From Thiohalophilus thiocyanatoxydans (GTDB lineage Bacteria > Pseudomonadota > Gammaproteobacteria > UBA6429 > Thiohalophilaceae), in assembly GCF_004366735.1 (NCBI RefSeq), contig NZ_SOQX01000001.1:558001-622000 (forward strand): a stretch of DNA of 64,000 nucleotides, written 5' to 3'. The notes under the pieces were generated by a model that worked only from the letters and a program-made list of their open reading frames with translations, did not search any database and had not been told where the DNA came from. The translations under genes were made by a program, and so were the position numbers. Shown one piece after another: positions 1-64,000 of this stretch (the first letter of the stretch is position 1; every line of letters begins with the position of its first letter).

Positions 1-175
1 CGCCCTGATCAAGAATAACAAGGTTTTTCGGGATACCCCGGTGGTCATGCTCTCCAGCAAGGACGGGCTGTTTGACCGGGCGCGAGGACGGATTGTGGGC
101 TCGGAGCAATACCTGACCAAACCCTTTACCAAAGAAGAGTTGCTCGGGGCGATCAAGAGTCTGGTACTGGAATAA
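1..175 (+). CDS. pilG: PilG-like response regulator, 3' end only
   Basis: This is the C-terminal 57 codons of a single-domain receiver protein whose start lies outside the window; the readable frame begins at base 2. The visible part carries the end of a CheY-like fold, including TPVVMLSSKDG and the conserved lysine in EQYLTKPFTKEEL. These match PilG, the receiver that connects the Pil-Chp pathway to pilus extension in Pseudomonas. It is followed 66 bases later by a second receiver (pilH), then CheW, MCP, CheR and CheA homologues, which is the standard Pil-Chp order. The phospho-accepting aspartate would lie upstream of the window and cannot be checked. Confidence 0.85.
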   Translation, partial: ALIKNNKVFRDTPVVMLSSKDGLFDRARGRIVGSEQYLTKPFTKEELLGAIKSLVLE

Positions 176-188
176 ATCTGAGAACAAC

Positions 189-202
189 CCGTCACGTGAC
201 GG
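189..202. other. 14-bp perfect palindrome between pilG and pilH
   Basis: CCGTCACGTGACGG is a perfect inverted repeat between the pilG stop and the pilH ribosome binding site (AGGAGG at 227-232). It could be an RNA hairpin or a binding site. There is no T-run after it, so it is not an obvious terminator. Confidence 0.4.
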
Positions 203-241
203 CACGATTCTGTTCAGTTCAGTGTTAGGAGGTTTAACTAA

Positions 242-607
242 ATGGCGCGCATATTGATTGTCGACGATTCCCCGACCGAGACCCACGTGCTCAAGGGAAT
301 GCTGGAGAAAAACGGCCACCAGGTCGATGCCGCGGATAATGCCGAAGGCGGGATTGCCCGCACCAAGGAGACCCGTCCGGATCTGGTGCTGATGGATGTG
401 GTGATGCCGGGGATGAACGGCTTTCAGGCAACCCGGGCCCTGACCAAGGATCCCGATACCCAGAATATTCCGATTATTATCGTAACGACCAAGGATCAGG
501 AGACTGACCGGGTCTGGGGTATGCGTCAGGGCGCCCGGGATTATATTACCAAGCCGGTCGAAGAGACGGATCTCAATAATAAAATCAACGCGGTACTGGG
601 CGGCTGA
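242..607 (+). CDS. pilH: PilH-like response regulator
   Basis: A stand-alone CheY-like receiver of 121 residues. The acidic pair is at D8-D9, the phospho-accepting aspartate is D52 in LVLMDVVMPG, and the conserved lysine is K104 in DYITKPVEE. There is no output domain, so it acts by protein-protein contact. In the Pseudomonas pathway, PilH opposes or drains phosphate from PilG and influences pilus retraction; this role is inferred by homology and position. A strong ribosome binding site, AGGAGG, sits about nine bases before the ATG. It lies second in the Pil-Chp operon and ends five bases before pilI. Confidence 0.93.
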   Translation: MARILIVDDSPTETHVLKGMLEKNGHQVDAADNAEGGIARTKETRPDLVLMDVVMPGMNGFQATRALTKDPDTQNIPIIIVTTKDQETDRVWGMRQGARDYITKPVEETDLNNKINAVLGG

Positions 608-612
608 AAGAG

Positions 613-1164
613 ATGGCGGCAGTCCGGAGTCAGGAGCCGTTTGCGCTGCTGCGGGATATCGAGTTCCGCAGCCAGCAAAAAGCACTGGGTCTGCCACAAA
701 AAATCGAAGTACGCCGGACCTGGTCGGGTATCGGTTTTCGCCTCGGTGATCAGCAGCTGGTTTCGCCGACCGACGAGGTGCTGGAGATACTCAAGTATCC
801 CCCGTTAACCCGGGTGCCCAGTGCGCTCTCCTGGGTCAAGGGTATTGCCAATATCCGGGGCAGTCTGGTGCCGGTGATGGACCTTAAAGCCTTTCTGGGC
901 GAGGAGCCCGTCAAGTTGCAACGCGAGTCACGGGTGCTGGTAATTCAACAGGGTGGTTTTACCAGTGGCCTGTTGGTGGATGAAGTTCTGGGGATGCGCC
1001 ACTTTTTTGAAGAAGAACGCAGCGACCAGTTGCCGGCGGTGTCCACCAATCTGGCAACCTACCTCAATGGCGCGTTCAAACAGGGAAACACGGTCTGGGG
1101 CATTTTCGATATGCGGAATCTGGCGAAAAGCACCCGGTTTATGGAGGTCGCCTCGCGCGGTTAG
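613..1164 (+). CDS. pilI: PilI, CheW-like adaptor
   Basis: A 183-residue protein that is mostly one CheW domain (about residues 35-175), with readable signatures such as VKGIANIRGSLVPVMDLKAF and the late motif FDMRNL. CheW-type adaptors couple a methyl-accepting receptor to a CheA kinase. Here the partners would be PilJ and the ChpA kinase encoded immediately downstream. The N-terminal 30 residues are the usual PilI extension. The gene begins five bases after pilH and has only a weak purine-rich ribosome site, suggesting translation coupled to pilH. A second CheW-like gene, chpC, closes the operon. Confidence 0.9.
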   Translation: MAAVRSQEPFALLRDIEFRSQQKALGLPQKIEVRRTWSGIGFRLGDQQLVSPTDEVLEILKYPPLTRVPSALSWVKGIANIRGSLVPVMDLKAFLGEEPVKLQRESRVLVIQQGGFTSGLLVDEVLGMRHFFEEERSDQLPAVSTNLATYLNGAFKQGNTVWGIFDMRNLAKSTRFMEVASRG

Positions 1165-1263
1165 GGGCGTCGTGTCACAGTCTGTACCGGCAAGGCAGGA
1201 CGGCGGGACAGTACAGCTAATAACAATGCCGGCAGAAACGAATGCGATGGCAGGAGTAAAGAT

Positions 1264-3291
1264 ATGAAAGTCAAAGGTATCAGTCTGAAAGGAGGGGTCT
1301 CGACAGGCCGTCTGCTCGCGCTGTTGGGTCTGGCATTACTGGCCTCGGTACTGGCAATGGGGGTCAGCTTCTACCTCAACGCCCAGAAAGAGGCGCAGGA
1401 CGTGGAATACGTCGACCGGGCCGGTAGTCAGCAGGTGCTGTCGCAGGAAATCGCCAAGTTTGCCACCCAGGCGGCACGCGGTGATCTCGACGCTTTTCCG
1501 AAATTGTCGCAGGTGCGTGATCAGTTTAATGAAGGTATCCGCTGGCAGTCGGCGCGAACGCCGCCAGAAGCTTCTGCCGCGCTGGAGCGAATGAACGAGT
1601 CCTGGGAAGCGTATCGCCGTAACGTCGATGTCATGCTCGAGAACCGCGACGTAGTGACCACCATGCGCGAGCATATCCAGAATATCAATGAACAGATCCC
1701 GAACCTGCTGGCCCTCTCCGACGAAGTCGTTGCCACCATGACCGAACAGGGGGCGGAGCCCGATCAGATCTACATCGCCACCCGGCAGTTGATGTTGACC
1801 CAGCGTATTCACAGTAACGTTAACCGGATACTGGAAGGGGGTGAAGAGGCGGTGACCGCCGCGGACCGTTTCGGTCGTGATGCGGCGTTGTTCGGCCGGG
1901 TTATCACGGACATGTTGCGGGGTAACCGGAACATGGGGATTCGCCGCATAACCGATCCCGCCTCACGCGAAAAACTGGAACAGGTACAGGAGCAGTTCCG
2001 TGCCCTGCGCGAGCAGGTCGGGGGGATTCTGGAACGTTCTCCCGAGATGTTTGAGGTCTCCAACGCCGCGGAAGAAGTCCTGGCCCAATCGGATGGCGTG
2101 TTAACCGATGTTCAGCAACTGGGTGAGGCTTATGCGAATGCCATCAAGTTGCGCTATGAAGCCGTGCTGGTTTATGCATTCGCGGCACTGACCATTGTGC
2201 TGCTGGTGTTGATGGGGATTCTCTACTGGCGCGATTCACGCAAACGACTCAAAGAGATCGAGCAGCAGCGTTCTGCAATCGCGCAGACCAACGCCCAGAA
2301 CCAGGAAGCGATCCTGCGACTGCTGGACGAGATGGGTGACCTGGCCGACGGTGACCTGACCGTCTCCGCGACGGTCACCGAGGACATCACCGGCGCGATC
2401 GCCGACTCCATTAACTACGCGATCGACGCCCTGCGCAGTCTGGTATCAGCAATCAACGATACCACCGAGCAGGTTTCCTCGGCGGCCCAGCAGAGTCAGG
2501 CCACGGCCATGCATCTGGCCGAAGCCTCCGATCACCAGGCGCAGCAGATCACCGGCGCCAGTACCGCGATCAATGAAATGGCGGTCTCTATCGAAGGCGT
2601 ATCCAACAACGCGGCCGAGCTGGCCGATGAAGCCCAGCGCGCGGTACAGATCGCGGGCAAGGGCTCCGACGCGGTGCAACGTACCATTCACGGGATGGAC
2701 ACTATCCGCGAGCAGATCCAGGAAACCTCCAAACGTATCAAACGTCTGGGTGAATCCTCGCAGGAAATCGGGGACATCGTGGAGCTGATTAACGACATCG
2801 CCGAGCAGACCAACATTCTGGCCCTGAATGCCGCCATCCAGGCGGCCATGGCCGGGGAGGCCGGGCGTGGTTTCGCGGTGGTTGCGGACGAAGTCCAGCG
2901 CCTGGCGGAACGTTCCGGTGACGCGACCCGCCAGATCGACGCGCTGGTAAAAGCGATCCAGTCGGATACCAACGAGGCGGTGGCTTCCATGGAACAGAGT
3001 ACTTCCGGGGTAGTACACGGGGCCAAGCTGGCCCAGGACGCCGGTACCGCACTGGAAGAGATCGAATCGGTCTCCAATCATCTTGCGGAACTGATTGCGC
3101 ATATCTCCAATGCGGCGAAACAGCAGGCCACGGCCGCGACCAATATTTCCGACACCATGAACGTGATTCAGGAGATCACCACCCAGACGTCGGCCGGGAC
3201 CAACGAAACGGCGGCTTCCATCGGTAATCTGGCCGAACTGGCGAATGAACTACGCCATTCAGTTGCCGGTTTCCGTCTGCCGCAACAATAA
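1264..3291 (+). CDS. pilJ: PilJ, methyl-accepting chemotaxis transducer
   Basis: A 675-residue inner-membrane receptor. Transmembrane segments are at about residues 15-37 and 300-322, enclosing a roughly 260-residue periplasmic part of two long helical units typical of PilJ. A HAMP region follows the second membrane segment. The cytoplasmic MCP signalling domain fills about residues 400-670; its hairpin tip reads [20 protein letters not shown], with the PilJ-type [10 protein letters not shown] in place of the usual AAIEAARAGE. In Pseudomonas, PilJ senses retracted pilin and surface contact. There is a 99-base gap after pilI. The cheR reading frame overlaps its end if the far-upstream ATG were used. 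Confidence 0.93.
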
Positions 3292-3316
3292 CCGCACAGT
3301 GCTGGAGGAACGTCGA

Positions 3317-4207
3317 TTGACGGCTGTGCTAGACAAACCCGTGCCGCTATCGTCGCCGAGCGAGACGATGGATGAGGCGCAATTCAGCCGCTGGGCAAAC
3401 CTGCTGGAGCGGCGCACGGGCATCTATTTGCCGTCGAGACGGCGTTCCTTTCTGATCTCCAGTCTTAACATTCGCATGCAGGAACTGGGCATTGCCGACT
3501 ATGAGACCTATTTCAACTATCTGACGACCGGCGCCCGCGGCGCCGTGGAATGGGAGATTCTGGTCGATCGGCTGACGGTTCATGAAACCCGTTTCTATCG
3601 CGACGAACAGGCTCTGGCCGTGGTGCGGCAGCACGCCCGGCAGTGGCTGGAGCAGCACCCGTCAAGCTCCGAGCGCTTTGACATCTGGAGTGTCGGCTGC
3701 GCCACCGGCGAGGAAGCCTATTCACTGGCGATTTTGCTTGACGATCTGTTCATCCATAGCGGCAGTTGTGCCTATCTCGGTATTACCGCTACGGATGTCA
3801 GCTCTGCGGCACTGACCGCCGGGCGCAAGGGTGTTTACCATTACCACCGGATCAAGAATCTGCCCGAATCGTTCCAGACTCATTATTTTGAGGCACTGGA
3901 CGAACAGCATGTACAGGTTATTCCCGAGTTACAGCGACGCGTCTGCTTCATGCGCCAGAATCTGCTGGAGCTGGGCCAGTCCCGCATCGGCAAGATGGAC
4001 ATTATTTTTTGCCAGAATGTTCTGATCTATTTCCCGCGCGAACGGCGCCTGGAAATCCTGGATTACCTGGCGGAACATCTCAAACCGGGTGGTCTGCTGG
4101 TGCTGGGCGCCGGTGAAATTATCGATTGGCACAATCCTTTGGTCCAGGCCGAAAGTCGGCAGGGTGCTCTGGCTTATCGACGCTCAGCGCTGGAGACTGA
4201 GGCATGA
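3317..4207 (+). CDS. pilK: CheR-type receptor methyltransferase (PilK)
   Basis: A SAM-dependent glutamate methyltransferase expected to methylate PilJ. The N-terminal alpha domain (about residues 15-80) is followed by a methyltransferase fold with the SAM-binding loop VGCATGEEAYS and the CheR motif DIIFCQNVLIYF. I chose the TTG at 3317 because GGAGG (3304-3308) lies eight bases upstream, giving 296 residues. The frame stays open to an ATG at 3245, but that start lies inside pilJ and has no ribosome site. An internal ATG at 3368 is another option. The stop overlaps the chpA start (ATGA), so the two are translationally coupled. Confidence 0.88.
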   Translation: MTAVLDKPVPLSSPSETMDEAQFSRWANLLERRTGIYLPSRRRSFLISSLNIRMQELGIADYETYFNYLTTGARGAVEWEILVDRLTVHETRFYRDEQALAVVRQHARQWLEQHPSSSERFDIWSVGCATGEEAYSLAILLDDLFIHSGSCAYLGITATDVSSAALTAGRKGVYHYHRIKNLPESFQTHYFEALDEQHVQVIPELQRRVCFMRQNLLELGQSRIGKMDIIFCQNVLIYFPRERRLEILDYLAEHLKPGGLLVLGAGEIIDWHNPLVQAESRQGALAYRRSALETEA

Positions 4208-7200
4208 GCGTGGATAACGACCTCGATCTCAATACCCTGAGCTGGGTTAAAGCGGAGCTGGATGACACGCTGGGTCAGGCGCGTTCCGCGCTGGAAGTGT
4301 ATGTCGAGGATGAGGCGGATGAAACCCAGCTGCAATTTGTCAAAAACTACCTGCATCAGGTATACGGCACATTGCAAATGGTCGAGTTGTACGGCGCGGC
4401 AATGGCTGCCGAGGAGATGGAGCACCTTCTCGACAGCTTGATTGAAGGTGAAATCGGCAATCGCAATGATGCTTATGAAGTATTGATGCGGGGGATTCTG
4501 CAGCTGCCCGATTACCTGGACCATCTGCTGGCCGGTCACCAGGATATGCCGATGGTACTGTTGCCGCTGCTCAATGACATGCGCGCAACCCGCGGTGAAT
4601 CCCTGCTTTCAGATAATGCCCTGTTCAATCCCGATCTGGCAGTCAAGGCGCCGGTCAACGAGACCATTACCGGCGAGAACCTCAGTGAGCTGACCCGCAA
4701 ACTGCGGCATAACTACCACCTGGGGTTACTGGGCTGGTTCCGCGATCAGGACAGCGACGCCTCGCTGGCCCGCATTGCCGAGGTGATTAACACCTTGCGC
4801 GAGTCGGCCAGCGAGGAAGAAATGAATCGCCTGTTATGGGTGGCCAGCGGTCTGGTCGAGAGTCTGCGTCAGGGCGGGCTGGACAGCAATGTCTCCATCA
4901 AGCTGTTACTCGGTCAGCTGGACCGTCAATTCAAGAAGATCATTGATAACGGCGTTACCGCGCTGAGCCACGAGCCCCCCGCCGAGCTGCTGAAAAACCT
5001 GCTCTATTATGTGGCCAGCTCCCAATCGGACGGGGAACTGACCCGCGAGATCAAAGAAGCCTTCAAGCTGAAGGATATCCTTCCCGGCGCGGGTGAGCTG
5101 GAACGGGCGCGTGCCGATCTGAGTGGTCCGAACGCCCAGTTGATGAAAACAGTCTCGACCGTGCTGCTGGAAGATCTGACCCGGGTCAAAGATAACCTGG
5201 ATCTGTTTGTCCGGGCGGAAGAGCGGCATAGCGAAGAACTCCGTCCTGTTTGCGACACACTCAAGCAGATGGCGGATACGCTCGGCATGCTGGGGCTTGG
5301 CGTACAACGTAATGTGATCAATGAGCAGATTGAAACTCTCGAGGCGATGGTCTCAGGTGAAAGGGAAGTAGATGACACGACGCTGATGGACATGGCCGGC
5401 GCCATGCTTTCGATCGAAAACTCGCTGGGAGAAATCGCCACTGCCCGTGCCGCCAATGAGGAATATGACGAAAACACTGACAAGGCCGAGAGCGCCGAGC
5501 GTCTGCAGGGTGTCGAGCGCCAGAAGCTGCTGCAGACCGTCATCGAGCAGGCCAAGGTCGAGCTGGCGCGAATCAAGGAAGTGCTCAGCGATTTCAGCCG
5601 GGAACCCGGCAACCGCGACATACTGGCTGCGGTGCCGCACTCTTTTGAGCAGATTCGCGGCAGTATTCTGATCCTGAATCTGGATCGCGCGGCCGATCTG
5701 CTTGATCGGCTGACAGGTTATATCCGCAAGTTGCAGGTCGATACGGCGGCACCGGACGAAGACAGCCTGGATCATCTGGCCGACGCCATCAGCAGCATCG
5801 AATATTATCTGGAATCGTTGGCAGGTAAATGGGGCAATCCCGATGCCATCCTCAATGTCGCAGAGCAGAGTCTGAATCATCTGTCTCAGGGCCTTTCCGA
5901 GGCGGAACCGGCGACTCCCCGAAACCCTGACGGCGGATCAATCGACGAGGCGACGCCGGAAGATTGGTTCGTGTCAGAAGAGGACGGGGGCGAACTCGAG
6001 AATACGGTGGATAACTCCGGTGATTCCCCCGACAAGGATGATGAGGAGGCCGTCGTTCTGGGTGCAGTCGATGATCTCAGCGTCAATTTAGACAACCTTG
6101 ATGAAACCGGGCTTGAAGGTATACAGAGTACTGAAGAGCAGAATGTTGAGCTGAGTTTCGGGGAAGAAAATTTTACCGAATCTGAGCAGGACGGAGCACA
6201 AAGTGTGGAGCGGCCTGCCGCAGCGGCGGACCTTGTGGAGGAGCAAGAGTCACCTGCAACGGAACAGCAGAGTGAGCCGGCATCGGGGTTTGACGAAGTC
6301 GATGATGAAATCATCGACATTTTCATGGAAGAAGCGCAAGAAGAACATGCCAATATCCAGCGCCTGTTACCGCAGTGGCTGAATAATCCTCAGGATAATC
6401 AGGCGCTTCATGATTTGCGTCGTTCTTTCCACACCCTCAAAGGCAGTGGCCGGCTGGTTGGCGCCAGTGATGTCGGCGAGTTCGCCTGGGCGTTTGAGAA
6501 CATGCTCAATCGGGTGATCGATAAGACTATTGAGCCCGGACCGGAAATGTTCCAGGTCCTGGAGCAGGCCGAACAAGCCCTGCCCGAGATATTCGAGCAG
6601 TTTCGTCAGGGGAGCCGGCCGTCACAATCCGTCCTCGCCCTGATGGAGCATGCCGATGCCCTGAGTCACGGCAAGTCGGTGGCACTAAAAGAGTCCTCCG
6701 CCGCACCGGCGCCTGACGAGACGGCGGCATCGTCCTCGTCAGCTGATGCGACGCAAGAGGCGCCGGAACAGAGCATAAACATCGAAGAAAACGAAACCGA
6801 GGCAGCGGGGATTGATCCGGTCCTGTTGGATATTTATCGCAAGGAGGTGGATACCCATCTGGCGACCCTGCAGACATATATCTCTAACTGGTATGACGGG
6901 GTCGATCGGAGTGCCAGTAACGATCTGTTGCGTGCCTTGCATACCCTCACCGGCAGTTCGCGCACCACGGGAATAACGAGCGTTGCCGAGCTGTGCAGCG
7001 TGTTTGAAAAATACATCAAGGAACTGCAGCAATACAGCCAGCCAGTGGATCAGGCCATGGTCGAGCTGTTGGAGGTATTGCACGGCTATGTCTCGCGGGC
7101 GGTCGAGATTATTGAACAACCCGGCGCGGAATTGCCCGACAGCAGCGGATTAATGGCCTCGATCCAGTCTATGCTGGATAATTTTGAGCCGCCGGAGTCC

Positions 7201-9858
7201 AGTGATCTCGAGCAGCAAATAGCGCAACCGGCAGAGGGCGAGTCGCCAGCGACTCCCGCCCCCCCCCGGCAGCCGGAAGCACAACCCGAAGAAGAGGCGT
7301 CAGCGTCGGCGGAAGCCACACAACCCGAAGAAGAGGTGTCAGCGCCGGCGGAAGCAATACAACCCGAAGAAGAAGCGTCAGCGTCGGCCGAGCCCCTGTC
7401 GGCGGATTACGATTCGGATTTGCTGGATATCTTCATTGAGGAAGGTGAGGAAATTCTGGAGCAAAGCGATGATACCCTGTTGCAATGGCGCGATGAGCCG
7501 GATAACCAGGCGCTGATCGAGTCGTTGCAACGGCAACTGCACACCCTCAAGGGGGGCGCACGCATGGCCGGGGTATCCGAAATCGGCGATCTCGGTCACA
7601 GTCTCGAGTCGATGTTGACGGCCGTGGTGGATGGTCACATGGCGGTTTCGCCGCCGATGTTCGGCCTGGTGCAGCGCGCGCAGGATCGGCTGGTCGGCAT
7701 GCTGGAACAGGTCAAACAGAGCTTACGCCCGCAGCCGGCCGAGGATCTGGTTCAGGAAGTGGACAGCCTGCTGGGACGCCCGAGCCTGGGACGACAGGCA
7801 GGCGGCAACGAGACTGCGGAGACAGAAGCCGGGAACGCGGAGACCGTTGACGCTGCGTCAGGCGCCGTTGTCGAGGACGACGTCGTTAATTCGGATGCAG
7901 CAGCCCCGGATGGCGAGCTGGCGGATACAGCGCCGGAAGCTGCGGCAGAAACAGAGCTTCCGAGCGCGGCTTCGACACAGCAACCGGCCGAGGATGACGG
8001 TGATGGTTCGCGTGATCGACGCAAGGCCTCGCGGGTACAGTATGAACAGGTGCGGGTACGTGCTGACCTGCTTGATAATCTGGTCAATTTTGCCGGTGAG
8101 GTGAGCATCTACCGCTCACGCATGGAGCAGCAGACCAACGCCTTCCGTTTCAATTTGCAGGAACTGGATGACACGGTGTCGCGTTTGCGTGAGCAGTTGC
8201 GCCAGTTCGAGATCGAGGCGGAAACCCAGATCCAGTTCAAGAAAGAAGAACGTCTGGAGAAGGGGTATGAAGACTTTGACCCGCTCGAATTCGACCGCTT
8301 TACCCAGATGCAGCATCTGTCGCGCGGGATGATGGAAAGTCTCAGCGATCTGGACAGTATCAAGGGGATTCTGGGTAACGTTACCCGTGAGTCCGAAACC
8401 CTGCTGTTGCAACAGTCCCGGGTCAACACCGAACTGCAGGAAGGCTTGATGCGTACCCGCATGGTGCCGTTCTCGGGACAGGCACCGCGTCTGCGGCGTA
8501 TTGTGCGCCAGACCGCCGATGAGATGGGTAAACAGGTGGAATTGCATCTGGCCGGAGTGGATGCAGAACTGGATCGCCAGGTACTGGATCGGGTTATCCC
8601 GCCCATCGAGCATATGCTGCGTAACGCTGTGGCGCACGGTATTGAAAGTCCTGAACAACGCCAGGCAGCCGGTAAGCCCGATACCGGCAATGTCAATATG
8701 GCGCTTACCCGTGAAGGCTCGGATATTGTGATTCGGATTTACGACGACGGCAAGGGACTTGATCTGAAAGCGATTCACCAAAAAGCTATCGAACGCGGCC
8801 TGCTCAATCCGGGCGAGAAGGTCAACAAGGACATCCTGCTTAATATGATTATGCAGTCAGGCTTCAGTACCGCCGACGAGGTAACCCAGATCGCCGGTCG
8901 GGGCGTGGGTATGGATGTGGTGAACAGTGAAATCAAGCAGCTTGGCGGCCTGCTGGAAATTGATACCGAAGAAGGGCGCGGAGCAAGCTTTACCATCAGT
9001 CTGCCACTGACCCTGGCAATCTCGCGGGCTTTGATGGTGTATGTCGGTGATGAATTGTACGCTGTGCCGTTGCTCAATGTTCAGGGTGTCGAACGTATCA
9101 GCAACAGGGAACTACGGACACTGATGCAAAGTGATGATCCGGTTTATACCTGGGTTAATGAAGATTACAAATTGCTGCATCTGGGCAACCTGCTGGGCGG
9201 TACTGTGCCGGCTGTGCCGGATGATGATGAACGACTGCCCTTATTGCTGGTGCGTAGTGGTGACTACCGCGCCGCAATACGGGTAGAGGGGCTGACAGGG
9301 AGTCGCGAAATCGTGGTTAAACCTGTCGGCCCGCAACTGAGTACGCTGCGCGGAATCTCGGGCGCAACCATTATGGGCGATGGCAGCGTGGTGCTGATTC
9401 TGGATCTCGCGGTTCTCGTCCGCCTGACCGCGGTCCACCGAGAAGAAGAGGTAATCGATCTCACACCGCAAGAAGCACCGAAAGTGCATACCAAACCGGT
9501 GGTGATGATTGTTGACGACTCGATTACTGTTCGCCGGGTAACGACACGTTTGCTCGAACGCAACGGCTTCGAAGTGGTTCAGGCAAAAGACGGCGTGGAT
9601 GCCCTGTCACAGTTACAGGAACAGGTTCCCGATATCATGCTGCTGGACGTTGAAATGCCCCGAATGGATGGTTACGAGCTGGCGGGCAATATGCGCGGCA
9701 GCGAGCGTACCCAGGATGTCCCCATTATCATGATCACCTCCCGGACGGGTGAGAAACATCGTCAGCGCGCTATGGATGTCGGTGTGAATGTCTATATGGG
9801 CAAGCCCTATAACGATGCCTCGTTACTGGAAAATATCAACTCATTGATCGGACAGTAA
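4204..9858 (+). CDS. chpA: ChpA/PilL giant hybrid CheA-type histidine kinase
   Basis: An 1884-residue signalling kinase at the centre of the Pil-Chp system. The order is an N-terminal Hpt-like region (H51 in NYLHQVYGTL), degenerate helical modules to about residue 600, three clear Hpt domains with phospho-accepting H743 (FHTLKGSG), H913 (LHTLTGSS) and H1113 (LHTLKGGA), a CheA dimerisation/HATPase region (MRTRMVPF; N-box RNAVAHGIE), a CheW-like regulatory domain, and a C-terminal receiver with D1815 in LLDVEMP. Acidic, low-complexity linkers separate the Hpt domains; one contains three tandem copies of a QPEEE-x-SA-x-AEA unit (7267-7395). The start overlaps the cheR stop by four bases. It probably phosphorylates PilG and PilH. 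Confidence 0.94.
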   Translation: MSVDNDLDLNTLSWVKAELDDTLGQARSALEVYVEDEADETQLQFVKNYLHQVYGTLQMVELYGAAMAAEEMEHLLDSLIEGEIGNRNDAYEVLMRGILQLPDYLDHLLAGHQDMPMVLLPLLNDMRATRGESLLSDNALFNPDLAVKAPVNETITGENLSELTRKLRHNYHLGLLGWFRDQDSDASLARIAEVINTLRESASEEEMNRLLWVASGLVESLRQGGLDSNVSIKLLLGQLDRQFKKIIDNGVTALSHEPPAELLKNLLYYVASSQSDGELTREIKEAFKLKDILPGAGELERARADLSGPNAQLMKTVSTVLLEDLTRVKDNLDLFVRAEERHSEELRPVCDTLKQMADTLGMLGLGVQRNVINEQIETLEAMVSGEREVDDTTLMDMAGAMLSIENSLGEIATARAANEEYDENTDKAESAERLQGVERQKLLQTVIEQAKVELARIKEVLSDFSREPGNRDILAAVPHSFEQIRGSILILNLDRAADLLDRLTGYIRKLQVDTAAPDEDSLDHLADAISSIEYYLESLAGKWGNPDAILNVAEQSLNHLSQGLSEAEPATPRNPDGGSIDEATPEDWFVSEEDGGELENTVDNSGDSPDKDDEEAVVLGAVDDLSVNLDNLDETGLEGIQSTEEQNVELSFGEENFTESEQDGAQSVERPAAAADLVEEQESPATEQQSEPASGFDEVDDEIIDIFMEEAQEEHANIQRLLPQWLNNPQDNQALHDLRRSFHTLKGSGRLVGASDVGEFAWAFENMLNRVIDKTIEPGPEMFQVLEQAEQALPEIFEQFRQGSRPSQSVLALMEHADALSHGKSVALKESSAAPAPDETAASSSSADATQEAPEQSINIEENETEAAGIDPVLLDIYRKEVDTHLATLQTYISNWYDGVDRSASNDLLRALHTLTGSSRTTGITSVAELCSVFEKYIKELQQYSQPVDQAMVELLEVLHGYVSRAVEIIEQPGAELPDSSGLMASIQSMLDNFEPPESSDLEQQIAQPAEGESPATPAPPRQPEAQPEEEASASAEATQPEEEVSAPAEAIQPEEEASASAEPLSADYDSDLLDIFIEEGEEILEQSDDTLLQWRDEPDNQALIESLQRQLHTLKGGARMAGVSEIGDLGHSLESMLTAVVDGHMAVSPPMFGLVQRAQDRLVGMLEQVKQSLRPQPAEDLVQEVDSLLGRPSLGRQAGGNETAETEAGNAETVDAASGAVVEDDVVNSDAAAPDGELADTAPEAAAETELPSAASTQQPAEDDGDGSRDRRKASRVQYEQVRVRADLLDNLVNFAGEVSIYRSRMEQQTNAFRFNLQELDDTVSRLREQLRQFEIEAETQIQFKKEERLEKGYEDFDPLEFDRFTQMQHLSRGMMESLSDLDSIKGILGNVTRESETLLLQQSRVNTELQEGLMRTRMVPFSGQAPRLRRIVRQTADEMGKQVELHLAGVDAELDRQVLDRVIPPIEHMLRNAVAHGIESPEQRQAAGKPDTGNVNMALTREGSDIVIRIYDDGKGLDLKAIHQKAIERGLLNPGEKVNKDILLNMIMQSGFSTADEVTQIAGRGVGMDVVNSEIKQLGGLLEIDTEEGRGASFTISLPLTLAISRALMVYVGDELYAVPLLNVQGVERISNRELRTLMQSDDPVYTWVNEDYKLLHLGNLLGGTVPAVPDDDERLPLLLVRSGDYRAAIRVEGLTGSREIVVKPVGPQLSTLRGISGATIMGDGSVVLILDLAVLVRLTAVHREEEVIDLTPQEAPKVHTKPVVMIVDDSITVRRVTTRLLERNGFEVVQAKDGVDALSQLQEQVPDIMLLDVEMPRMDGYELAGNMRGSERTQDVPIIMITSRTGEKHRQRAMDVGVNVYMGKPYNDASLLENINSLIGQ

Positions 9859-9963
9859 GTTGTGATCCCGCTCCGTCCTTCTGGTAAGCATTGATGGACA
9901 GAAAGGCTCCTGGCGAGCTTGCCGGAAGACTTTTAACAGGATGAACGCGGCAAAACTGCTTCT

Positions 9964-11001
9964 ATGGATGGCGAAATATTCATGTCGGTAAATTTGCCGA
10001 AGAGCGAGTTGCGCGGGATTCGTATCGCGGTGGCCACGGCTTCCTCGCGCCACCGTGATAAGCTGCAGAAGATATTCGAGCGTGCGGGCCTGCGGGTTAT
10101 ATTGAATGAGCCTTTCAGTGACAGTTTCATTGCCAAAATTCCCCACAACAAGATCGATGTTTTGCTGCTCGATCTCGACGAAGGGGATGAAACACAGCAT
10201 TTGTTACTGGAAAAGTTGCTTGAGTCGACAGAGATCCCGATTATATTTAATGATGTCAGCGCCCTGGCATTTAATGAACCGGGAAAACAGGGCAAATGGT
10301 TCGGTATTCTGATGGGCAAGATTGCCGAAATTACAGGCCGGCTGGAAGGTGAAATGCCGGATATGGAGGCCGGCAGCTATGCTGTCAATGAAACATTGTC
10401 GGCGCGGGACAAGACCCTGGCGACCCGGGTCTGGGTGTTGGCGGCTTCACTGGGGGGGCCCGATGCCATCAAACGCTTTCTGGCGAAGCTGCCCGAGGAT
10501 TTTCCAGCCAGTCTGATTCTGGCTCAGCATCTTGGCGCCAGTTTTGAGCCGTTATTGGCGCAACAACTGGATCGCATCACGCCCCTCAGGGTGATGCCGG
10601 CCCGGGTCGGCCACTCGCTGCACCATGGTGAAATCATTGTCGCGCCAGTCGGGCAGCGATTGAGAATTAATCCCATCGGGGTGATCGAGTTACTCCCCCA
10701 GGTGATTCCTTCGTTTTACACGCCCTCGATTGATACGGTTATCACCGATATCGGCCTGCGTTTTGGCGCTAACAGCGGGGCGATTATTTTCAGTGGCATG
10801 TGTGATGACAGTGTCCTGGGTGTGCGCGCCATGCATGCCATGGGCGGCCCGATCTGGACCCAGGAGGCAGAAAGCTGCGTCATCAGCAACATGCCCGATC
10901 AGGTTCGCAATACCGGCGTCAGCAGCTATACTGGCACGCCGGAGCAATTGGCCGCTAAACTGGTGGAACATCTGACACAACGGCAGGCAGACTATGGCTG
11001 A
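9964..11001 (+). CDS. chpB: ChpB, CheB-like receptor methylesterase
   Basis: A 345-residue protein whose C-terminal half is a CheB methylesterase domain. The catalytic triad is recognisable: S162 in AASLGG, H189 in LAQHLG and D282 in GMCDDS (normally GMGxDG). It should remove methyl groups added to PilJ by the CheR protein. The N-terminal 120 residues have a receiver-like pattern (IAVATASS, VLLLDLDEGDE) but lack the usual acidic pair and clear lysine motif, so phospho-control is doubtful. An in-frame ATG at 9982 is an alternative start. It overlaps chpC by eight bases. The placement after chpA matches Pseudomonas. Confidence 0.87.
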   Translation: MDGEIFMSVNLPKSELRGIRIAVATASSRHRDKLQKIFERAGLRVILNEPFSDSFIAKIPHNKIDVLLLDLDEGDETQHLLLEKLLESTEIPIIFNDVSALAFNEPGKQGKWFGILMGKIAEITGRLEGEMPDMEAGSYAVNETLSARDKTLATRVWVLAASLGGPDAIKRFLAKLPEDFPASLILAQHLGASFEPLLAQQLDRITPLRVMPARVGHSLHHGEIIVAPVGQRLRINPIGVIELLPQVIPSFYTPSIDTVITDIGLRFGANSGAIIFSGMCDDSVLGVRAMHAMGGPIWTQEAESCVISNMPDQVRNTGVSSYTGTPEQLAAKLVEHLTQRQADYG

Positions 11002-11509
11002 AATTACCCCCATTAATACACGCCGCGACGGGATGGCGGTGACCGGCAAACAGGCCAGTGATGCGGTTCACTGCCTGCAGATACCCATGTACGAGGAGTC
11101 GATCCTGTTGCCCAATGCGGCGGTGGCCGAAGTGGTCGGCTATCTCGAGCCGGAACCGCAGCCGGGCGCCCCCGATTGGTACCTGGGAAAAATTACCTGG
11201 CGTGAACACAAGGTCCCGCTGGTCTCGTTTGAGGTGGCCAGTGGCGGTCAGGATCCCGGTGCGCTGGATGGCGCACGCGTCGCCGTACTCAATACCCTGC
11301 AGGGTAATCCACGGCTTCCCTATATTGCCATCGTGACCCAGGGGCTGCCCAGTCTGAAACTGGCCCGTGAAGAACAGGTTACGCCGGATTCACGCGACCT
11401 GGGTGATCGGCAGTCCATCGCCGGTTTCGTGCAGCTTGACGGCGTCTCGCTGGTCGTCCCTGATATCGACGACCTCGAATCCCGCATCCAGCGTCTGCAG
11501 GTGGTGTGA
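10994..11509 (+). CDS. chpC: ChpC, second CheW-like adaptor
   Basis: A 171-residue CheW-family protein, with conserved features LLPNAAVAEVVGY, WREHKVPLVSFE and a C-terminal QLDGVSLVVPDID. In Pseudomonas, ChpC links additional receptors to the ChpA kinase. It begins inside the chpB reading frame (eight-base overlap) and is the last gene of the operon. The next feature downstream is a palindromic repeat, not a textbook terminator. Identification rests on the CheW-like pattern and on position. Confidence 0.82.
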   Translation: MAEITPINTRRDGMAVTGKQASDAVHCLQIPMYEESILLPNAAVAEVVGYLEPEPQPGAPDWYLGKITWREHKVPLVSFEVASGGQDPGALDGARVAVLNTLQGNPRLPYIAIVTQGLPSLKLAREEQVTPDSRDLGDRQSIAGFVQLDGVSLVVPDIDDLESRIQRLQVV

Positions 11510-11535
11510 GTCCTTTTTTCGAGTTCTCTGGAATG

Positions 11536-11690
11536 TAACGCAGAGGACGCAGAGGCGCGGAGAGTAAAGGTTTTGTCTCGCTAAATTGAGGGCATTGCGT
11601 CCTTGTCCAACGCTTTCGCCGAAGATTCTCACTTAAGTCAGTTTATTTTTCACTCTGCGTCTCCGCGCCTCCGCGAACTCCGCGTTAATC
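11536..11690. repeat. Dispersed palindromic repeat, GCAGAGGACGCAGAG family
   Basis: The left arm (11536-11566, starting AACGCAGAGGACGCAGAGG) and the right arm (11650-11690, ending CGCGAACTCCGCGTTAA) are imperfect inverted copies around about 85 bases of unique DNA. It lies between the convergent ends of chpC and rsmE. Related pairs occur at 13857-14043, 27863-27952, 32096-32469 and 49153-49355. Confidence 0.75.
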
Positions 11691-12440
11691 ATTCTGACCT
11701 TGAGAAGGGGCCTGGTCGAGGTCACCCCAGAGGGTTTGCGCGGCGGTGAGGCCGGCGACGACGGCGGTTTCGGTGCGCAGGATCCGTGGGCCGAGACGGA
11801 CGCCGATGGCGTCGTGTTGATAGGCCAGTTTGCGTTCCGCCTCGCTAAAGCCGCCTTCGGGACCGATCATCAGGACAAGCGGCTGCGGTCGATTGCAGTC
11901 TGACAGGTCCTGTTCGCTGCGCGGATCGAGAATCATGTGCTGTCCGGCCAAAGGGGTTTCAAGAAACGTCTGATACGCGGTCACCGGATCGAGTTTTGGC
12001 AAGACCGCCCGCCCGGACTGCTCGCAGGCACTGCGGATAATGCCCTGCCAGTGCAGGCGGCGCTTTTGCTCACGCCTGTCATCCAGTTGTACAACACAGC
12101 GTTCGGTCTGCAGCGGGGTCAGGTGATTGATACCCAGTTCCACCGCTTTCTGGATCGCATAGTCCATGCGTTCGCCCTTGGCGATACCCAGTGCAAGATG
12201 GCTTTGCAGGGGGGATTCGTTGTCTACTGCATGCGATGCTTCAATATAGACGCTGGCCTGTTTCTTGGATATGGCCGTCAGCTTGCCACTGTAATCTCTG
12301 CCATCCCCGTTAAACAGGATCAAGCTGTCGTCAGGTTTCAGGCGCAGCACACCGATACTGTGGCGCATGGCGGCTGTGTCCAGCTCGATGGTGCTGCCGG
12401 CGCGCAGGGGCTGATCCTGATAGAAGCGGGGAATGCGCAT
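11685..12440 (-). CDS. rsmE: RsmE, 16S rRNA m3U1498 methyltransferase
   Basis: A 251-residue SPOUT-class methyltransferase that methylates N3 of U1498 in 16S rRNA. The N-terminal PUA-like part begins MRIPRFYQDQPL. The C-terminal knot carries the diagnostic LMIGPEGGFSEAE and LGPRILRTETAVVAGL motifs that bind SAM. Length agrees with the family. Its start lies 11 bases from the end of bioA on the same strand, so the two may be co-transcribed. The far C-terminus (QAPSQGQND) is poorly conserved. Confidence 0.95.
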   Translation of the reverse strand: MRIPRFYQDQPLRAGSTIELDTAAMRHSIGVLRLKPDDSLILFNGDGRDYSGKLTAISKKQASVYIEASHAVDNESPLQSHLALGIAKGERMDYAIQKAVELGINHLTPLQTERCVVQLDDRREQKRRLHWQGIIRSACEQSGRAVLPKLDPVTAYQTFLETPLAGQHMILDPRSEQDLSDCNRPQPLVLMIGPEGGFSEAERKLAYQHDAIGVRLGPRILRTETAVVAGLTAAQTLWGDLDQAPSQGQND

Positions 12441-12451
12441 ACGAGGGGATG

Positions 12452-13801
12452 TCAGTCGCGGGTGGCCAGATCGATCCCTTCAGTCATCACCCGGGCCAGG
12501 TGTTCAATCTGTTCCGGGGTAATGACATAGGGCGGCATCAGGTAGGAGACGTTACCCAGCGGACGCAGCAGGGCCTCGTTTTTCAGGGCGTGCTGATAGA
12601 CATGCAATCCACGACGTTCCTGCCATGGGTAGGTGATACGCGCTGCCTTGTCCTTGACCATCTCTACCGCCAGGATCATGCCGGTTTGACGCACTTCGCC
12701 CACGTGGGGATGATCCTTGAGGTGTTCGGTTGCCTGTTGCATGACAGTTGCAAGCCGCCTGTTTTGTTCGATCACATCGTCCTGTTCGAAGATATCCAGG
12801 GTAGCCAGGGCTGCGGCACAGCCCAGCGGATTACCGTTGTAACTGTGTGAGTGGAGAAAGGCGGAGAGTTTATCGTACTCGTCATAAAAGGCCTGATAGA
12901 TCCGCTCATGGGTCAGGGTGACCGAGACCGGCAGATAGCCGCCGGTCAGCCCCTTGGACAGGCACATGAAATCGGGACTGATGTCAGCCTGTTCGCAGGC
13001 GAACAGGGTGCCGGTGCGACCAAAGCCGACCGCGATCTCATCGGCGATGAGATGCACGCCGTATTCATCACAGGCCTCGCGCAGCAGCTTGAGATAGACC
13101 GGGTCGTGCATGCGCATGGTGCCTGCGCATTGTACCAGGGGCTCGATGAACACGGCACAGACCTCATCGCTATGCCGTTCAAGCAAGGCGCGCATGTGCT
13201 CGAACTGGCGCGCACTGTAATCCCGGCAGCTTTCTCCCGGTTCGCGATAAAAACAGTCGGGCGAGGGCGCAGTAATTACGTCCATTAATAGCGGCTTGTA
13301 GGTTTCTTTGTATAGAGGTACATCGCCCGCAGCCAGTGCACCCAGGGTCTCGCCGTGATAGCTATTACTCAGAGTAATGAACTTGGTCTTTTGAGGCTTG
13401 CCGGTGTTGCGCCAGTAGTGATAACTCATCTTTAGCGCGACCTCGATGGCCGAGGAACCGTTGTCGGCATAAAAGCAGTGTGACAGACCGTCCGGCGTGA
13501 TGTCGATCAGCCTCTCCGAGAGTTCTATGATCGGTTGGTGAGTAAAGCCAGCCAGAATGACATGCTCAAGCGTGTCCAGTTGCTGTTTGATGCGGTCGTT
13601 GATACGCGGATTGCAGTGACCGAACAGGTTGACCCACCAGGAACTGATGGCATCAATATAACGGTTGCCGTCGAAGTCTTCCAGCCAGACACCTTCCCCG
13701 CGTTTAATCGGAGTGACCGGAAGTGATTCGTGGTCTTTCATCTGCGTGCAGGGATGCCACAGCACCGACAGATCCCGTTGCATTAATTCTTTGTTATTCA
13801 T
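12452..13801 (-). CDS. bioA: BioA, DAPA aminotransferase (biotin synthesis)
   Basis: A PLP enzyme of 449 residues that converts 7-keto-8-aminopelargonate to 7,8-diaminopelargonate using S-adenosylmethionine as amino donor. Characteristic segments are LWHPCTQMKDHE near the N-terminus, SWWVNLFGHCNP, the cofactor region ADEIAVGFGRTG, and the PLP lysine at about K283 in CLSKGLTGGYLP. Family length is about 430 residues, so the gene looks complete. No other bio gene is nearby. It lies upstream of rsmE and downstream of a palindromic repeat element. Its need for SAM is notable next to the SAM-cycle genes, but there is no evidence of common control. Confidence 0.95.
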   Translation of the reverse strand: MNNKELMQRDLSVLWHPCTQMKDHESLPVTPIKRGEGVWLEDFDGNRYIDAISSWWVNLFGHCNPRINDRIKQQLDTLEHVILAGFTHQPIIELSERLIDITPDGLSHCFYADNGSSAIEVALKMSYHYWRNTGKPQKTKFITLSNSYHGETLGALAAGDVPLYKETYKPLLMDVITAPSPDCFYREPGESCRDYSARQFEHMRALLERHSDEVCAVFIEPLVQCAGTMRMHDPVYLKLLREACDEYGVHLIADEIAVGFGRTGTLFACEQADISPDFMCLSKGLTGGYLPVSVTLTHERIYQAFYDEYDKLSAFLHSHSYNGNPLGCAAALATLDIFEQDDVIEQNRRLATVMQQATEHLKDHPHVGEVRQTGMILAVEMVKDKAARITYPWQERRGLHVYQHALKNEALLRPLGNVSYLMPPYVITPEQIEHLARVMTEGIDLATRD

Positions 13802-13856
13802 AACTGTATACTCAGATTAATAACGAGTGGTTGTATAGGGTTCTCAAAAGATTATT

Positions 13857-14043
13857 TCACCGCAGAGACGCAGAGGACGCAGAGAATAAATAAACTATGG
13901 TACCGGGTGGTAATTCAAATATGGTAACTAAATATAAAGTAAGTGGATTTAATTAGCGATGATCTTCAGGATAACTGGTCGAGGCTAAAAGTATCTTCCG
14001 CATATCATTATATTTCTTTGCATCCTCTGCGTCTCTGCGGTGA
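13857..14043. repeat. Dispersed palindromic repeat pair between bioA and the AstE-like gene
   Basis: Near-perfect 32-bp inverted arms (left 13857-13888, containing CACCGCAGAGACGCAGAGG; right 14012-14043, ending CTCTGCGGTGAAA) enclose about 120 AT-rich bases with no coding potential. The arrangement looks like a small non-autonomous element or palindromic intergenic unit of the GCAGAGACGCAGAG family. Confidence 0.78.
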
Positions 14044-14078
14044 AATGCGTTGCATGTGATTTTGCCAAATCTGGAACT

Positions 14079-15137
14079 TTATACAATGGGCGGCTCGGCG
14101 TCAGGGGGGCTGCCGGGATCGGTATCGGGCTGGTGCTGTTCGGTGAATTCCTCGACCCGGGCGGTGACGGTTTCCAGTTTGCGATAGCGGGCAACGTGGA
14201 ACAGGGCGTCGCCCTCGTTGGCCAGCGGCAGGTTGGTGCGGCCGATCACGATGCCGTCGCAGGGGGCCTGGATTTCCATCTCATGTTCGCCAAAGGGATC
14301 GGCCAGGATCCCGAGCAGCTGGTCCTTTTCCACGCTGCCGCCCAGCGGCACCATGGTGCGCAGAATGCCGCCGGCCGGGGCCCGGACCCAGCTGCTGGCC
14401 CGGGCGTAGAGGGGCTTGTGTTCGCGCTGACGTCGGCTGCGGGAGGGTGGCAGCATCTCCAGATGACGCATCACATTGGTGATGCCCTTGAGCCCGGCGC
14501 GGATGCTGACCTCGTCGAAACGCAACGCCTCGCCGGCTTCATAGAGCAGCATGGGAATGCCTTTTTCCGCCGCCGCCTCGCGCAGGGAGTTGTCGCGCAG
14601 ATCGGCATTGAGGATCACCGGTACGCCGAACACATGGGCCAGATCGGCGGTCTGCGAATCATCGATGTTGGCGCGGATCTGCGGCAGGTTGGTGCGATGG
14701 ATGGCGCCGGTGTGCAGATCGATCCCGTGGGTGCTCTGTTCGACGATCTCGTGCATGAACTGGTAGGCCACCCGGGCGGCCAGGGAACCGCGCTCCGAAC
14801 CGGGGAAACTGCGGTTCAGATCGCGCCGGTCGGGCAGGTAGCGCGATTGCTGGATAAAGCCGTAAACATTGACGATGGGGATGGCAAACAGGGTGCCACG
14901 CAAGCGTTTCAGCACCGGGAGCCGCAACAGGCGGCGGATGATTTCCACGCCATTGAGTTCATCGCCGTGGATGGCGGCGCTGACAAACAGTGCCGGGCCG
15001 GGCTTCTTGCCGCGAATGACCTGGACCGGCATGGCCACCTGGGAGTGGGTATAGAGTCGGGCAACCGGCAGATCGAGCGTGACCCGGCTGTTACGCGGGA
15101 TCCGGTTACCGTTGACGGAGATGAACTCGGCGTCCAT
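14079..15137 (-). CDS. Succinylglutamate desuccinylase/aspartoacylase-family zinc hydrolase
   Basis: A 352-residue metallocarboxypeptidase-like (M14/AstE-ASPA) hydrolase. Zinc ligands are visible in HGDELNG (His, Glu) and in GIDLHTGAIHR (His); the probable catalytic glutamate is in LLYEAGEAL. The C-terminal 100 residues form a barrel-sandwich domain (GGILRTMVPLGGSVEKDQLL). I start it at the ATG at 15137, five bases beyond the rimK stop, although the frame is open further upstream inside rimK. It sits directly after rimK, so it may trim or recycle an acyl or glutamyl modification. The true substrate is unknown. This is not the arginine-catabolic astE, because no other ast genes are present. 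Confidence 0.82.
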   Translation of the reverse strand: MDAEFISVNGNRIPRNSRVTLDLPVARLYTHSQVAMPVQVIRGKKPGPALFVSAAIHGDELNGVEIIRRLLRLPVLKRLRGTLFAIPIVNVYGFIQQSRYLPDRRDLNRSFPGSERGSLAARVAYQFMHEIVEQSTHGIDLHTGAIHRTNLPQIRANIDDSQTADLAHVFGVPVILNADLRDNSLREAAAEKGIPMLLYEAGEALRFDEVSIRAGLKGITNVMRHLEMLPPSRSRRQREHKPLYARASSWVRAPAGGILRTMVPLGGSVEKDQLLGILADPFGEHEMEIQAPCDGIVIGRTNLPLANEGDALFHVARYRKLETVTARVEEFTEQHQPDTDPGSPPDAEPPIV

Positions 15138-15141
15138 CGAC

Positions 15142-16047
15142 TCAACCCTTGCCCCGGGTCTTGGTTTTGTGGGGTTTGGCGGACTTGTCGATGAAGTCGA
15201 TGATCTGCCCGGCCACATCCTTGCCGGTGGCCAGTTCAATCCCCTCCAGCCCCGGGGAGGAGTTAACCTCCATGATGACCGGGCCGTGGTTGGAGCGCAG
15301 GATATCCACCCCGGCGACATTCAGGCCCATGGTCTTGGCGGCGCGCACCGCGGTAGAGCGCTCCTCCGGGGTCAGTTTGATTACCCTGGCCGAGCCGCCG
15401 CGATGCAGGTTGGAGCGAAACTCGCCTTCCTTGGCGGTACGCATCATCGCCGCCACGACCTTCTCGCCGATGACCAGGGCGCGGATGTCCGAGCCGCCGG
15501 CCTCCTTGATGAACTCCTGCACCAGGAAGTTGGCGTTCAGTTCGCGAAAGGCGTCGATAACGCTTTCCGCCGCCTTTTTGGTCTCGGCCAGCACCACCCC
15601 CTTGCCCTGGGTGCCTTCCAGCAGCTTGACCACCAGCGGCGCCCCGCCAACCAGCTTGATCAGCTCGCCGGTGTCGTCGACATCGTGGGCAAAACCGGTC
15701 ACCGGCAGGCCAATCCCCTTGCGCGCCAGCAGTTGCAGGGAGCGCAGCTTGTCGCGCGAGCGGCCGATGGCGACCGACTCGTTGACGGGGTAGACGCCCA
15801 TCATTTCCAGCTGGCGCAAGACGGCGGTGCCGTAAAAGGTAATCGAGGCACCGATGCGCGGGATCACCGCGTCAAAGCCCCGCAGCTGTTCCCCCCGGTA
15901 ATAGATGCCGGGCCGCATACTGGTAATATCCATATAACATTTAAGTGGATTGACCACGCTGACGTCGTGACCGCGTTGTTTGGCCGCTTCGGCCAGCCGG
16001 CGGCTGGAATAGAGTTTTGCGTTCCGCGACAAGATCGCAATATTCAT
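15142..16047 (-). CDS. rimK: RimK-like ATP-grasp glutamate ligase
   Basis: A 301-residue ATP-grasp ligase that matches RimK, which adds glutamate residues to the C-terminus of ribosomal protein S6. It begins [21 protein letters not shown]-grasp features include [38 protein letters not shown], and the metal-binding [14 protein letters not shown] near residue 260. The neighbours, a zinc-protease-family protein upstream and an AstE-like hydrolase downstream, resemble the rim operons known from Pseudomonas, in which the small protease modulates RimK activity. The C-terminal [14 protein letters not shown] tail is basic. Confidence 0.92.
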
Positions 16048-16085
16048 ACGGACTCCGGAGTTTGAGATGGACAGTGTAACCTCTC

Positions 16086-16532
16086 TCAGCGACCGGGCCT
16101 ACGTCCGGCGAGATAAGAGGTTTGGGGATCGACCAGAAAACGGCCGGCCATGGCCGTGCGCCCGAGTAGCATGCGAAAACGCATGGTGTCCCGGTTGGTC
16201 AGCGTTATTTCGATTTTCCAGCACAGGTCGGCCAGACAGGCTTCGGTGGCAATGACAAAGCGTTTTTCCCTGTGCCCGCCGGAGTCGGTGACCGTGCGCT
16301 GATCGAGCACCGGACAATGGCATTCGGTGATCTGTTTCGAGTTGTGTTGCACCGGGTGGATCTTGAAGCGGACCATATCGATACCCTGGTTCTGATACGG
16401 CTCCAGGTCGAAAGTATGCAGAGCCGAACTGCGGGCACCGGTATCGACCTTGGCCTTGATATATTCGATGCCCAGTTCGGGCAGTCGAATCCACTCGCGC
16501 CAGCCAATCGTTTGCAACCTGTCTGTGGACAT
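16086..16532 (-). CDS. Small retropepsin-like/zinc-protease family protein (RimB-like)
   Basis: A 148-residue protein of the family often called 'ATP-dependent zinc protease' (PF05618), with an aspartic-protease-like signature [14 protein letters not shown] near residue 30 and [16 protein letters not shown] at the C-terminus. The DTGA...LLGR pattern resembles retropepsins. In Pseudomonas, a homologue (RimB) is encoded with rimK and affects S6 glutamylation; that role is inferred here from adjacency. It ends 38 bases before rimK on the same strand. Two other frames of similar length overlap it, but only this one shows conserved motifs. Confidence 0.8.
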
Positions 16533-16549
16533 GGAAAATCACGACCCTG

Positions 16550-16606
16550 AAAAGAAGAAAGCCACACTATGCCGACCCGTTGTAGGGGGGTCAAGCAGGT
16601 GTGGCT
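16550..16606 (-). terminator. Probable rho-independent terminator after metF
   Basis: On the minus strand, AGCCACAC and GTGTGGCT form an eight-base stem, with an inner GACCC/GGGTC stem, followed by the T-rich tail TTCTTCTTTT. It lies between the metF stop and the next minus-strand gene, as expected for the end of the metK-ahcY-metF unit. Confidence 0.55.
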
Positions 16607-16649
16607 GAAAGGTTGACCGGGCTGTTGTTCGGCAGCCTGTCAGGGTCGT

Positions 16650-17504
16650 TCAGTTCTGGATGCCGAGATTTTTCCAGATCGCCAGGGTCGGGGCGGACTG
16701 GTTCATACAATAGAAATGCAGTCCGGGCGCGCCGGCCTCGAGCAGGGTATGACAGAGATCCGTGATAACCTCTTCACCGAACTGTTTAATGGATTCCTTA
16801 TCGTCGCCAAAATCTTCCAGGCGCTTGCGAATCCAGCGCGGGATATCAGCGCCACACATATCGGAAAAGCGTGACAGTTGCTTGTAATTGATAATCGGCA
16901 TAATGCCGGGAATGATCGGCAAATCAACATTCATCCGCTCGCACTCGTCGATAAACCGGAAATAGGCATCCGGGTTAAAGAAGTACTGGGTAATAGCGGT
17001 ATCGGCGCCGGCTTCCACCTTGCGTTTGAAGTTTTTCAGATCATCCGAGGCAGACGGTGCCTGGGGATGAATTTCCGGATAGGCGGCCACTTCGAGTTCG
17101 AAGTAATCACCGGTCTCGGCGCGAATGAATTCGACCAGTTCATTGGCATAGCGAAGTTCACCGGGACCACGCATGCCCGAGGGCATATCACCGCGCAGGG
17201 CCACGATACGCTTGATGCCGTTTTCCTTGTAACCGCTCAACAGCTCCCGCAGGCCGTCCTTGGTTGTACCAATGCAGGACAGATGCGGCGCGGCATCATC
17301 ACCGGATTTCTGGATCTCAGCGACAGTGTCGAATGTCCCTTGCTGGGTACTGCCGCCGGCACCAAAGGTGACCGAGTAATAACGCGGTTGCATGCCTTTG
17401 TTCAGGTTCTTGCGAACCTTGCGCAGTTTCTCCGCGCCTTCTTCCGACTTGGGCGGGAAAAACTCCACACTGTAAACGGGTGAGTATTTCTTTTGTGATT
17501 CCAT
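16650..17504 (-). CDS. metF: MetF, 5,10-methylenetetrahydrofolate reductase
   Basis: A 284-residue flavoenzyme that makes 5-methyltetrahydrofolate, the methyl donor for methionine synthesis. The N-terminal SVEFFPPKSEEGAEKL carries the catalytic glutamate. Family segments YSVTFGAGGST, IVALRGDMP and EVAAYPEIHPQA are all present, and the length is typical (about 290). It lies 88 bases downstream of ahcY on the same strand, completing a metK-ahcY-metF methyl-cycle cluster. This supports methionine and SAM regeneration for the adjacent betaine pathway. A homocysteine methyltransferase gene is not in the window. Confidence 0.95.
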   Translation of the reverse strand: MESQKKYSPVYSVEFFPPKSEEGAEKLRKVRKNLNKGMQPRYYSVTFGAGGSTQQGTFDTVAEIQKSGDDAAPHLSCIGTTKDGLRELLSGYKENGIKRIVALRGDMPSGMRGPGELRYANELVEFIRAETGDYFELEVAAYPEIHPQAPSASDDLKNFKRKVEAGADTAITQYFFNPDAYFRFIDECERMNVDLPIIPGIMPIINYKQLSRFSDMCGADIPRWIRKRLEDFGDDKESIKQFGEEVITDLCHTLLEAGAPGLHFYCMNQSAPTLAIWKNLGIQN

Positions 17505-17592
17505 AGGCTCCAGTTAACGAGATAAAAAAGGACGGAGACGAAGTTGATGTTCTAACTCCGTCGTCCGTCCCCGGTCACTCGTCCCTTAGTGT

Positions 17593-19011
17593 TTAGTAAC
17601 GATAATGTTCAGACTTGTACGGACCTTCAACCGGGACACCGAGGTAGTCGGCCTGTTCCTGACTCAGCTTGGTCAGCTTGGCGCCAATCTTGCCAATGTG
17701 CAGGGCCGCAACTTCTTCGTCCAGTTTCTTCGGCAGCACATAAACACCGAGCGGATAGTTTTCCGGCTTGGTGAACATTTCGATCTGGGCAACCACCTGG
17801 TTGGTGAAGGAGTTGGACATCACGAAACTCGGATGGCCGGTACCGCAACCCAGGTTGACCAGACGACCTTCGGCCAGCAGGGTGATGCGCTTGCCGTCAG
17901 GGAAGACGATCTGATCGACCTGCGGTTTGATGTTGATCCATTCGTACTTGCGCAGGCTTTCGACCTGGATTTCGTTGTCGAAGTGACCGATGTTGCAGAC
18001 GATGGCCTGATCTTTCATGGCCGCCATGTGGTCGTGGGTGATGACGTCCTTGTTACCGGTCGTGGTAACAAAAATGTCGGCCTGACCAACCGCTTCGTCC
18101 AGCGTGACAACACGGTAACCTTCCATTGCGGCCTGCAGGGCGCAGATCGGGTCGATTTCGGTAATCCAGACATTGGCACCGAGACCGCGCAGAGACTGGG
18201 CGGAACCCTTGCCGACGTCGCCGTAACCGCAGACGACGGCGATCTTGCCGGCAACCATAACGTCGGTAGCACGCTTGATGGAATCCACCAGGGATTCACG
18301 GCAGCCGTACAGGTTATCGAACTTGGACTTGGTGACGGAGTCATTGACGTTCATGCCGGGGAACAGCAGCTCACCATTGTTAAACATCTGGTACAGACGA
18401 TGAACACCGGTGGTGGTTTCTTCGGTCACGCCCTTGATGGATTCGGCCATCTTGGTCCACATGCCCTTGTTGTTTTCGAAGTTGCGTTGCAGCACACCGA
18501 GAACGGCACGGAATTCTTCGTTTTTCTCCTGGGCAGGATCCGGAACGGCACCGGCTTTTTCAAATTCCACACCCTTGTGAACCAGCAGCGTGGCGTCGCC
18601 GCCGTCGTCCAGGATCATGTTCGGCAGTTCGCCGTTGGGCCAGGTCAGTACCTGCTCGGTGCACCACCAGTATTCTTCCAGGGTTTCACCCTTCCAGGCG
18701 TAAACCGGGATACCCTGCGCGGCGATAGCGGCAGCGGCGTGGTCCTGGGTGGAGAAAATGTTACAGGAAGCCCAGCGTACTTCGGCACCCAGTGCAACCA
18801 GGGTTTCGATCAGTACAGCGGTCTGGATGGTCATGTGCAGGGAACCGGTGATACGAGCGCCCTTGAGGGGCTTGTCCTTGCCATATTTTTCGCGCAATGC
18901 CATCAGACCGGGCATTTCGGTTTCGGCGATATCCATCTCCTTGCGACCGTAGTCGGCAAGGCTGATGTCCGCGACTTTGTAATCTGTAAAGTCTTTGGGA
19001 ACAGCGTTCAT
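17593..19011 (-). CDS. ahcY: AhcY, S-adenosylhomocysteine hydrolase
   Basis: A 472-residue NAD-dependent enzyme that splits S-adenosylhomocysteine into adenosine and homocysteine, relieving product inhibition of methyltransferases. Recognisable motifs are the NAD-binding [15 protein letters not shown], the substrate region [15 protein letters not shown], and the C-terminal [10 protein letters not shown]. The length reflects the insertion of about 40 residues found in many bacterial forms. The upstream region carries a SAH riboswitch (19029-19140), so the gene should be turned on when SAH builds up. It lies between metK and metF on the minus strand. Confidence 0.97.
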
Positions 19012-19028
19012 GTTGTAGCTCCGTATTT

Positions 19029-19140
19029 CACGGTGAGCGCCGTTGTTTATTTAGACTGGGTGGTCTGAGCCTGACCCTGCTACCCAATCCGGCTGATTTC
19101 CAACCGGATTGGGTAGCAAGGCTGCAGCGCTCCTCAGATC
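19029..19140 (-). ncRNA. S-adenosylhomocysteine (SAH) riboswitch in the ahcY leader
   Basis: On the minus strand the leader contains TCTGAGGAGCGCTGCAGCC, then CAGGCTCAGA, then ACGGCGCTCACCG, the conserved blocks of the SAH riboswitch. The P1 stem is TCTGAG (19138-19133) with CTCAGA (19069-19064). The pseudoknot is GAGCGC (19132-19127) with GCGCTC (19040-19035). The variable stem is unusually long: 15 perfect base pairs, TGCTACCCAATCCGG with CCGGATTGGGTAGCA. It ends about 18 bases before the ahcY start codon, a position that allows control of ribosome access. Known members turn expression on when SAH binds. Confidence 0.9.
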
Positions 19141-19208
19141 CCCAGTGAATTCTTGATGACTACATTATAGTAGGGGGAGGCCGGACCTCCCCCGAAAACC
19201 GCATTTTA

Positions 19209-20369
19209 TCAAATGCCGGCTGCTTTCTTCAGCTCTTCGGCCTTGTCGGTCTTCTCCCAGGGGAGATCCAGGTCTTCGCGACCGAAGTGACCATGGGCTG
19301 CCGTGGGAGCGTACATCGGGCGCAGCAGGTTGAGCATTTTCACCAGGCCACCGGCACGCAGATCGAAGTGTTCGCGAACCAGTTCCTCGATGCGCTCCTC
19401 GGAAACCTTGCCGGTACCGAAGGTGTCAACCGAAATAGAGGTCGGCTCGGCCACGCCGATGGCGTAGGAAACCTGGATTTCACAGCGCTTGGACAGGCCC
19501 GCGGCAACAATGTTCTTGGCCACATACCGACAGGCATAGGCGGCGGAACGGTCTACCTTGGACGGGTCCTTGCCGGAGAAGGCGCCACCACCGTGACGAC
19601 CCATACCACCGTAGGTGTCTACGATGATCTTGCGGCCGGTCAGACCACAGTCACCTACCGGGCCACCGATAACAAAACGACCGGTCGGGTTGATGTGGAA
19701 TTTGGTGTCCTTGGTGATCCAGCTTTCAGGCAGTACCGGCTTGATGATTTCGTCCATCACGGCATCCTGCAGGGTGTTGAGATCGATTTCCGGGTTGTGC
19801 TGGGTCGACAGTACAACGGCGTCGACACCTACCGGCTCACCCTTGTCGTAGCGGAAGCTGACCTGGCTTTTGGCGTCCGGGCGCAACCACGGCAGGGTGC
19901 CGTTCTTGCGAACTTCGGCCTGACGGCGTACCAGACGATGCGCGTAGGTGATCGGCGCGGGCATCAGCACGTCGGTTTCATCGGCGGCATAGCCGAACAT
20001 CAGGCCCTGGTCGCCAGCGCCCTGTTCCTTGTCGTCGCCTTCATCCACGCCCATGGCGATATCGGGAGACTGCTTGTCCAGTGCAACCAGCACGGCGCAG
20101 GTTTCCCAGTCAAAGCCCATTTCGGAGCTGTTATAGCCGATTTCCTTGACACGTTCGCGCACGACAGTCGGCATATCGATTTGCGCGGTGGTGGTGATCT
20201 CACCAGACAGGATAACCATGCCGGTATTAATCATGGTTTCGCAGGCAACACGGGATTTGGGATCCTGCTCCAGCAGTGCATCGAGAATGGAGTCGGATAT
20301 CTGATCCGCAACCTTGTCGGGATGACCCTCGGAAACCGATTCAGAGGTGAAGATATATTTCTCAGCCAT
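19209..20369 (-). CDS. metK: MetK, S-adenosylmethionine synthetase
   Basis: A 386-residue enzyme that makes SAM from methionine and ATP. Diagnostic motifs are [26 protein letters not shown] and the glycine-rich [17 protein letters not shown] good ribosome site (GAGAGGA) precedes the ATG at 20369. It is the first gene of the minus-strand metK-ahcY-metF series and diverges from the glycine methyltransferase operon across a 710-base intergenic region. The gap to ahcY holds the SAH riboswitch, so metK and ahcY may be separately tuned. Length and motifs show no irregularity. Confidence 0.97.
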
Positions 20370-21079
20370 TAAAGTCCTCTCTTTCTTTCTATAAGTTTTG
20401 TTCGCCGATACATATCGTGGCGCAATGTCGCCGTATACGGCATGGTATCGCTTAAGTTACAGCTTAAATTCGCAGACGCTTTCTTGAGTATCGAAAGCTA
20501 GGGCGGGTTAGTCTGGAGTATTTATTCAACCCTGATTAGTAATCATTAATATAATGCCAGAAAACGGCCCCGGATTAAAGGGCGGTACCCCTATTATAAC
20601 AATAGTATTAATGTTGTTTAATACTCGTATAAATAGTCGCTTATAGCGAGAATAAATCAAAAAATGTTCTATCTACTTGAAAAAAATGGGCAAATTTCCC
20701 GAAAAATCAGGCAATTTTAGGCGGTTATCAAAGTCATCCGGCAAGAAATCGGGGAAAATACTGGCGTTTTTTGCTCAACACGGTAAGATATAGGGATTAC
20801 ACAAACACGGGTCCTCATCATCCCGGCAGCGAATACTTTTATGACAAGTTTCTGTCGGTGAATACTCAAACGTTGTTTTGCGAACACCGCAAACACGCTC
20901 AATCTGACGAGCCTGGCTCGTATCCCTGCCCAGGGCGCAAGTCCTGAAACAACTGGTGTAATAAATTACTGTTGCTTGAAGAGTGGCAACCGGGTTGTTC
21001 ACAGGATACGTGCTATAGCTGTACGGCTCATGAGGGGCCCGTTTTCTCTTCATCTGTTGAACAAGATAAGGAAAACGAC
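20370..21079. other. Long divergent intergenic region between metK and the betaine methyltransferases
   Basis: Some 710 bases, AT-rich relative to the surrounding genes, separate the two oppositely transcribed units. No convincing gene was seen; short frames on either strand lack motifs and ribosome sites. The metK side would give a leader of about 215 bases if the candidate promoter at 20593-20621 is real. The region is large enough to hold osmotic-control sites for the betaine genes, but I see no recognisable operator. Confidence 0.6.
20593..20621 (-). promoter_or_regulatory. Candidate sigma70 promoter for metK
   Basis: On the minus strand, TTAAAC (20621-20616) and TATAAT (20598-20593) are separated by 17 bases. 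The -10 box is perfect and the -35 box is weak. This lies about 225 bases before the metK start codon, implying a long untranslated leader. Confidence 0.4.
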
Positions 21080-21895
21080 GTGACCCAAGAAAAGAAAACG
21101 CAAGATTTCGGTAATGATCCTTTAAAAGTCCGTGATACGGATCACTACAAAGACGAATATGTCTCCGGCTTCGTAGACAAGTGGGACGAACTGATTGACT
21201 GGGACGGCCGTGCCAACAGCGAGGGCGACTTCTTCATTAAGCTATTGAAGGAACACGGTGCCAAGAAGGTGCTGGATGTGGCGGCGGGAACCGGCTTTCA
21301 CTCGGTTCGCCTCCTGGAAAGCGGTTTTGAGGTTACCAGTGCCGACGGCAGCCCGGAAATGCTGGCCAAGGCGTTTGAGAACGGCCGCAAGCGCGGACAC
21401 ATTCTGCGCACTGTGCATGCCGACTGGCGCTTTTTGAACAAGTCAGTGCATGACCTGTATGACGCCGTTATTTGTCTCGGTAACTCCTTTACCCATCTGC
21501 ATAGCGACAACGATCGCCGCAAGACACTGGCCGAGTTTTATGCCACTTTGCGCCATGACGGTATCCTGATCCTGGACCAGCGTAACTACGATGCCCTGCT
21601 GGATCACCAGGTTCAGCCGACGCATAACTACTACTATTGCGGCGATAACGTGAAGGCCAGCCCGGAGCATATCGATGAATCCCTGGCACGTTTTCGCTAT
21701 GAGTTTCCCGATAAATCCGTTTATCATCTCAACATGTTCCCGCTGCGCAAGGAATACGTGCGCAAGCTGATGCGTGATATCGGTTTCCAGAAAGTAACCA
21801 CCTACGGCGACTTCAAGGAAACCTATCGTGAAGCCGAGCCGGACTTCTTTATTCACGTGGCTGAAAAACGCTATATCGAAGGGGAGAACGAATGA
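21080..21895 (+). CDS. gsmt: Glycine/sarcosine N-methyltransferase (betaine synthesis)
   Basis: A 271-residue SAM-dependent methyltransferase that methylates glycine to sarcosine and on to dimethylglycine. It closely resembles the Ectothiorhodospira/Halorhodospira enzyme in conserved stretches DFGNDPLKVRDTDHYKDEYV, FVDKWDELIDWD, ENGRKRGHILRTV and LDQRNYDALLDH. The SAM-binding loop is LDVAAGTGFHSVRLLE. I use the GTG at 21080, which has AAGGAAA a short distance upstream; the frame extends to a TTG at 20972 that lacks support. It overlaps the next gene by four bases. With that partner it makes glycine betaine, a compatible solute, using three SAM per molecule. Confidence 0.93.
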   Translation: MTQEKKTQDFGNDPLKVRDTDHYKDEYVSGFVDKWDELIDWDGRANSEGDFFIKLLKEHGAKKVLDVAAGTGFHSVRLLESGFEVTSADGSPEMLAKAFENGRKRGHILRTVHADWRFLNKSVHDLYDAVICLGNSFTHLHSDNDRRKTLAEFYATLRHDGILILDQRNYDALLDHQVQPTHNYYYCGDNVKASPEHIDESLARFRYEFPDKSVYHLNMFPLRKEYVRKLMRDIGFQKVTTYGDFKETYREAEPDFFIHVAEKRYIEGENE

Positions 21896-22734
21896 GTGAA
21901 GGCTATTCCGACGTCGTAGAAACGGCACGCGATTACTACAACAGCGAAGATGCCGATAATTTCTATTACCACGTCTGGGGTGGTGAGGACATCCATATCG
22001 GACTTTACCAGTCCGAGGATGAGCCGATTCGCGATGCCAGCCGGCGCACTGTCGAGTACATGGCCTCCAAAATCACGCTCAAGCTTGATGCCGACAAAAC
22101 GGTCCTCGATATGGGGGCCGGCTACGGCGGCGTGGCCCGCTATCTGGCCAAAACCTATGGCTGCAAGGTGGTCGCCCTGAACCTGAGCGAGCGGGAAAAC
22201 GAACGCGATCGCGCGATGAACAAGGAGCAGGGCCTGGATCACCTGATCGAGGTGTGGGATGGCAGTTTTGAATCGGTTGCTGCCGACGATGCCAGCTTTG
22301 ACGTGGTCTGGTCACAGGATTCCATCCTGCACAGCAGTGAGCGGGCCAGGGTGATCGCCGAGGCCGCGCGAGTACTCAAGCCCGGCGGTGAGCTGATCAT
22401 GACCGATCCGATGCAGGCCGACGATTGCCCGGAAGGCGTGTTGCAGCCGGTCTATGACCGGATTCACCTGCCGTCACTGGGCTCCATCGGGTTTTACCGC
22501 GAAGCGGCCAGACAGAACGGCCTGGAAGAGGTGGAGATCGAAGAGATGACCGAGTACCTGGTCAAGCATTATGGCCGGGTGCGTCGCGAGCTGGAGCAGA
22601 ATCGCGAGAGCATCACCGACAAGGTCTCCGACGCCTATATCGATCGCATGATCACCGGCCTGGGCCACTGGGTCGAGGCCGGCAGCCAGGGCTATCTGCG
22701 CTGGGGCGTCCTCCATTTCCGCAAACCGGCATAA
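21892..22734 (+). CDS. sdmt: Sarcosine/dimethylglycine N-methyltransferase (betaine synthesis)
   Basis: A 280-residue methyltransferase that carries out the later methylations to glycine betaine. Conserved features are ARDYYNSEDADNFYYHVWGG, GGEDIHIGLY, the SAM site VLDMGAGYGGVARYLA, and VWSQDSILHS. The ATG overlaps the preceding stop (ATGA) and is preceded by GGGGAG, so the two enzymes should be made together. Downstream is a perfect palindrome and a REP unit. The pair is a marker of halophilic bacteria able to make betaine from scratch. Confidence 0.93.
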   Translation: MSEGYSDVVETARDYYNSEDADNFYYHVWGGEDIHIGLYQSEDEPIRDASRRTVEYMASKITLKLDADKTVLDMGAGYGGVARYLAKTYGCKVVALNLSERENERDRAMNKEQGLDHLIEVWDGSFESVAADDASFDVVWSQDSILHSSERARVIAEAARVLKPGGELIMTDPMQADDCPEGVLQPVYDRIHLPSLGSIGFYREAARQNGLEEVEIEEMTEYLVKHYGRVRRELEQNRESITDKVSDAYIDRMITGLGHWVEAGSQGYLRWGVLHFRKPA

Positions 22735-22740
22735 GTGCCA

Positions 22741-22770
22741 GTAACGAGTCGCTAGCTAGCGACTCGTTAC
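22741..22770. repeat. Perfect 30-bp palindrome
   Basis: The half-site GTAACGAGTCGCTAG and its exact reverse complement abut without a loop, six bases after the betaine operon. It may act as a hairpin at the transcript end, though no T-run follows. Shorter versions of the same ACGAGTAACGAGT wording occur near 29230-29250, 47275-47300 and 54365-54385. Confidence 0.6.
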
Positions 22771-22779
22771 CCCGGCTAG

Positions 22780-22860
22780 TAGGTCAGGTTGCGCGCAGCG
22801 CGACCTGACATTCTCCGTATCGGCATGGGTGTCACGCAGGCTAACGCCAGCGTGACCTAC
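22780..22860. repeat. REP/BIME-like unit, copy 1
   Basis: Two hairpin halves are present: TAGGTCAGGTTGCGCGCAG...CGACCTGACA, and GTCACGCAGGC...GCCAGCGTGACCTAC. The same two-part unit is found at 32219-32299, 54394-54474 and 54521-54557, and in inverted orientation around the RAYT gene at 59.8-60.7 kb. Confidence 0.8.
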
Positions 22861-22913
22861 AGGGTTAGCCAGAGTATTGGTCAATACCAGCGACTGGTCG
22901 CCAGTGCTGGCGA

Positions 22914-23723
22914 CTAGTAACCCCAGATCCCCTGGAGCAGGGCGGCGTAGGGCCGGTAGAGGTCGTTGTCGGCCGGCTCAAAACCGCTGATGTTGACTTT
23001 TTCCAGCATGGCCTGACCGGCCTCGCTCTCATGCGCGTTCAGCAGAGCGCTTTGCACCTGGCGACTGACCTCTTCCGGCAGATCGGGTGAGGCGGAGACC
23101 GCCAGATGCGGGACCGGTTCGGTAGTCGTGACGGTGTTGACCGTGGTGTCGCCACTGATCATCGGCGTCGGAAGCAGGGCGGCCTCGGCGCGGCCGGCCC
23201 TGAGTCGCTGCAAGGCCTCTTCAAAGTTGGGTTCGCTGACGATGATAGGCTGACGCATCTGGTGGGGGAACATGCGCGCCAGCTCGACCCCGCTCAGGCT
23301 GGGCGAGGACGGCGTGACCACTTTTTTGCCAATCAGTTCAGCCGGCTCAAACAGCAGCAGATCTTCATTGGTAACCAGACTGAAACTGAGGGTATCGCGG
23401 ATTTTGGCGAGCACCCGGTAGTTGGCCTGATCGACCCGATAACCGGTAAAATGCGGGGGATCCAGTACCAGGTCGGCCGACTTCTGGCGAACCGCCTCCC
23501 AGTAGGCGACAAAATTGTGGTGGGCCTGGATCCGGAATTCGTGACCGGTCTGTTCGCTTAAATAGGCGGTCAGCGGGCGGTAGAAGGTCTCCGTCTCTGC
23601 CTTGGGCATGATCGGCTGTATGGTCAGGGTGTAGGTGTCGGCATGGCTGATCGGGGCGAACAGACATAACAACCACACGGTGGTGACAGCGATGCTCCGC
23701 CGGATAGGGGTGACGGGGGACAT
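22914..23723 (-). CDS. PhnD-like periplasmic substrate-binding protein
   Basis: A 269-residue secreted protein of the phosphate/phosphonate ABC-binding (PhnD) superfamily. A signal peptide ends near HADTYTL. Family features include PIMPKAETETFYRPLTAYLSE, DLVLDPPHFTGYR and GKKVVTPSSPSLSGVEL. The substrate is unknown; many such proteins are sensors or bind oxyanions. No permease or ATPase gene is next to it, so it may be an orphan binding protein. Its end lies close to the preceding REP unit. Confidence 0.75.
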   Translation of the reverse strand: MSPVTPIRRSIAVTTVWLLCLFAPISHADTYTLTIQPIMPKAETETFYRPLTAYLSEQTGHEFRIQAHHNFVAYWEAVRQKSADLVLDPPHFTGYRVDQANYRVLAKIRDTLSFSLVTNEDLLLFEPAELIGKKVVTPSSPSLSGVELARMFPHQMRQPIIVSEPNFEEALQRLRAGRAEAALLPTPMISGDTTVNTVTTTEPVPHLAVSASPDLPEEVSRQVQSALLNAHESEAGQAMLEKVNISGFEPADNDLYRPYAALLQGIWGY

Positions 23724-23870
23724 ATAAAAACCTCCTGCATGATGACGCGTGACATGATGAGAGGACGCAGGTCGGATACGGAATAATCCAATAGAGTCAT
23801 AACTCGTTACCCGGTCCTATTCTGGGTTAGCGGTCTTTCCTGAACAGAAGTTTAGAAAAATAGGGAGAAA

Positions 23871-24437
23871 ATGATGGTCAGTCTTGAAACACCGGTCTGT
23901 GATTTTGGCGCCCCGGCAGTGGATTTTGCCCTGCCCGGGGTCGACGGTCAGACCTGGACACTGGAGCAGTGCCGGGGAGAAAACGGGCTGCTGGTGATGT
24001 TTATCTGTAACCACTGCCCCTACGTCAAGGCCATTCGCGAGCGACTGGTACGCGATACCCGCGAGTTGCGCGACCAGCACGGCATTAATTCCGTGGCGAT
24101 CATGGCCAACGATCCGAGCGAGTACGAAGAGGACTCGTTCGAGAATATGCAGAAGGTGGCCGCCGAGTATGACTTTCCCTTTCCTTATTTAATGGATGCA
24201 ACCCAGGAGGTTGCCAAAGCCTATGGCGCGGTCTGCACCCCGGACTTTTTCGGTTACAACGCCGCTCTCGAGCTGCAGTACCGGGGCCGGTTCGATGCCA
24301 GTCGCAAGGACACCGCGCCGGCGGACGCACGCCGGGACCTGTTTGAGGCGATGGTACAGGTGGCCGAAACCGGCCGGGGCCCGGCCGAGCAGATCCCCAG
24401 CATGGGCTGCTCCATCAAGTGGAAAGAGGGCGGCTGA
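23871..24437 (+). CDS. Thioredoxin-fold, peroxiredoxin-like protein
   Basis: A 188-residue cytoplasmic protein of the AhpC/TSA-like group sometimes called PRX-like 1. The fold is visible in FALPGVDGQTWTLEQCRG, and the probable redox site is FICNHCPYVKAI (CxxC). The later part, YGAVCTPDFFGY, contains the cis-proline region. Such proteins are thiol oxidoreductases of unassigned role. A good ribosome site (GGGAG) precedes the ATG at 23871, with a second ATG three bases on. No partner gene is adjacent. Confidence 0.82.
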   Translation: MMVSLETPVCDFGAPAVDFALPGVDGQTWTLEQCRGENGLLVMFICNHCPYVKAIRERLVRDTRELRDQHGINSVAIMANDPSEYEEDSFENMQKVAAEYDFPFPYLMDATQEVAKAYGAVCTPDFFGYNAALELQYRGRFDASRKDTAPADARRDLFEAMVQVAETGRGPAEQIPSMGCSIKWKEGG

Positions 24438-24499
24438 GCCAGGCCCCGGCCACTTTTGCCGATTTTGCCGATAAAATTCACTGTTTACCCCATAAACCA

Positions 24500-24537
24500 G
24501 GCAAGCTCCGGGCGCGGTAGCGGACCCGGAGCTTGCC
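24500..24537. terminator. Strong 13-bp hairpin after the thioredoxin-like gene
   Basis: GGCAAGCTCCGGG and CCCGGAGCTTGCC pair perfectly around a 12-base loop. It lies about 60 bases past the stop. The lack of a following T-run makes intrinsic termination uncertain; it may instead start the structured tkt leader. Confidence 0.45.
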
Positions 24538-24540
24538 CGT

Positions 24541-24813
24541 CACAGGTAAAAAATGGGAAAATCCCGGCCTCGTTGATCCGGGGAGGAAGCCGAACCGGCA
24601 TTTTCATCAGGCAACACAGTGCCTGACAACAACGATGCTCGACTTCCATCATTACGGCAATCCCGACGGAAGCTAGTAACCGAATTCAGACGCGCCGGCG
24701 GACGGCGCGGGTGGAGTGCTCATTTCTGATGAAACAAGTCCATCAGAAAAGGCCTCGCCCCTGGCAGTACCGATAACAGAATTTTTGCAATTTAATGAAC
24801 CGAGGGGAACTTT
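24541..24813 (+). ncRNA. Structured leader upstream of tkt, possible cis-regulatory RNA
   Basis: Between the hairpin at 24500 and the tkt ATG lie several consecutive stems: CCCGG/CCGGG near 24563-24582, CAGGCA/TGCCTG at 24608-24625, CTTCC/GGAAG at 24643-24672, CGCGCC/GGCGCG near 24690-24709, and TTTCTGATG/CATCAGAAA at 24723-24749. No open frame with a ribosome site was found. The density of hairpins suggests a regulated leader for the carbon operon, but it matches no riboswitch class I know. Confidence 0.4.
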
Positions 24814-26802
24814 ATGGCATCTCGCAAAGATCTCGCCAATGCAATCCGCGCCCTGAGTATGGATGCGGTGCAAAAGGCAAATTCCGGCCACCCGGGCGCG
24901 CCCATGGGCATGGCGGACATCGCCGAAGTCCTGTGGAACGACTTTCTGAAACACAATCCGACCAACCCGAACTGGTATGATCGCGATCGCTTCGTGCTCT
25001 CCAACGGCCACGGTTCCATGCTGGTCTATTCCCTGTTGCATCTGACCGGTTATGACCTGCCGATGGAAGAGCTGAAGAACTTCCGCCAGCTGCACTCCAA
25101 GACCCCGGGCCATCCCGAATACGGCTATACCGCCGGCATCGAAACCACCACCGGCCCGCTGGGCCAGGGCATCTCCAATGCCGTGGGCATGGCCATCGCC
25201 GAACGCACCCTGGCCGGTCAGTTCAACCGTGACGGCCACCACATCGTCGACCACTACACCTATGTGTTCCTGGGCGACGGCTGCATGATGGAAGGTATCT
25301 CCCATGAATCCTGCGCGCTGGCCGGCACCCTCGGTCTGGGCAAGCTGATCGCCTTCTGGGACGACAACGGCATCTCCATCGACGGTCACGTGGACGACTG
25401 GTTTACCGACGATACACCCAAGCGCTTCGAGGCCTACGGCTGGCATGTTATCCGCGATGTCGATGGTCACGATGCCGACGCAGTCAGCAAGGCCGTGCAT
25501 GAGGCCCGGTCAATCAACGACAAGCCGACCCTGATCTGCACCAAGACCACGATCGGGTATGGTGCACCCAACCTGTGTGGCAGCCATGATTGTCACGGTG
25601 CGGCACTGGGTGAAGATGAAGTCAAGGCAACCCGCGAGAACATCGGCTGGAAACACGAGCCGTTTGTGATCCCCGACGAGATCTACAGCGGCTGGGACGC
25701 CAAAGAGAAGGGCCAGCAGGCCGAAGCCGAGTGGAACAAGAAGTTCGACGCCTACAAGAAGGATTACCCGGAACTGGCGGCCGAGTTCGAACGCCGCATG
25801 AAGGGCGAACTGCCGGGCAACTGGGAAGAGGTAGCTAACAACCTGATTCAGGAGTGCGTGGAAAAAGCCGATTCACCGGCGACCCGCAAGGCTTCCCAGG
25901 GCGCCATCACCGCGTTTGCCAAGGCGCTGCCGGAATTGTTCGGCGGTTCCGCCGATCTGACCCCGTCCAACCTGACCAACTGGCCGGACGCGAAAATGCT
26001 CACCAAGACCGTGGCCGATGGCAACTACATTTCCTACGGGGTGCGTGAGTTCGGCATGTCCGCCATTATCAACGGCATCACCCTGCACGGCGGGTTGAAG
26101 CCGTTCGGCGGCACCTTCCTGATGTTCTCCGAGTACGCACGCAATGCCCTGCGTATGGCGTCACTGATGAAGGTACCGAGCATCTTTGTCTATACCCATG
26201 ACTCCATCGGTCTGGGTGAAGACGGTCCGACCCATCAGCCGGTCGAACAGATCGCGACCCTGCGCCTGATGCCGAATATGGCCCTGTGGCGCCCTTGCGA
26301 CAGCGTGGAAACCGCCGTCGCCTGGAAGGCCGCCGTGGAACGCAAGGACGGCCCGACCTCGCTGATCTTCAGCCGCCAGGGTCTGGCCCATCAGGAGCGC
26401 AGTGCGGAGCAGATCGCCAACATCACCCGCGGGGGTTACATCCTGAAAGACTGCGACGGTACGCCGGATGCGATTATTATTGCCACCGGTTCGGAAGTTG
26501 CGCTGGCGATGGGAGCGGCCGAAAAACTGTCCGGCAAGAAGATCCGCGTGGTCTCCATGCCCTCCGTCGACGTGTTCGAAGCCCAGGACGAAGCTTATCG
26601 CGAGTCCGTGATACCCGCAGCCGTGACTGCCCGGGTGGTGGTCGAGGCCGGAGTCACCGACGGCTGGTACAAGTACGCCGGACTCAACGGCAAGATCGTC
26701 GGCCTGAACCGCTTCGGCGAATCGGCGCCGGCCGGCAAGCTGTTTGAATACTTCGGTTTCACCGTCGACAACGTCACCAAAGCCGTTGAAGACGTCCTGT
26801 AA
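24814..26802 (+). CDS. tkt: Transketolase
   Basis: A 662-residue thiamine-diphosphate enzyme that moves two-carbon ketol units in the Calvin and pentose-phosphate cycles. Motifs include the N-terminal [34 protein letters not shown], the ThDP site [14 protein letters not shown], and the pyrimidine-domain [18 protein letters not shown]. The length is typical. The ATG at 24814 follows GAGGGG. It is the first gene of a five-gene carbon cassette (tkt-gap-pgk-pyk-fba), an order common in autotrophic proteobacteria, which suggests a main role in RuBP regeneration. Confidence 0.97.
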
Positions 26803-26825
26803 CAATTTTGATTTATAAACCTTAG

Positions 26826-27845
<1,020 letters not shown>

Positions 27846-27862
27846 TCAGCCAGGGTTGGTTG

Positions 27863-27952
27863 ATTAACGCAGAGCACGCGGAGGCGCAGAGTCGCAGAGA
27901 ATAATTTTGTTTCTCTGCGCCTCCGCGTCTTTGCGCTCTCCGCGTTTTAATT
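27863..27952. repeat. Palindromic repeat between gap and pgk
   Basis: A compact inverted pair of the GCAGAG family: left arm starting TTAACGCAGAGCACGCGGAG, right arm TTCTCTGCGCCTCCGCG and on to TCTCCGCGTTTTAA, with almost no spacer. It should fold into a long imperfect hairpin within the operon transcript. Confidence 0.78.
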
Positions 27953-27969
27953 ACGAATGATTACAAAAG

Positions 27970-28009
27970 AACTATTCGCCAAGCGCCGACCGTTTGGCTA
28001 ATAGTTTTT
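27970..28009 (+). terminator. Terminator-like or attenuator hairpin before pgk
   Basis: AACTATTCGCCAA and TTGGCTAATAGTT pair with one mismatch around an 11-base loop, and the stem runs into TTTTTG. The placement between gap and pgk suggests partial termination or mRNA end protection, not a full stop. Confidence 0.5.
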
Positions 28010-28033
28010 GAAAATTTACACGGAGTAACAAAC

Positions 28034-29218
28034 ATGTCTTTTATAAAACTGACTGATCTGGATCTGTCCGGCAAGCGGGTACTGATTCGCGCCGATCTCA
28101 ACGTGCCGGTGAAAAACGGCAAGGTCACTTCCGATGCGCGGATTACCGCGTCCATGCCGACCATCGAGCACTGCCTGAAAAACGGTGCCGCGGCGGTCAT
28201 GGTGATGTCGCATCGCGGTCGTCCCGAGGAAGGCGTGCCGGACGAGGAAAATTCCCTGGCGCCGATCGCCGATGACATGTCCGCCAAGCTGGGCAAGCAG
28301 GTTCGCCTGTCCAAGGATTACATGGACAACGATCCGCAACCGGCCGAGGGTGAAGTCGTTCTGCTGGAAAACGTGCGTTTCAACGCCGGCGAAAAGAAAG
28401 ATGACGAAACCCTGGCGAAAAAATACGCCGCGCTGTGCGATGTTTTCGTCATGGACGCCTTCGGCACCGCGCACCGCGCCCAGGCTTCGACCCATGGCGT
28501 GGGCAGGTTTGCCCCGACCGCCTGTGCCGGTCTGCTGCTGGCCGAGGAGCTGGAAGCCCTGGCCAAGGCGCTGGCCGATCCGGCCCGCCCGATGGTCGCC
28601 ATTGTCGGCGGTTCCAAGGTCTCCACCAAGCTGACCGTCCTCGAAGCGCTCTCTACCAAGGTGGATCAGCTGGTGGTTGGCGGCGGTATTGCCAATACCT
28701 TCATCAAGGCGGCGGGTCATCCGATCGGCAAATCGTTGTGCGAAGATGATCTGGTCGACACGGCCAAGGATTTGATGCAAAAGGCCGAGGCGGCGGGCGC
28801 CAGCATCCCGATCGCCACCGATGTCGTGGTCGGCAAGAAGTTCGATGAAAACGAGCCGGCGGTCGCGAAGAAGGTCGATGAAGTGGATGAGGATGACATG
28901 ATCTTCGATATCGGTCCCGATTCCGCGAAACAGCTGGCGGATATTATTGCCAACGCCGGTACGATTGTCTGGAACGGCCCGGTCGGTGTGTTCGAGTTCG
29001 ATCAGTTCGGCGAAGGCACCAAAACCATTTCCATGGCCATTGCCAATGCCAAGGGCTTCAGCCTGGCCGGTGGCGGTGACACCATCGCGGCCATCCAGAA
29101 GTATGATATTTATGACAAGGTCTCCTACATCTCTACCGCCGGCGGTGCCTTCCTGGAATACCTGGAAGGCAAGACCCTGCCGGCCGTGGCCATGCTGGAA
29201 GAGCGTGCCAAAAAATAA
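28034..29218 (+). CDS. pgk: Phosphoglycerate kinase
   Basis: A 394-residue kinase interconverting 3-phosphoglycerate and 1,3-bisphosphoglycerate with ATP. Recognisable segments are [30 protein letters not shown], the hinge and nucleotide regions [12 protein letters not shown] and [11 protein letters not shown], and the C-terminal [10 protein letters not shown]. Length and motifs are typical. Its start follows CGGAG by a normal spacing. It is third in the carbon cassette and would operate toward bisphosphoglycerate in the Calvin cycle. Confidence 0.97.
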
Positions 29219-29258
29219 CAGTGACGAGTTACGAGGGACGAGTAACGAGTCGTATGAG

Positions 29259-29281
29259 AGCTGGCCGAACAACGGCCAGCT
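29259..29281. other. Small hairpin between pgk and pyk
   Basis: AGCTGGCCG and CGGCCAGCT form a nine-base perfect stem with a five-base loop in the 123-base gap. No T-run follows. It is likely an mRNA processing or stability structure. Confidence 0.4.
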
Positions 29282-29341
29282 GCTATCAATTATCCAATCG
29301 GCAGATTTGCCGGCCGGTAACAGGAACCCGTCACTAGACCT

Positions 29342-30802
29342 ATGAGAAGAACCAAAATTGTTGCTACGCTCGGACCCGCGACCGATGATCCCAAGATCAT
29401 GGACAAGATCATCGAGGCCGGGGTGGATGTTGCCCGGATCAACTTCTCCCATGGCACACCCGAGGAACACATGGAGCGGGCGGACAAGATTCGCAACCGG
29501 GCCCGCGCGCACGGCCGCCAGGTCGGTGTTATGTGCGATCTGCAGGGCCCGAAGATCCGCATCGAGCGTTTCAAGGACGGCAAGATTACGCTCAAGGAGG
29601 GGGACAACTTTATTCTCGATACCAAGCTGGATCCGGAGGCCGGTACGGTCGAACGGGTTGGCATGGCCTACAAAGAGCTGCCAGAGGATGTGACCCGCGG
29701 TGATACCCTGCTGCTGGATGACGGTCGCATCGTGTTGTGGGTCGATACCAGTGAACGTAACGAGGTGCACTGCCGGGTCGTGGTCGGTGGCGAGCTGTCG
29801 GATCGCAAGGGACTCAACAAGCAGGGCGGGGGCCTGTCGGCGCCGGCGCTGACCCATAAGGATCGCGAAGACATCAAGACCGCCGCGGCGATGAAGGCGG
29901 ATTTTATTGCCGTCTCTTTTCCCCGTAATGCCGAGGACGTCAACGAGGCCCGGCATCTGGTTGAGGCGGCCGGCAGTACCGCGCACGTGGTCGCAAAGAT
30001 CGAGCGCGCCGACGCGCTGAACAAGGTCGAGGAGATCATCGAGGCCTCGGATGTGATCATGATCGCTCGCGGCGATCTGGGTGTGGAAATCGGTGACGCC
30101 GCGCTGCCGCCGGTGCAAAAAGAGCTGATCAGCAAGGCCCGCGCCATGAACCGGGTGGTGATTACGGCCACCCAGATGATGGAGTCGATGATTACCAGTC
30201 ATATCCCGACTCGCGCTGAGGTTTTTGACGTGGCCAACGCGGTGCTGGACGGCACCGATGCGGTGATGCTCTCGGCCGAGACCGCCAGCGGTCGCTATCC
30301 GGATAGCGCCATCGCGGCCATGGACCGGATCTGCCGCGAGGCGGAAAAACAGCGCACCGCCAAGCGCTCCGACCACCGCATCGATACCCGCTTCAAACGC
30401 ATTGACGAGGCCATTGCGATGGCCGCCATGTATACCGCCAATCACCTCGGGGTGAAGGCGATCGCCGCCCTGACCGAGTCAGGCTCGACCACACGCTGGA
30501 TGTCCCGCATCAGCTCGGGGATCCCCATCTACGCCTTGACGAGCTATGTGGAGACGCGTAGAAAGGTGACTCTCTACCGCGGGGTTTATCCGGTCAGTTT
30601 CGATGTGCCTGCCGATCTGGATCGCTCCGCCGTTAACCGGGAAGCCATTGATGAGTTGCTGCGCCGTGGCGCGGTGCGGGACGGCGACCTGGTCGTGATT
30701 ACCCGGGGCGATCTGATGGGCGTCCAGGGTGGAACCAATGCCATGACCATCGTCCGGGTGGGCGATGTCGATGGCATCGATCAGGACAATAACCTTAATT
30801 AA
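29342..30802 (+). CDS. pyk: Pyruvate kinase
   Basis: A 486-residue glycolytic kinase making pyruvate and ATP from phosphoenolpyruvate. Family motifs are RTKIVATLGPATDD at the start, ARINFSHGTPEEH, the catalytic/metal region VVAKIERADAL and MIARGDLGVEIG, and VITATQMMESM. The C-terminal regulatory domain is present (TESGSTTRWMSRI). A strong ribosome site is not visible before the ATG at 29342, so translation may depend on coupling. It lies between pgk and fba, as in other autotrophic cassettes. Confidence 0.96.
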   Translation: MRRTKIVATLGPATDDPKIMDKIIEAGVDVARINFSHGTPEEHMERADKIRNRARAHGRQVGVMCDLQGPKIRIERFKDGKITLKEGDNFILDTKLDPEAGTVERVGMAYKELPEDVTRGDTLLLDDGRIVLWVDTSERNEVHCRVVVGGELSDRKGLNKQGGGLSAPALTHKDREDIKTAAAMKADFIAVSFPRNAEDVNEARHLVEAAGSTAHVVAKIERADALNKVEEIIEASDVIMIARGDLGVEIGDAALPPVQKELISKARAMNRVVITATQMMESMITSHIPTRAEVFDVANAVLDGTDAVMLSAETASGRYPDSAIAAMDRICREAEKQRTAKRSDHRIDTRFKRIDEAIAMAAMYTANHLGVKAIAALTESGSTTRWMSRISSGIPIYALTSYVETRRKVTLYRGVYPVSFDVPADLDRSAVNREAIDELLRRGAVRDGDLVVITRGDLMGVQGGTNAMTIVRVGDVDGIDQDNNLN

Positions 30803-30870
30803 TCAATACTTTAAGATTACACGCAACACAGTAAAATAGCCCGAAACACACATTTAAGGAGGTCCCGAAA

Positions 30871-31947
30871 ATGGCCCTGATTTCACTGCGTCAATTACTG
30901 GATCATGCCGCCGAAAATGGCTATGGCATGCCGGCGTTCAACGTCAACAACATGGAGCAGGTGCATGCCATCATGCAGGCTGCCGACGAAACCAACAGCC
31001 CGGTCATCATGCAGGGTTCCGCCGGAGCACGTTCCTACGCGGGCGAGCCGTTCCTGCGTCACCTGATCACCGCCGCGCTGGAAATGTACCCGCACATCCC
31101 CGTCGTCATGCACCAGGATCACGGCTCCGCGCCGGGCGTCTGCCTGCGCTCCATCCAGTCCGGCTTCAGCTCGGTCATGATGGACGGCTCCCTGATGGAA
31201 GACATGAAGACCCCCGCGTCCTATGAATACAACGTCGACGTCACCCGCAAGGTCGTGGAAATGGCCCACGCCGGCGGCGTCTCCGTCGAAGGCGAACTGG
31301 GTTGCCTGGGCTCGCTGGAAACCGGCGAAATGGGTGAAGAAGACGGCCACGGCGCCGAAGGCAAGCTGGACATGGACATGCTGCTGACCGATCCGCAGGA
31401 AGCGGCCGACTTCGTCGCCCAGACCGGTGTGGACGCCCTGGCCATCGCCATCGGCACCTCCCACGGCGCCTACAAGTTTACCAAGGAGCCGACCGGCGAG
31501 ATCCTGCGTATCGATCGCATCAAGGAGATCCACGAGCGGATCCCGGACACCCACCTGGTCATGCACGGTTCCTCTTCCGTCCCGCAGGAATGGCTGGAAA
31601 TCATCAACAACCACGGCGGTGACATGGGTAACACCTATGGCGTACCGGTGAATGAAATCCAGGAAGGCATCAAGCACGGCGTGCGCAAGGTCAACATCGA
31701 CACCGATCTGCGCATGGCGTCCACCGGTGCCGTCCGTAAGCACCTGGCCGACAACCCGAGTAACTTCGACCCGCGTAAATTCCTCAAGGAATCCACCAAG
31801 GCCATGAAAGAAATCTGCAAGGCCCGCTTCGAAGCCTTCGGTTGCGCCGGCAATGCCAGCAAGATCGACGTCATCAACCTGGAAAAAATGGTTGAGCGTT
31901 ATGCCTCCGGCGAACTGGATCCGAAGGTCAAGTCCAAAGCGGCTTAA
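30871..31947 (+). CDS. fba: Class II fructose-1,6-bisphosphate aldolase
   Basis: A 358-residue zinc-dependent aldolase of the CbbA/class II B type. It condenses triose phosphates to fructose-1,6-bisphosphate and, in autotrophs, also forms sedoheptulose bisphosphate. Visible features are [14 protein letters not shown], the zinc-ligand stretch [25 protein letters not shown], and [20 protein letters not shown] is placed ideally before the ATG. It ends the cassette and is followed by a clear intrinsic terminator. Confidence 0.96.
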
Positions 31948-31971
31948 CTCTACGGACTATCGCTGTAGCAA

Positions 31972-31996
31972 AGGCGGGCCTCGGCCCGCCTTTTTT
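31972..31996 (+). terminator. Intrinsic terminator of the carbon cassette
   Basis: GGCGGGCC and GGCCCGCC form an eight-base GC stem with a short TC loop, directly followed by TTTTTT. It lies 25 bases after the fba stop. Confidence 0.9.
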
Positions 31997-32040
31997 AATG
32001 GCACTTCACAAACAACGTGCCGTGTTAGTGCCATTTATGC

Positions 32041-32074
32041 ACGCCGTTAGCGTACTTAATAACGTTAACGGCGT
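32041..32074. other. Imperfect hairpin downstream of fba
   Basis: ACGCCGTTAGCG and CGTTAACGGCGT pair with one mismatch around a ten-base loop. It lies in the 546-base gene-free stretch 31948-32493, otherwise filled with repeat units. Confidence 0.4.
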
Positions 32075-32095
32075 GTGCTATGGGAAAAAAATTTT

Positions 32096-32469
32096 TACCG
32101 CAGAGACGCAGAGAAAATATTTTATGGAATTGTAGGAGGGGTTTGACATACATGGATGTACTAATACCCAAAATACTCGCGTTGCTCGCGGGGTGGGCCC
32201 TGTCGCGGAAGGCAGGCGTAGGTCAGGTTGCGCGTAGCGCTACCTGACATTCTCCGTAGCGCGAAGGGTGTCACGCAGGCTAACGCCAGCATGACCTACA
32301 ACTTTTTATGGAAAAGAACATTTCACCGCAGAGGCGCAGAGTAAAATTTATTTATACAATTAGGAACGGACGTATCAGTGACAACCTTTAAGAGAGTTCG
32401 CGTTTCAGCTGAAGATCCTTCCATAGTTTAATTATCTTTCTTTGCGTCCTCTGCGCCTCTGCGGTAAAA
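32096..32469. repeat. Cluster of GCAGAG-family palindromic repeats
   Basis: Arms are at about 32096-32122 (ACCGCAGAGACGCAGAG), 32322-32348 (CACCGCAGAGGCGCAGAG) and 32437-32469 (TGCGTCCTCTGCGCCTCTGC). The last two form an inverted pair; the first is an extra copy in the same orientation as the second. A REP unit at 32219-32299 sits between them. Confidence 0.7.
32219..32299. repeat. REP/BIME-like unit, copy 2
   Basis: Same two-hairpin unit as at 22780-22860: TAGGTCAGGTTGCGCG...CTACCTGACA followed by GTCACGCAGGC...GCATGACCTAC. Orientation is the same as copy 1. Confidence 0.8.
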
Positions 32470-32493
32470 CGAAATAAATAATCAGGTATAGCC

Positions 32494-32757
32494 ATGTCGA
32501 ATGATGTACTGGAACAGGTAGCGTCGATCATCGAGGCCGATCCCCGTTCGGGGCAATCGCTGTTGTTATTCGCGCTGGTCTCAACGCTGAATGTGGAGAA
32601 GACCGGGCATATGTATATGCTCGGCAAGCTCAAGGAGTTCACGCCGGAAAACCGGCAGCTGGCTTACGGGCTGATGGAGCTGATGGCGGATAACCGGATT
32701 CACGATGAGCCCTGGCAGGCGGCCATGGCCCGCATGGAACAGGCGGTACGCGGCTAA
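32494..32757 (+). CDS. Small hypothetical protein upstream of the hydrogenase operon
   Basis: An 87-residue acidic, helical, cytoplasmic-looking protein (starts MSNDVLEQVASIIEADPRSG). I do not recognise a family. No signal peptide, membrane segment or metal motif is present. It starts shortly after a palindromic repeat and ends 87 bases before the hydrogenase genes on the same strand. It may be a leader gene of that operon or unrelated. Codon use looks like the neighbours, which supports a real gene. Confidence 0.6.
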   Translation: MSNDVLEQVASIIEADPRSGQSLLLFALVSTLNVEKTGHMYMLGKLKEFTPENRQLAYGLMELMADNRIHDEPWQAAMARMEQAVRG

Positions 32758-32844
32758 CCGTCGTCAAATAAAGCGCGGATTGGTTTGACGCCAACCACCC
32801 CCGCTAGCTACGCTTGAAGACTCAATACTTGCCGGGGCCGAGGG

Positions 32845-33954
32845 ATGGGGGAGAAGGACGCTTATTTACTGCGCGAGCGCCTGCCGCTGCTACTGGAAGC
32901 CGTCCAGGCCGAAGGCTATGAGTGCATCGGCCCGCAATGGCAGAACGAGGCCATAGTGTATGACATCCTGAACCAGGTCGAGCAACTGCCCCATGGGGTG
33001 CAGGTCAATCAGTATCCCGGCGAATATTGTGGTGAGATCCATGAGGGCAACGTGCGTTGTTTCGCCTGGGCCAATGGTCCCCAGGCCCTGAAACCGTTTT
33101 TGTTCGCTCCCCGCGAGACACTCTGGCGCGTCCACCGGGATAACGACGGGCGATTGCAGTTTGAATCGGCCACGCCAGAGGCACCGAAACGGGCGATCTT
33201 CGGTGTCCGGGCCTGCGATCTGGCTGCCCTGGCCCTGCAGGATCGCCATTTTCTTGAAAGTGACTTTCCCGATCCGGCTTATGCCGCACGCCGCGAGAAC
33301 CTGCTGCTGATTGCGGTTAACTGTTCCCATCCGGCCTCAACCTGTTTTTGTGCCTCCACCGGTGACGGGCCGGTGGCGCAGGCCGGTTATGATCTGGTGC
33401 TGGATGAGCTGGATGACGGATTCATGATTCAGGCCGGTACCGAAGAAGGCCAGGCGATCATGGCGCGGCTCAACCTGATCCCCGTAACCGACGGACATCG
33501 GGAGGCGATCGAAATACAGCAGGAAAAGGCGCACGAACAGTTGAGGCAGGTCCCGGGGAAACAGTTGCGCGATGCGCTGTTTGCCAATCTCGATCATGAG
33601 CGCTGGGATGATGTGGCGGGGCGCTGCCTCTCCTGCGGTAACTGTACCTCGGTCTGTCCGACCTGCTTCTGTCACAGTGAAGAAGAACTGGCCCCGCTGG
33701 ACGGGGGCAGCTCCGAGCATATACGCCAGTGGGACTCCTGTTTTACGGCCGGTCACAGTTATATCCATGGCCTGACCATTCGCCAGCAGACGCGCGAGCG
33801 TTATCGTCAGTGGCTGACCCACAAGTTCGGCAGCTGGCACGATCAGTACGGACGCAGCGGGTGCGTCGGTTGCGGGCGCTGTATCGCCTGGTGTCCGGTC
33901 GGTATCGATGTGACAGAAGAGCTGCAGGCGATATGCGGGAGTGACGACGCATGA
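32845..33954 (+). CDS. hydB: Group 3b [NiFe] hydrogenase beta subunit, iron-sulfur protein (HydB/AsrA-like)
   Basis: A 369-residue electron-transfer subunit. The C-terminal part has two [4Fe-4S] motifs, CLSCGNCTSVCPTCFC (about residue 262) and CVGCGRCIAWCPVGID (about residue 340). The N-terminal part carries the AsrA-like region IFGVRACDLAALALQD and NCSHPASTCFC. In group 3b enzymes (sulfhydrogenases), this subunit passes electrons between the flavin and hydrogenase subunits. It is the first of four genes in the exact hydB-G-D-A order known from Pyrococcus. Its stop overlaps the next start (ATGA). Confidence 0.88.
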   Translation: MGEKDAYLLRERLPLLLEAVQAEGYECIGPQWQNEAIVYDILNQVEQLPHGVQVNQYPGEYCGEIHEGNVRCFAWANGPQALKPFLFAPRETLWRVHRDNDGRLQFESATPEAPKRAIFGVRACDLAALALQDRHFLESDFPDPAYAARRENLLLIAVNCSHPASTCFCASTGDGPVAQAGYDLVLDELDDGFMIQAGTEEGQAIMARLNLIPVTDGHREAIEIQQEKAHEQLRQVPGKQLRDALFANLDHERWDDVAGRCLSCGNCTSVCPTCFCHSEEELAPLDGGSSEHIRQWDSCFTAGHSYIHGLTIRQQTRERYRQWLTHKFGSWHDQYGRSGCVGCGRCIAWCPVGIDVTEELQAICGSDDA

Positions 33955-34784
33955 GCTCGCCCTATCTGCCCCATGAAGCCGAGATCTTCCAGCGCCTGGA
34001 AGAAACCCCGCATATCTTCACCCTGCGCCTGCGCTTCACCGATCCCGACATCCATGCGCAGTATCACTTCGAACCCGGTCAGTTCAATATGCTGTATGTG
34101 TACGGCGTGGGCGAAGTGCCAATTTCGATCGTCTCCGATCCGCAAGATGAACATGCCTATGATCATACGATCCGTCGCCTCGGTCGGGTCACCAACGTGC
34201 TGGCCGGTTTACAGGAAGGCGATCGCATCGGGGTGCGTGGCGCCTACGGGCGTGGCTGGCCGGTGCAACAGGCCGAGGGCAAGGACGTGGTGCTGATCAC
34301 CGGCGGGCTGGGCTGTGCCCCGGTGGTGTCGGTGATCAATTACGTGCTCAAGCGTCGGGATCGGTTCCGCCGCCTGATCATTATGCAGGGCGTCAAACAT
34401 TCGGACGATCTGATCTGGCGCGAGAAATACGAAACCTGGAGCAAGCAGAACGATACCCAGGTGGTCCTGGCGGCCAGTCAGGGTGGCGCCGGCTGGCCCT
34501 GGGCCACCGGCCATATCACCGAACTGGTCAGCGAGATCGATTTCGATCCGCAAAACTGCACCGTGATGATGTGCGGCCCCGAAGGGATGATGATCGCGGC
34601 GATGAAAGAGTTGTTACCGCGCCAGGTCCCCGAATCGGCCATCTGGCTGAGCATGGAGCGCAACATGCAGTGTGCGGTCGGCCATTGTGGTCATTGCCAG
34701 CATGGCCCCAATTTTGTCTGCAAGGACGGGCCGGTGTTCAATTATCCAGAGATCAAACCGCTGCTGGGGATAAAGGGCTTCTGA
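33951..34784 (+). CDS. hydG: Group 3b hydrogenase gamma subunit, FAD/NAD(P)-binding (HydG/AsrB-like)
   Basis: A 277-residue flavoprotein of the ferredoxin-NADP reductase type. The FAD domain shows FEPGQFNMLYVYGVGEVPIS, and the NAD(P) domain starts near VVLITGGLGCAPVVSVINY. The C-terminus has a cysteine-rich [2Fe-2S] site, MQCAVGHCGHCQHGPNFVC, as in dihydroorotate dehydrogenase B electron-transfer subunits. It should exchange electrons with NAD(P)H. It overlaps hydB by four bases and ends one base before hydD. Confidence 0.9.
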   Translation: MSSPYLPHEAEIFQRLEETPHIFTLRLRFTDPDIHAQYHFEPGQFNMLYVYGVGEVPISIVSDPQDEHAYDHTIRRLGRVTNVLAGLQEGDRIGVRGAYGRGWPVQQAEGKDVVLITGGLGCAPVVSVINYVLKRRDRFRRLIIMQGVKHSDDLIWREKYETWSKQNDTQVVLAASQGGAGWPWATGHITELVSEIDFDPQNCTVMMCGPEGMMIAAMKELLPRQVPESAIWLSMERNMQCAVGHCGHCQHGPNFVCKDGPVFNYPEIKPLLGIKGF

Positions 34785-34785
34785 T

Positions 34786-35565
34786 ATGAGTGACAAACCT
34801 AAAGTTGCCGTACACAAGTTCGCCTCCTGCGACGGTTGCCAGCTGGCGTTTCTCAATGCCGGCGAGGCGTTGTTGAGCCTCGCGCAACAGGTGGAGCTGG
34901 TCCACTTTGCCGAGGCGGGACCGATGAACCCCGAAGCCCGGGTCGATATCGCCTTTGTCGAAGGCAGTATCTGTACCGCGCATGATGAAGAACGTATCCA
35001 GGCCATACGCCGCAACAGCCAGTACCTGATTACCATCGGTGCCTGCGCCACCGCCGGGGGATTGCAGGCCCTGCGCAACCTGGCCGATGGCCAGCAATGG
35101 CTGGCCGAGGTGTATGCCTCGCCGGAGTATATCGACAGCCTGGCGACCTCCACGCCCATTTCGCATCACGTCAAGGTGGATCATGAACTCTGGGGTTGCC
35201 CGGTCAACGGCCGCCAGGTGATGGGCGCGATTCGATCCCTGCTGCACGGCGCCGTGCCGGTGGTGGAACAGGATAAAGTCTGTCTGGAATGCAAACGGCA
35301 GCTGAATGTTTGCGTCATGGTAACCAAAGGCGAGCCGTGTATGGGGCCGGTGACCCGCACCGGTTGCGGCGCCATCTGTCCGTCGCTGGGGCGTGACTGT
35401 TACGCCTGTTACGGGCCGGCCGAAAACAGCAATACCGAAGCGCTGGGCGAGGCATTTCGTCAACTGGACGTGCTGCCCGCGACCATCGGTCGCCGTTTTC
35501 ATTTTATCAACAGCGGCGTCGAGCCGTTCACGGCCGCCGGCCAGCGCTGGAAACGGGACGAGTAA
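34786..35565 (+). CDS. hydD: Group 3b [NiFe] hydrogenase small (delta) subunit
   Basis: A 259-residue hydrogenase small subunit. It carries the proximal-cluster cysteines in ASCDGCQLAFLN and IGACATAGGLQ, then GCPVNGRQV, with further cysteines from VCLECKRQ to GRDCYACYG for the other clusters. No twin-arginine signal is present, so the enzyme is cytoplasmic, as expected for group 3. The stop and the start of the large-subunit gene overlap (TAATG). This subunit carries electrons from the nickel site to the iron-sulfur and flavin subunits. Confidence 0.92.
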   Translation: MSDKPKVAVHKFASCDGCQLAFLNAGEALLSLAQQVELVHFAEAGPMNPEARVDIAFVEGSICTAHDEERIQAIRRNSQYLITIGACATAGGLQALRNLADGQQWLAEVYASPEYIDSLATSTPISHHVKVDHELWGCPVNGRQVMGAIRSLLHGAVPVVEQDKVCLECKRQLNVCVMVTKGEPCMGPVTRTGCGAICPSLGRDCYACYGPAENSNTEALGEAFRQLDVLPATIGRRFHFINSGVEPFTAAGQRWKRDE

Positions 35566-36863
35566 TGGACGAGCAACGCGACATTCGGATTCAGGTACCG
35601 GTGCTGGCGCGGGTCGAGGGCGAAGGGGCGCTGGAACTGCTGGCGCGTGACGGGCAGATCGAAAAACTGCAGCTGCGTATCTTCGAGCCGCCCCGACTGT
35701 TCGAAAAATTCCTCGAAGGACACAGCTACAGTGAAGTGCCGGACATGGTGGCGCGCATCTGCGGCATCTGTCCGGTGGCGTATCAGATGAGTGCCGTGCA
35801 GGCGATCGAGCAGGTATTCGGCACGCCTAACAGCGACTGGATCCAGTCCATGCGCCGCGCCATGTACTGCGGTGAGTGGATCCAGAGCCACGCTCTGCAT
35901 ATCCATTTGCTGGCCGCCCCGGATTTTCTCGGCTTTAACAACGCCATCGAAATGGCGCAGGTCCATCCCGAAGCAGTGCAGCGAGGCCTGCAACTGCAGG
36001 GACTGGGGAACAAACTCATCAGCCTGTTCGGCGGGCGCTCGGTCCATCCGGTTGGCGCCTGTGTCGGCGGGTTTCATCAGGCACCCTCTATCCTTGCCGT
36101 GAATCGTTTACGGGATGAACTGCAGGCCGCCCTGCCGGAAGCTGAAGAACTGGTACGCTGGACGGCCGGACTGGATTTACCCGATGATCAGCAGGAGTTT
36201 GTCAGCGTCGCGCTGCGCCACGAGCAGGAGTATCCCCTGTACGGCGGTCGGCTGGTCTCCGATGCCGGGCTGGATATCGCCATTGACGAGTACGAGCAAC
36301 ACTTTCGCGAATATCAGGAGTCCCATTCCACCTCGCTCTATTCCCTGCTGCACGATAAACCCTACCTGGTCGGGCCGCTGGCACGGCTGAATCTCAACCG
36401 GGATCGTCTCTCAAAAAATCTGCAGGCATTGATCGACGAGATCGGTCTGCAGCTGCCCAGCCGGAATCTGTTTCATTCGATCATCGCCCGCGCCATCGAA
36501 ACCTGCTATGCCATCGAAGAGGCCGTGCGCCTGCTGGATAACTATCAAATTCCCCCGCAAAGTGCCGAATTCATCGAACCGAAGGCCGGCACCGGTTACG
36601 GCTGTACCGAGGCCCCGCGCGGCATACTCTGGCATCGCTATGATCTGGACGAAGAAGGCCTGGTCCTCAAATCCCGCATCGTCCCGCCCACCAGTCAGAA
36701 CCAGGCACGGATCGAAGAGGATCTGCATCAGTCCCTGTCGAGTTACGGCCTGCAACATACCGATGCCGAACTGCGCCTGCGCGCCGAAAGCGTCATCCGC
36801 AATTACGATCCCTGCATCTCCTGCGCCACGCATTTTCTGAAGATCCGGGTCAAACGCGAGTGA
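35565..36863 (+). CDS. hydA: Group 3b [NiFe] hydrogenase large (alpha) subunit
   Basis: A 432-residue catalytic subunit. The nickel ligands are C66 and C69 in RICGICPVAYQ and C417 and C420 in DPCISCATH. The maturation cleavage site would be after H423, leaving a nine-residue tail (FLKIRVKRE). Other conserved blocks are GGRSVHPVGACVGGFH and EAPRGILWH. Together with hydBGD it should oxidise H2 or make it while reducing or oxidising NAD(P). It overlaps the gene for the protease by four bases, fitting co-production with its processing enzyme. Confidence 0.95.
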   Translation: MDEQRDIRIQVPVLARVEGEGALELLARDGQIEKLQLRIFEPPRLFEKFLEGHSYSEVPDMVARICGICPVAYQMSAVQAIEQVFGTPNSDWIQSMRRAMYCGEWIQSHALHIHLLAAPDFLGFNNAIEMAQVHPEAVQRGLQLQGLGNKLISLFGGRSVHPVGACVGGFHQAPSILAVNRLRDELQAALPEAEELVRWTAGLDLPDDQQEFVSVALRHEQEYPLYGGRLVSDAGLDIAIDEYEQHFREYQESHSTSLYSLLHDKPYLVGPLARLNLNRDRLSKNLQALIDEIGLQLPSRNLFHSIIARAIETCYAIEEAVRLLDNYQIPPQSAEFIEPKAGTGYGCTEAPRGILWHRYDLDEEGLVLKSRIVPPTSQNQARIEEDLHQSLSSYGLQHTDAELRLRAESVIRNYDPCISCATHFLKIRVKRE

Positions 36864-37336
36864 AAGCACTGTTGATCGCCGGCATCGGCTCGCCCTTCGG
36901 CGCCGATCAGCTCGGCTGGCAGGTCGTCGATGACCTGCAAAAAAGCGCCGCTGCCACACTGCAACACTGCACGTTCCTCAAACTGGATCGCCCCGGCGCC
37001 GGCCTGATCGAGCGCCTGCAAGGATACGCACGGGTGATCCTGATCGACGCGTTGCAGGCGGGAAGGCCACGCGGCACGCTGGTGCGGCTGGATGCCGAAC
37101 AGATCAGTGAACAGGCGGCAGGCCTGTCGAGTCATAACTTCGGTGTCGCCGAGGCGGTTGCCCTGGGCCGGGTGATGGGGCAGCTGCCGCAGGAGCTCGT
37201 GTTGTACGGGCTGGATGCGGGGGAAAAGCCGGATATGGCTTTCGAAACTGGCGAGACAGAACAGCTTGTTGCGCGGGTCGTGCATGAGTTGAGTGAAAGG
37301 GAGAGGGATCAAATTATCTCCTCCCCTGAAAGGTAA
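36860..37336 (+). CDS. Hydrogenase maturation endopeptidase
   Basis: A 158-residue protease of the HycI/HyaD family, expected to remove the C-terminal tail from the large subunit once nickel is in place. The start, LLIAGIGSPFGADQLGWQV, matches the family motif GxGNxxxxDDGxG loosely; the metal-binding aspartate positions are partly altered. RVILIDALQAG and SSHNFGVAEAVALG are also typical. It starts with GTG inside the hydA stop. The hypA-F maturation genes are not in the window. Confidence 0.85.
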   Translation: MKALLIAGIGSPFGADQLGWQVVDDLQKSAAATLQHCTFLKLDRPGAGLIERLQGYARVILIDALQAGRPRGTLVRLDAEQISEQAAGLSSHNFGVAEAVALGRVMGQLPQELVLYGLDAGEKPDMAFETGETEQLVARVVHELSERERDQIISSPER

Positions 37337-37849
37337 GGGTGAGGAAAGGGTGTTGTGGGAGGCGACTCTTGGGGTGTCACCCTGCTTATCTAAATGAGCG
37401 CCCTCCGGGCGGCCTTGATCTTGAAAGCGGGCTCTCGCGCCCGCGCGGCGAGTGACTTTTTGAAGCGGCAAAAAGTCACCAAAAACCGCTCCCGAAAGAC
37501 GCCGCCGGTTCAGCCATTTCCAATGGCTGAACCGGTTCCCTGCGCTTCTCGCTCCAGTCGGGCTCGCCCGACGGCACGTCCGTGTGCCGACGGGCGAGTG
37601 CGCGCGTCCATGCGCGCACCCTTCGGGCTGTTCCTCCTTCCACTGCGATGCTCGGCGGCGTCTGACGGGAATAAAACCGGCTAGGGATAGTAGGGGAAGA
37701 CCCTTGTATATCGACAAAACAATACCCTGGAAACCTCGAAAAGCCCCTTCCTCCCTGCTAGGATTGTGGGTAATTTCTGTAATATCAGGACCCGGGGTCG
37801 GAATAGACAGAATTTGTCTATTACCTGAAAAGGCAACAGGGGAAACCTA
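37337..37849. other. 513-base gene-free region with a conserved-looking GC-rich element
   Basis: The stretch 37395-37685 is GC-rich and dense in short inverted repeats, including a 14-bp perfect hairpin (37505-37518 with 37522-37535, GGTTCAGCCATT type) and a GCGCGCGTCCATGCGCGC block. Open frames cross it on both strands, but none has a ribosome site or motif. It looks like a multi-copy intergenic element. From about 37690 the base composition turns AT-rich, marking the edge of the accessory region. Confidence 0.55.
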
Positions 37850-38473
37850 GTGGAAGCATTTACAATTTTATTGATCATTGTGGCTGTAGCAGTCGTTTGG
37901 GTCTGGATAAAAAAATCTCAGAAAAACTCTCGCCAACAGATTGCGAATGCACCGGAGCCGAAGTTAGAACAATACCATCAAGCGATTTCAGCCTCGGCAC
38001 AGCGATTGGTTGAGATCATTAATGAGTCTCTGAAAATTGCCAACGAGTCAAAGAACGCTGATACAAAAGTATCAAGGCTAGATGTGGCCAAGAAACGCCT
38101 GGAAGAACTCAAGAAACTTTCAAATGAGCATCCATTTATTAAGCTCACACAGCTTGCACAAGTCGAACAATCCATAGCTGAATTAGAGCAAGAATTCCTT
38201 CAGGCGCAATATCGCGAGGCAGCTGAGGGAAATATGCGCGGCCAAGAGTTGGAAAAAGAAGACAATATAGATGCTGCTATTCTTGAATATGAGCGACTGC
38301 TGGAAGAAGGGGTCGATACACCGTTCACATATCGTCGGTTGGCTATTATATATTCAAAGAGAAAAGAAACAGATGAAGAGCTGCGGGTGCTGCGAGCCGC
38401 CATCAAAAATTTACCAGTTGAGAATAGTACTCATTACCAATGGTTTGCTGAACGACTGGCGAAAAAATCATGA
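37850..38473 (+). CDS. Membrane-anchored protein with TPR-like C-terminus, unrecognised
   Basis: A 207-residue protein, GTG start with AGGGGAAA upstream. Residues about 4-20 form one membrane segment (ILLIIVAVAVVWVWI), followed by a basic stretch and a long charged, probably coiled-coil region to residue 125. The last 75 residues (DAAILEYERLLEEG, FTYRRLAIIYSKRKE) look like two TPR helices. Base composition is more AT-rich than the hydrogenase genes, suggesting transfer. An attC-like site begins 28 bases after its stop, as for the gene of an integron cassette. Function is unknown. Confidence 0.7.
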   Translation: MEAFTILLIIVAVAVVWVWIKKSQKNSRQQIANAPEPKLEQYHQAISASAQRLVEIINESLKIANESKNADTKVSRLDVAKKRLEELKKLSNEHPFIKLTQLAQVEQSIAELEQEFLQAQYREAAEGNMRGQELEKEDNIDAAILEYERLLEEGVDTPFTYRRLAIIYSKRKETDEELRVLRAAIKNLPVENSTHYQWFAERLAKKS

Positions 38474-38501
38474 TTTTATCTGGCGTAGTGGTAAAGCTGT
38501 T

Positions 38502-38578
38502 GCCTAACAAAGCCATTAAATTCGCTCCCTACGGCCGCCGCACGCTCGTTCCTCGCGCCATTTATGGCGGCGTTAGGC
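38502..38578 (+). other. attC-like site (integron cassette recombination site)
   Basis: The outer boxes GCCTAAC (38502-38508) and GTTAGGC (38572-38578) are exact complements and match the attC R''/R' consensus. Inside them, GCCATTAAAT and ATTTATGGC pair with a single unpaired base, as is typical of the extrahelical bases in attC stems. A central GC-rich region completes a 77-base site. It lies right after one orphan gene and 14 bases before the next. No integrase gene and no second attC were found in the window. Confidence 0.6.
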
Positions 38579-38591
38579 CGATGGAAAACAA

Positions 38592-39287
38592 ATGAGTGAC
38601 ATGAATGAACATTTCCTATCTCATCCAGACCTGCGTCCATATTTTGATGAGATTTTTCCGCTGTTACTCGCGGAGTCAGATCGTGGCGCTGTCCTTCTCG
38701 GGGTTTCCAAAATAGACGAATACCTAAAGAATTTTTTTGAAAACCTTGTGCCGGAGTCAGTGTCAGGAAAAAGAAGGAAAGAGATTTTTAACTATTCCGG
38801 GGCGTTTGGAACCTTGTCTTCAAAGCTGGATATCGCGCTCGTGTGCAGGTTGCTGTCTTCTGAAATAGTTGATGCTATACATAAAATGCGTAAGATTCGT
38901 AATGATCTTGCACATCAAACATTAGCCTTCAATTTAAAGGATTATCAGGTTCAGTTCTATGAGGTTTTTTCACTGATTGGCCCGGGTGTCGATGTCGGAA
39001 TAAATAGAATGGCCGTAGAAGCCATGATGGAAAACATGCTTACGAAGCTGACTAACACAGAGAACCCTATTGAAGAGGGTAAGCCACTATTTGAAGGCAA
39101 GGGTGAGGCTCTTGAGTATTTGTCACAGAATGGTGAGGTACTTAAGGTCCTGGAAGAGAAGAGGCCACGCTGGGAGCTTGCTATAGGTGTGGCTATCATT
39201 TGCGGCCTGATTCTTCTTTATAGAGATAAAATCTCGGATAGTCTTGACGGTAATAAGACAATTCTCAGTTTGTTAGGCTCTCAATGA
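38592..39287 (+). CDS. MltR/HEPN-like protein with C-terminal membrane segment
   Basis: A 231-residue protein. Residues about 10-130 resemble the MltR (mannitol operon repressor-like) family: DRGAVLLGVSKIDEYL, SGAFGTLSSKLDIALVCRLL, and MRKIRNDLAHQ, the last also typical of HEPN-type folds. Near the C-terminus is a membrane helix, ELAIGVAIICGLILLY, which MltR lacks. Base composition is AT-rich. It starts 14 bases after the attC-like site. It may be a cassette gene; function is unknown, and a role in defence is possible but unsupported. Confidence 0.7.
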   Translation: MSDMNEHFLSHPDLRPYFDEIFPLLLAESDRGAVLLGVSKIDEYLKNFFENLVPESVSGKRRKEIFNYSGAFGTLSSKLDIALVCRLLSSEIVDAIHKMRKIRNDLAHQTLAFNLKDYQVQFYEVFSLIGPGVDVGINRMAVEAMMENMLTKLTNTENPIEEGKPLFEGKGEALEYLSQNGEVLKVLEEKRPRWELAIGVAIICGLILLYRDKISDSLDGNKTILSLLGSQ

Positions 39288-39317
39288 TTGGCGTCGGTCT
39301 GAACATACCCAGGTAAA

Positions 39318-39373
39318 CGGGGTCAGGTCTTGCGTTTTGACTTTCAGGAAGCAAAAGACAAGACCTGACCCCG
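39318..39373. repeat. GGGGTCAGGTCTTG hairpin repeat, copy 1
   Basis: CGGGGTCAGGTCTTG and CAAGACCTGACCCCG form a perfect 15-bp stem around an inner TTTTGACTTTCAGGAAG section. It cuts into the 5' half of the DUF4160 remnant that follows. Copy 2 (39731-39784) has the inner section in the opposite orientation. Confidence 0.8.
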
Positions 39374-39378
39374 AAAAA

Positions 39379-39486
39379 ATGGGTTCAAAGCGGTTTGCAG
39401 CGTACGAGCTGCGAACGACACAGAAGCATATTGATGAAAACAGGAAAATATTCCTGGAGGCGTGGAATGAGCACATTAGCAGTTGA
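39379..39486 (+). pseudogene. DUF4160 remnant, N-terminal half missing
   Basis: A frame too short for normal gene calling encodes about 35 residues ending HIDENRKIFLEAWNEHISS. This matches the C-terminal part of DUF4160 proteins (ELR...IDEN...FLEAWNE), which are usually about 80 residues long. The N-terminal half is replaced by a GGGGTCAGGTCTTG hairpin repeat. The stop overlaps the start of a DUF2442 gene by 20 bases, the usual arrangement of this gene pair. The pair is suspected to be a toxin-antitoxin-like module; here the first partner is broken. Confidence 0.7.
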
Positions 39487-39712
39487 AACACATCCTTTGG
39501 CTCAGAGTGTCGAGTTTACAGACGATGATCTAATCGTGTCATTGGTTGATGGGCGAAAGATCACAGTCCCATTAGTTTGGTTTCCGCGTTTATCCGAAGC
39601 CGCGAAAAATCAATTAGAGAACTATGAGATTCTGGGTGATGGTGAAGGTATCCATTGGCCGGAAATAGATGAAGATCTGAGTGTGGCCGGATTGCTGCGC
39701 GGAAATGACTAG
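39467..39712 (+). CDS. DUF2442 family protein
   Basis: An 81-residue protein starting MSTLAVETHPLAQSVEF, with the family pattern DDDLIVSLVDGRKITVPLVWFPRL and GEGIHWPEIDEDLSVAGLL. GGAGG lies six bases before the ATG at 39467; the frame is open further upstream but that part belongs to the DUF4160 remnant. DUF2442 genes commonly follow DUF4160 genes, and this one overlaps the remnant by 20 bases. It appears intact although its partner is truncated. It lies between two inverted hairpin repeats. Confidence 0.82.
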   Translation: MSTLAVETHPLAQSVEFTDDDLIVSLVDGRKITVPLVWFPRLSEAAKNQLENYEILGDGEGIHWPEIDEDLSVAGLLRGND

Positions 39713-39730
39713 TAGTCATAAAAGTCTTCA

Positions 39731-39784
39731 AGGTCAGGTCTTGTCTTTTACTTCCTGAAAGTCAAAATGCAAGACCTGACCCCG
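39731..39784. repeat. GGGGTCAGGTCTTG hairpin repeat, copy 2 (inverted)
   Basis: AAGGTCAGGTCTTG...CAAGACCTGACCCCG with the inner section CTTCCTGAAAGTCAAAA, the reverse complement of the core in copy 1. The two copies bracket the DUF4160/DUF2442 remnant pair. Confidence 0.8.
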
Positions 39785-39850
39785 CAAGGTCTAGATAGAC
39801 TTCAAGTTATCTGACCCCCTTGATCTCATTCAAGAAGAGCGTCCTGAAAA

Positions 39851-41257
39851 ATGAACGGCAAGGTGGCAAAAGGGAATTCGATGGAGGAACGCTTCTCGCG
39901 TCAACAGCAAGCACTGTTGCAGGTAAGCCGGCTATGGTGTGAGCTCGGATCTGGAGCAGATCCAGTGGATGCAATGCGTATCGTGACCCAAACCGCTGTC
40001 GAGAGTCTGATGGTTGGGCGTGCCAGCGTCTGGACACTGCACGAAACTGACCCGCAGTTGCTGGCTTGCCGCTGCCACAGCGCTTCAGGGTCCCCCCTGA
40101 AGTCTATGCCTGAGACGCTGGCTGCAACAGCGTTTCCCGCCTATACCGATGCCCTGGACCGAAACGAAACTGTGATTTGGGAAGCGGAGCCAGCATTGCA
40201 GGGGCCTCTCGGTCAGCTGATGGTGGTGCCGATCTCCTGCCTTTCTCAGCGCATAGGCGTGTTGTGTCTGGAGGGCTTCGAAACACACCGTCAGTATTTC
40301 CCTGACGAATTGAGCACGGCGCACCATCTCGCTAACATACTGGCTGCGATGCTGGCGGCCCAGCAAAGGCGCAAGGAGGCAGAAGAAGTCGAGGAACAGC
40401 TGCGCGACGAAGTGACTCTCTGGAACAACCTGCTTGATCAGTCCTGGGACGGCATCGTTATTCTAGAAGTGGATGGTGGTGTATTTCTGGCGAACCAGCG
40501 TTATGCGGACATCCTGGGCTACAGCAAGGAAGAGTTGCAAGGGCTCCATGTCTGGGACTGGGATGTCAATTATGATCGCGAGCAACTTCTGGCCATGCTT
40601 GCTGATGTGGATGAGATGGGTGCCCATTTTGAAACGCGTCAACGGCGCAAGGACGGCGCCATGATCGATATTGAACTCAGCAACAACGGATGTCAGTACA
40701 AGGGGCGCAAATTGATCCTCTGCATCTGCAGGGATATCACCGAGCGCAAGCGTACCGAGAAGCATATTCATCGACTGGCCACCATGGACTCCTTGACCGG
40801 CCTCGCGAATCGACGCGAGTTCACCAGGGTGGCAAGCCTTGAGGTACAGCGCAGCAAACGGCACGGCAATCCTTTGTCACTGATTATGTATGACCTCGAT
40901 CATTTCAAGCGGATCAACGATTCGTTTGGGCACTCAGTGGGTGACGACATTTTGCGAGCAGTGAGTGAAATCGCCAGGGTGACGGTCCGCAAGACGGATC
41001 TTGTGGGGCGCTGGGGCGGTGAAGAGTTCATGGTGTTGTTACCGCAGACTCCGCTGGAGGACGCGGCGTTGTTGGCTGAAAGGTTCCAGAAAGCGTTGGA
41101 TGACCACGATTTCCCGTCAGTCGGACATGTCACCGCCAGTTTCGGAGTTACCGGTTTAAGGCCCGAAGATGCTTTGGACAGTTTGGTGTTGCGTGTTGAC
41201 AAGGCCTTGTACCGAGCCAAAAAGAATGGACGCAATCGAGTGGAACCCTTGGAGTAG
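39851..41257 (+). CDS. Diguanylate cyclase with GAF and PAS sensor domains
   Basis: A 468-residue cytoplasmic signalling protein. A GAF-like domain covers about residues 20-170, then a short coiled coil (AAQQRRKEAEEVEEQL), a PAS domain at about 185-305 ending in the PAC motif ICRDITERKR, and a GGDEF domain at about 310-465. The active site is GGEEF in LVGRWGGEEFMVLLP, and the inhibitory site RxxD (RKTD) sits five residues before it, so the enzyme should make cyclic di-GMP with product inhibition. No EAL domain is present. Flanked by hairpin repeats on both sides, it may have been carried in with the accessory region. Confidence 0.93.
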   Translation: MNGKVAKGNSMEERFSRQQQALLQVSRLWCELGSGADPVDAMRIVTQTAVESLMVGRASVWTLHETDPQLLACRCHSASGSPLKSMPETLAATAFPAYTDALDRNETVIWEAEPALQGPLGQLMVVPISCLSQRIGVLCLEGFETHRQYFPDELSTAHHLANILAAMLAAQQRRKEAEEVEEQLRDEVTLWNNLLDQSWDGIVILEVDGGVFLANQRYADILGYSKEELQGLHVWDWDVNYDREQLLAMLADVDEMGAHFETRQRRKDGAMIDIELSNNGCQYKGRKLILCICRDITERKRTEKHIHRLATMDSLTGLANRREFTRVASLEVQRSKRHGNPLSLIMYDLDHFKRINDSFGHSVGDDILRAVSEIARVTVRKTDLVGRWGGEEFMVLLPQTPLEDAALLAERFQKALDDHDFPSVGHVTASFGVTGLRPEDALDSLVLRVDKALYRAKKNGRNRVEPLE

Positions 41258-41275
41258 AGCCCTGGAAAAGATAAA

Positions 41276-41336
41276 CGGGGTCAGGTCTTGCCTTTTGCCT
41301 TTCAGGAGACAAAAGCCAAGACCTGACCTGACCCCG
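41276..41336. repeat. GGGGTCAGGTCTTG hairpin repeat, copy 3
   Basis: CGGGGTCAGGTCTTG...CCAAGACCTGACCTGACCCCG; the right arm has a duplicated CTGAC step. It starts 19 bases after the cyclase stop and could serve as its transcript end. Confidence 0.75.
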
Positions 41337-41414
41337 AAGACGGTTGAAGCCCCAAATTGTTTTGTCCGCGTCTTTGCACCTAAACAACAGAATTAAAGGG
41401 GTCAAAGCCCTTAT

Positions 41415-41488
41415 CGTAAATTATTTCTCCGCGCCTCTGCACCCAAACAACGGGCATAAACGTCTCCGCGAACTCCGCGTTATTTTCC
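41415..41488. repeat. Degenerate GCAGAG-family fragments
   Basis: CTCCGCGCCTCTGCACCC and CGTCTCCGCGAACTCCGCG are right-arm pieces of the palindromic family without a matching left arm. The same kind of piece lies beside the intact carbonic anhydrase gene (42596-42630), suggesting that it moved with the duplicated segment. Confidence 0.55.
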
Positions 41489-41509
41489 TACATCCCCGAG
41501 AGAAGAGGG

Positions 41510-41710
41510 TTATTCACACTCCGTCGGCACGCCGTTGAAGAAGTCGACCTTGCCGGTTTCCAGGCAATATTCCGCACCGACGACCAGCAAACCGTGATTG
41601 GCGATCAGTTCTTCAAGGATGGCCGAGCCGTGGCGCAGGTGATCGCAGGAGGCGCGGACGTTGGCGCGCATGGCTTTGTCGATCAGTTCCTGGTGGTCGA
41701 GATCGCAGTG
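41510..41710 (-). pseudogene. Partial duplicate of the carbonic anhydrase gene (3' end)
   Basis: About 200 bases match the 3' end of the beta-carbonic anhydrase gene at 42648-42848, from the stop codon (41510-41512) back to around codon 145. The minus-strand frame is still open and encodes HGSAILEELIANHGLLVVGA and onward to the same end, with a few changes (NGVPTECE against DGVPAECE). It lacks the zinc-binding half, so it cannot be active. The flanking sequence next to the stop is also shared, so this is a segmental copy and not a separate gene. Confidence 0.88.
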
Positions 41711-41837
41711 CTGCTAGCTGCCTGGTTTCGTGAACCGTGGGTCCTACTTCCAGGATTAATTATAAGCCTATACCTTGTGTTAGTTTCATGTTGGTAATGA
41801 AAGGATTATCGCGTATAGGAAAATCTCAACTAAGATT

Positions 41838-41890
41838 AGGATCAGGTCTTGCCTTTTGCCTTTCAAGAATAAAACACAAAACCTGACCCA
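41838..41890. repeat. GGGGTCAGGTCTTG hairpin repeat, copy 4 (diverged)
   Basis: AGGATCAGGTCTTGCCTTTTG...AAAACCTGACCCA keeps the ends and spacing but has several mismatches in the stem. It lies about 60 bases upstream of the outer-membrane protein gene. Confidence 0.65.
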
Positions 41891-41952
41891 AGGAGCGGGA
41901 AAGGTGGTCTTTTCCCGTGTCGAGAAAGTTAACAAAACAGGAGAAGCAGGAG

Positions 41953-42495
41953 ATGAGTAAAACATGGTTATTGTTTGCAGTCGCTGCTATGTTGTGGGGT
42001 TCGGCGTTTGCTGCTGAAAACGAATCTGGCATTATTACCCCGAATCTGGACAAGGGTACCAAGGTTCTTGAAGGTGCGGGATACATCGATGTTATGGGAG
42101 ATAAATTACATATTCAGTTCGCCTACGGTCAGTTCGTCGCCGATGGAATCGAAGTTGCCGTGGTTGCTGGGTTACGCGACGACGAACGCTACATGAGCAC
42201 CGAACTGGGAGCCCGTGCCGAGTACAACCTCATCCTTGATTCGGCTCTTGTGCCATTTCTGAGCGCCGGTGTTGTCTGGGCCGATGTCGAAGCCGACGAT
42301 AGCAATCTCGACACCGATGCTGCCGTATTTTCGGTCGGTGGTGGCATGAAGTACTTCATCCGTGACGACGTCGCTCTTGCCGTGAACGGCAGCTATCTTG
42401 TTGCTACGGATGATATCTTCGTCGATAGTGATGACGGAGAATTGCAGGATGACGAATTCCGTATCCTCTTCGGCGTTCGCTCCTACTTCGACTAA
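41953..42495 (+). CDS. Small outer-membrane beta-barrel protein
   Basis: A 180-residue secreted protein. The ATG at 41953 follows AGGAG by nine bases and opens a signal peptide MSKTWLLFAVAAMLWGSAFA, cut before AENESG. The mature part has alternating strands (LHIQFAYGQFVADGIEVAVV, ARAEYNLILDSALVPFLSAG) and ends RILFGVRSYFD, with aromatic residues at the end as in OmpA/OmpW-type barrels. It is acidic, as is common in halophiles. Function is unknown. It lies between two hairpin repeats. Confidence 0.8.
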   Translation: MSKTWLLFAVAAMLWGSAFAAENESGIITPNLDKGTKVLEGAGYIDVMGDKLHIQFAYGQFVADGIEVAVVAGLRDDERYMSTELGARAEYNLILDSALVPFLSAGVVWADVEADDSNLDTDAAVFSVGGGMKYFIRDDVALAVNGSYLVATDDIFVDSDDGELQDDEFRILFGVRSYFD

Positions 42496-42520
42496 TCGAT
42501 ATTCCACACTGAAGGACTAA

Positions 42521-42567
42521 CGGGGTCAGGTCTTGCTTTTGACTTTCAGGAAGCGATAGACAAGCCC
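42521..42567. repeat. GGGGTCAGGTCTTG hairpin repeat, copy 5 (truncated)
   Basis: CGGGGTCAGGTCTTGCTTTTG and the core GACTTTCAGGAAGC are present, but the right arm ends early (GACAAGCCC). It lies 25 bases after the barrel gene. Confidence 0.65.
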
Positions 42568-42595
42568 AGTTCCCTCAAATGGACTGAATTATAAA

Positions 42596-42630
42596 TTATT
42601 TTCTCCGCGCCCTCCGCGTTATTTCCACTG
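42596..42630. repeat. Degenerate GCAGAG-family fragment beside carbonic anhydrase
   Basis: CTCCGCGCCCTCCGCGTTA is a single right arm of the palindromic family. It flanks the 3' end of the carbonic anhydrase gene and is matched by a similar fragment next to the duplicated copy. Confidence 0.5.
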
Positions 42631-42647
42631 ACCCGGAGAAATGCGCG

Positions 42648-43283
42648 TTATTCACACTCCGCCGGCACGCCGTCGAAGAAGTCGACTTTGCCGGTTTCCA
42701 AGCAATATTCCGCACCGACGACCAGCAGGCCGTTGTTGGCGATCAGGTCTTCAAGGATGGCCGAGCCGTGGCGCAGGTGATCGCAGGAGGCGCGGACGTT
42801 GGCGCGCACCGCCTTGTCGACCAGTTCCTGGCGGCTGAGATCGGGGCTCAGATCGAGCAGGTTCTGGACCGCCGGGCTGACGCGGCTGACGATGGAGTGC
42901 AGGTTGGGGGACTGGTTTTCGGTCGGGCGTCGCAGCTCTTCCAGCGTGGCGGTGATGGCGCCGCAGTTGGAATGGCCCAGGACGACTACCAGCTTGGTGC
43001 CGAAGCGATCGGCGGCGAACTCCACGCTGCCGACCTGGGAGGGGGCGACGATGTTGCCGGCGACCCGGATCACGAACAGATCGCCCAGGCCCTGGTCGAA
43101 GACCAGCTCGGCCGGGGCGCGCGAGTCGGAGCAGCCCAGGATGATGGCGATCGGCTCCTGCTGGCTGGTGGCCAGGTTGGCCCGCTGGGTATAACTCAAC
43201 AGGGAATCAATGCTGCGCACATTGGTGCTGAAGCGTTCGTTACCTTCGCGCAGTTTTTTCAGCGCATCACAACCGGAGAACAT
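42648..43283 (-). CDS. can: Beta-class carbonic anhydrase
   Basis: A 211-residue zinc enzyme interconverting CO2 and bicarbonate. The zinc ligands are C51 with the D53-R55 pair in ILGCSDSRAPAEL, and H104 and C107 in VVLGHSNCGAI. No signal peptide is present, so it is cytoplasmic. It may help supply or retain inorganic carbon in an autotroph; cbb genes are elsewhere in the window. Its 3' third has a copy at 41510-41710. Downstream on the same strand, nothing is clearly co-transcribed. Confidence 0.94.
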   Translation of the reverse strand: MFSGCDALKKLREGNERFSTNVRSIDSLLSYTQRANLATSQQEPIAIILGCSDSRAPAELVFDQGLGDLFVIRVAGNIVAPSQVGSVEFAADRFGTKLVVVLGHSNCGAITATLEELRRPTENQSPNLHSIVSRVSPAVQNLLDLSPDLSRQELVDKAVRANVRASCDHLRHGSAILEDLIANNGLLVVGAEYCLETGKVDFFDGVPAECE

Positions 43284-43390
43284 CGGCGATCCTGACCTAT
43301 CGATTTTTATCTATGGAAAGTGCGCCAATGATAGCCGATTCGGGCGGGGGAAAACATCACCCCGCGCCCGGTTTTTGCCTGCGACAGGGG

Positions 43391-44413
43391 TTAGTCCCAG
43401 CCTTTTTTGCTGGCGATCATCACCCCGAGGAACATGCCCACCACGGCCAGCAGGGATTCCAGCGACAGGGTGGAGAAGCCGGTCAGCCCCTGGCCGACGT
43501 TGCAGCCGTAGGCGACCGTGGCGCCGATCCCCATCAGGGCCGCGCCCAGAATCGAGCTGCCCAGTTTGCCGCCGGGAACAGGCGCAAAGCGGAACTGGCC
43601 GCGGATGATCGAATAGACAAAGCCGATGGCGGCCAGGCCGATGACAAAGGAGACGGCGTAGGAGAGCCGCGGCGTGTCGCCGGCGATGACCAGCATGCCG
43701 ATGCGGGACATGGGGCCGGAGGCGGTGATCCCTGACGGTGCCCTGGGGTTGAAGTCATCGAAGGCCAGGACCCCGGTCACATACCAGCTGGCCACCGTGA
43801 TCAGGCCAATAATGGCGCCGGCAATCAGCAGGGAGACCTGTCCGCCCCGCTTCCAGCGCAGGGCGATGTAGGCGGCCAGGGCCCCGCCGATGACCAGCAG
43901 CACCAGCCAGCCGGGCAGGCCCAGAACGCTGGCGATGCCGGCGTCACCGGAGGCCAGATCAATCGCGGTCAGGCCGGTGAGCCACAGCCGCACCGACTCC
44001 AGCAGGCCGAACTGGGTGATGGTGGCGAAAATGATGAACACCGCCAGCACCAGGAGGGCGCGCAGATCGCCGCCGGCGGCGTTGACAAAGACCCGCGCGG
44101 CATCCTGTCCGCCGAGGCTGGCGCCGATCCCGAACAGCAGGCCCCCGAGCAGCACGCCCAGCCAGTCGAACTGGGCATTGCGATAACCGGCGCTGGCCAC
44201 GTCGACTGTCCCGGTGGTTTCCAGCCAATACGTGCCGACGATCGCCACCAGCATTGCCACAGCCACGGCCAGCAGCTGGCGGTGATCGGTTTCGCGAAAC
44301 GCCTTGCGTACCGCCTGCATCATGTCCAGATCAAAGTGTCTGGCGACAAGACCGTAGATCACACCCGCCAGCAGGCCGCCGACAATCAGGTAGTTGGTGA
44401 TATCCTCGAACAT
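43391..44413 (-). CDS. YeeE/YedE-family membrane transporter (TsuA-like)
   Basis: A 340-residue inner-membrane protein with about nine hydrophobic segments. The second half holds the family motif GATVAYGCNVGQGLTGFSTL, with the conserved cysteine that carries thiosulfate in TsuA. The matching site in the first half reads LFGIGASLGGQDAARVFVNA, where family members normally have a GGC motif; here glutamine replaces the cysteine. So sulfur-compound uptake is likely but the relay may differ. GGGGAA precedes the ATG. A TusA partner is not adjacent. Confidence 0.8.
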   Translation of the reverse strand: MFEDITNYLIVGGLLAGVIYGLVARHFDLDMMQAVRKAFRETDHRQLLAVAVAMLVAIVGTYWLETTGTVDVASAGYRNAQFDWLGVLLGGLLFGIGASLGGQDAARVFVNAAGGDLRALLVLAVFIIFATITQFGLLESVRLWLTGLTAIDLASGDAGIASVLGLPGWLVLLVIGGALAAYIALRWKRGGQVSLLIAGAIIGLITVASWYVTGVLAFDDFNPRAPSGITASGPMSRIGMLVIAGDTPRLSYAVSFVIGLAAIGFVYSIIRGQFRFAPVPGGKLGSSILGAALMGIGATVAYGCNVGQGLTGFSTLSLESLLAVVGMFLGVMIASKKGWD

Positions 44414-44520
44414 CGTATTCCCCGGAATTAATTGGAATGCTGGGCTCGCATGTTACCCAATTCCTCCCTATGACACCATCTTTTGCAGGGCAATGGGATG
44501 GCGAAAACCGGCCCGATGAT

Positions 44521-44536
44521 TGTCTGTTATCAGACA
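44521..44536. promoter_or_regulatory. Candidate operator between yeeE-like and glcD genes
   Basis: TGTCTGTTATCAGACA is a 6-4-6 perfect inverted repeat in the 228-base divergent region, about 105 bases before glcD. Its size fits a dimeric regulator such as a GntR- or LysR-type glycolate sensor. No regulator gene is next to it. Confidence 0.4.
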
Positions 44537-44641
44537 GTTCGGCGGTTTCACCGGGGCGGGAAGAGGGTTAGAATAATATTCCACAACGCCCTATAACCTG
44601 AGGATACAAGGGATACCCCCTTGTCTGACTGAGTGCCGTTT

Positions 44642-46129
44642 ATGAGTACCACGGCCAAGCAATCGACGGCCTCCACCACGCGCGAGATACTAATCCGTCG
44701 TTTCAAGGCGCTGCTTCCGGCCGAGCAGGTGTTATCCAGCGCCGAGGATTTGCATCCCTACGAGTGTGACGGCCTGTCGGCGTACCGCAAGCTACCGCTC
44801 GCCGTGGTATTGCCCGATACTATCGAGCAGGTTCAGAAGATCGTCGAACTCTGTGCTGAACTGGATGTACCCGTGGTGGCGCGTGGTGCCGGTACCGGGC
44901 TCTCCGGCGGTGCCCTGCCACATGATCAGGGGGTGTTACTGAGCCTGGCGCGCTTTAACCGGATCCTGCAGGTCGATCCGCAGCAGCGCGTGGCCCGCGT
45001 GCAACCGGGTGTGCGTAATCTGGCGATTTCCGAGGCGGCCGCACCGTTCGGACTCTATTACGCGCCAGACCCGTCCTCGCAAATCGCCTGCAGCATCGGC
45101 GGGAACGTGGCCGAGAATGCCGGCGGCGTGCACTGTCTCAAGTACGGTTTAACCGTGCACAACATTCAACAACTCAAGGTCGTCACCATCGATGGCGAGC
45201 TGTTAACTATCGGTGGCAGCGGCCTGGATGCGGCCGGCTATGATCTGCTTGCGCTCATGACCGGATCCGAGGGCATGCTCGGGGTGATCGTGGAAGTTAC
45301 CGTGAAACTGCTGCCCAAACCGGAGCGGGCGCAGGTGATACTGGCGGCCTTTGATGATGTGGTCAATGCGGGTCAGGCCGTGGGTAATATCATCTCCGCC
45401 GGAATTATTCCCGCGGGTCTGGAAATGATGGACAAGCTGGCCATTCAGGCCGCGGAAGATTTTGTACATGCCGGTTATCCGGTCGGTGCCGCAGCGATTT
45501 TGCTGTGTGAACTCGACGGTACCAACGAAGAGGTCTCGGCGCATGTCTATCAGGTCCGCGAGATATTGAATCAAAGCGGCGCCACCGAAGTGCGTACCGC
45601 CGATAGCGAAGCCGAACGCATGAATTTCTGGAAAGGCCGCAAGGCGGCGTTTCCGGCCGTGGGGCGCATCTCGCCCGATTACTATTGCATGGACGGTACC
45701 ATTCCCCGCAAGCACCTGCCCGAGGTGTTGCGCAAGATGGCGGACATGTCAAAAGAGTATGATCTGCCGGTGGCTAACGTGTTCCATGCTGGTGACGGTA
45801 ACCTGCACCCATTGATTCTGTACGATGCCAACAAACCCGGCGAGCTGGAACGCACCGAGGAGTTCGGCGGCAAGATACTGGAGTTGTGCGTGGAAGTCGG
45901 TGGCACCATCACCGGTGAACACGGCGTGGGAATGGAGAAGATCAATCAGATGTGTGTGCAGTTCGATGCACTGGAACTGACCCAGTTTCACGCGATTAAA
46001 AACGCCCTCGATCCCAAAGGCCTGCTCAATCCCGGCAAGGCGGTACCCACCCTGCATCGTTGTGCCGAGTTCGGCGCCATGCATGTGCATCACGGTGAGC
46101 TGCCGTTTCCCGAGCTGGACCGTTTCTGA
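44642..46129 (+). CDS. glcD: Glycolate oxidase subunit GlcD
   Basis: A 495-residue FAD-linked oxidase that oxidises glycolate to glyoxylate with GlcE and GlcF. The FAD-binding domain shows VPVVARGAGTGLSGGALP and SIGGNVAENAGGVHCLKYG; the C-terminal domain has NVFHAGDGNLHPLILYD and TGEHGVGMEK. I prefer the ATG at 44642; a GTG nine bases upstream in frame is possible. In autotrophs this enzyme removes glycolate formed by Rubisco oxygenation, which fits the Calvin-cycle genes here. glcE starts five bases after its stop. Confidence 0.95.
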   Translation: MSTTAKQSTASTTREILIRRFKALLPAEQVLSSAEDLHPYECDGLSAYRKLPLAVVLPDTIEQVQKIVELCAELDVPVVARGAGTGLSGGALPHDQGVLLSLARFNRILQVDPQQRVARVQPGVRNLAISEAAAPFGLYYAPDPSSQIACSIGGNVAENAGGVHCLKYGLTVHNIQQLKVVTIDGELLTIGGSGLDAAGYDLLALMTGSEGMLGVIVEVTVKLLPKPERAQVILAAFDDVVNAGQAVGNIISAGIIPAGLEMMDKLAIQAAEDFVHAGYPVGAAAILLCELDGTNEEVSAHVYQVREILNQSGATEVRTADSEAERMNFWKGRKAAFPAVGRISPDYYCMDGTIPRKHLPEVLRKMADMSKEYDLPVANVFHAGDGNLHPLILYDANKPGELERTEEFGGKILELCVEVGGTITGEHGVGMEKINQMCVQFDALELTQFHAIKNALDPKGLLNPGKAVPTLHRCAEFGAMHVHHGELPFPELDRF

Positions 46130-46133
46130 GCCC

Positions 46134-47189
46134 ATGGCCGATATCAGCGAACAGTTACAGCAACAGGTGCGCTCGGCTGTCGATAGCCGCCGTCCCCTGA
46201 GCATTCACGCCCGCAAGACCAAGTCCTTCTATGGTCATCCCGTAGAGGGGACGCCGCTGGATGTCAGCGGCCACAACGGCATACTGCATTACGAACCGAC
46301 CGAACTGGTCATCACCGCGCGCGCCGGTACCCCCCTGCCGGTAATCGAGCAGACCCTGGCCGAAGAGGGCCAGATGCTCGCTTTCGAGCCGCCCCACTTC
46401 GGCGAAGCGGCGACGCTGGGCGGCACTATCGCCTGCAATCTCTCCGGGCCGCGGCGCGCTTATGCCGGCGCAGCCCGGGATTTCGTGCTCGGCTGCAAGC
46501 TGATTAACGGCCAGGGCGAGATTCTTCAGTTCGGTGGCGAGGTAATGAAAAACGTGGCTGGCTATGATGTATCGCGGTTGATGGCCGGCGCGCTGGGCAC
46601 GCTGGGTGTATTGCTCGAAGTATCACTCAAGGTCCTGCCCCGTGCCGAAAGCGAGCAGACCGTGGTACTGGAGACCAGCGACGCGGAGGCCATAGAGCGG
46701 ATGAACGGCTGGGCGCGTAAGCCGCTGCCGATCACGGCGACCTGTTACGACGGCGCCAGTCTGTACGTGCGTCTGGCCGGTACGCAGAGCACCATCAGGG
46801 CGGCGCGCAAGGTGATCGGCGGCGAAGAGATGCCGCCGACCCGGACCTGGTGGAACAAACTCAAGGAACAGCAGCACGCCTTTTTCAGCAGCAGCAAACC
46901 GCTGTGGCGTCTCTCCCTGGCCTCGAATACCCCGCCGATCAAGCTCGACGGAAAATGGTTGTATGAATGGGGAGGCGCGCAGCGCTGGCTGGTCAGTGAG
47001 GAACCGGCGGAAAGGATTCGCCGGGCGGTTGAAAAGGTCGACGGCCATGCCACCCTTTATCGGGGCGCCGGGAATATTGAGGTGTTCCATCCACTGCCCG
47101 AGGCGATGATGAAAGTGCAGCGTAACCTGAAGCAGGCGTTCGACCCCGAAAGGATATTTAATCCGGGGCGGATGTATAAACAGATCTGA
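46134..47189 (+). CDS. glcE: Glycolate oxidase subunit GlcE
   Basis: A 351-residue FAD-binding subunit of glycolate oxidase. The PCMH-type FAD domain is visible in LVITARAGTPLPVIEQTL, GGTIACNLSGPRRAYAGAAR, and EVMKNVAGYDVSRLMAGALG. I use the ATG at 46134, just after glcD; the frame is open further upstream within glcD. The C-terminus, FDPERIFNPGRMYKQI, is typical. It is followed by a 143-base gap before glcF. Confidence 0.93.
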   Translation: MADISEQLQQQVRSAVDSRRPLSIHARKTKSFYGHPVEGTPLDVSGHNGILHYEPTELVITARAGTPLPVIEQTLAEEGQMLAFEPPHFGEAATLGGTIACNLSGPRRAYAGAARDFVLGCKLINGQGEILQFGGEVMKNVAGYDVSRLMAGALGTLGVLLEVSLKVLPRAESEQTVVLETSDAEAIERMNGWARKPLPITATCYDGASLYVRLAGTQSTIRAARKVIGGEEMPPTRTWWNKLKEQQHAFFSSSKPLWRLSLASNTPPIKLDGKWLYEWGGAQRWLVSEEPAERIRRAVEKVDGHATLYRGAGNIEVFHPLPEAMMKVQRNLKQAFDPERIFNPGRMYKQI

Positions 47190-47332
47190 GTTGGCAGTCG
47201 CAGTTGGCAGTCGGAAATCGGTAAGAACGGCGTATTAAAGACATCAGTGAGCGATCTATTAAAGAGGCCTCGTAACTCGTCCCTCGTACCTCGTCCCTGT
47301 TCGGGGATGCAACAATCCAGGCAAAGGCAACC

Positions 47333-48547
47333 ATGCAGACAAATCTGAGCCAACAGTTCCTGAATACCCCCGAGGGCCGGGAAGCCAATGACATCCTGCG
47401 CGCCTGCGTGCATTGCGGTTTCTGTACCGCCACCTGCCCGACCTATCAACTACTGGGGGATGAGCTGGACGGGCCGCGTGGACGGATTTATCTGATCAAG
47501 CAGGCGCTGGAAGGCAATGCCATTACCGGCAAGACCCAGCAGCACCTGGATCGTTGTCTGACCTGTCGGGCCTGCGAGACCACCTGTCCTTCCGGCGTGC
47601 GGTATGGCCGGCTGGTGGAGATCGGTCGTGAAGTGGTGGACAGGGAGGTCCGGCGAGGCAATCTCGAGACCCTGCAGCGCTGGTTGCTACGCAAGGTGGT
47701 GCCGTATCCCCGGCGCATGCAGCCCCTGATCAAGGCGGGGAACCTGTTCAAGCCTTTCATGCCTGCCAGTCTGGCCAATAAGGTACCGACGCTGCAGAAC
47801 AAAATCAGCCGACCCGAACACTCGCAGCCGCGCAAAATGCTGGTTCTGGAAGGTTGTGTCCAGAGTGTCTCTACTCCCAATACCAATGCCGTCACAGCCC
47901 GGGTGCTGGATAAACTCGGTATCGAGTTGATCAGTGCCGAACGGGCCGGCTGTTGCGGCGCCGTCAGTCACCATCTTTCCGCGGCGGAAGAGGGGCTGGA
48001 TTTCATGCGCAACAACATTGCCGCCTGGTGGCCCCATATTGAAGCCGGGGCCGAGGCGATTGTGATCACCGCCAGCGGTTGCGGGGCCATGGTCAAGGAG
48101 TACGGCGATCTGCTCAAGCACGATCCGGCGTGGGCCGCTCAGGCCGCGCGGGTCAGCGAGCTGAGCAAAGATATCAGCGAAGTATTGGCTAACGAGGATC
48201 TGTCACAGCTGGAGAATCAATCCGGCTACAATAAGATCGCCTTCCACAGCCCCTGCACCCTGCAGCACGGCCAGCAAATCAACGGGGTCGTGGAGTCGAT
48301 TTTGCAGAAGGCCGGCTACACCCTGACGCATGTGCCCGATTCGCATCTGTGTTGCGGCTCGGCCGGGACCTACTCCATCCTGCAACCGACACTGTCCCAA
48401 CAGCTGCTCGACAACAAGCTCACTGCCTTGCAGGGTGACGAGCCCGATGTGATCGTCACCGCCAATATCGGCTGCCAGATGCATCTGGCCAGCAAGGCCG
48501 GCAAACCGGTCAGGCACTGGATTGAATTGCTGGATGGGACGGTATGA
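47333..48547 (+). CDS. glcF: Glycolate oxidase iron-sulfur subunit GlcF
   Basis: A 404-residue protein that passes electrons from the flavin subunits to the membrane. Two [4Fe-4S] motifs are near the start, CVHCGFCTATCPTY and CLTCRACETTCPSG. Two CCG domains follow, with GCCGAVSHH and LCCGSAGTYSI. Length matches the family. It completes glcDEF. The upstream gap contains ACTCGTCCCTCGTACCTCG, a motif also seen at other intergenic sites. Confidence 0.95.
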   Translation: MQTNLSQQFLNTPEGREANDILRACVHCGFCTATCPTYQLLGDELDGPRGRIYLIKQALEGNAITGKTQQHLDRCLTCRACETTCPSGVRYGRLVEIGREVVDREVRRGNLETLQRWLLRKVVPYPRRMQPLIKAGNLFKPFMPASLANKVPTLQNKISRPEHSQPRKMLVLEGCVQSVSTPNTNAVTARVLDKLGIELISAERAGCCGAVSHHLSAAEEGLDFMRNNIAAWWPHIEAGAEAIVITASGCGAMVKEYGDLLKHDPAWAAQAARVSELSKDISEVLANEDLSQLENQSGYNKIAFHSPCTLQHGQQINGVVESILQKAGYTLTHVPDSHLCCGSAGTYSILQPTLSQQLLDNKLTALQGDEPDVIVTANIGCQMHLASKAGKPVRHWIELLDGTV

Positions 48548-48697
48548 CGGTACCGTGCTTGGTTGCGGTATTTATTATTTCGCGAGGTTAATTGGCAAGT
48601 GTAATGCAACCGGTTTGGTGAAAGGGCGGGCCGGTTAAAGCCCAACGTTTCTGAGCAAGAACTTTGTTGTCTGTATCCTCATTTCTGGAGGAAGAAA

Positions 48698-49120
48698 ATG
48701 CAACCACGAATCAGCATGATTATCCTGGGCGTACGTGACCTGGCGGTGCCCATCAAATTCTATGCAGAGGGTCTGGGTTTCCCGCGCATGGACTCGCCGC
48801 CGGAAGTGGCCTTCTTTACTCTCAATGGTACCTGGCTGGGACTGTATGGCCGGGAAGCGTTGGCGGAAGATGCCTGTATCTCGCCGCAAGGCAGTGGCTT
48901 TGAAACCTTCACCCTGGCGCACAACGTACACTCCGAAGCGGAAGTGGATGACGTTATCCGTCTTGCCGAACAGGCCGGGGCAACGATTACCAAACGGCCC
49001 GAGAAGGTCTTCTGGGGCGGCTATAGCGGCTACTTTCAGGATCCCGATGGCCACCTCTGGGAGGTGGCACATAACCCGTTGTTCTGGGTGGGGCCGGAAG
49101 ACGATAAAGATGTCCGGTAA
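48698..49120 (+). CDS. VOC/glyoxalase-superfamily protein
   Basis: A 140-residue protein of the vicinal-oxygen-chelate fold. It has the typical repeats starting ISMIILGVRDLAVPIKFYAE and ending GYFQDPDGHLWEVAHNP. Members include glyoxalases, dioxygenases and resistance proteins; the metal ligand pattern here is incomplete, so activity cannot be named. GGAGGAAG precedes the ATG. It follows glcF by about 150 bases and could be a separate unit. Confidence 0.85.
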   Translation: MQPRISMIILGVRDLAVPIKFYAEGLGFPRMDSPPEVAFFTLNGTWLGLYGREALAEDACISPQGSGFETFTLAHNVHSEAEVDDVIRLAEQAGATITKRPEKVFWGGYSGYFQDPDGHLWEVAHNPLFWVGPEDDKDVR

Positions 49121-49152
49121 CCAGGTCAGTTCAGAATAGAGTGTTTATAAAA

Positions 49153-49355
49153 ACTTTACCACGAAGGAACGAAGAAAATAATTTATATACTTCGAGACCT
49201 CGCGTCTTCGTGGTGAAAATCAGACCCGAATAGATGTTTCTCGCAAAGACGCCAAGCCGCAGAGAGATAATTTATTTATCCTTGGCGTCTCTGCGAGATT
49301 ATTATGGTTTAATTCTTCTTAAATACTTCGAGGCTTCGTGTCTTCGTGGTGAAAT
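49153..49355. repeat. Array of palindromic intergenic repeats
   Basis: Three inverted units fill the 255-base gap: ACCACGAAGGAACGAAG...CGTCTTCGTGGT (49157-49213), TCTCGCAAAGACGCC...GGCGTCTCTGCGAGA (49239-49299), and a half unit CTTCGTGTCTTCGTGGTG (49330-49352). They belong to the same general style as the GCAGAG family but use different arms. Confidence 0.7.
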
Positions 49356-49375
49356 GTCTGATATAAGTCTGTTTG

Positions 49376-50278
49376 CTATAAACTACCCGGGCTGGCCTGT
49401 TTGCAGTCATCGTTGCCGGTTTCGCACTGCAGGGTAACGTGCTCGATACCGAAGCGGTGGTGCAGTTCCTCGCTGGCCTGCTGAACCAGCGAATCGTCTC
49501 CCGGGAATTGCGGGATGACCAGATGCGCGGTGAGGGCTGTTTCGGTGGTGCTCATGGGCCAGATGTGTAGATCATGGACTTCGGTGACACCGGGAAGCTG
49601 TTTTAAATAAACTTCAACTTCATGGGGATCGATTCCTTTGGGAACGGCATCGATGGCCAGGCCGGTGGAATCACGCAGCAGATCCAGTGTGCTGTAGAGA
49701 ATGACCAGCGCGATAAGCAGACCGAGCAGCGGATCGACCCACAGCCAGCCGGTGAACAGGATGACGACACCGGCGATCACCACGCCCAGCGACACGCCCG
49801 CGTCGGCGGCCATGTGCAAAAAAGCGGCCTTGATATTGAGATCATGCTTCTGGCCGCGGATGAACAGCAGCGCGGTGATCGTATTAATCACCACGCCGAT
49901 GGCGGCGACGACGATCACGGTCATGCCGTCGACCGGTTGCGGGTCGGTAAAACGGCCCAGCGCCTCCCAGGCAATCGCGCCCACCGCCACCAGTAATAAC
50001 ATGCCGCTCAACAGGGAGGCGAGAATCGTCAATCGCCGAAAGCCATAGGTGCGATACGGGGTGGGCTCCTTGCCGGCCAGATAAATCGCGCCCCAGGCCA
50101 GCAACAGGGTCAGTACATCCGAGAGATTATGTCCGGCATCGGTGATCAGTGCCAGAGAGTTACCCACTACCCCGTAGATGAACTCCACGGCCACAAAAAC
50201 CAGGTTGAGACCAATGCCTATGGCAAATGCCCGATTGTAGCTGGTCGGGGCGTGGTGATGATGGTGCGTGTGGGCCAT
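49376..50278 (-). CDS. Cation diffusion facilitator, zinc/cadmium/cobalt exporter
   Basis: A 300-residue inner-membrane metal/proton antiporter of the CDF family (ZitB/CzcD type). It has a His-rich N-terminus (HTHHHHHAP), six membrane helices, and the metal sites ALITDAGHNLSD (helix 2) and AAFLHMAADAGVSLG (helix 5). The cytoplasmic C-terminal domain includes VTEVHDLHIWPMS. It likely protects against excess zinc or related ions. No regulator is nearby. It ends at a repeat array and starts 129 bases from the next minus-strand gene. Confidence 0.93.
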   Translation of the reverse strand: MAHTHHHHHAPTSYNRAFAIGIGLNLVFVAVEFIYGVVGNSLALITDAGHNLSDVLTLLLAWGAIYLAGKEPTPYRTYGFRRLTILASLLSGMLLLVAVGAIAWEALGRFTDPQPVDGMTVIVVAAIGVVINTITALLFIRGQKHDLNIKAAFLHMAADAGVSLGVVIAGVVILFTGWLWVDPLLGLLIALVILYSTLDLLRDSTGLAIDAVPKGIDPHEVEVYLKQLPGVTEVHDLHIWPMSTTETALTAHLVIPQFPGDDSLVQQASEELHHRFGIEHVTLQCETGNDDCKQASPGSL

Positions 50279-50406
50279 ATGGAGAGTGTATCAGAATCGC
50301 ATACGGGGGCGAGAGATGGCGCGGGCCTTGTATTCGTCCTCGATCGCTTCGCTCAATATTTCGAGCGGAGTCTGTGCGATGCTGCCGGACGCGGTGAGTG
50401 TTTGAT

Positions 50407-52128
50407 TCAGTTTCGTGGTTCTGTGTGTCGTGACAATATGCGTTGGCGTATCGCCGCCAGTCCATTGTGGTATTCAAGCTTGTCAGGCTGCTCCTGAATA
50501 CCGGCGCGGGTCAGCTTGTCCTGCATGCGCGGACGTAGATTGGCTACCAGCACGGTGATTTTTTGCTGCTGCAGGCTGGTGATCAGGGACTCCAGGGCGA
50601 CAACGCCGGTCATATCGATCATCTGGACATCGTTCATATCCAGCACCACGATATCGATATTGCTGTTGACGTGATGTAGTGTGCTGATGGCTTTTTCCGC
50701 CGCACCGAAGAACAGGGCGCCGTTGATATCATAGACGGCGACATTATCCGGAATATCCTGCAGATGGGCATGTTCTTCGGGATTGATCAGCTCGGCGCCG
50801 GTGAGGCTGGCGATGCGCCGAATGAACAAAATGGCGGCCAGCACCAGTCCGGCCGCCACGGCAATCACCATGTCGAACAGCACGGTGAGGCTGAAACAGG
50901 CCAGCAGCACGACGATGTCGCAGCGAGGGGCGACGCGCAGTATATGAACAAAGTGGCGTGCCTCGCTCATGTTCCAGGCGACCACCAGTAGCAGTGCCGC
51001 CAGTGCGGCCATGGGCACATAACCGAGCAGGCCGGCCAGGCTGATGACAATTAATAAAATTACCAGCGCGTGAATGATGGCGGCGATCGGACTGCGGCCG
51101 CCGGCCCGGATGTTGGTGGCGGTGCGGGCGATCGCCGCGGTGGCCGGAATGCCGCCGAAAAAGGGTGCCACGATATTGCCCAGCCCCTGGCCGATGAGTT
51201 CGGTATCGGGTTTGTGGCGCGTGCCGGTCAGGCCATCGGCAACGACGGCACACAGCAGTGACTCGATGGCGCCGAGCATGGCCACGGTAAACGCGGAAGG
51301 CAGCAGATCCCGCACCAGTTGCCACGACAGGCCGATTGGCTGGCCGCCGGCATCGGGCAGGTTCCAGGGCAGCAGCGGCAGCGGCGGCGCCTGCGGGATG
51401 CCGTGTTGCTGCACGCCATCCAGCAAATAGGTGAACTGGGAATTGATGGTGGCGACACTGAATGACGGCCAGACGGATCCCAGCAGCCAGGCGACGAGGG
51501 AGCCAAGCAACAAGGCTACCAGATGACCGGGAACCCGGCTTTTCAGGCGCGACCAGACCAGCAGCACGGCCAGCGTGAGCAGGCCAACCAGCAGATCCGG
51601 CCAGTGGGCGGTGGGTAGCGCCTGCAGCAGCACCCCCATTTTCTCCAGAAAGTGCTGCGGCATTTCGCCGGTCGTCAGGCCGAAAAAGTCCTTGATTTGC
51701 AAACTGGCGATGACCACCGCGATCCCGGCGGTAAAGCCGATGGTGACGGGATAGGGAATGAACTGGATCAGCCGGCCCATTCTGGCCACGCCCATTATAA
51801 TTAGAATAATGCCGGCCATGACGGTCGTTACCAGCAGCCCGCCCAGCCCGTATTCGTGGGTAATGGGCAGCAGAATGACCACGAAGGCGGCGGTCGGTCC
51901 GGAGATGCTGAAGCGTGAACCGCCGGTGAGCGCAATGATCAGTCCCGCGACGATCGCAGTATACAGACCGTACTGGGGTGGCACCCCGCTGGCGATGGCC
52001 AGCGCCATGGCCAGCGGGACGGCAACGATGCCGACCGTGATGCCCGCCAGCAGATCCCTGCGCAGATCGGTCAGGCGATAATCGCGCAACGCGTTGATGA
52101 GGGCATTGTGGTTCAGGTAAGCGAACAT
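50407..52128 (-). CDS. SulP-family anion transporter with STAS domain
   Basis: A 573-residue inner-membrane carrier. Residues about 20-430 contain the SulP membrane core, with GITVGIVAVPLAMALAIASG, GGSRFSISGPTAAFVVIL and FFGGIPATAAIARTATNIRA. The C-terminal STAS domain (about 450-560) has IVVLDMNDVQMIDMTGVVAL. Members carry sulfate, bicarbonate or dicarboxylates; the substrate cannot be told from sequence. I use the ATG at 52128; an in-frame GTG at 52155 is possible. A second SulP gene lies at the right edge. Confidence 0.88.
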   Translation of the reverse strand: MFAYLNHNALINALRDYRLTDLRRDLLAGITVGIVAVPLAMALAIASGVPPQYGLYTAIVAGLIIALTGGSRFSISGPTAAFVVILLPITHEYGLGGLLVTTVMAGIILIIMGVARMGRLIQFIPYPVTIGFTAGIAVVIASLQIKDFFGLTTGEMPQHFLEKMGVLLQALPTAHWPDLLVGLLTLAVLLVWSRLKSRVPGHLVALLLGSLVAWLLGSVWPSFSVATINSQFTYLLDGVQQHGIPQAPPLPLLPWNLPDAGGQPIGLSWQLVRDLLPSAFTVAMLGAIESLLCAVVADGLTGTRHKPDTELIGQGLGNIVAPFFGGIPATAAIARTATNIRAGGRSPIAAIIHALVILLIVISLAGLLGYVPMAALAALLLVVAWNMSEARHFVHILRVAPRCDIVVLLACFSLTVLFDMVIAVAAGLVLAAILFIRRIASLTGAELINPEEHAHLQDIPDNVAVYDINGALFFGAAEKAISTLHHVNSNIDIVVLDMNDVQMIDMTGVVALESLITSLQQQKITVLVANLRPRMQDKLTRAGIQEQPDKLEYHNGLAAIRQRILSRHTEPRN

Positions 52129-52275
52129 TGAGCCAGACAGAGTCGATACATGCACGAATTATAAAAGATTGTGTAAGCATTGTCCTCAATCAGGGAAGAG
52201 CCTCTCACCGTCGGATCAATTTACGCCGACGACGACAGGTATTATTATGTCCCGTCATAGCGAGGAGGGAAGTCC

Positions 52276-53232
52276 ATGTTCAGTAAAATGTATCGTTTGT
52301 TGACAGGCCCGTTCGGCTTTTTGCCCCTGTTGTTGTTATTACCGTTGACCGCTGTGCAGGCCGAGGAGCAAATCCCGGAACCGGCTGTCGAGAAAATCAA
52401 TGACAGGGTGTACGCGCTGCTGGGGCCGATCGGTTTTCCTTCGAAAGAGAATCACGGTTATATGGTCAACAGTGCGGTGTTGATCGGCGATGAGGGGGTG
52501 GTTCTGATCGACACCGGCTTCAGTAATGAAATCGGCCGGCATCTGAAAAACACCATCGCCGGTATCACGGACAAGCCGGTGACCCATATCATCAATACCC
52601 ACCATCATGGCGATCATATCCTGGGCAATAGCGCCTTTCCGGATGCCGAAATTATCAGTTCGAAGCAATGTCGGGAACTGGTTGAGAAAGAGGGGCATAA
52701 CTGGATCGGGATACTGAATAACATGACCGGAAAGGAACACCCCGATACCCGGCCGGTCCCCGCGCAAACGGTTTATCCGCAGGAGTCCCGTACCGACGTG
52801 ACCCTGCAGGGGATCCCCATGGAGTTGTGGGCGCCCGCCGGCTCGCACACACCGGGTGACATGATGGTTTACCTGCCGCAGGATAAATTGCTGATCAGCG
52901 GTGATATTCTGGTCAAGAAGATGATCCCCAGTTTTGTTGATGCCCATGTCGGCAGCTGGATTGATACCCTGGCGCAGATCGAAAAGCGGGAGATCGAAAC
53001 GGTGATCCCCGGCCACGGACCCTTGATGACACTGGCCGAGGTGAAAGCCATGCACCAACGGATGGCGGACCTCTATGCCGGGATCGAGGCGGGATACAAC
53101 CAGGGTCTGATGGACAGCGAGATTCGCAAGACACTGGATTTGTCACAATGGAAAAAGATGAAGGAGTTCGAGGGGCAGATGGGTATTAACATCAACCGGG
53201 CTTACCTGGAGATCGAGCGCGAGAGTTTTTAA
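52276..53232 (+). CDS. Exported metallo-beta-lactamase-fold hydrolase
   Basis: A 318-residue protein with a signal peptide ending near TAVQAEEQ. The metal motif THHHGDHILGN is intact, with further ligands in SHTPGDMM and GHGPLM. It resembles the periplasmic MBL proteins associated with sulfur oxidation and quinoprotein systems. Substrate is unknown. GAGGAGGGA precedes the ATG. Its stop overlaps the end of the next, convergent gene by four bases. Confidence 0.85.
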   Translation: MFSKMYRLLTGPFGFLPLLLLLPLTAVQAEEQIPEPAVEKINDRVYALLGPIGFPSKENHGYMVNSAVLIGDEGVVLIDTGFSNEIGRHLKNTIAGITDKPVTHIINTHHHGDHILGNSAFPDAEIISSKQCRELVEKEGHNWIGILNNMTGKEHPDTRPVPAQTVYPQESRTDVTLQGIPMELWAPAGSHTPGDMMVYLPQDKLLISGDILVKKMIPSFVDAHVGSWIDTLAQIEKREIETVIPGHGPLMTLAEVKAMHQRMADLYAGIEAGYNQGLMDSEIRKTLDLSQWKKMKEFEGQMGININRAYLEIERESF

Positions 53233-53651
53233 CCCTGGCGGATTGGTGTCGCAAACCGTGAGGACAACACGTGCTCAATCCACTGACGCGCCTCGCGCAG
53301 AGTACGGAAAGACTCGCTTTGAAACCCGTCACCGACCCAGGTCTGGGAAAATATCTGGTAGGAGATATCCACCCCGTTGAGCTGGCGGGGCGAGCCGACC
53401 AGGGCGACAAGCTGGCCGGGATTTTGGGCCGCCTCATCCTTGTCCTCCAGGGTAATGGTGTGCAGCTCGTCGGGTGAGACCTCCATGCGGTTGGCCCCGG
53501 TAAAATCCCAGATCTGGTAGCGGAGTTTCTTTTGGGGATCCTGGGTATAAATTTGCCGGTTGAGGGTGATGATTTCCCGGCCGCTGACCAGGCCGGTCAT
53601 CGTCAGGAGCACCCCGTCAGTATGGTATTCCCAATGAATCGTTCCGGGCAT
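53229..53651 (-). CDS. Conserved hypothetical protein, STAS-like
   Basis: A 140-residue cytoplasmic protein. I use the ATG at 53651, preceded by AGGAGG. The pattern HTDGVLLTMTGLVSGREIIT and RYQIWDFTGANRMEV resembles the short beta-alpha proteins of the STAS/SpoIIAA-like type, but the match is weak. It is convergent with the MBL gene. No function can be given. Confidence 0.65.
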   Translation of the reverse strand: MPGTIHWEYHTDGVLLTMTGLVSGREIITLNRQIYTQDPQKKLRYQIWDFTGANRMEVSPDELHTITLEDKDEAAQNPGQLVALVGSPRQLNGVDISYQIFSQTWVGDGFQSESFRTLREARQWIEHVLSSRFATPIRQG

Positions 53652-53843
53652 CTTCCCTCCTGAACCGGGCTGCCCTCGGGACACGCGGTTTTGCCTAATA
53701 TACAAGCATAATAGTCAGGAATTGGGGTTGCGGCAAGGTATCGCGGTTTGATGGACGTCAAGGCGCTGACCAGGCCGGATCGATACTCTTCCATGGGTTC
53801 TGTGCGGGCCCATTTTAGTAACAAGAAATGTAAGGAGTTTAGG

Positions 53844-54323
53844 ATGCTACCTCGTATTAAAGGCGTTCTGTTAGGCGTGTTATTAGTGAGCATAGGTATC
53901 AATCCCGCGATGGCGGAATCGGCAGCAGGTCCGCTGGACGATGAACCGCGCCTGCGCCAGTTGTTGCAAGAGGAGATGCAGGCGCTGGAGGAGGCGTTGG
54001 CGACAATCAGCACGGCCCTGCCACGAGGGGAGTGGCACAGCGTGGCCAAGACAGCCGGCCAGGTTCATGACAGCTTTATTTTTCAACAAAAGCTGAGCGA
54101 CGCCGATCGCAAGACCCTGCATCAGACCCTGCCGGAAGCTTTTATCCAGCGGGACAAGGCTTTTCATCAACAGGCCAAAAAGCTGCAGCACGCCGCCGAG
54201 TCGCAGGATGCCGAGCTGAGCCTGTTCTATTACTCGAAAATGGTGGAAAGCTGCGTTACTTGCCACAGGCAGTTTGCAACCCATCGATTCCCGTCCTTGC
54301 TAGAAGGCGGCTCGGATCATTAG
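53844..54323 (+). CDS. Small periplasmic c-type haem protein
   Basis: A 159-residue secreted protein. AAGGAG precedes the ATG at 53844, which opens a signal peptide ending near INPAMAES. The mature part is all helix and has a single haem-binding motif CVTCH close to the C-terminus (SCVTCHRQFATHRFP), the arrangement of cytochrome c' and related four-helix proteins. Function may be electron transfer or gas binding; no partner is adjacent. REP units follow it. Confidence 0.8.
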   Translation: MLPRIKGVLLGVLLVSIGINPAMAESAAGPLDDEPRLRQLLQEEMQALEEALATISTALPRGEWHSVAKTAGQVHDSFIFQQKLSDADRKTLHQTLPEAFIQRDKAFHQQAKKLQHAAESQDAELSLFYYSKMVESCVTCHRQFATHRFPSLLEGGSDH

Positions 54324-54393
54324 GACCGTTGAGTAACACGCCGTTATGTGGTGGGTTGCAAAGGGACGAGGTACGAGTGACGAGGAAAAGGTG

Positions 54394-54474
54394 TAGGTCA
54401 GGTTGCGCGCAGCGCTACCTGACATTCTCCGCATCGGCAGGGGTGTCACGCAGCCTGACGCCAGCGTGACCTAC
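54394..54474. repeat. REP/BIME-like unit, copy 3
   Basis: TAGGTCAGGTTGCGCGCAG...CTACCTGACA and GTCACGCAGCC...GCCAGCGTGACCTAC. Same layout and orientation as the copies at 22780 and 32219. Confidence 0.8.
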
Positions 54475-54520
54475 GGGAATAGCCAGAGCATATACCAGGT
54501 ATGAATTTGGAACCGAGGTG

Positions 54521-54557
54521 TAGGTCAAGTTGCGCGCAGCGCTACCTGACATTCTCC
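54521..54557. repeat. REP-like half unit, copy 4
   Basis: Only the first hairpin half is present: TAGGTCAAGTTGCGCGCAG followed by CTACCTGACATTCTCC. Confidence 0.7.
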
Positions 54558-54982
54558 TGACCGCCAGTCGATAGCCGACCCACTCGTTAATAAGCGACTG
54601 ATCCCGAACAGACTGACCCGCGGCAGTGCCCCGGTATGACCGCCGCGGAGGCTGCCTGCCTTTCGTTTGTGCTTCAGGTTATACGGTTCGCAACAGCGCT
54701 TGCTCAGGGCCGGACTGAACAAGCTCAATAGGGGGAGCAGGCCGGCAGCCACAGACACGGCCTCCCGCAGGGTATCGCTGTGTACCAGTGTACCGTATCC
54801 GCAGTCGAAAATCCGTGACCGCTATACCGGCAGTTTATCGGCTTGCTTGTGTATGACAACTAAACCGTCGGGGGATCGGAGGCCGGCTTATTGGCAGGAG
54901 GGACATTGAGGTTAAAGCCGCATGGCGGTTTGTCGCTATACTAGATAACAGAAGCGCGGGTTTGCGCGGGATAGTGTGCCAC

Positions 54983-55765
54983 ATGAATATGCCATATCAG
55001 CCGTTGTACTGGAGACGGGTTTGCGACCGGTGTGCCACGCTGTTGCTGGGCTTCGTGATTGGCTTGTCTGGTGTGCCATCGGCCGGGGCGTTGACCGGAT
55101 CGATGACACTGGAGAGTGCCGAACTGTCACCCGGCGTCCCGGGACTCAATCAGGTTGTGAGCGCGCGTGAGTTTCGGGCCGGCCTTGTGGATTTTGACCA
55201 GGGTGAATTTGCCCTGGCGCGGCACCACTGGGCGCCGATGGCCCGGCTGGGTCATGCCGACTCACAGTTTTATATGGGCCTGCTGCACGACGTCGGCGTC
55301 GGTATCCGCCCCGATGCCGGACAGGCAATCCGCTGGTACCGGCTGGCCGCTGAGCAGGGTGTCGCCGAGGCCCAGCAGAAGCTGGCTCTGGGTTATGCGC
55401 GCGGCGAAGGTGTCGCACCCGACATGCAGCAGGCGGTCCGGTGGTGGTTGCGTGCCGCCCGTCAGGGCCATGCCAACGCCCAATACAATCTGGGAATGAT
55501 TTTTGCCACAGGGCATGACGGTATCGCCCGTGACATTCACAAGGCGATGCATTGGTGGCGACAGGCCGCGCTGGCCGGTGATTCCATGGCGCAATACAGG
55601 CTCGGTGCCCTGTATGTGAACGGAAAAACCACTCAGCCGGATGTCTGTCTGGGCCTGCACTGGTGGCGCAAATCGCAGCGTAACGGTCTGCAACAGGCCC
55701 ATGATGCACTGTCTGCCCTGCAGCACCGGTTCGAGGCACAGCATTGCCTGCTCACTGGACCGTAA
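54983..55765 (+). CDS. Sel1-repeat protein
   Basis: A 260-residue exported protein. A signal peptide or anchor is visible at LLLGFVIGLSGVPSAGA. Four to five Sel1 (TPR-like) repeats follow, for example ADSQFYMGLLHDVGVGIRPD, AEAQQKLALGYARGEGVAPD and ANAQYNLGMIFATGHDG. Such proteins are protein-interaction scaffolds. I chose the ATG at 54983; an in-frame TTG at 54962 is also open. The end overlaps the convergent rhodanese gene by 14 bases. Confidence 0.82.
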   Translation: MNMPYQPLYWRRVCDRCATLLLGFVIGLSGVPSAGALTGSMTLESAELSPGVPGLNQVVSAREFRAGLVDFDQGEFALARHHWAPMARLGHADSQFYMGLLHDVGVGIRPDAGQAIRWYRLAAEQGVAEAQQKLALGYARGEGVAPDMQQAVRWWLRAARQGHANAQYNLGMIFATGHDGIARDIHKAMHWWRQAALAGDSMAQYRLGALYVNGKTTQPDVCLGLHWWRKSQRNGLQQAHDALSALQHRFEAQHCLLTGP

Positions 55766-56420
55766 GCAGCCCCAGTATCTGCCACATCTGCATACCGTCC
55801 CGGTAATAATGCAATTTTTCCGGCGGATAACCGTGCTCCAGCAGAGCCCGGATGGCACGTGGCGATTGTCCGCACCAGGGACCGTTACACCACAGGATTA
55901 ACTCCTTGGCGTCGCTGAAGTCCCAGATTTTGCTCACTTTGCCCGAGGCGAGCATTTTTTCAACAAAACCGGGCTCTTTTTGGCGTTTTGTGACACCAAG
56001 TTTTTTAAACGTACTAATGAGTTCGGAATCACTGGCCGGCTTTTCAAAGACGGTAAAGGGGATGTTGATGGAACCGGGGATGGTTCCCTTCTGATGCCAC
56101 GAGGGGAGCCGGGCATCGATGAGCAGGCCGCTGCCATCGCGTAACTGGTTTTCCATAAATTCGAAGATCTCCACTTCGCCGACCGTGGCGACCTCCGGGG
56201 CTACGTGGAGGGGTTGAATGCAAAACGGCGGGCAGGAGCGCGAGGTTTTCGCGAAACTGCCGGTCAGAGCGTGTCCCTGATCCTGGATTCGCTGGATGCG
56301 AATCGACTTTCCATCGTGTTGCACATCAATATAATCTTTGTCGGGGGTTAATCCGACATCCAGGGCGAAAACCGAGTGCGCAACTAAATAAGCGGCAACG
56401 ATAAAAACAAATGACTTCAT
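55752..56420 (-). CDS. Exported rhodanese-domain protein
   Basis: A 222-residue secreted protein. The ATG at 56420 follows GGGGAA and opens a signal peptide ending near HSVFALDV. The C-terminal rhodanese domain (about residues 90-215) shows LLIDARLPSWHQKGTIPGS and the active-site cysteine in ILWCNGPWCGQSPRAIRAL. A cysteine pair (SCPPFCIQP) is in the N-terminal part. It may transfer sulfane sulfur in the periplasm. It follows a hypothetical secreted protein on the same strand. Confidence 0.83.
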   Translation of the reverse strand: MKSFVFIVAAYLVAHSVFALDVGLTPDKDYIDVQHDGKSIRIQRIQDQGHALTGSFAKTSRSCPPFCIQPLHVAPEVATVGEVEIFEFMENQLRDGSGLLIDARLPSWHQKGTIPGSINIPFTVFEKPASDSELISTFKKLGVTKRQKEPGFVEKMLASGKVSKIWDFSDAKELILWCNGPWCGQSPRAIRALLEHGYPPEKLHYYRDGMQMWQILGLLTVQ

Positions 56421-56441
56421 GCTCAATTCCCCTTTTATCAA

Positions 56442-56987
56442 CTATTTGGACAAGGAAATAATCTGGTTACGAACAACCCCAATGGCGGGTGATTTCAGGT
56501 AGGTCTTGTAGACCAGCGATTTTGAGGTGGGATCCAGCTTTTTATAGAAAACATAACTGGCATAATAATTTTGTTTGAGCAGGGCCTCGAACTCGCCGCG
56601 CTCGAGGCCTGCGCGCAAAACATCGAGGGACTGGCTGTCGATATCCCAGGCAGACTCTGATGGGACCTCTGCCCCGGTGCCTTCCAGATCCCGGGTGACG
56701 ATCTGACCGCTGTCGTCGACCCGGGTCGTGCCCGCCTCGCTGGTCAGCCCCTGCAGATAATTGTCGTGTCCGGAAAGCGGCCTGGTGGTGTCGCTCGCCG
56801 GGCTCTCGCGAGAATCGTCGGCCGGACCATCGGCTTCTTCCTGATCGACTTGCGTTGACGCCGCCTCGTTCTTGAGCTGATTGAGATAGCCCGAATCGGC
56901 CCCATGCAGTGGTGCGGACAGGCCGACCAGCCCCAGTAACAGACCGGCACGGGCAAGGTAGCCGGTCATCTCCCATGCAAATGCCAT
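56442..56987 (-). CDS. Secreted hypothetical protein
   Basis: A 181-residue protein with a signal peptide (LARAGLLLGLVGLSAPLHGA) and AAGGAGGA before the ATG at 56987. The middle is acidic and low in complexity. It contains two similar short blocks, SGYLNQLKNEAASTQVD and HDNYLQGLTSEAGTTRVD. The last 60 residues are helical and better ordered (LKQNYYASYVFYKKLD). No family was recognised. It lies 21 bases upstream of the rhodanese gene on the same strand, so the two may form an operon. Confidence 0.68.
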   Translation of the reverse strand: MAFAWEMTGYLARAGLLLGLVGLSAPLHGADSGYLNQLKNEAASTQVDQEEADGPADDSRESPASDTTRPLSGHDNYLQGLTSEAGTTRVDDSGQIVTRDLEGTGAEVPSESAWDIDSQSLDVLRAGLERGEFEALLKQNYYASYVFYKKLDPTSKSLVYKTYLKSPAIGVVRNQIISLSK

Positions 56988-57126
56988 TAATTTTCCTCCT
57001 TCCGCAGGCCTCAAAACCTTGTACCCATACGGGAAATGATGGCTAAAGTATCGATATTGAGGAAAAAACCTTTAGAATTAAAGGTTATAAAGGGCAGAAG
57101 GTTGGCAGGTGATTGATCTGGATCAA

Positions 57127-57525
57127 TTATTTCTTGATTGGCGCGATACTGGCCTCTTCCGAGGGGACGTGATTGGCCAGCATCTCACCCAGAATCAGCT
57201 CCATCGCCTCCAGGGTGCGGCTCATGATCAGCGGCCCGTGCATATGATAGAGGCGAACCTGGCAGGGAATCGGTTCGTGCAGGCTGTTGCGGTGAGCGGC
57301 CTGGAAATCGGTCCAGGCGACCACCGGCACATCGTTCAGGACCCGGTCGACGATGATCCAGGCGTCTTTTTGCAGGATCAGATCCAGGTGCTTGAGGCGG
57401 GGAATGGCAAAGCGCAGATCTTCGCCCAGGCGTTTGAGGGCGACCTGCACATCGTTGTAGTAATGGGCGGGTAGTTCACCGTCGCGGTATTCAAAAACCG
57501 GTACATCATCCAGTCGGCGATACAT
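57127..57525 (-). CDS. Hypothetical cytoplasmic protein
   Basis: A 132-residue protein starting MYRRLDDVPVFEYRDGELP. It contains no signal peptide, membrane helix or clear motif; the stretch YHMHGPLIMSRTLEAMEL near residue 95 is the most patterned. I cannot assign a family. It is on the same strand as the next hypothetical and as purEK, with gaps of 54 and about 130 bases. Confidence 0.6.
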   Translation of the reverse strand: MYRRLDDVPVFEYRDGELPAHYYNDVQVALKRLGEDLRFAIPRLKHLDLILQKDAWIIVDRVLNDVPVVAWTDFQAAHRNSLHEPIPCQVRLYHMHGPLIMSRTLEAMELILGEMLANHVPSEEASIAPIKK

Positions 57526-57579
57526 GGTGCCTCCTGTACTGGCCCCCTGTACTGTCAGGTGTACGCCCGGACCCGCAAC

Positions 57580-57906
57580 TCAGTGTTCGTCTTCCAGATC
57601 CCTGTGCGGATCCCAGCCTGCCTCACGGGCGCGCTGAAAGGCTTCGTCCTGAATACGCATAAACTTTTCCCGTAACTCATCCGGCAGGTTGGAGACCTGA
57701 AAACCGTATTTTTCCCACTCACTGTTCACCTTGCCCCACAGATCATCAATGCCCTGGGGCAGCCAGCCTTCGCAGGTTTCTGTCTCGGGGATCAGATCAA
57801 AGACCCAGGCATCACGAATGATCTTGCCGGTATCGGTCATGCCGCCATTCATATCGTTATAAATGCCGACGTATTTTTTGGGTTGTGCTGAATTGCGTTG
57901 ACTCAT
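57580..57906 (-). CDS. Hypothetical acidic protein
   Basis: A 108-residue acidic cytoplasmic protein. I use the ATG at 57906 (MSQRNSAQPKKYVGIYNDMN); a longer frame exists but has no better ribosome site. A recognisable feature is the tryptophan-rich middle (CEGWLPQGIDDLWGKVNSEW). No family was identified. Confidence 0.6.
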   Translation of the reverse strand: MSQRNSAQPKKYVGIYNDMNGGMTDTGKIIRDAWVFDLIPETETCEGWLPQGIDDLWGKVNSEWEKYGFQVSNLPDELREKFMRIQDEAFQRAREAGWDPHRDLEDEH

Positions 57907-58034
57907 CAGGGGTTCATTCCACAAGGGTTGCAGGGATTTCAATGGCGTTACTGTCAGTATAGAGCAAGGCCGGGGACAGGGCGATCATCTTGTCGGTTCA
58001 AAAGACGTACACGCAGAGCGTTGTTTGTCCCGGG

Positions 58035-59183
58035 CTACGCCTCGTGCGTTCCTGTATCGGCAAGTTGTTGCTGGATTGCCCGGGCGGTATGCAGTGCTTC
58101 ATCCAGGGTCGGCGCCAGGACATTGTAATGGCCCATCTTGCGCCCGGCACGTGCTTCACGCTTGCCGTACAGATGCAGCTTGGCGTTGGGCCGGGCCAAC
58201 AGCGTGCCCCAGTCGGGCGGGGTCTGGCCCCGCCACAGATCGCCGAGCAGGTTGATCATCACCACCGGGGAGAGCAGGCGGGGATCGCCCAGCGGCAGAC
58301 CGCAGACCGCGCGCACCTGCTGTTCGAACTGGGAGGTCAGTGTCGCATCCAGGGTATAGTGGCCGCTGTTGTGCGGACGCGGGGCAATCTCATTGACCAG
58401 CAGTTTGCCCCCGGAGACGAAGAACTCCACGGCCAGCACGCCAACATAATCCAGGGCCCCGGCGATGGCGGTAGCCGACTCGAGTACCTGTTGTTCCAGA
58501 TCCGCGTCGATACGTGCCGGTACCAGGCTGACATCCAGAATACCGTGGCGGTGCACGTTCTCGGCCACCGGATAGCATCGGCTCTCGCCATCGGTCCCGC
58601 GCGCCACGACCACCGAGATTTCCAGATCGAGATCGACCCGCTGTTCCAGCACGCAGGGGTTGTGGCCCAGTTCCTGCCAGGCGCCGGCCAGCTCCTCGCC
58701 GGAGGCGAGCGGATACTGCCCCTTGCCGTCGTAGCCGAAGCGGGCGATTTTCAGGATCGCCGGGCTGGGGACCGTCCTGGCCGCCGCGTCGAGATCGGCG
58801 GGCTCGCGGATCACCGCAAATGGCGCGGTGGCAAAGCCGTTGTCGTGCAAGAAGGTTTTTTCGCTGATCCGATCCTGGGTCAGGGTCACGGCCCGGGCGC
58901 CGGGGCGCACATCGCAATGGCGGGCCAGGTATTCCAGGCTTTCGGCGGGGACGTTTTCGAATTCGGTGGTGATCGCGTCACAGGTCTTGCTCAGATACTG
59001 CAGGGCGGTCGTGTCGAGATAATCGGCGCAGACATGATCACTGGCCAGCATGCCGGCCGGGCTGTCGGGATCGGGGTCCAGCACAACCACCTCATAGCCC
59101 ATGTTGCGCGCGGCGATGGTGAACATGCGGCCCAGCTGGCCACCGCCGAGCATTCCCAGAGTGGCGCCGGGTAACAGCATCAT
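58035..59183 (-). CDS. purK: PurK, N5-carboxyaminoimidazole ribonucleotide synthase
   Basis: A 382-residue ATP-grasp enzyme of purine synthesis that carboxylates AIR with bicarbonate and ATP. Motifs are ATLGMLGGGQLGRMFTIAAR at the start, EFENVPAESLEYLA, KIARFGYDGKGQYPL, and LVNEIAPRPHNSGHYT. The ATG at 59183 overlaps the purE stop (TGATG), so the pair is translationally coupled. The open frame extends upstream through purE but that part is not coding. The C-terminus matches the family. Confidence 0.96.
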   Translation of the reverse strand: MMLLPGATLGMLGGGQLGRMFTIAARNMGYEVVVLDPDPDSPAGMLASDHVCADYLDTTALQYLSKTCDAITTEFENVPAESLEYLARHCDVRPGARAVTLTQDRISEKTFLHDNGFATAPFAVIREPADLDAAARTVPSPAILKIARFGYDGKGQYPLASGEELAGAWQELGHNPCVLEQRVDLDLEISVVVARGTDGESRCYPVAENVHRHGILDVSLVPARIDADLEQQVLESATAIAGALDYVGVLAVEFFVSGGKLLVNEIAPRPHNSGHYTLDATLTSQFEQQVRAVCGLPLGDPRLLSPVVMINLLGDLWRGQTPPDWGTLLARPNAKLHLYGKREARAGRKMGHYNVLAPTLDEALHTARAIQQQLADTGTHEA

Positions 59184-59674
59184 CAGACCTTCGGCAGTTT
59201 CATGGCGCGCACCTTGGTGCGCTGCTTCTTGCGGAAGGTCTCCAGTTTGCGGGCGTATTTCTCCTCCTGGCGGGCCAGCATGGAGACCGCGAACAGCCCG
59301 GCGTTGGCCGCCCCCGCCTCGCCGATGGCGAAGGTGGCCACCGGAATCCCTTTGGGCATCTGCACGATGGAGAGCAGCGAGTCGAGCCCCTTCAGGGCCC
59401 GCGAGGTGACCGGCACGCCCAGTACCGGCACGATGGTCTTGGCCGCCAGCATGCCGGGCAGGTGGGCGGCCCCGCCGGCACCGGCGATGATGCACTGCAG
59501 CCCCCGTTCGGCAGCCTGTTCGGCATACTCATATAACAGGTCCGGCGTGCGGTGCGCCGAGACCACTTTGGCCTCGTACGGGATGCCGAACTCCTTGAGG
59601 ACCTCCACGGCCTGGCTCATGACCTTCCAGTCACTGTTGCTGCCCATCACGACGCCGACGACAGGTTTTTTCAT
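59183..59674 (-). CDS. purE: PurE, N5-CAIR mutase
   Basis: A 163-residue class I PurE that rearranges N5-carboxyaminoimidazole ribonucleotide to CAIR. It shows [20 protein letters not shown] at the start, [17 protein letters not shown] with the active-site histidine, and [16 protein letters not shown]. Length matches bacterial PurE. The stop overlaps the purK start. RBS is weak (GGGTAA). Confidence 0.97.
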
Positions 59675-59775
59675 GCTGGTTACCCGTTATTCAAAATTGC
59701 GTTGCGTATTGTAACCCGAGATTGGCCTGAATTACCCGGTTTGCCCGACGATCGGAGCGCCGTGCAAAATGTCGA

Positions 59776-59863
59776 GTAGCGCTCCCGCGCAACCTGACCT
59801 ACCAGTAGATAGTCGAGCCGGTGGTAATTTCCGTAGGTCACGCTGGCCGGTGGCCTGCGTGAC
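59776..59863. repeat. REP unit flanking the RAYT gene, 3' side
   Basis: AGCGCTCCCGCGCAACCTGACC and CCGTAGGTCACGCTGGCC...GGCCTGCGTGAC, in inverted orientation relative to the distant copies. A stretch of more than 50 bases is identical to the unit at 60595-60657, indicating recent spread or exchange. Confidence 0.82.
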
Positions 59864-60366
59864 TATTCTGGCACCAGACCGCCCAGCCCCTCAGGTTCTC
59901 TGTGTATCCCCCAGTCAGGCGAGTAGTATCCTCGCCGTAAATACTCACCGTACGATGACCAGTTATATTCCATCGGTGAGGCGCTGTAACCGTGTTTGAC
60001 CGGGTTGAAATGAATATAATCCAGATGTTGGTGCAGATCGGCTTCGTCGCGAATCAGGTGATCCCAGAAACGACGTTGCCATATCCGGTGATCGTTTTGC
60101 TGGGCTCTCCGTGTAAAGCGAAGTTTTACCGACTGCATAATTCGCGAAAAATCGTTTGAACCTTCCGGCTTTATGATCCAGTGAAAATGGTTATCAAGAA
60201 TGACATAACCCAGCATTCGATAGTCCATTTCAACTTTAACTTCCCGCATCACTGACAATATCAATTGTTTATTCGTTTCAGGTTTGAGATACGGGTAGCG
60301 GTTATGACATACCGCGGTGATGAACACCGGTATGTCGGCAACATGATAACGACGTATCTGACCCAT
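59863..60366 (-). CDS. RAYT, REP-associated tyrosine transposase
   Basis: A 167-residue Y1-type (IS200-like) transposase of the RAYT group. The HUH metal motif is H60-x-H62 in ILDNHFHWIIKP. The likely catalytic tyrosine is Y117 in HLDYIHFNPVKHGY; WQRRFWDHLIRDE is also typical. RAYTs mobilise the REP hairpins that flank them and do not have classical inverted ends. Here REP units lie on both sides, with matching copies at 22.8, 32.2 and 54.4-54.6 kb. The gene appears intact. Confidence 0.92.
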   Translation of the reverse strand: MGQIRRYHVADIPVFITAVCHNRYPYLKPETNKQLILSVMREVKVEMDYRMLGYVILDNHFHWIIKPEGSNDFSRIMQSVKLRFTRRAQQNDHRIWQRRFWDHLIRDEADLHQHLDYIHFNPVKHGYSASPMEYNWSSYGEYLRRGYYSPDWGIHREPEGLGGLVPE

Positions 60367-60764
60367 AAGCCCTCCTGGCTGTAAATCCCTTGTCTTCCAT
60401 TTTTCAAATTACGTCAGGTAGTACTCCCGCGCAACCTGACCTACGAGTAGATTGCCGAGCCTGTAGTGATTCCCGTAGGTCACGCTGGCCTGTGGCCTGC
60501 GTGACGAATCTCGCACCACCTTTCTCGGCATGCTTCCCTCTGACCGGTTTTCTCGTATCGGGGTGTCAGGTAGCGCTCCCGCGCAACCTGACCTACCAGT
60601 AGATAGTCGAGCCGGTGGTAATTTCCGTAGGTCACGCTGGCCGGTGGCCTGCGTGACGAATCTCGCACCACCTTTCTCGGCATGCTTCCCTCTGACCGGT
60701 TTTCTCGTATCGGGGTGTCAGGTAGCGATCTCGCGCAAACTGACCTACATGATATCTGTTGTTG
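60367..60764. repeat. REP array with a 152-base direct repeat, 5' side of RAYT
   Basis: This gene-free stretch has two full REP units (60412-60505, 60564-60657) and a half unit (60717-60748). Each is spaced by the same non-REP sequence beginning GAATCTCGCACCACC, at 60506 and 60658, so the whole forms a direct repeat with a 152-base period. It ends at the cbbO stop. Confidence 0.82.
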
Positions 60765-63092
60765 CTACTTGGTCAGGCTGGCGAACAGCATCGGCAATTT
60801 CTCCGGCAGGCGGTCCACGTGATCGACGATGGTGTAGTTGTTGGAGCCGAAAATCCGCTTCACATAGTTGTCGGCGTTGGGATCCAGCGTCAGGCAGTAG
60901 CTCATGACACCTTTGCTATACAGCTCCTCGACCGCTTTTTTGGTGTCGTGGCGCAGGTGCTGCGGATCGCGTTCGTCGATATCCGCCGGCTCGCCGTCGG
61001 TCACCAGTAACAGCAGCTTCTTGCGCTGTTGCTGGCGCAACAGGTGCTGGCCGGCGTGGCGCATGGCCGCGCCCATGCGGGTCGAGAGCCCGCCCTGCAT
61101 GCCGGCCAGGCGCGATTTGACCTCATCATTGAAATGCTGGTTGAAGTCCTTGAAGCGCATGTATTGCACGTCATGGCGACCGTCGGAGGCGAAACCGTGA
61201 ATGGCGAAGGGATCGCCGATGCCGTTGATGGCGGTGGCGACCAGCGCACAGGCCTCCCTGGTCAGCTGCAGGACGGTCTTGTCCGAACCTTCCATGGTTT
61301 CGTTGGTGGACTCGGAGAGATCCAGCAGCACCACGACCGCCAGGTCGCGGGTCTGGATGACGTTACGCATGGTGATGCGCGGATTGGGCTGCTCGCCCAT
61401 GCGAATGGCAATCATGGCGTCGATCGCGGCATTGATGTCGATCTCGTCACCGTCTTCCATGTTGCGAATGCGTTGTACGCCCTCGGGCTGCAACATATCG
61501 ATGATCTGCTTGATCCGAAAGGCGATGGGTTTGTATTCGAGCAGAATATTCTCGATCTCTTCGGGATCGCCTTTTTTGGGGCGATGTTCGTAGAGCGTGA
61601 CCCAGTCGGGACGGTTGAGCTGTACCTGGTAATCCCATTCCTGATAGTGGAACGGATCGGAGATCGGCTCCTTGCCTTCCAGCTCGTTGATGGTACAGCC
61701 TTCCTGATCCAGCCAGAAGGGCGTTTCCAGCCGCCAGATCTCCTGGGCATCGTCCCCGGCCAGCTCGCAATCCAGTTCGTTGACCATGTCCATGACACTG
61801 ACGGTCTTCCTCACCTGGCGCTGGCTGGCCGGAATGTATTCGACGCCTTCTTCCCAGTTCAGCTCCTCGAATTCCCAGACGAAACGGTTGTCGTCGCGAT
61901 AAGGGATGCGGATCTGTTCCAGAATACGCAGGCTGGGAACGTCCTTGCGTTCAGCGAAGAGATTGAACAGCTCGAGACCGATATGCCAGGAGAAGCTGTT
62001 GTTGTCCTTGTTCTCTTCGATATTGGTATGGAATTTCTCCGCCAGGGCGTTGAGCGCTTCGTCGTCGGATTTGACGGCGGGGTCCAGCAACATATGGGCA
62101 AAATGTTCCAGCACCGGCACGGTCGGATGTTCGGCCCGGCCGTCGTATTCGATCGACATCAGCGCCTTCCACAAATTGCGCAGGCCGGGGAAGGCCTGGA
62201 TAGCGTGATATTCAACCCGCGCATCCTCGACCAGGCCGATGAAGAACATTTGTGCCGGGCTCAGTCCTTCGGCGGAAATGCGCGAAGTGGTGTAGCAGAC
62301 ATGCGCCGCCAGGTGCGCGGCAATGGCGCGATACAGTTCCAGACCGCTGATCTCGCCGATGGGGTCGACCGCGTCGGGCAGGTGCAGTACGTGGTGTTCG
62401 ATATAGGGTTTAAAGCCTTCATGATCGGCCGCCGCCGGGCGCACGAAGAAGTCCCGGCCCCACAGCGCGCGCAGATAGAAGTTCAGCTTGCGCTGGGTAT
62501 CGACAAACAGGGTGCCGCGGCGCTCCTTCTGCAGCATGGCCAGACTGTCCTGGGTATCCAGGTTGAAGTAGTTGACCAGGTTGTTAAGATCCTTGCGATA
62601 GGCCTCGGCGCCATACAGGGCCCAGCGCTTGAGACCGGAGAGGGTCAGTTTGCTCAGCAGCTCATCGATATGTTGCAGCATCGGACGCAGGCCGCGTGAA
62701 GCCTTGGCGGACAACTGATGCAGCAGGCCCAGATAGCCGCGCAGCAGCTCCGGATCGCCCAGGCGCCGCGCCGCGGTAGGGAGGCTGGCGAACATCAGTG
62801 AGATCACCTCGCCCGAGGTCATCGAGGAGAGCTTCATGGCGGCGGCGACGATCTCCTGAATCACATCCTCGCCGCACTCCTTGACCACCATGGGCATCTC
62901 TTCCAGATAGGAGATGACCACATCCTTGCCCCGGCCCAGGTTGCACAGCCCCTTGGCACCTTCCAGGTAATCACGCAGGCCGGCCGGCGACATGACACGG
63001 GACGCTTCGTGAAACGTGCTTTCGAAGGTGTCCCGCACTTCCGGCGCGGCTTCCTGGAGATATTCTTTGTATTCATCAAGATTAATAGACAT
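60765..63092 (-). CDS. cbbO: CbbO-like Rubisco activase component, VWA protein
   Basis: A 775-residue cytoplasmic protein. The C-terminal 200 residues form a von Willebrand A domain with the metal site DLSES at about residue 591 (VVVLLDLSESTNETM) and TDGEPADIDERDP. The long N-terminal part is helical, as in CbbO/NorD proteins. CbbO works with the AAA+ ATPase CbbQ to remodel inhibited Rubisco. cbbQ and Rubisco genes are not in the window but may lie to the right. I use the ATG at 63092 because GAGGGG is eight bases upstream; a GTG at 63101 overlaps the SulP stop. Confidence 0.85.
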   Translation of the reverse strand: MSINLDEYKEYLQEAAPEVRDTFESTFHEASRVMSPAGLRDYLEGAKGLCNLGRGKDVVISYLEEMPMVVKECGEDVIQEIVAAAMKLSSMTSGEVISLMFASLPTAARRLGDPELLRGYLGLLHQLSAKASRGLRPMLQHIDELLSKLTLSGLKRWALYGAEAYRKDLNNLVNYFNLDTQDSLAMLQKERRGTLFVDTQRKLNFYLRALWGRDFFVRPAAADHEGFKPYIEHHVLHLPDAVDPIGEISGLELYRAIAAHLAAHVCYTTSRISAEGLSPAQMFFIGLVEDARVEYHAIQAFPGLRNLWKALMSIEYDGRAEHPTVPVLEHFAHMLLDPAVKSDDEALNALAEKFHTNIEENKDNNSFSWHIGLELFNLFAERKDVPSLRILEQIRIPYRDDNRFVWEFEELNWEEGVEYIPASQRQVRKTVSVMDMVNELDCELAGDDAQEIWRLETPFWLDQEGCTINELEGKEPISDPFHYQEWDYQVQLNRPDWVTLYEHRPKKGDPEEIENILLEYKPIAFRIKQIIDMLQPEGVQRIRNMEDGDEIDINAAIDAMIAIRMGEQPNPRITMRNVIQTRDLAVVVLLDLSESTNETMEGSDKTVLQLTREACALVATAINGIGDPFAIHGFASDGRHDVQYMRFKDFNQHFNDEVKSRLAGMQGGLSTRMGAAMRHAGQHLLRQQQRKKLLLLVTDGEPADIDERDPQHLRHDTKKAVEELYSKGVMSYCLTLDPNADNYVKRIFGSNNYTIVDHVDRLPEKLPMLFASLTK

Positions 63093-63097
63093 CGTGC

Positions 63098-64000
63098 TCA
63101 CCCCTCTTTCGGTTCAGGATGAAGGGAGGAAACCGGTTCTTCTTGCGGGACGGTTTCACACTCTTTGAAAATACGTTTGTCGCAACGTGCGCAGATTTTG
63201 TGGTTCAGCTTGCCGAATATATGGCTGATGGCTTCCTGCTTGGTGGCGAAAAAGTGATCCTCGCCGATCTCCTGCAGGAAGTGTCCCTTGCGCAGGAACT
63301 GACAGACCCGGCTCTTGTTGTCGGTAAAGTAGAGACCACCACCACGCTGCATGAGACGCTGGTTTTCCTGCACCAGCATCTCGGCGCCGGCCAGGTCGAT
63401 GAAATTGATTCCGCTGGAAACGATGAGTATATGATTGATCCCTTCCTCATCCGATATCCGGTTCAGCAGGCGCTGGATGTTGGTCAACGAGCCGAAGTAG
63501 ATCGACATATCGATACGGATGATCTTCAGTTGCGGACACTGGGCCAGCGGTTTTTTCTCGACATTGATTAAACTGTGCTTGGGCATGGTGGGATCCGGTG
63601 CCAGGGTGATGACTTCCGGCGTGGAGGTGCGGCTGAGGAAAATCACCAGCGACAGCAGTACACCCAGATAGATGGCAAACTCCAGATGCAGGAACAGCGT
63701 GGCGAAGAAGGTCACCAGCAGGATCGCTGTCTCCGAACGGCTGATTTGCAGGATTTTTTTGATGTGTTGAAAATCGATCAGGTTATAGGCGACCAGCAAA
63801 ATGATCCCGCCCATGGCGGCGATCGGCAGGTAGGCCATCAACGGCGCAATCAGCAATACGATGATCATCAGGCTGATGGCGGCGAAGATCGCCGACAGGG
63901 GTGTTTTCGCCCCGGCCGCATAGTTGATCCCGGAGCGGGTAAAGGACCCCGAACCGGCATAACTGGAGAAGAAACTGCCGACCATGTTGGACAGGCCCTG
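63098..64000 (-). CDS. SulP-family transporter with STAS domain, 5' end outside the window
   Basis: The last 300 codons of a SulP anion carrier; the start lies beyond the right edge, and the readable frame continues to base 64000. Present are the core motif MVGSFFSSYAGSGSFTRSGI, four to five membrane helices, and a STAS domain (IRIDMSIYFGSLTNIQRLL, NFIDLAGAEMLV). The tail has a cysteine cluster CARCDKRIFKEC after the STAS domain, unusual for the family. It ends just before cbbO, so bicarbonate uptake is a reasonable guess. Confidence 0.88.
   Translation of the reverse strand, partial: QGLSNMVGSFFSSYAGSGSFTRSGINYAAGAKTPLSAIFAAISLMIIVLLIAPLMAYLPIAAMGGIILLVAYNLIDFQHIKKILQISRSETAILLVTFFATLFLHLEFAIYLGVLLSLVIFLSRTSTPEVITLAPDPTMPKHSLINVEKKPLAQCPQLKIIRIDMSIYFGSLTNIQRLLNRISDEEGINHILIVSSGINFIDLAGAEMLVQENQRLMQRGGGLYFTDNKSRVCQFLRKGHFLQEIGEDHFFATKQEAISHIFGKLNHKICARCDKRIFKECETVPQEEPVSSLHPEPKEG

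Follow-up and report, generated by a model that had tools for sequence, protein, structure and literature searches.

The locus and its SAH riboswitch

The window, by which we mean the whole 64-kb stretch of DNA analysed, carries metK, ahcY and metF in a row on its minus strand, with an SAH riboswitch between metK and ahcY. A glycine/sarcosine N-methyltransferase gene (GSMT), whose start codon at 21080 was picked by eye, and a sarcosine/dimethylglycine N-methyltransferase-like gene (SDMT) run divergently on the plus strand. The features are listed below.

16650..17504, minus strand: metF, methylenetetrahydrofolate reductase, probably co-transcribed with ahcY (TIGR00676, 320.6 bits)
17593..19011, minus strand: ahcY, adenosylhomocysteinase, the presumed controlled gene (TIGR00936, 643 bits)
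19018..19038, minus strand: predicted alternative hairpin that pairs the Shine-Dalgarno sequence (fold and pair probabilities)
19019..19022, minus strand: Shine-Dalgarno sequence of ahcY, GGAG (from the sequence)
19028..19141, minus strand: SAH riboswitch aptamer, RF01057 (52.3 bits against a cut-off of 37, E 8.7e-7, model positions 1-78 of 78)
19035..19042, minus strand: 3' strand of the pseudoknot, of which 19036-19038 are shared with the start of the Shine-Dalgarno-hiding hairpin
19062..19068, minus strand: 3' strand of P1 (Rfam alignment)
19074..19123, minus strand: extended P2 arm, 50 nt, a stem of 22 unbroken pairs capped by a 5-nt loop
19125..19132, minus strand: 5' strand of the pseudoknot (8 pairs, invariant at 7 of the 8)
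19134..19140, minus strand: 5' strand of P1 (Rfam alignment; both-sided change at 5 of the 7 P1 pairs in alignment A2)
19164..19193, minus strand: GC-rich hairpin (19173-19193) followed by TATAAT (19169-19164) in the gap between metK and the switch (fold and sister-species identity)
19209..20369, minus strand: metK, SAM synthetase, the upstream gene (TIGR01034, 617.3 bits)
21080..21895, plus strand: GSMT, divergent neighbour outside the switch (NF051855, 498 bits, cut-off 350)
21892..22734, plus strand: SDMT-like neighbour (NF041675, its best family, at 453.5 bits, below the cut-off of 550)

When both strands of the window were scanned with cmscan, RF01057 (SAH riboswitch) was the sole Rfam family over its gathering threshold; neither SAM/SAH (SAM_SAH) nor any other SAM riboswitch family of Rfam exceeded gathering within the window. 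The match is a single copy in the genome-wide search, and the same search gave none in the control genomes (0/14). The first-pass annotation had identified an SAH riboswitch at 19029-19140 and had proposed a covariance search, which bears the identification out. Its limits are correct to one base at each end, and the strand, which it did not give, is minus. The P1 helix and the pseudoknot that it described as drawable can both be drawn, P1 with one non-standard pair; the pseudoknot (19132-19125 with 19042-19035) is paired in all six aligned sequences, our own among them. We find a score over gathering, P1 and a pseudoknot around a conserved core, and a position in the leader of a SAM-cycle gene, 16 bases separating the end of the match from the ahcY start codon. 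The 141-nt leader folds to -68.2 kcal/mol, compared with -39.3 ± 3.7 kcal/mol for 200 shuffles, none of which was as low, and the arm accounts for most of the difference. By these sequence comparisons the feature is confirmed as a standard SAH riboswitch, ordinary but for an unusually long arm. In the SAH riboswitch regulon as published (PMC4239095), ahcY and metF are core targets.

The arrangement metK-switch-ahcY is common in the family. Among the family metK-ahcY loci fetched, ahcY is present in 24/24 and metK lies upstream on the same strand in 23/24, the one locus without metK being cut at a contig end. In the gap between metK and the switch, the hairpin and TATAAT at 19164-19193 weakly suggest a possible boundary and promoter; a consensus scan called no promoter-like or terminator-like site there, and the element has no T-run. 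Two further observations concern the surroundings. Just past the SDMT-like gene, at 22741-22770, lies a perfect 15-nt inverted repeat with no spacer, and the motif AGTCGCTRGY occurs four times in the window against 0.4 expected.

The history of ahcY may differ from that of its neighbours. In the AhcY tree the proteins of the genus group with those of other families (G291, G179, G033, G217 and the long-branched G036; support 98), while the nearest MetK and MetF rows, the genus itself aside, belong to its own family. The riboswitch core reads GAGGAGCG, as it does in G033, G179, G217 and G291, though not in G036; GAGGGGCG stands at the same core position in 17 of the 25 family sequences. A transferred copy may have taken the place of ahcY at this site, perhaps bringing its leader along.

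Predicted control of ahcY translation

In SAH riboswitches, binding of the ligand switches expression on. The leader studied here contains competing structures compatible with such an ON switch. The hairpin at 19038-19018 pairs all four bases of GGAG and starts at the 3'-edge bases of the pseudoknot, 19036-19038. Because the pseudoknot and the hairpin are mutually exclusive, binding of SAH is expected to expose the ribosome site. In the mechanism we propose, 19036-19038 would, when SAH is absent, form the opening of the hairpin that covers the ahcY Shine-Dalgarno sequence; with SAH bound, the pseudoknot would take these bases and leave the Shine-Dalgarno sequence free, and the AhcY produced would then remove SAH. 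A terminator-like site was also called on the plus strand in the 3' part of the riboswitch (19030-19043); five such sites were called in the 2.1 kb scanned, against 2.0 expected.

The sister species (G001) retains the platform, its loop being longer. We parsed 36 of the 38 family leaders (L128 and L129 were left out), using a fold program that does not weigh the pseudoknot against the hairpin. The Shine-Dalgarno sequence is more paired than not in 30/36 and the bases overlapping the pseudoknot in 29/36. Three further family leaders lie near the threshold, with Shine-Dalgarno pairing of 0.51-0.52, and at the chosen threshold the Shine-Dalgarno sequence is not hidden in 6 of the 36 platforms. 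The z score of the platform fold is below -1 in 28 leaders and above -1 in the other eight, some of which are above 0 (mean of all 36, -2.8). The same hairpin/pseudoknot design is thereby predicted to recur in the family with differing sequences. Family membership, gene order, the competing pairings with their recurrence, and covariation of the arm can all be read from the DNA; SAH binding and the direction of control are what we infer from them. We consider it very probable that the ahcY(-metF) leader contains a genuine SAH riboswitch and that it acts as a translational ON switch.

The extended P2 arm

The core of the arm, 19118-19104 with 19092-19078, is a perfect Watson-Crick run of 15 pairs by computed run length. 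It is the 15-bp perfect stem of the first-pass annotation, and it lies uninterrupted within the 22-pair stem. Of the 38 family loci, all parsed by a motif script, ours alone reaches a perfect run of 15, and the median arm is 17 nt. The further claim that the arm is unusually long holds in part. Of the 150 class-sample matches listed, 4 reach at least 114 nt, our own included (median 80, 95th percentile 108), but longer arms do occur in relatives.

The class sample, searched with Infernal's stricter filters, has the switch in 154 of 369 genomes; one genome, G146, has a second RF01057 match beyond those listed. Arms were read in the listed matches of at least 97 nt and in low-scoring genomes, and are at least 45 nt long in 8 of the 154 switch-bearing genomes: G000, G015, G036, G074, G129, G178, G193 and G303, those of G193 and G303 (both GSMT-negative) measuring 46 nt each. 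The motif script parsed 41 of 49 class loci at first pass and the remaining eight were retried. Two arms, in L222 (match of 98 nt) and L238, were read by eye as 33 and 43 nt; L215, L218 and L219 stayed outside the parsed set, and their matches of 75, 77 and 85 nt are, by the arithmetic of the parsed loci, too short to hold an arm of at least 45 nt. Outside the class sample, long arms were seen in G001, G012 and G407, the last being the one addition from the orders of G074 (six genomes, four with the switch) and G129 (one genome). A model of the long arm, R2, run over 379 class genomes at least 97% complete with Infernal's stricter filters, matched 62 of them and found no new long-arm members; only G000, G074 and G015, all in its training set, exceeded 100 bits, and the next match scored 62 bits over 81 bases. 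In five other loci (L123, L029, L124, L235, L236) it is the joint between P1 and the pseudoknot strand that is lengthened, to 55-63 nt, and not the arm.

The metK-ahcY spacer of the sister species is identical at 185 of 201 aligned bases, the chief difference being the arm tip, and its arm differs from our own on both sides of two pairs. The proximal arm can be aligned free of gaps with those of G015 (own family), G074 and G407 (family f36) and G129 (family f91). Like our own, the long arms of these four genomes and of the sister species start with AGCC, end with GGT and share 17 alignable pairs; our tip is the shortest, with its 5-nt loop, whereas theirs are longer and structured. In the covariation alignment of these six sequences, 96.1% of cells of the arm helix are paired and double-sided changes are found at 9 of its 17 pairs. 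When all 32 pairs of the structure are taken together, the covariation score was unmatched by 500 shuffles, and sliding the partners by 1-3 columns lowered pairing from 95.3% to 42% or less. The aligned arms were chosen as long hairpins, so the pairing itself is partly a product of selection; the independent evidence for the arm is the alignable sequence together with the double changes. Compared with letter shuffles, the 12 proximal bases gave p values of 0.006 for G000-G074, 0.0008 for G074-G129 and 0.29 for G000-G407 (21 pairs, uncorrected). The distant, GSMT-bearing genome G178 has an arm stem of 15 pairs (locus L217, 1501-1619). This arm resembles the aligned ones marginally, sharing 7 of 12 bases with that of G000 (p 0.04, one of six comparisons), and it was kept out of the group.

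The same alignment bears on two other explanations of the inverted repeat. Its clean palindrome could be a DNA operator rather than an RNA arm, for instance for the SAH-responsive regulator SahR, whose sites are 20-bp palindromes (PMC4239095). However, the repeat sits within the aptamer, its half-sites are separated by 5 nt here but by tens of nt in the five related arms, and the double changes preserve pairing; on the spacing of the half-sites we reject an operator as extremely improbable. The great variation of arm length among close relatives might instead point to a recently inserted repeat or mobile hairpin, which we think highly unlikely. The proximal arm can be aligned with arms of other families, the genome holds no second copy (beyond the two half-sites themselves, the best matches have E of 0.3 or worse), and, with up to 2 mismatches allowed, the pattern of the half-sites occurs 22+22 times in the genome against 23+29 for the reversed control. 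A genomic repeat was rejected on the absent second copy and on a half-site pattern no commoner than the control.

We return to the arm as an RNA helix. As arms are alignable over three families and double changes occur at 9 of 17 pairs, the stem looks evolutionarily maintained as a helix. The long-arm trait changes five times on the AhcY tree (77 rows, with six AhcY fragments dropped and G193 and G303 absent), and G405, from the genus of G074, has a short arm; both observations indicate that the arm comes and goes, and such fast gain and loss, with the short arm of G405, argues against an essential role. Its history may be that of an old arm often lost, of transfer between lineages, or of partial convergence. 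Most likely the arm is a peripheral extension that stabilises or insulates the aptamer fold and would not be needed for sensing. A bolder proposal, which we judge unlikely, is a long-arm SAH riboswitch subtype scattered among gammaproteobacterial lineages: its covarying P2 extension of at least 17 pairs, with sequence common to three families, would have its own function, for example as a folding clamp or as a site for RNase III or a protein, and in some of these lineages it would serve cells under a heavy SAH load from betaine synthesis.

Betaine synthesis and comparison with known systems

Three SAH are produced for each betaine made. The first-pass annotation had linked the switch to this by-product. 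That reading is supported in part: GSMT and SDMT-like genes do lie nearby, but the switch is present in 38/40 genomes of the order and GSMT exceeds its cut-off in 4/40 genomes of the relatives sample, our own included. In two of these four GSMT-positive relatives (G015 and G016), GSMT and the switch are on different contigs. Among the family regions fetched, GSMT-SDMT is found in metK-ahcY regions of the genus itself only. With the switch widespread in the order and GSMT in few relatives, the switch did not originate as a betaine device.

From 496 confirmed GSMT loci we also took the best 80, all in named genomes, with flanks of up to 10 kb, often shorter. Of these best 80, metK is present in 21 and ahcY in 10, and the covariance model R1 found the switch in the flanks of one, that of Arhodomonas aquaeolei, where GSMT, SDMT, metK, the switch (RF01057, 59.8 bits) and ahcY stand in a row (L183, 10001-14450). 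A weak R1 match at L209 (17.1 bits, E 0.35) was not counted. R1 found no switch in the other nine ahcY-bearing loci of the best 80 (9/9; the ahcY leader of L193 is cut off), nor did an Rfam scan of L184, L186, L189, L196, L197 and L211. In the class sample, the switch is present in 15/24 GSMT-positive and 139/345 GSMT-negative genomes (p 0.052, uncorrected for kinship). Arms of at least 45 nt occur in 3/15 GSMT-positive and 5/139 GSMT-negative switch-bearing genomes of that sample, with a p of 0.031 that ignores kinship and a 45-nt threshold set post hoc. The AhcY tree does not support a tie between arm length and GSMT, as about two of four independent pairs agree on it (median p 0.5; G193 and G303 absent). 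The genome comparisons also fail to link the switch itself to betaine genes.

These counts weigh against reading the switch as an indirect osmotic response element, a scheme in which salt would induce GSMT-SDMT, SAH would rise and AhcY would be turned on. On the other side, both examined genomes of the genus have GSMT and SDMT in divergent orientation to metK-switch-ahcY-metF, and Arhodomonas aquaeolei is a second lineage that pairs GSMT-SDMT with a switch-led ahcY. Published work adds that SAH strongly inhibits the GSMT-SDMT reaction of betaine synthesis, that SAH removal aids the synthesis, and that gene clusters to this end, among them those of Halorhodospira, are already known (PMC7824335). 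Some halophiles cluster betaine methyltransferase genes with metK, ahcY and metF (PMC7824335, PMC9062515). Our literature searches for the SAH riboswitch together with glycine betaine, and for S-adenosylhomocysteine hydrolase with glycine betaine and sarcosine in a halophilic context, found nothing; one combining riboswitch, osmotic, glycine betaine and S-adenosylhomocysteine returned, judged by its listing, none on this link. In the genus studied here, GSMT-SDMT probably increase the SAH load by making betaine, so the switch may respond to this synthesis indirectly; any salt response is hypothetical. We hold the osmotic reading to be possible, if rather doubtful; the suggested link of the switch to salt-stress betaine synthesis would be recent, and an osmotic role for it is a hypothesis. 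Since GSMT-SDMT lie near the switch both here and, separately, in Arhodomonas, it becomes testable whether osmolyte synthesis loads an SAH switch.

Compared with other RF01057 riboswitches of the ahcY type, the element is alike in its core blocks, P1, pseudoknot and place ahead of ahcY-metF, and both its identity as an SAH riboswitch and its predicted translational switch are easy to read. It differs in P2, which has 6 pairs in the Rfam consensus and 22 here, an insertion relative to the model; P2 of this riboswitch class can reach 17-22 pairs and appears to be kept helical. As for the genes, the GMT-DMT-MAT-SAHase-MTHFR clusters described for Halorhodospira (PMC7824335) group the same five gene functions as the present locus. 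Our locus differs from those clusters in its divergent GSMT-SDMT pair, and its ahcY carries a riboswitch.
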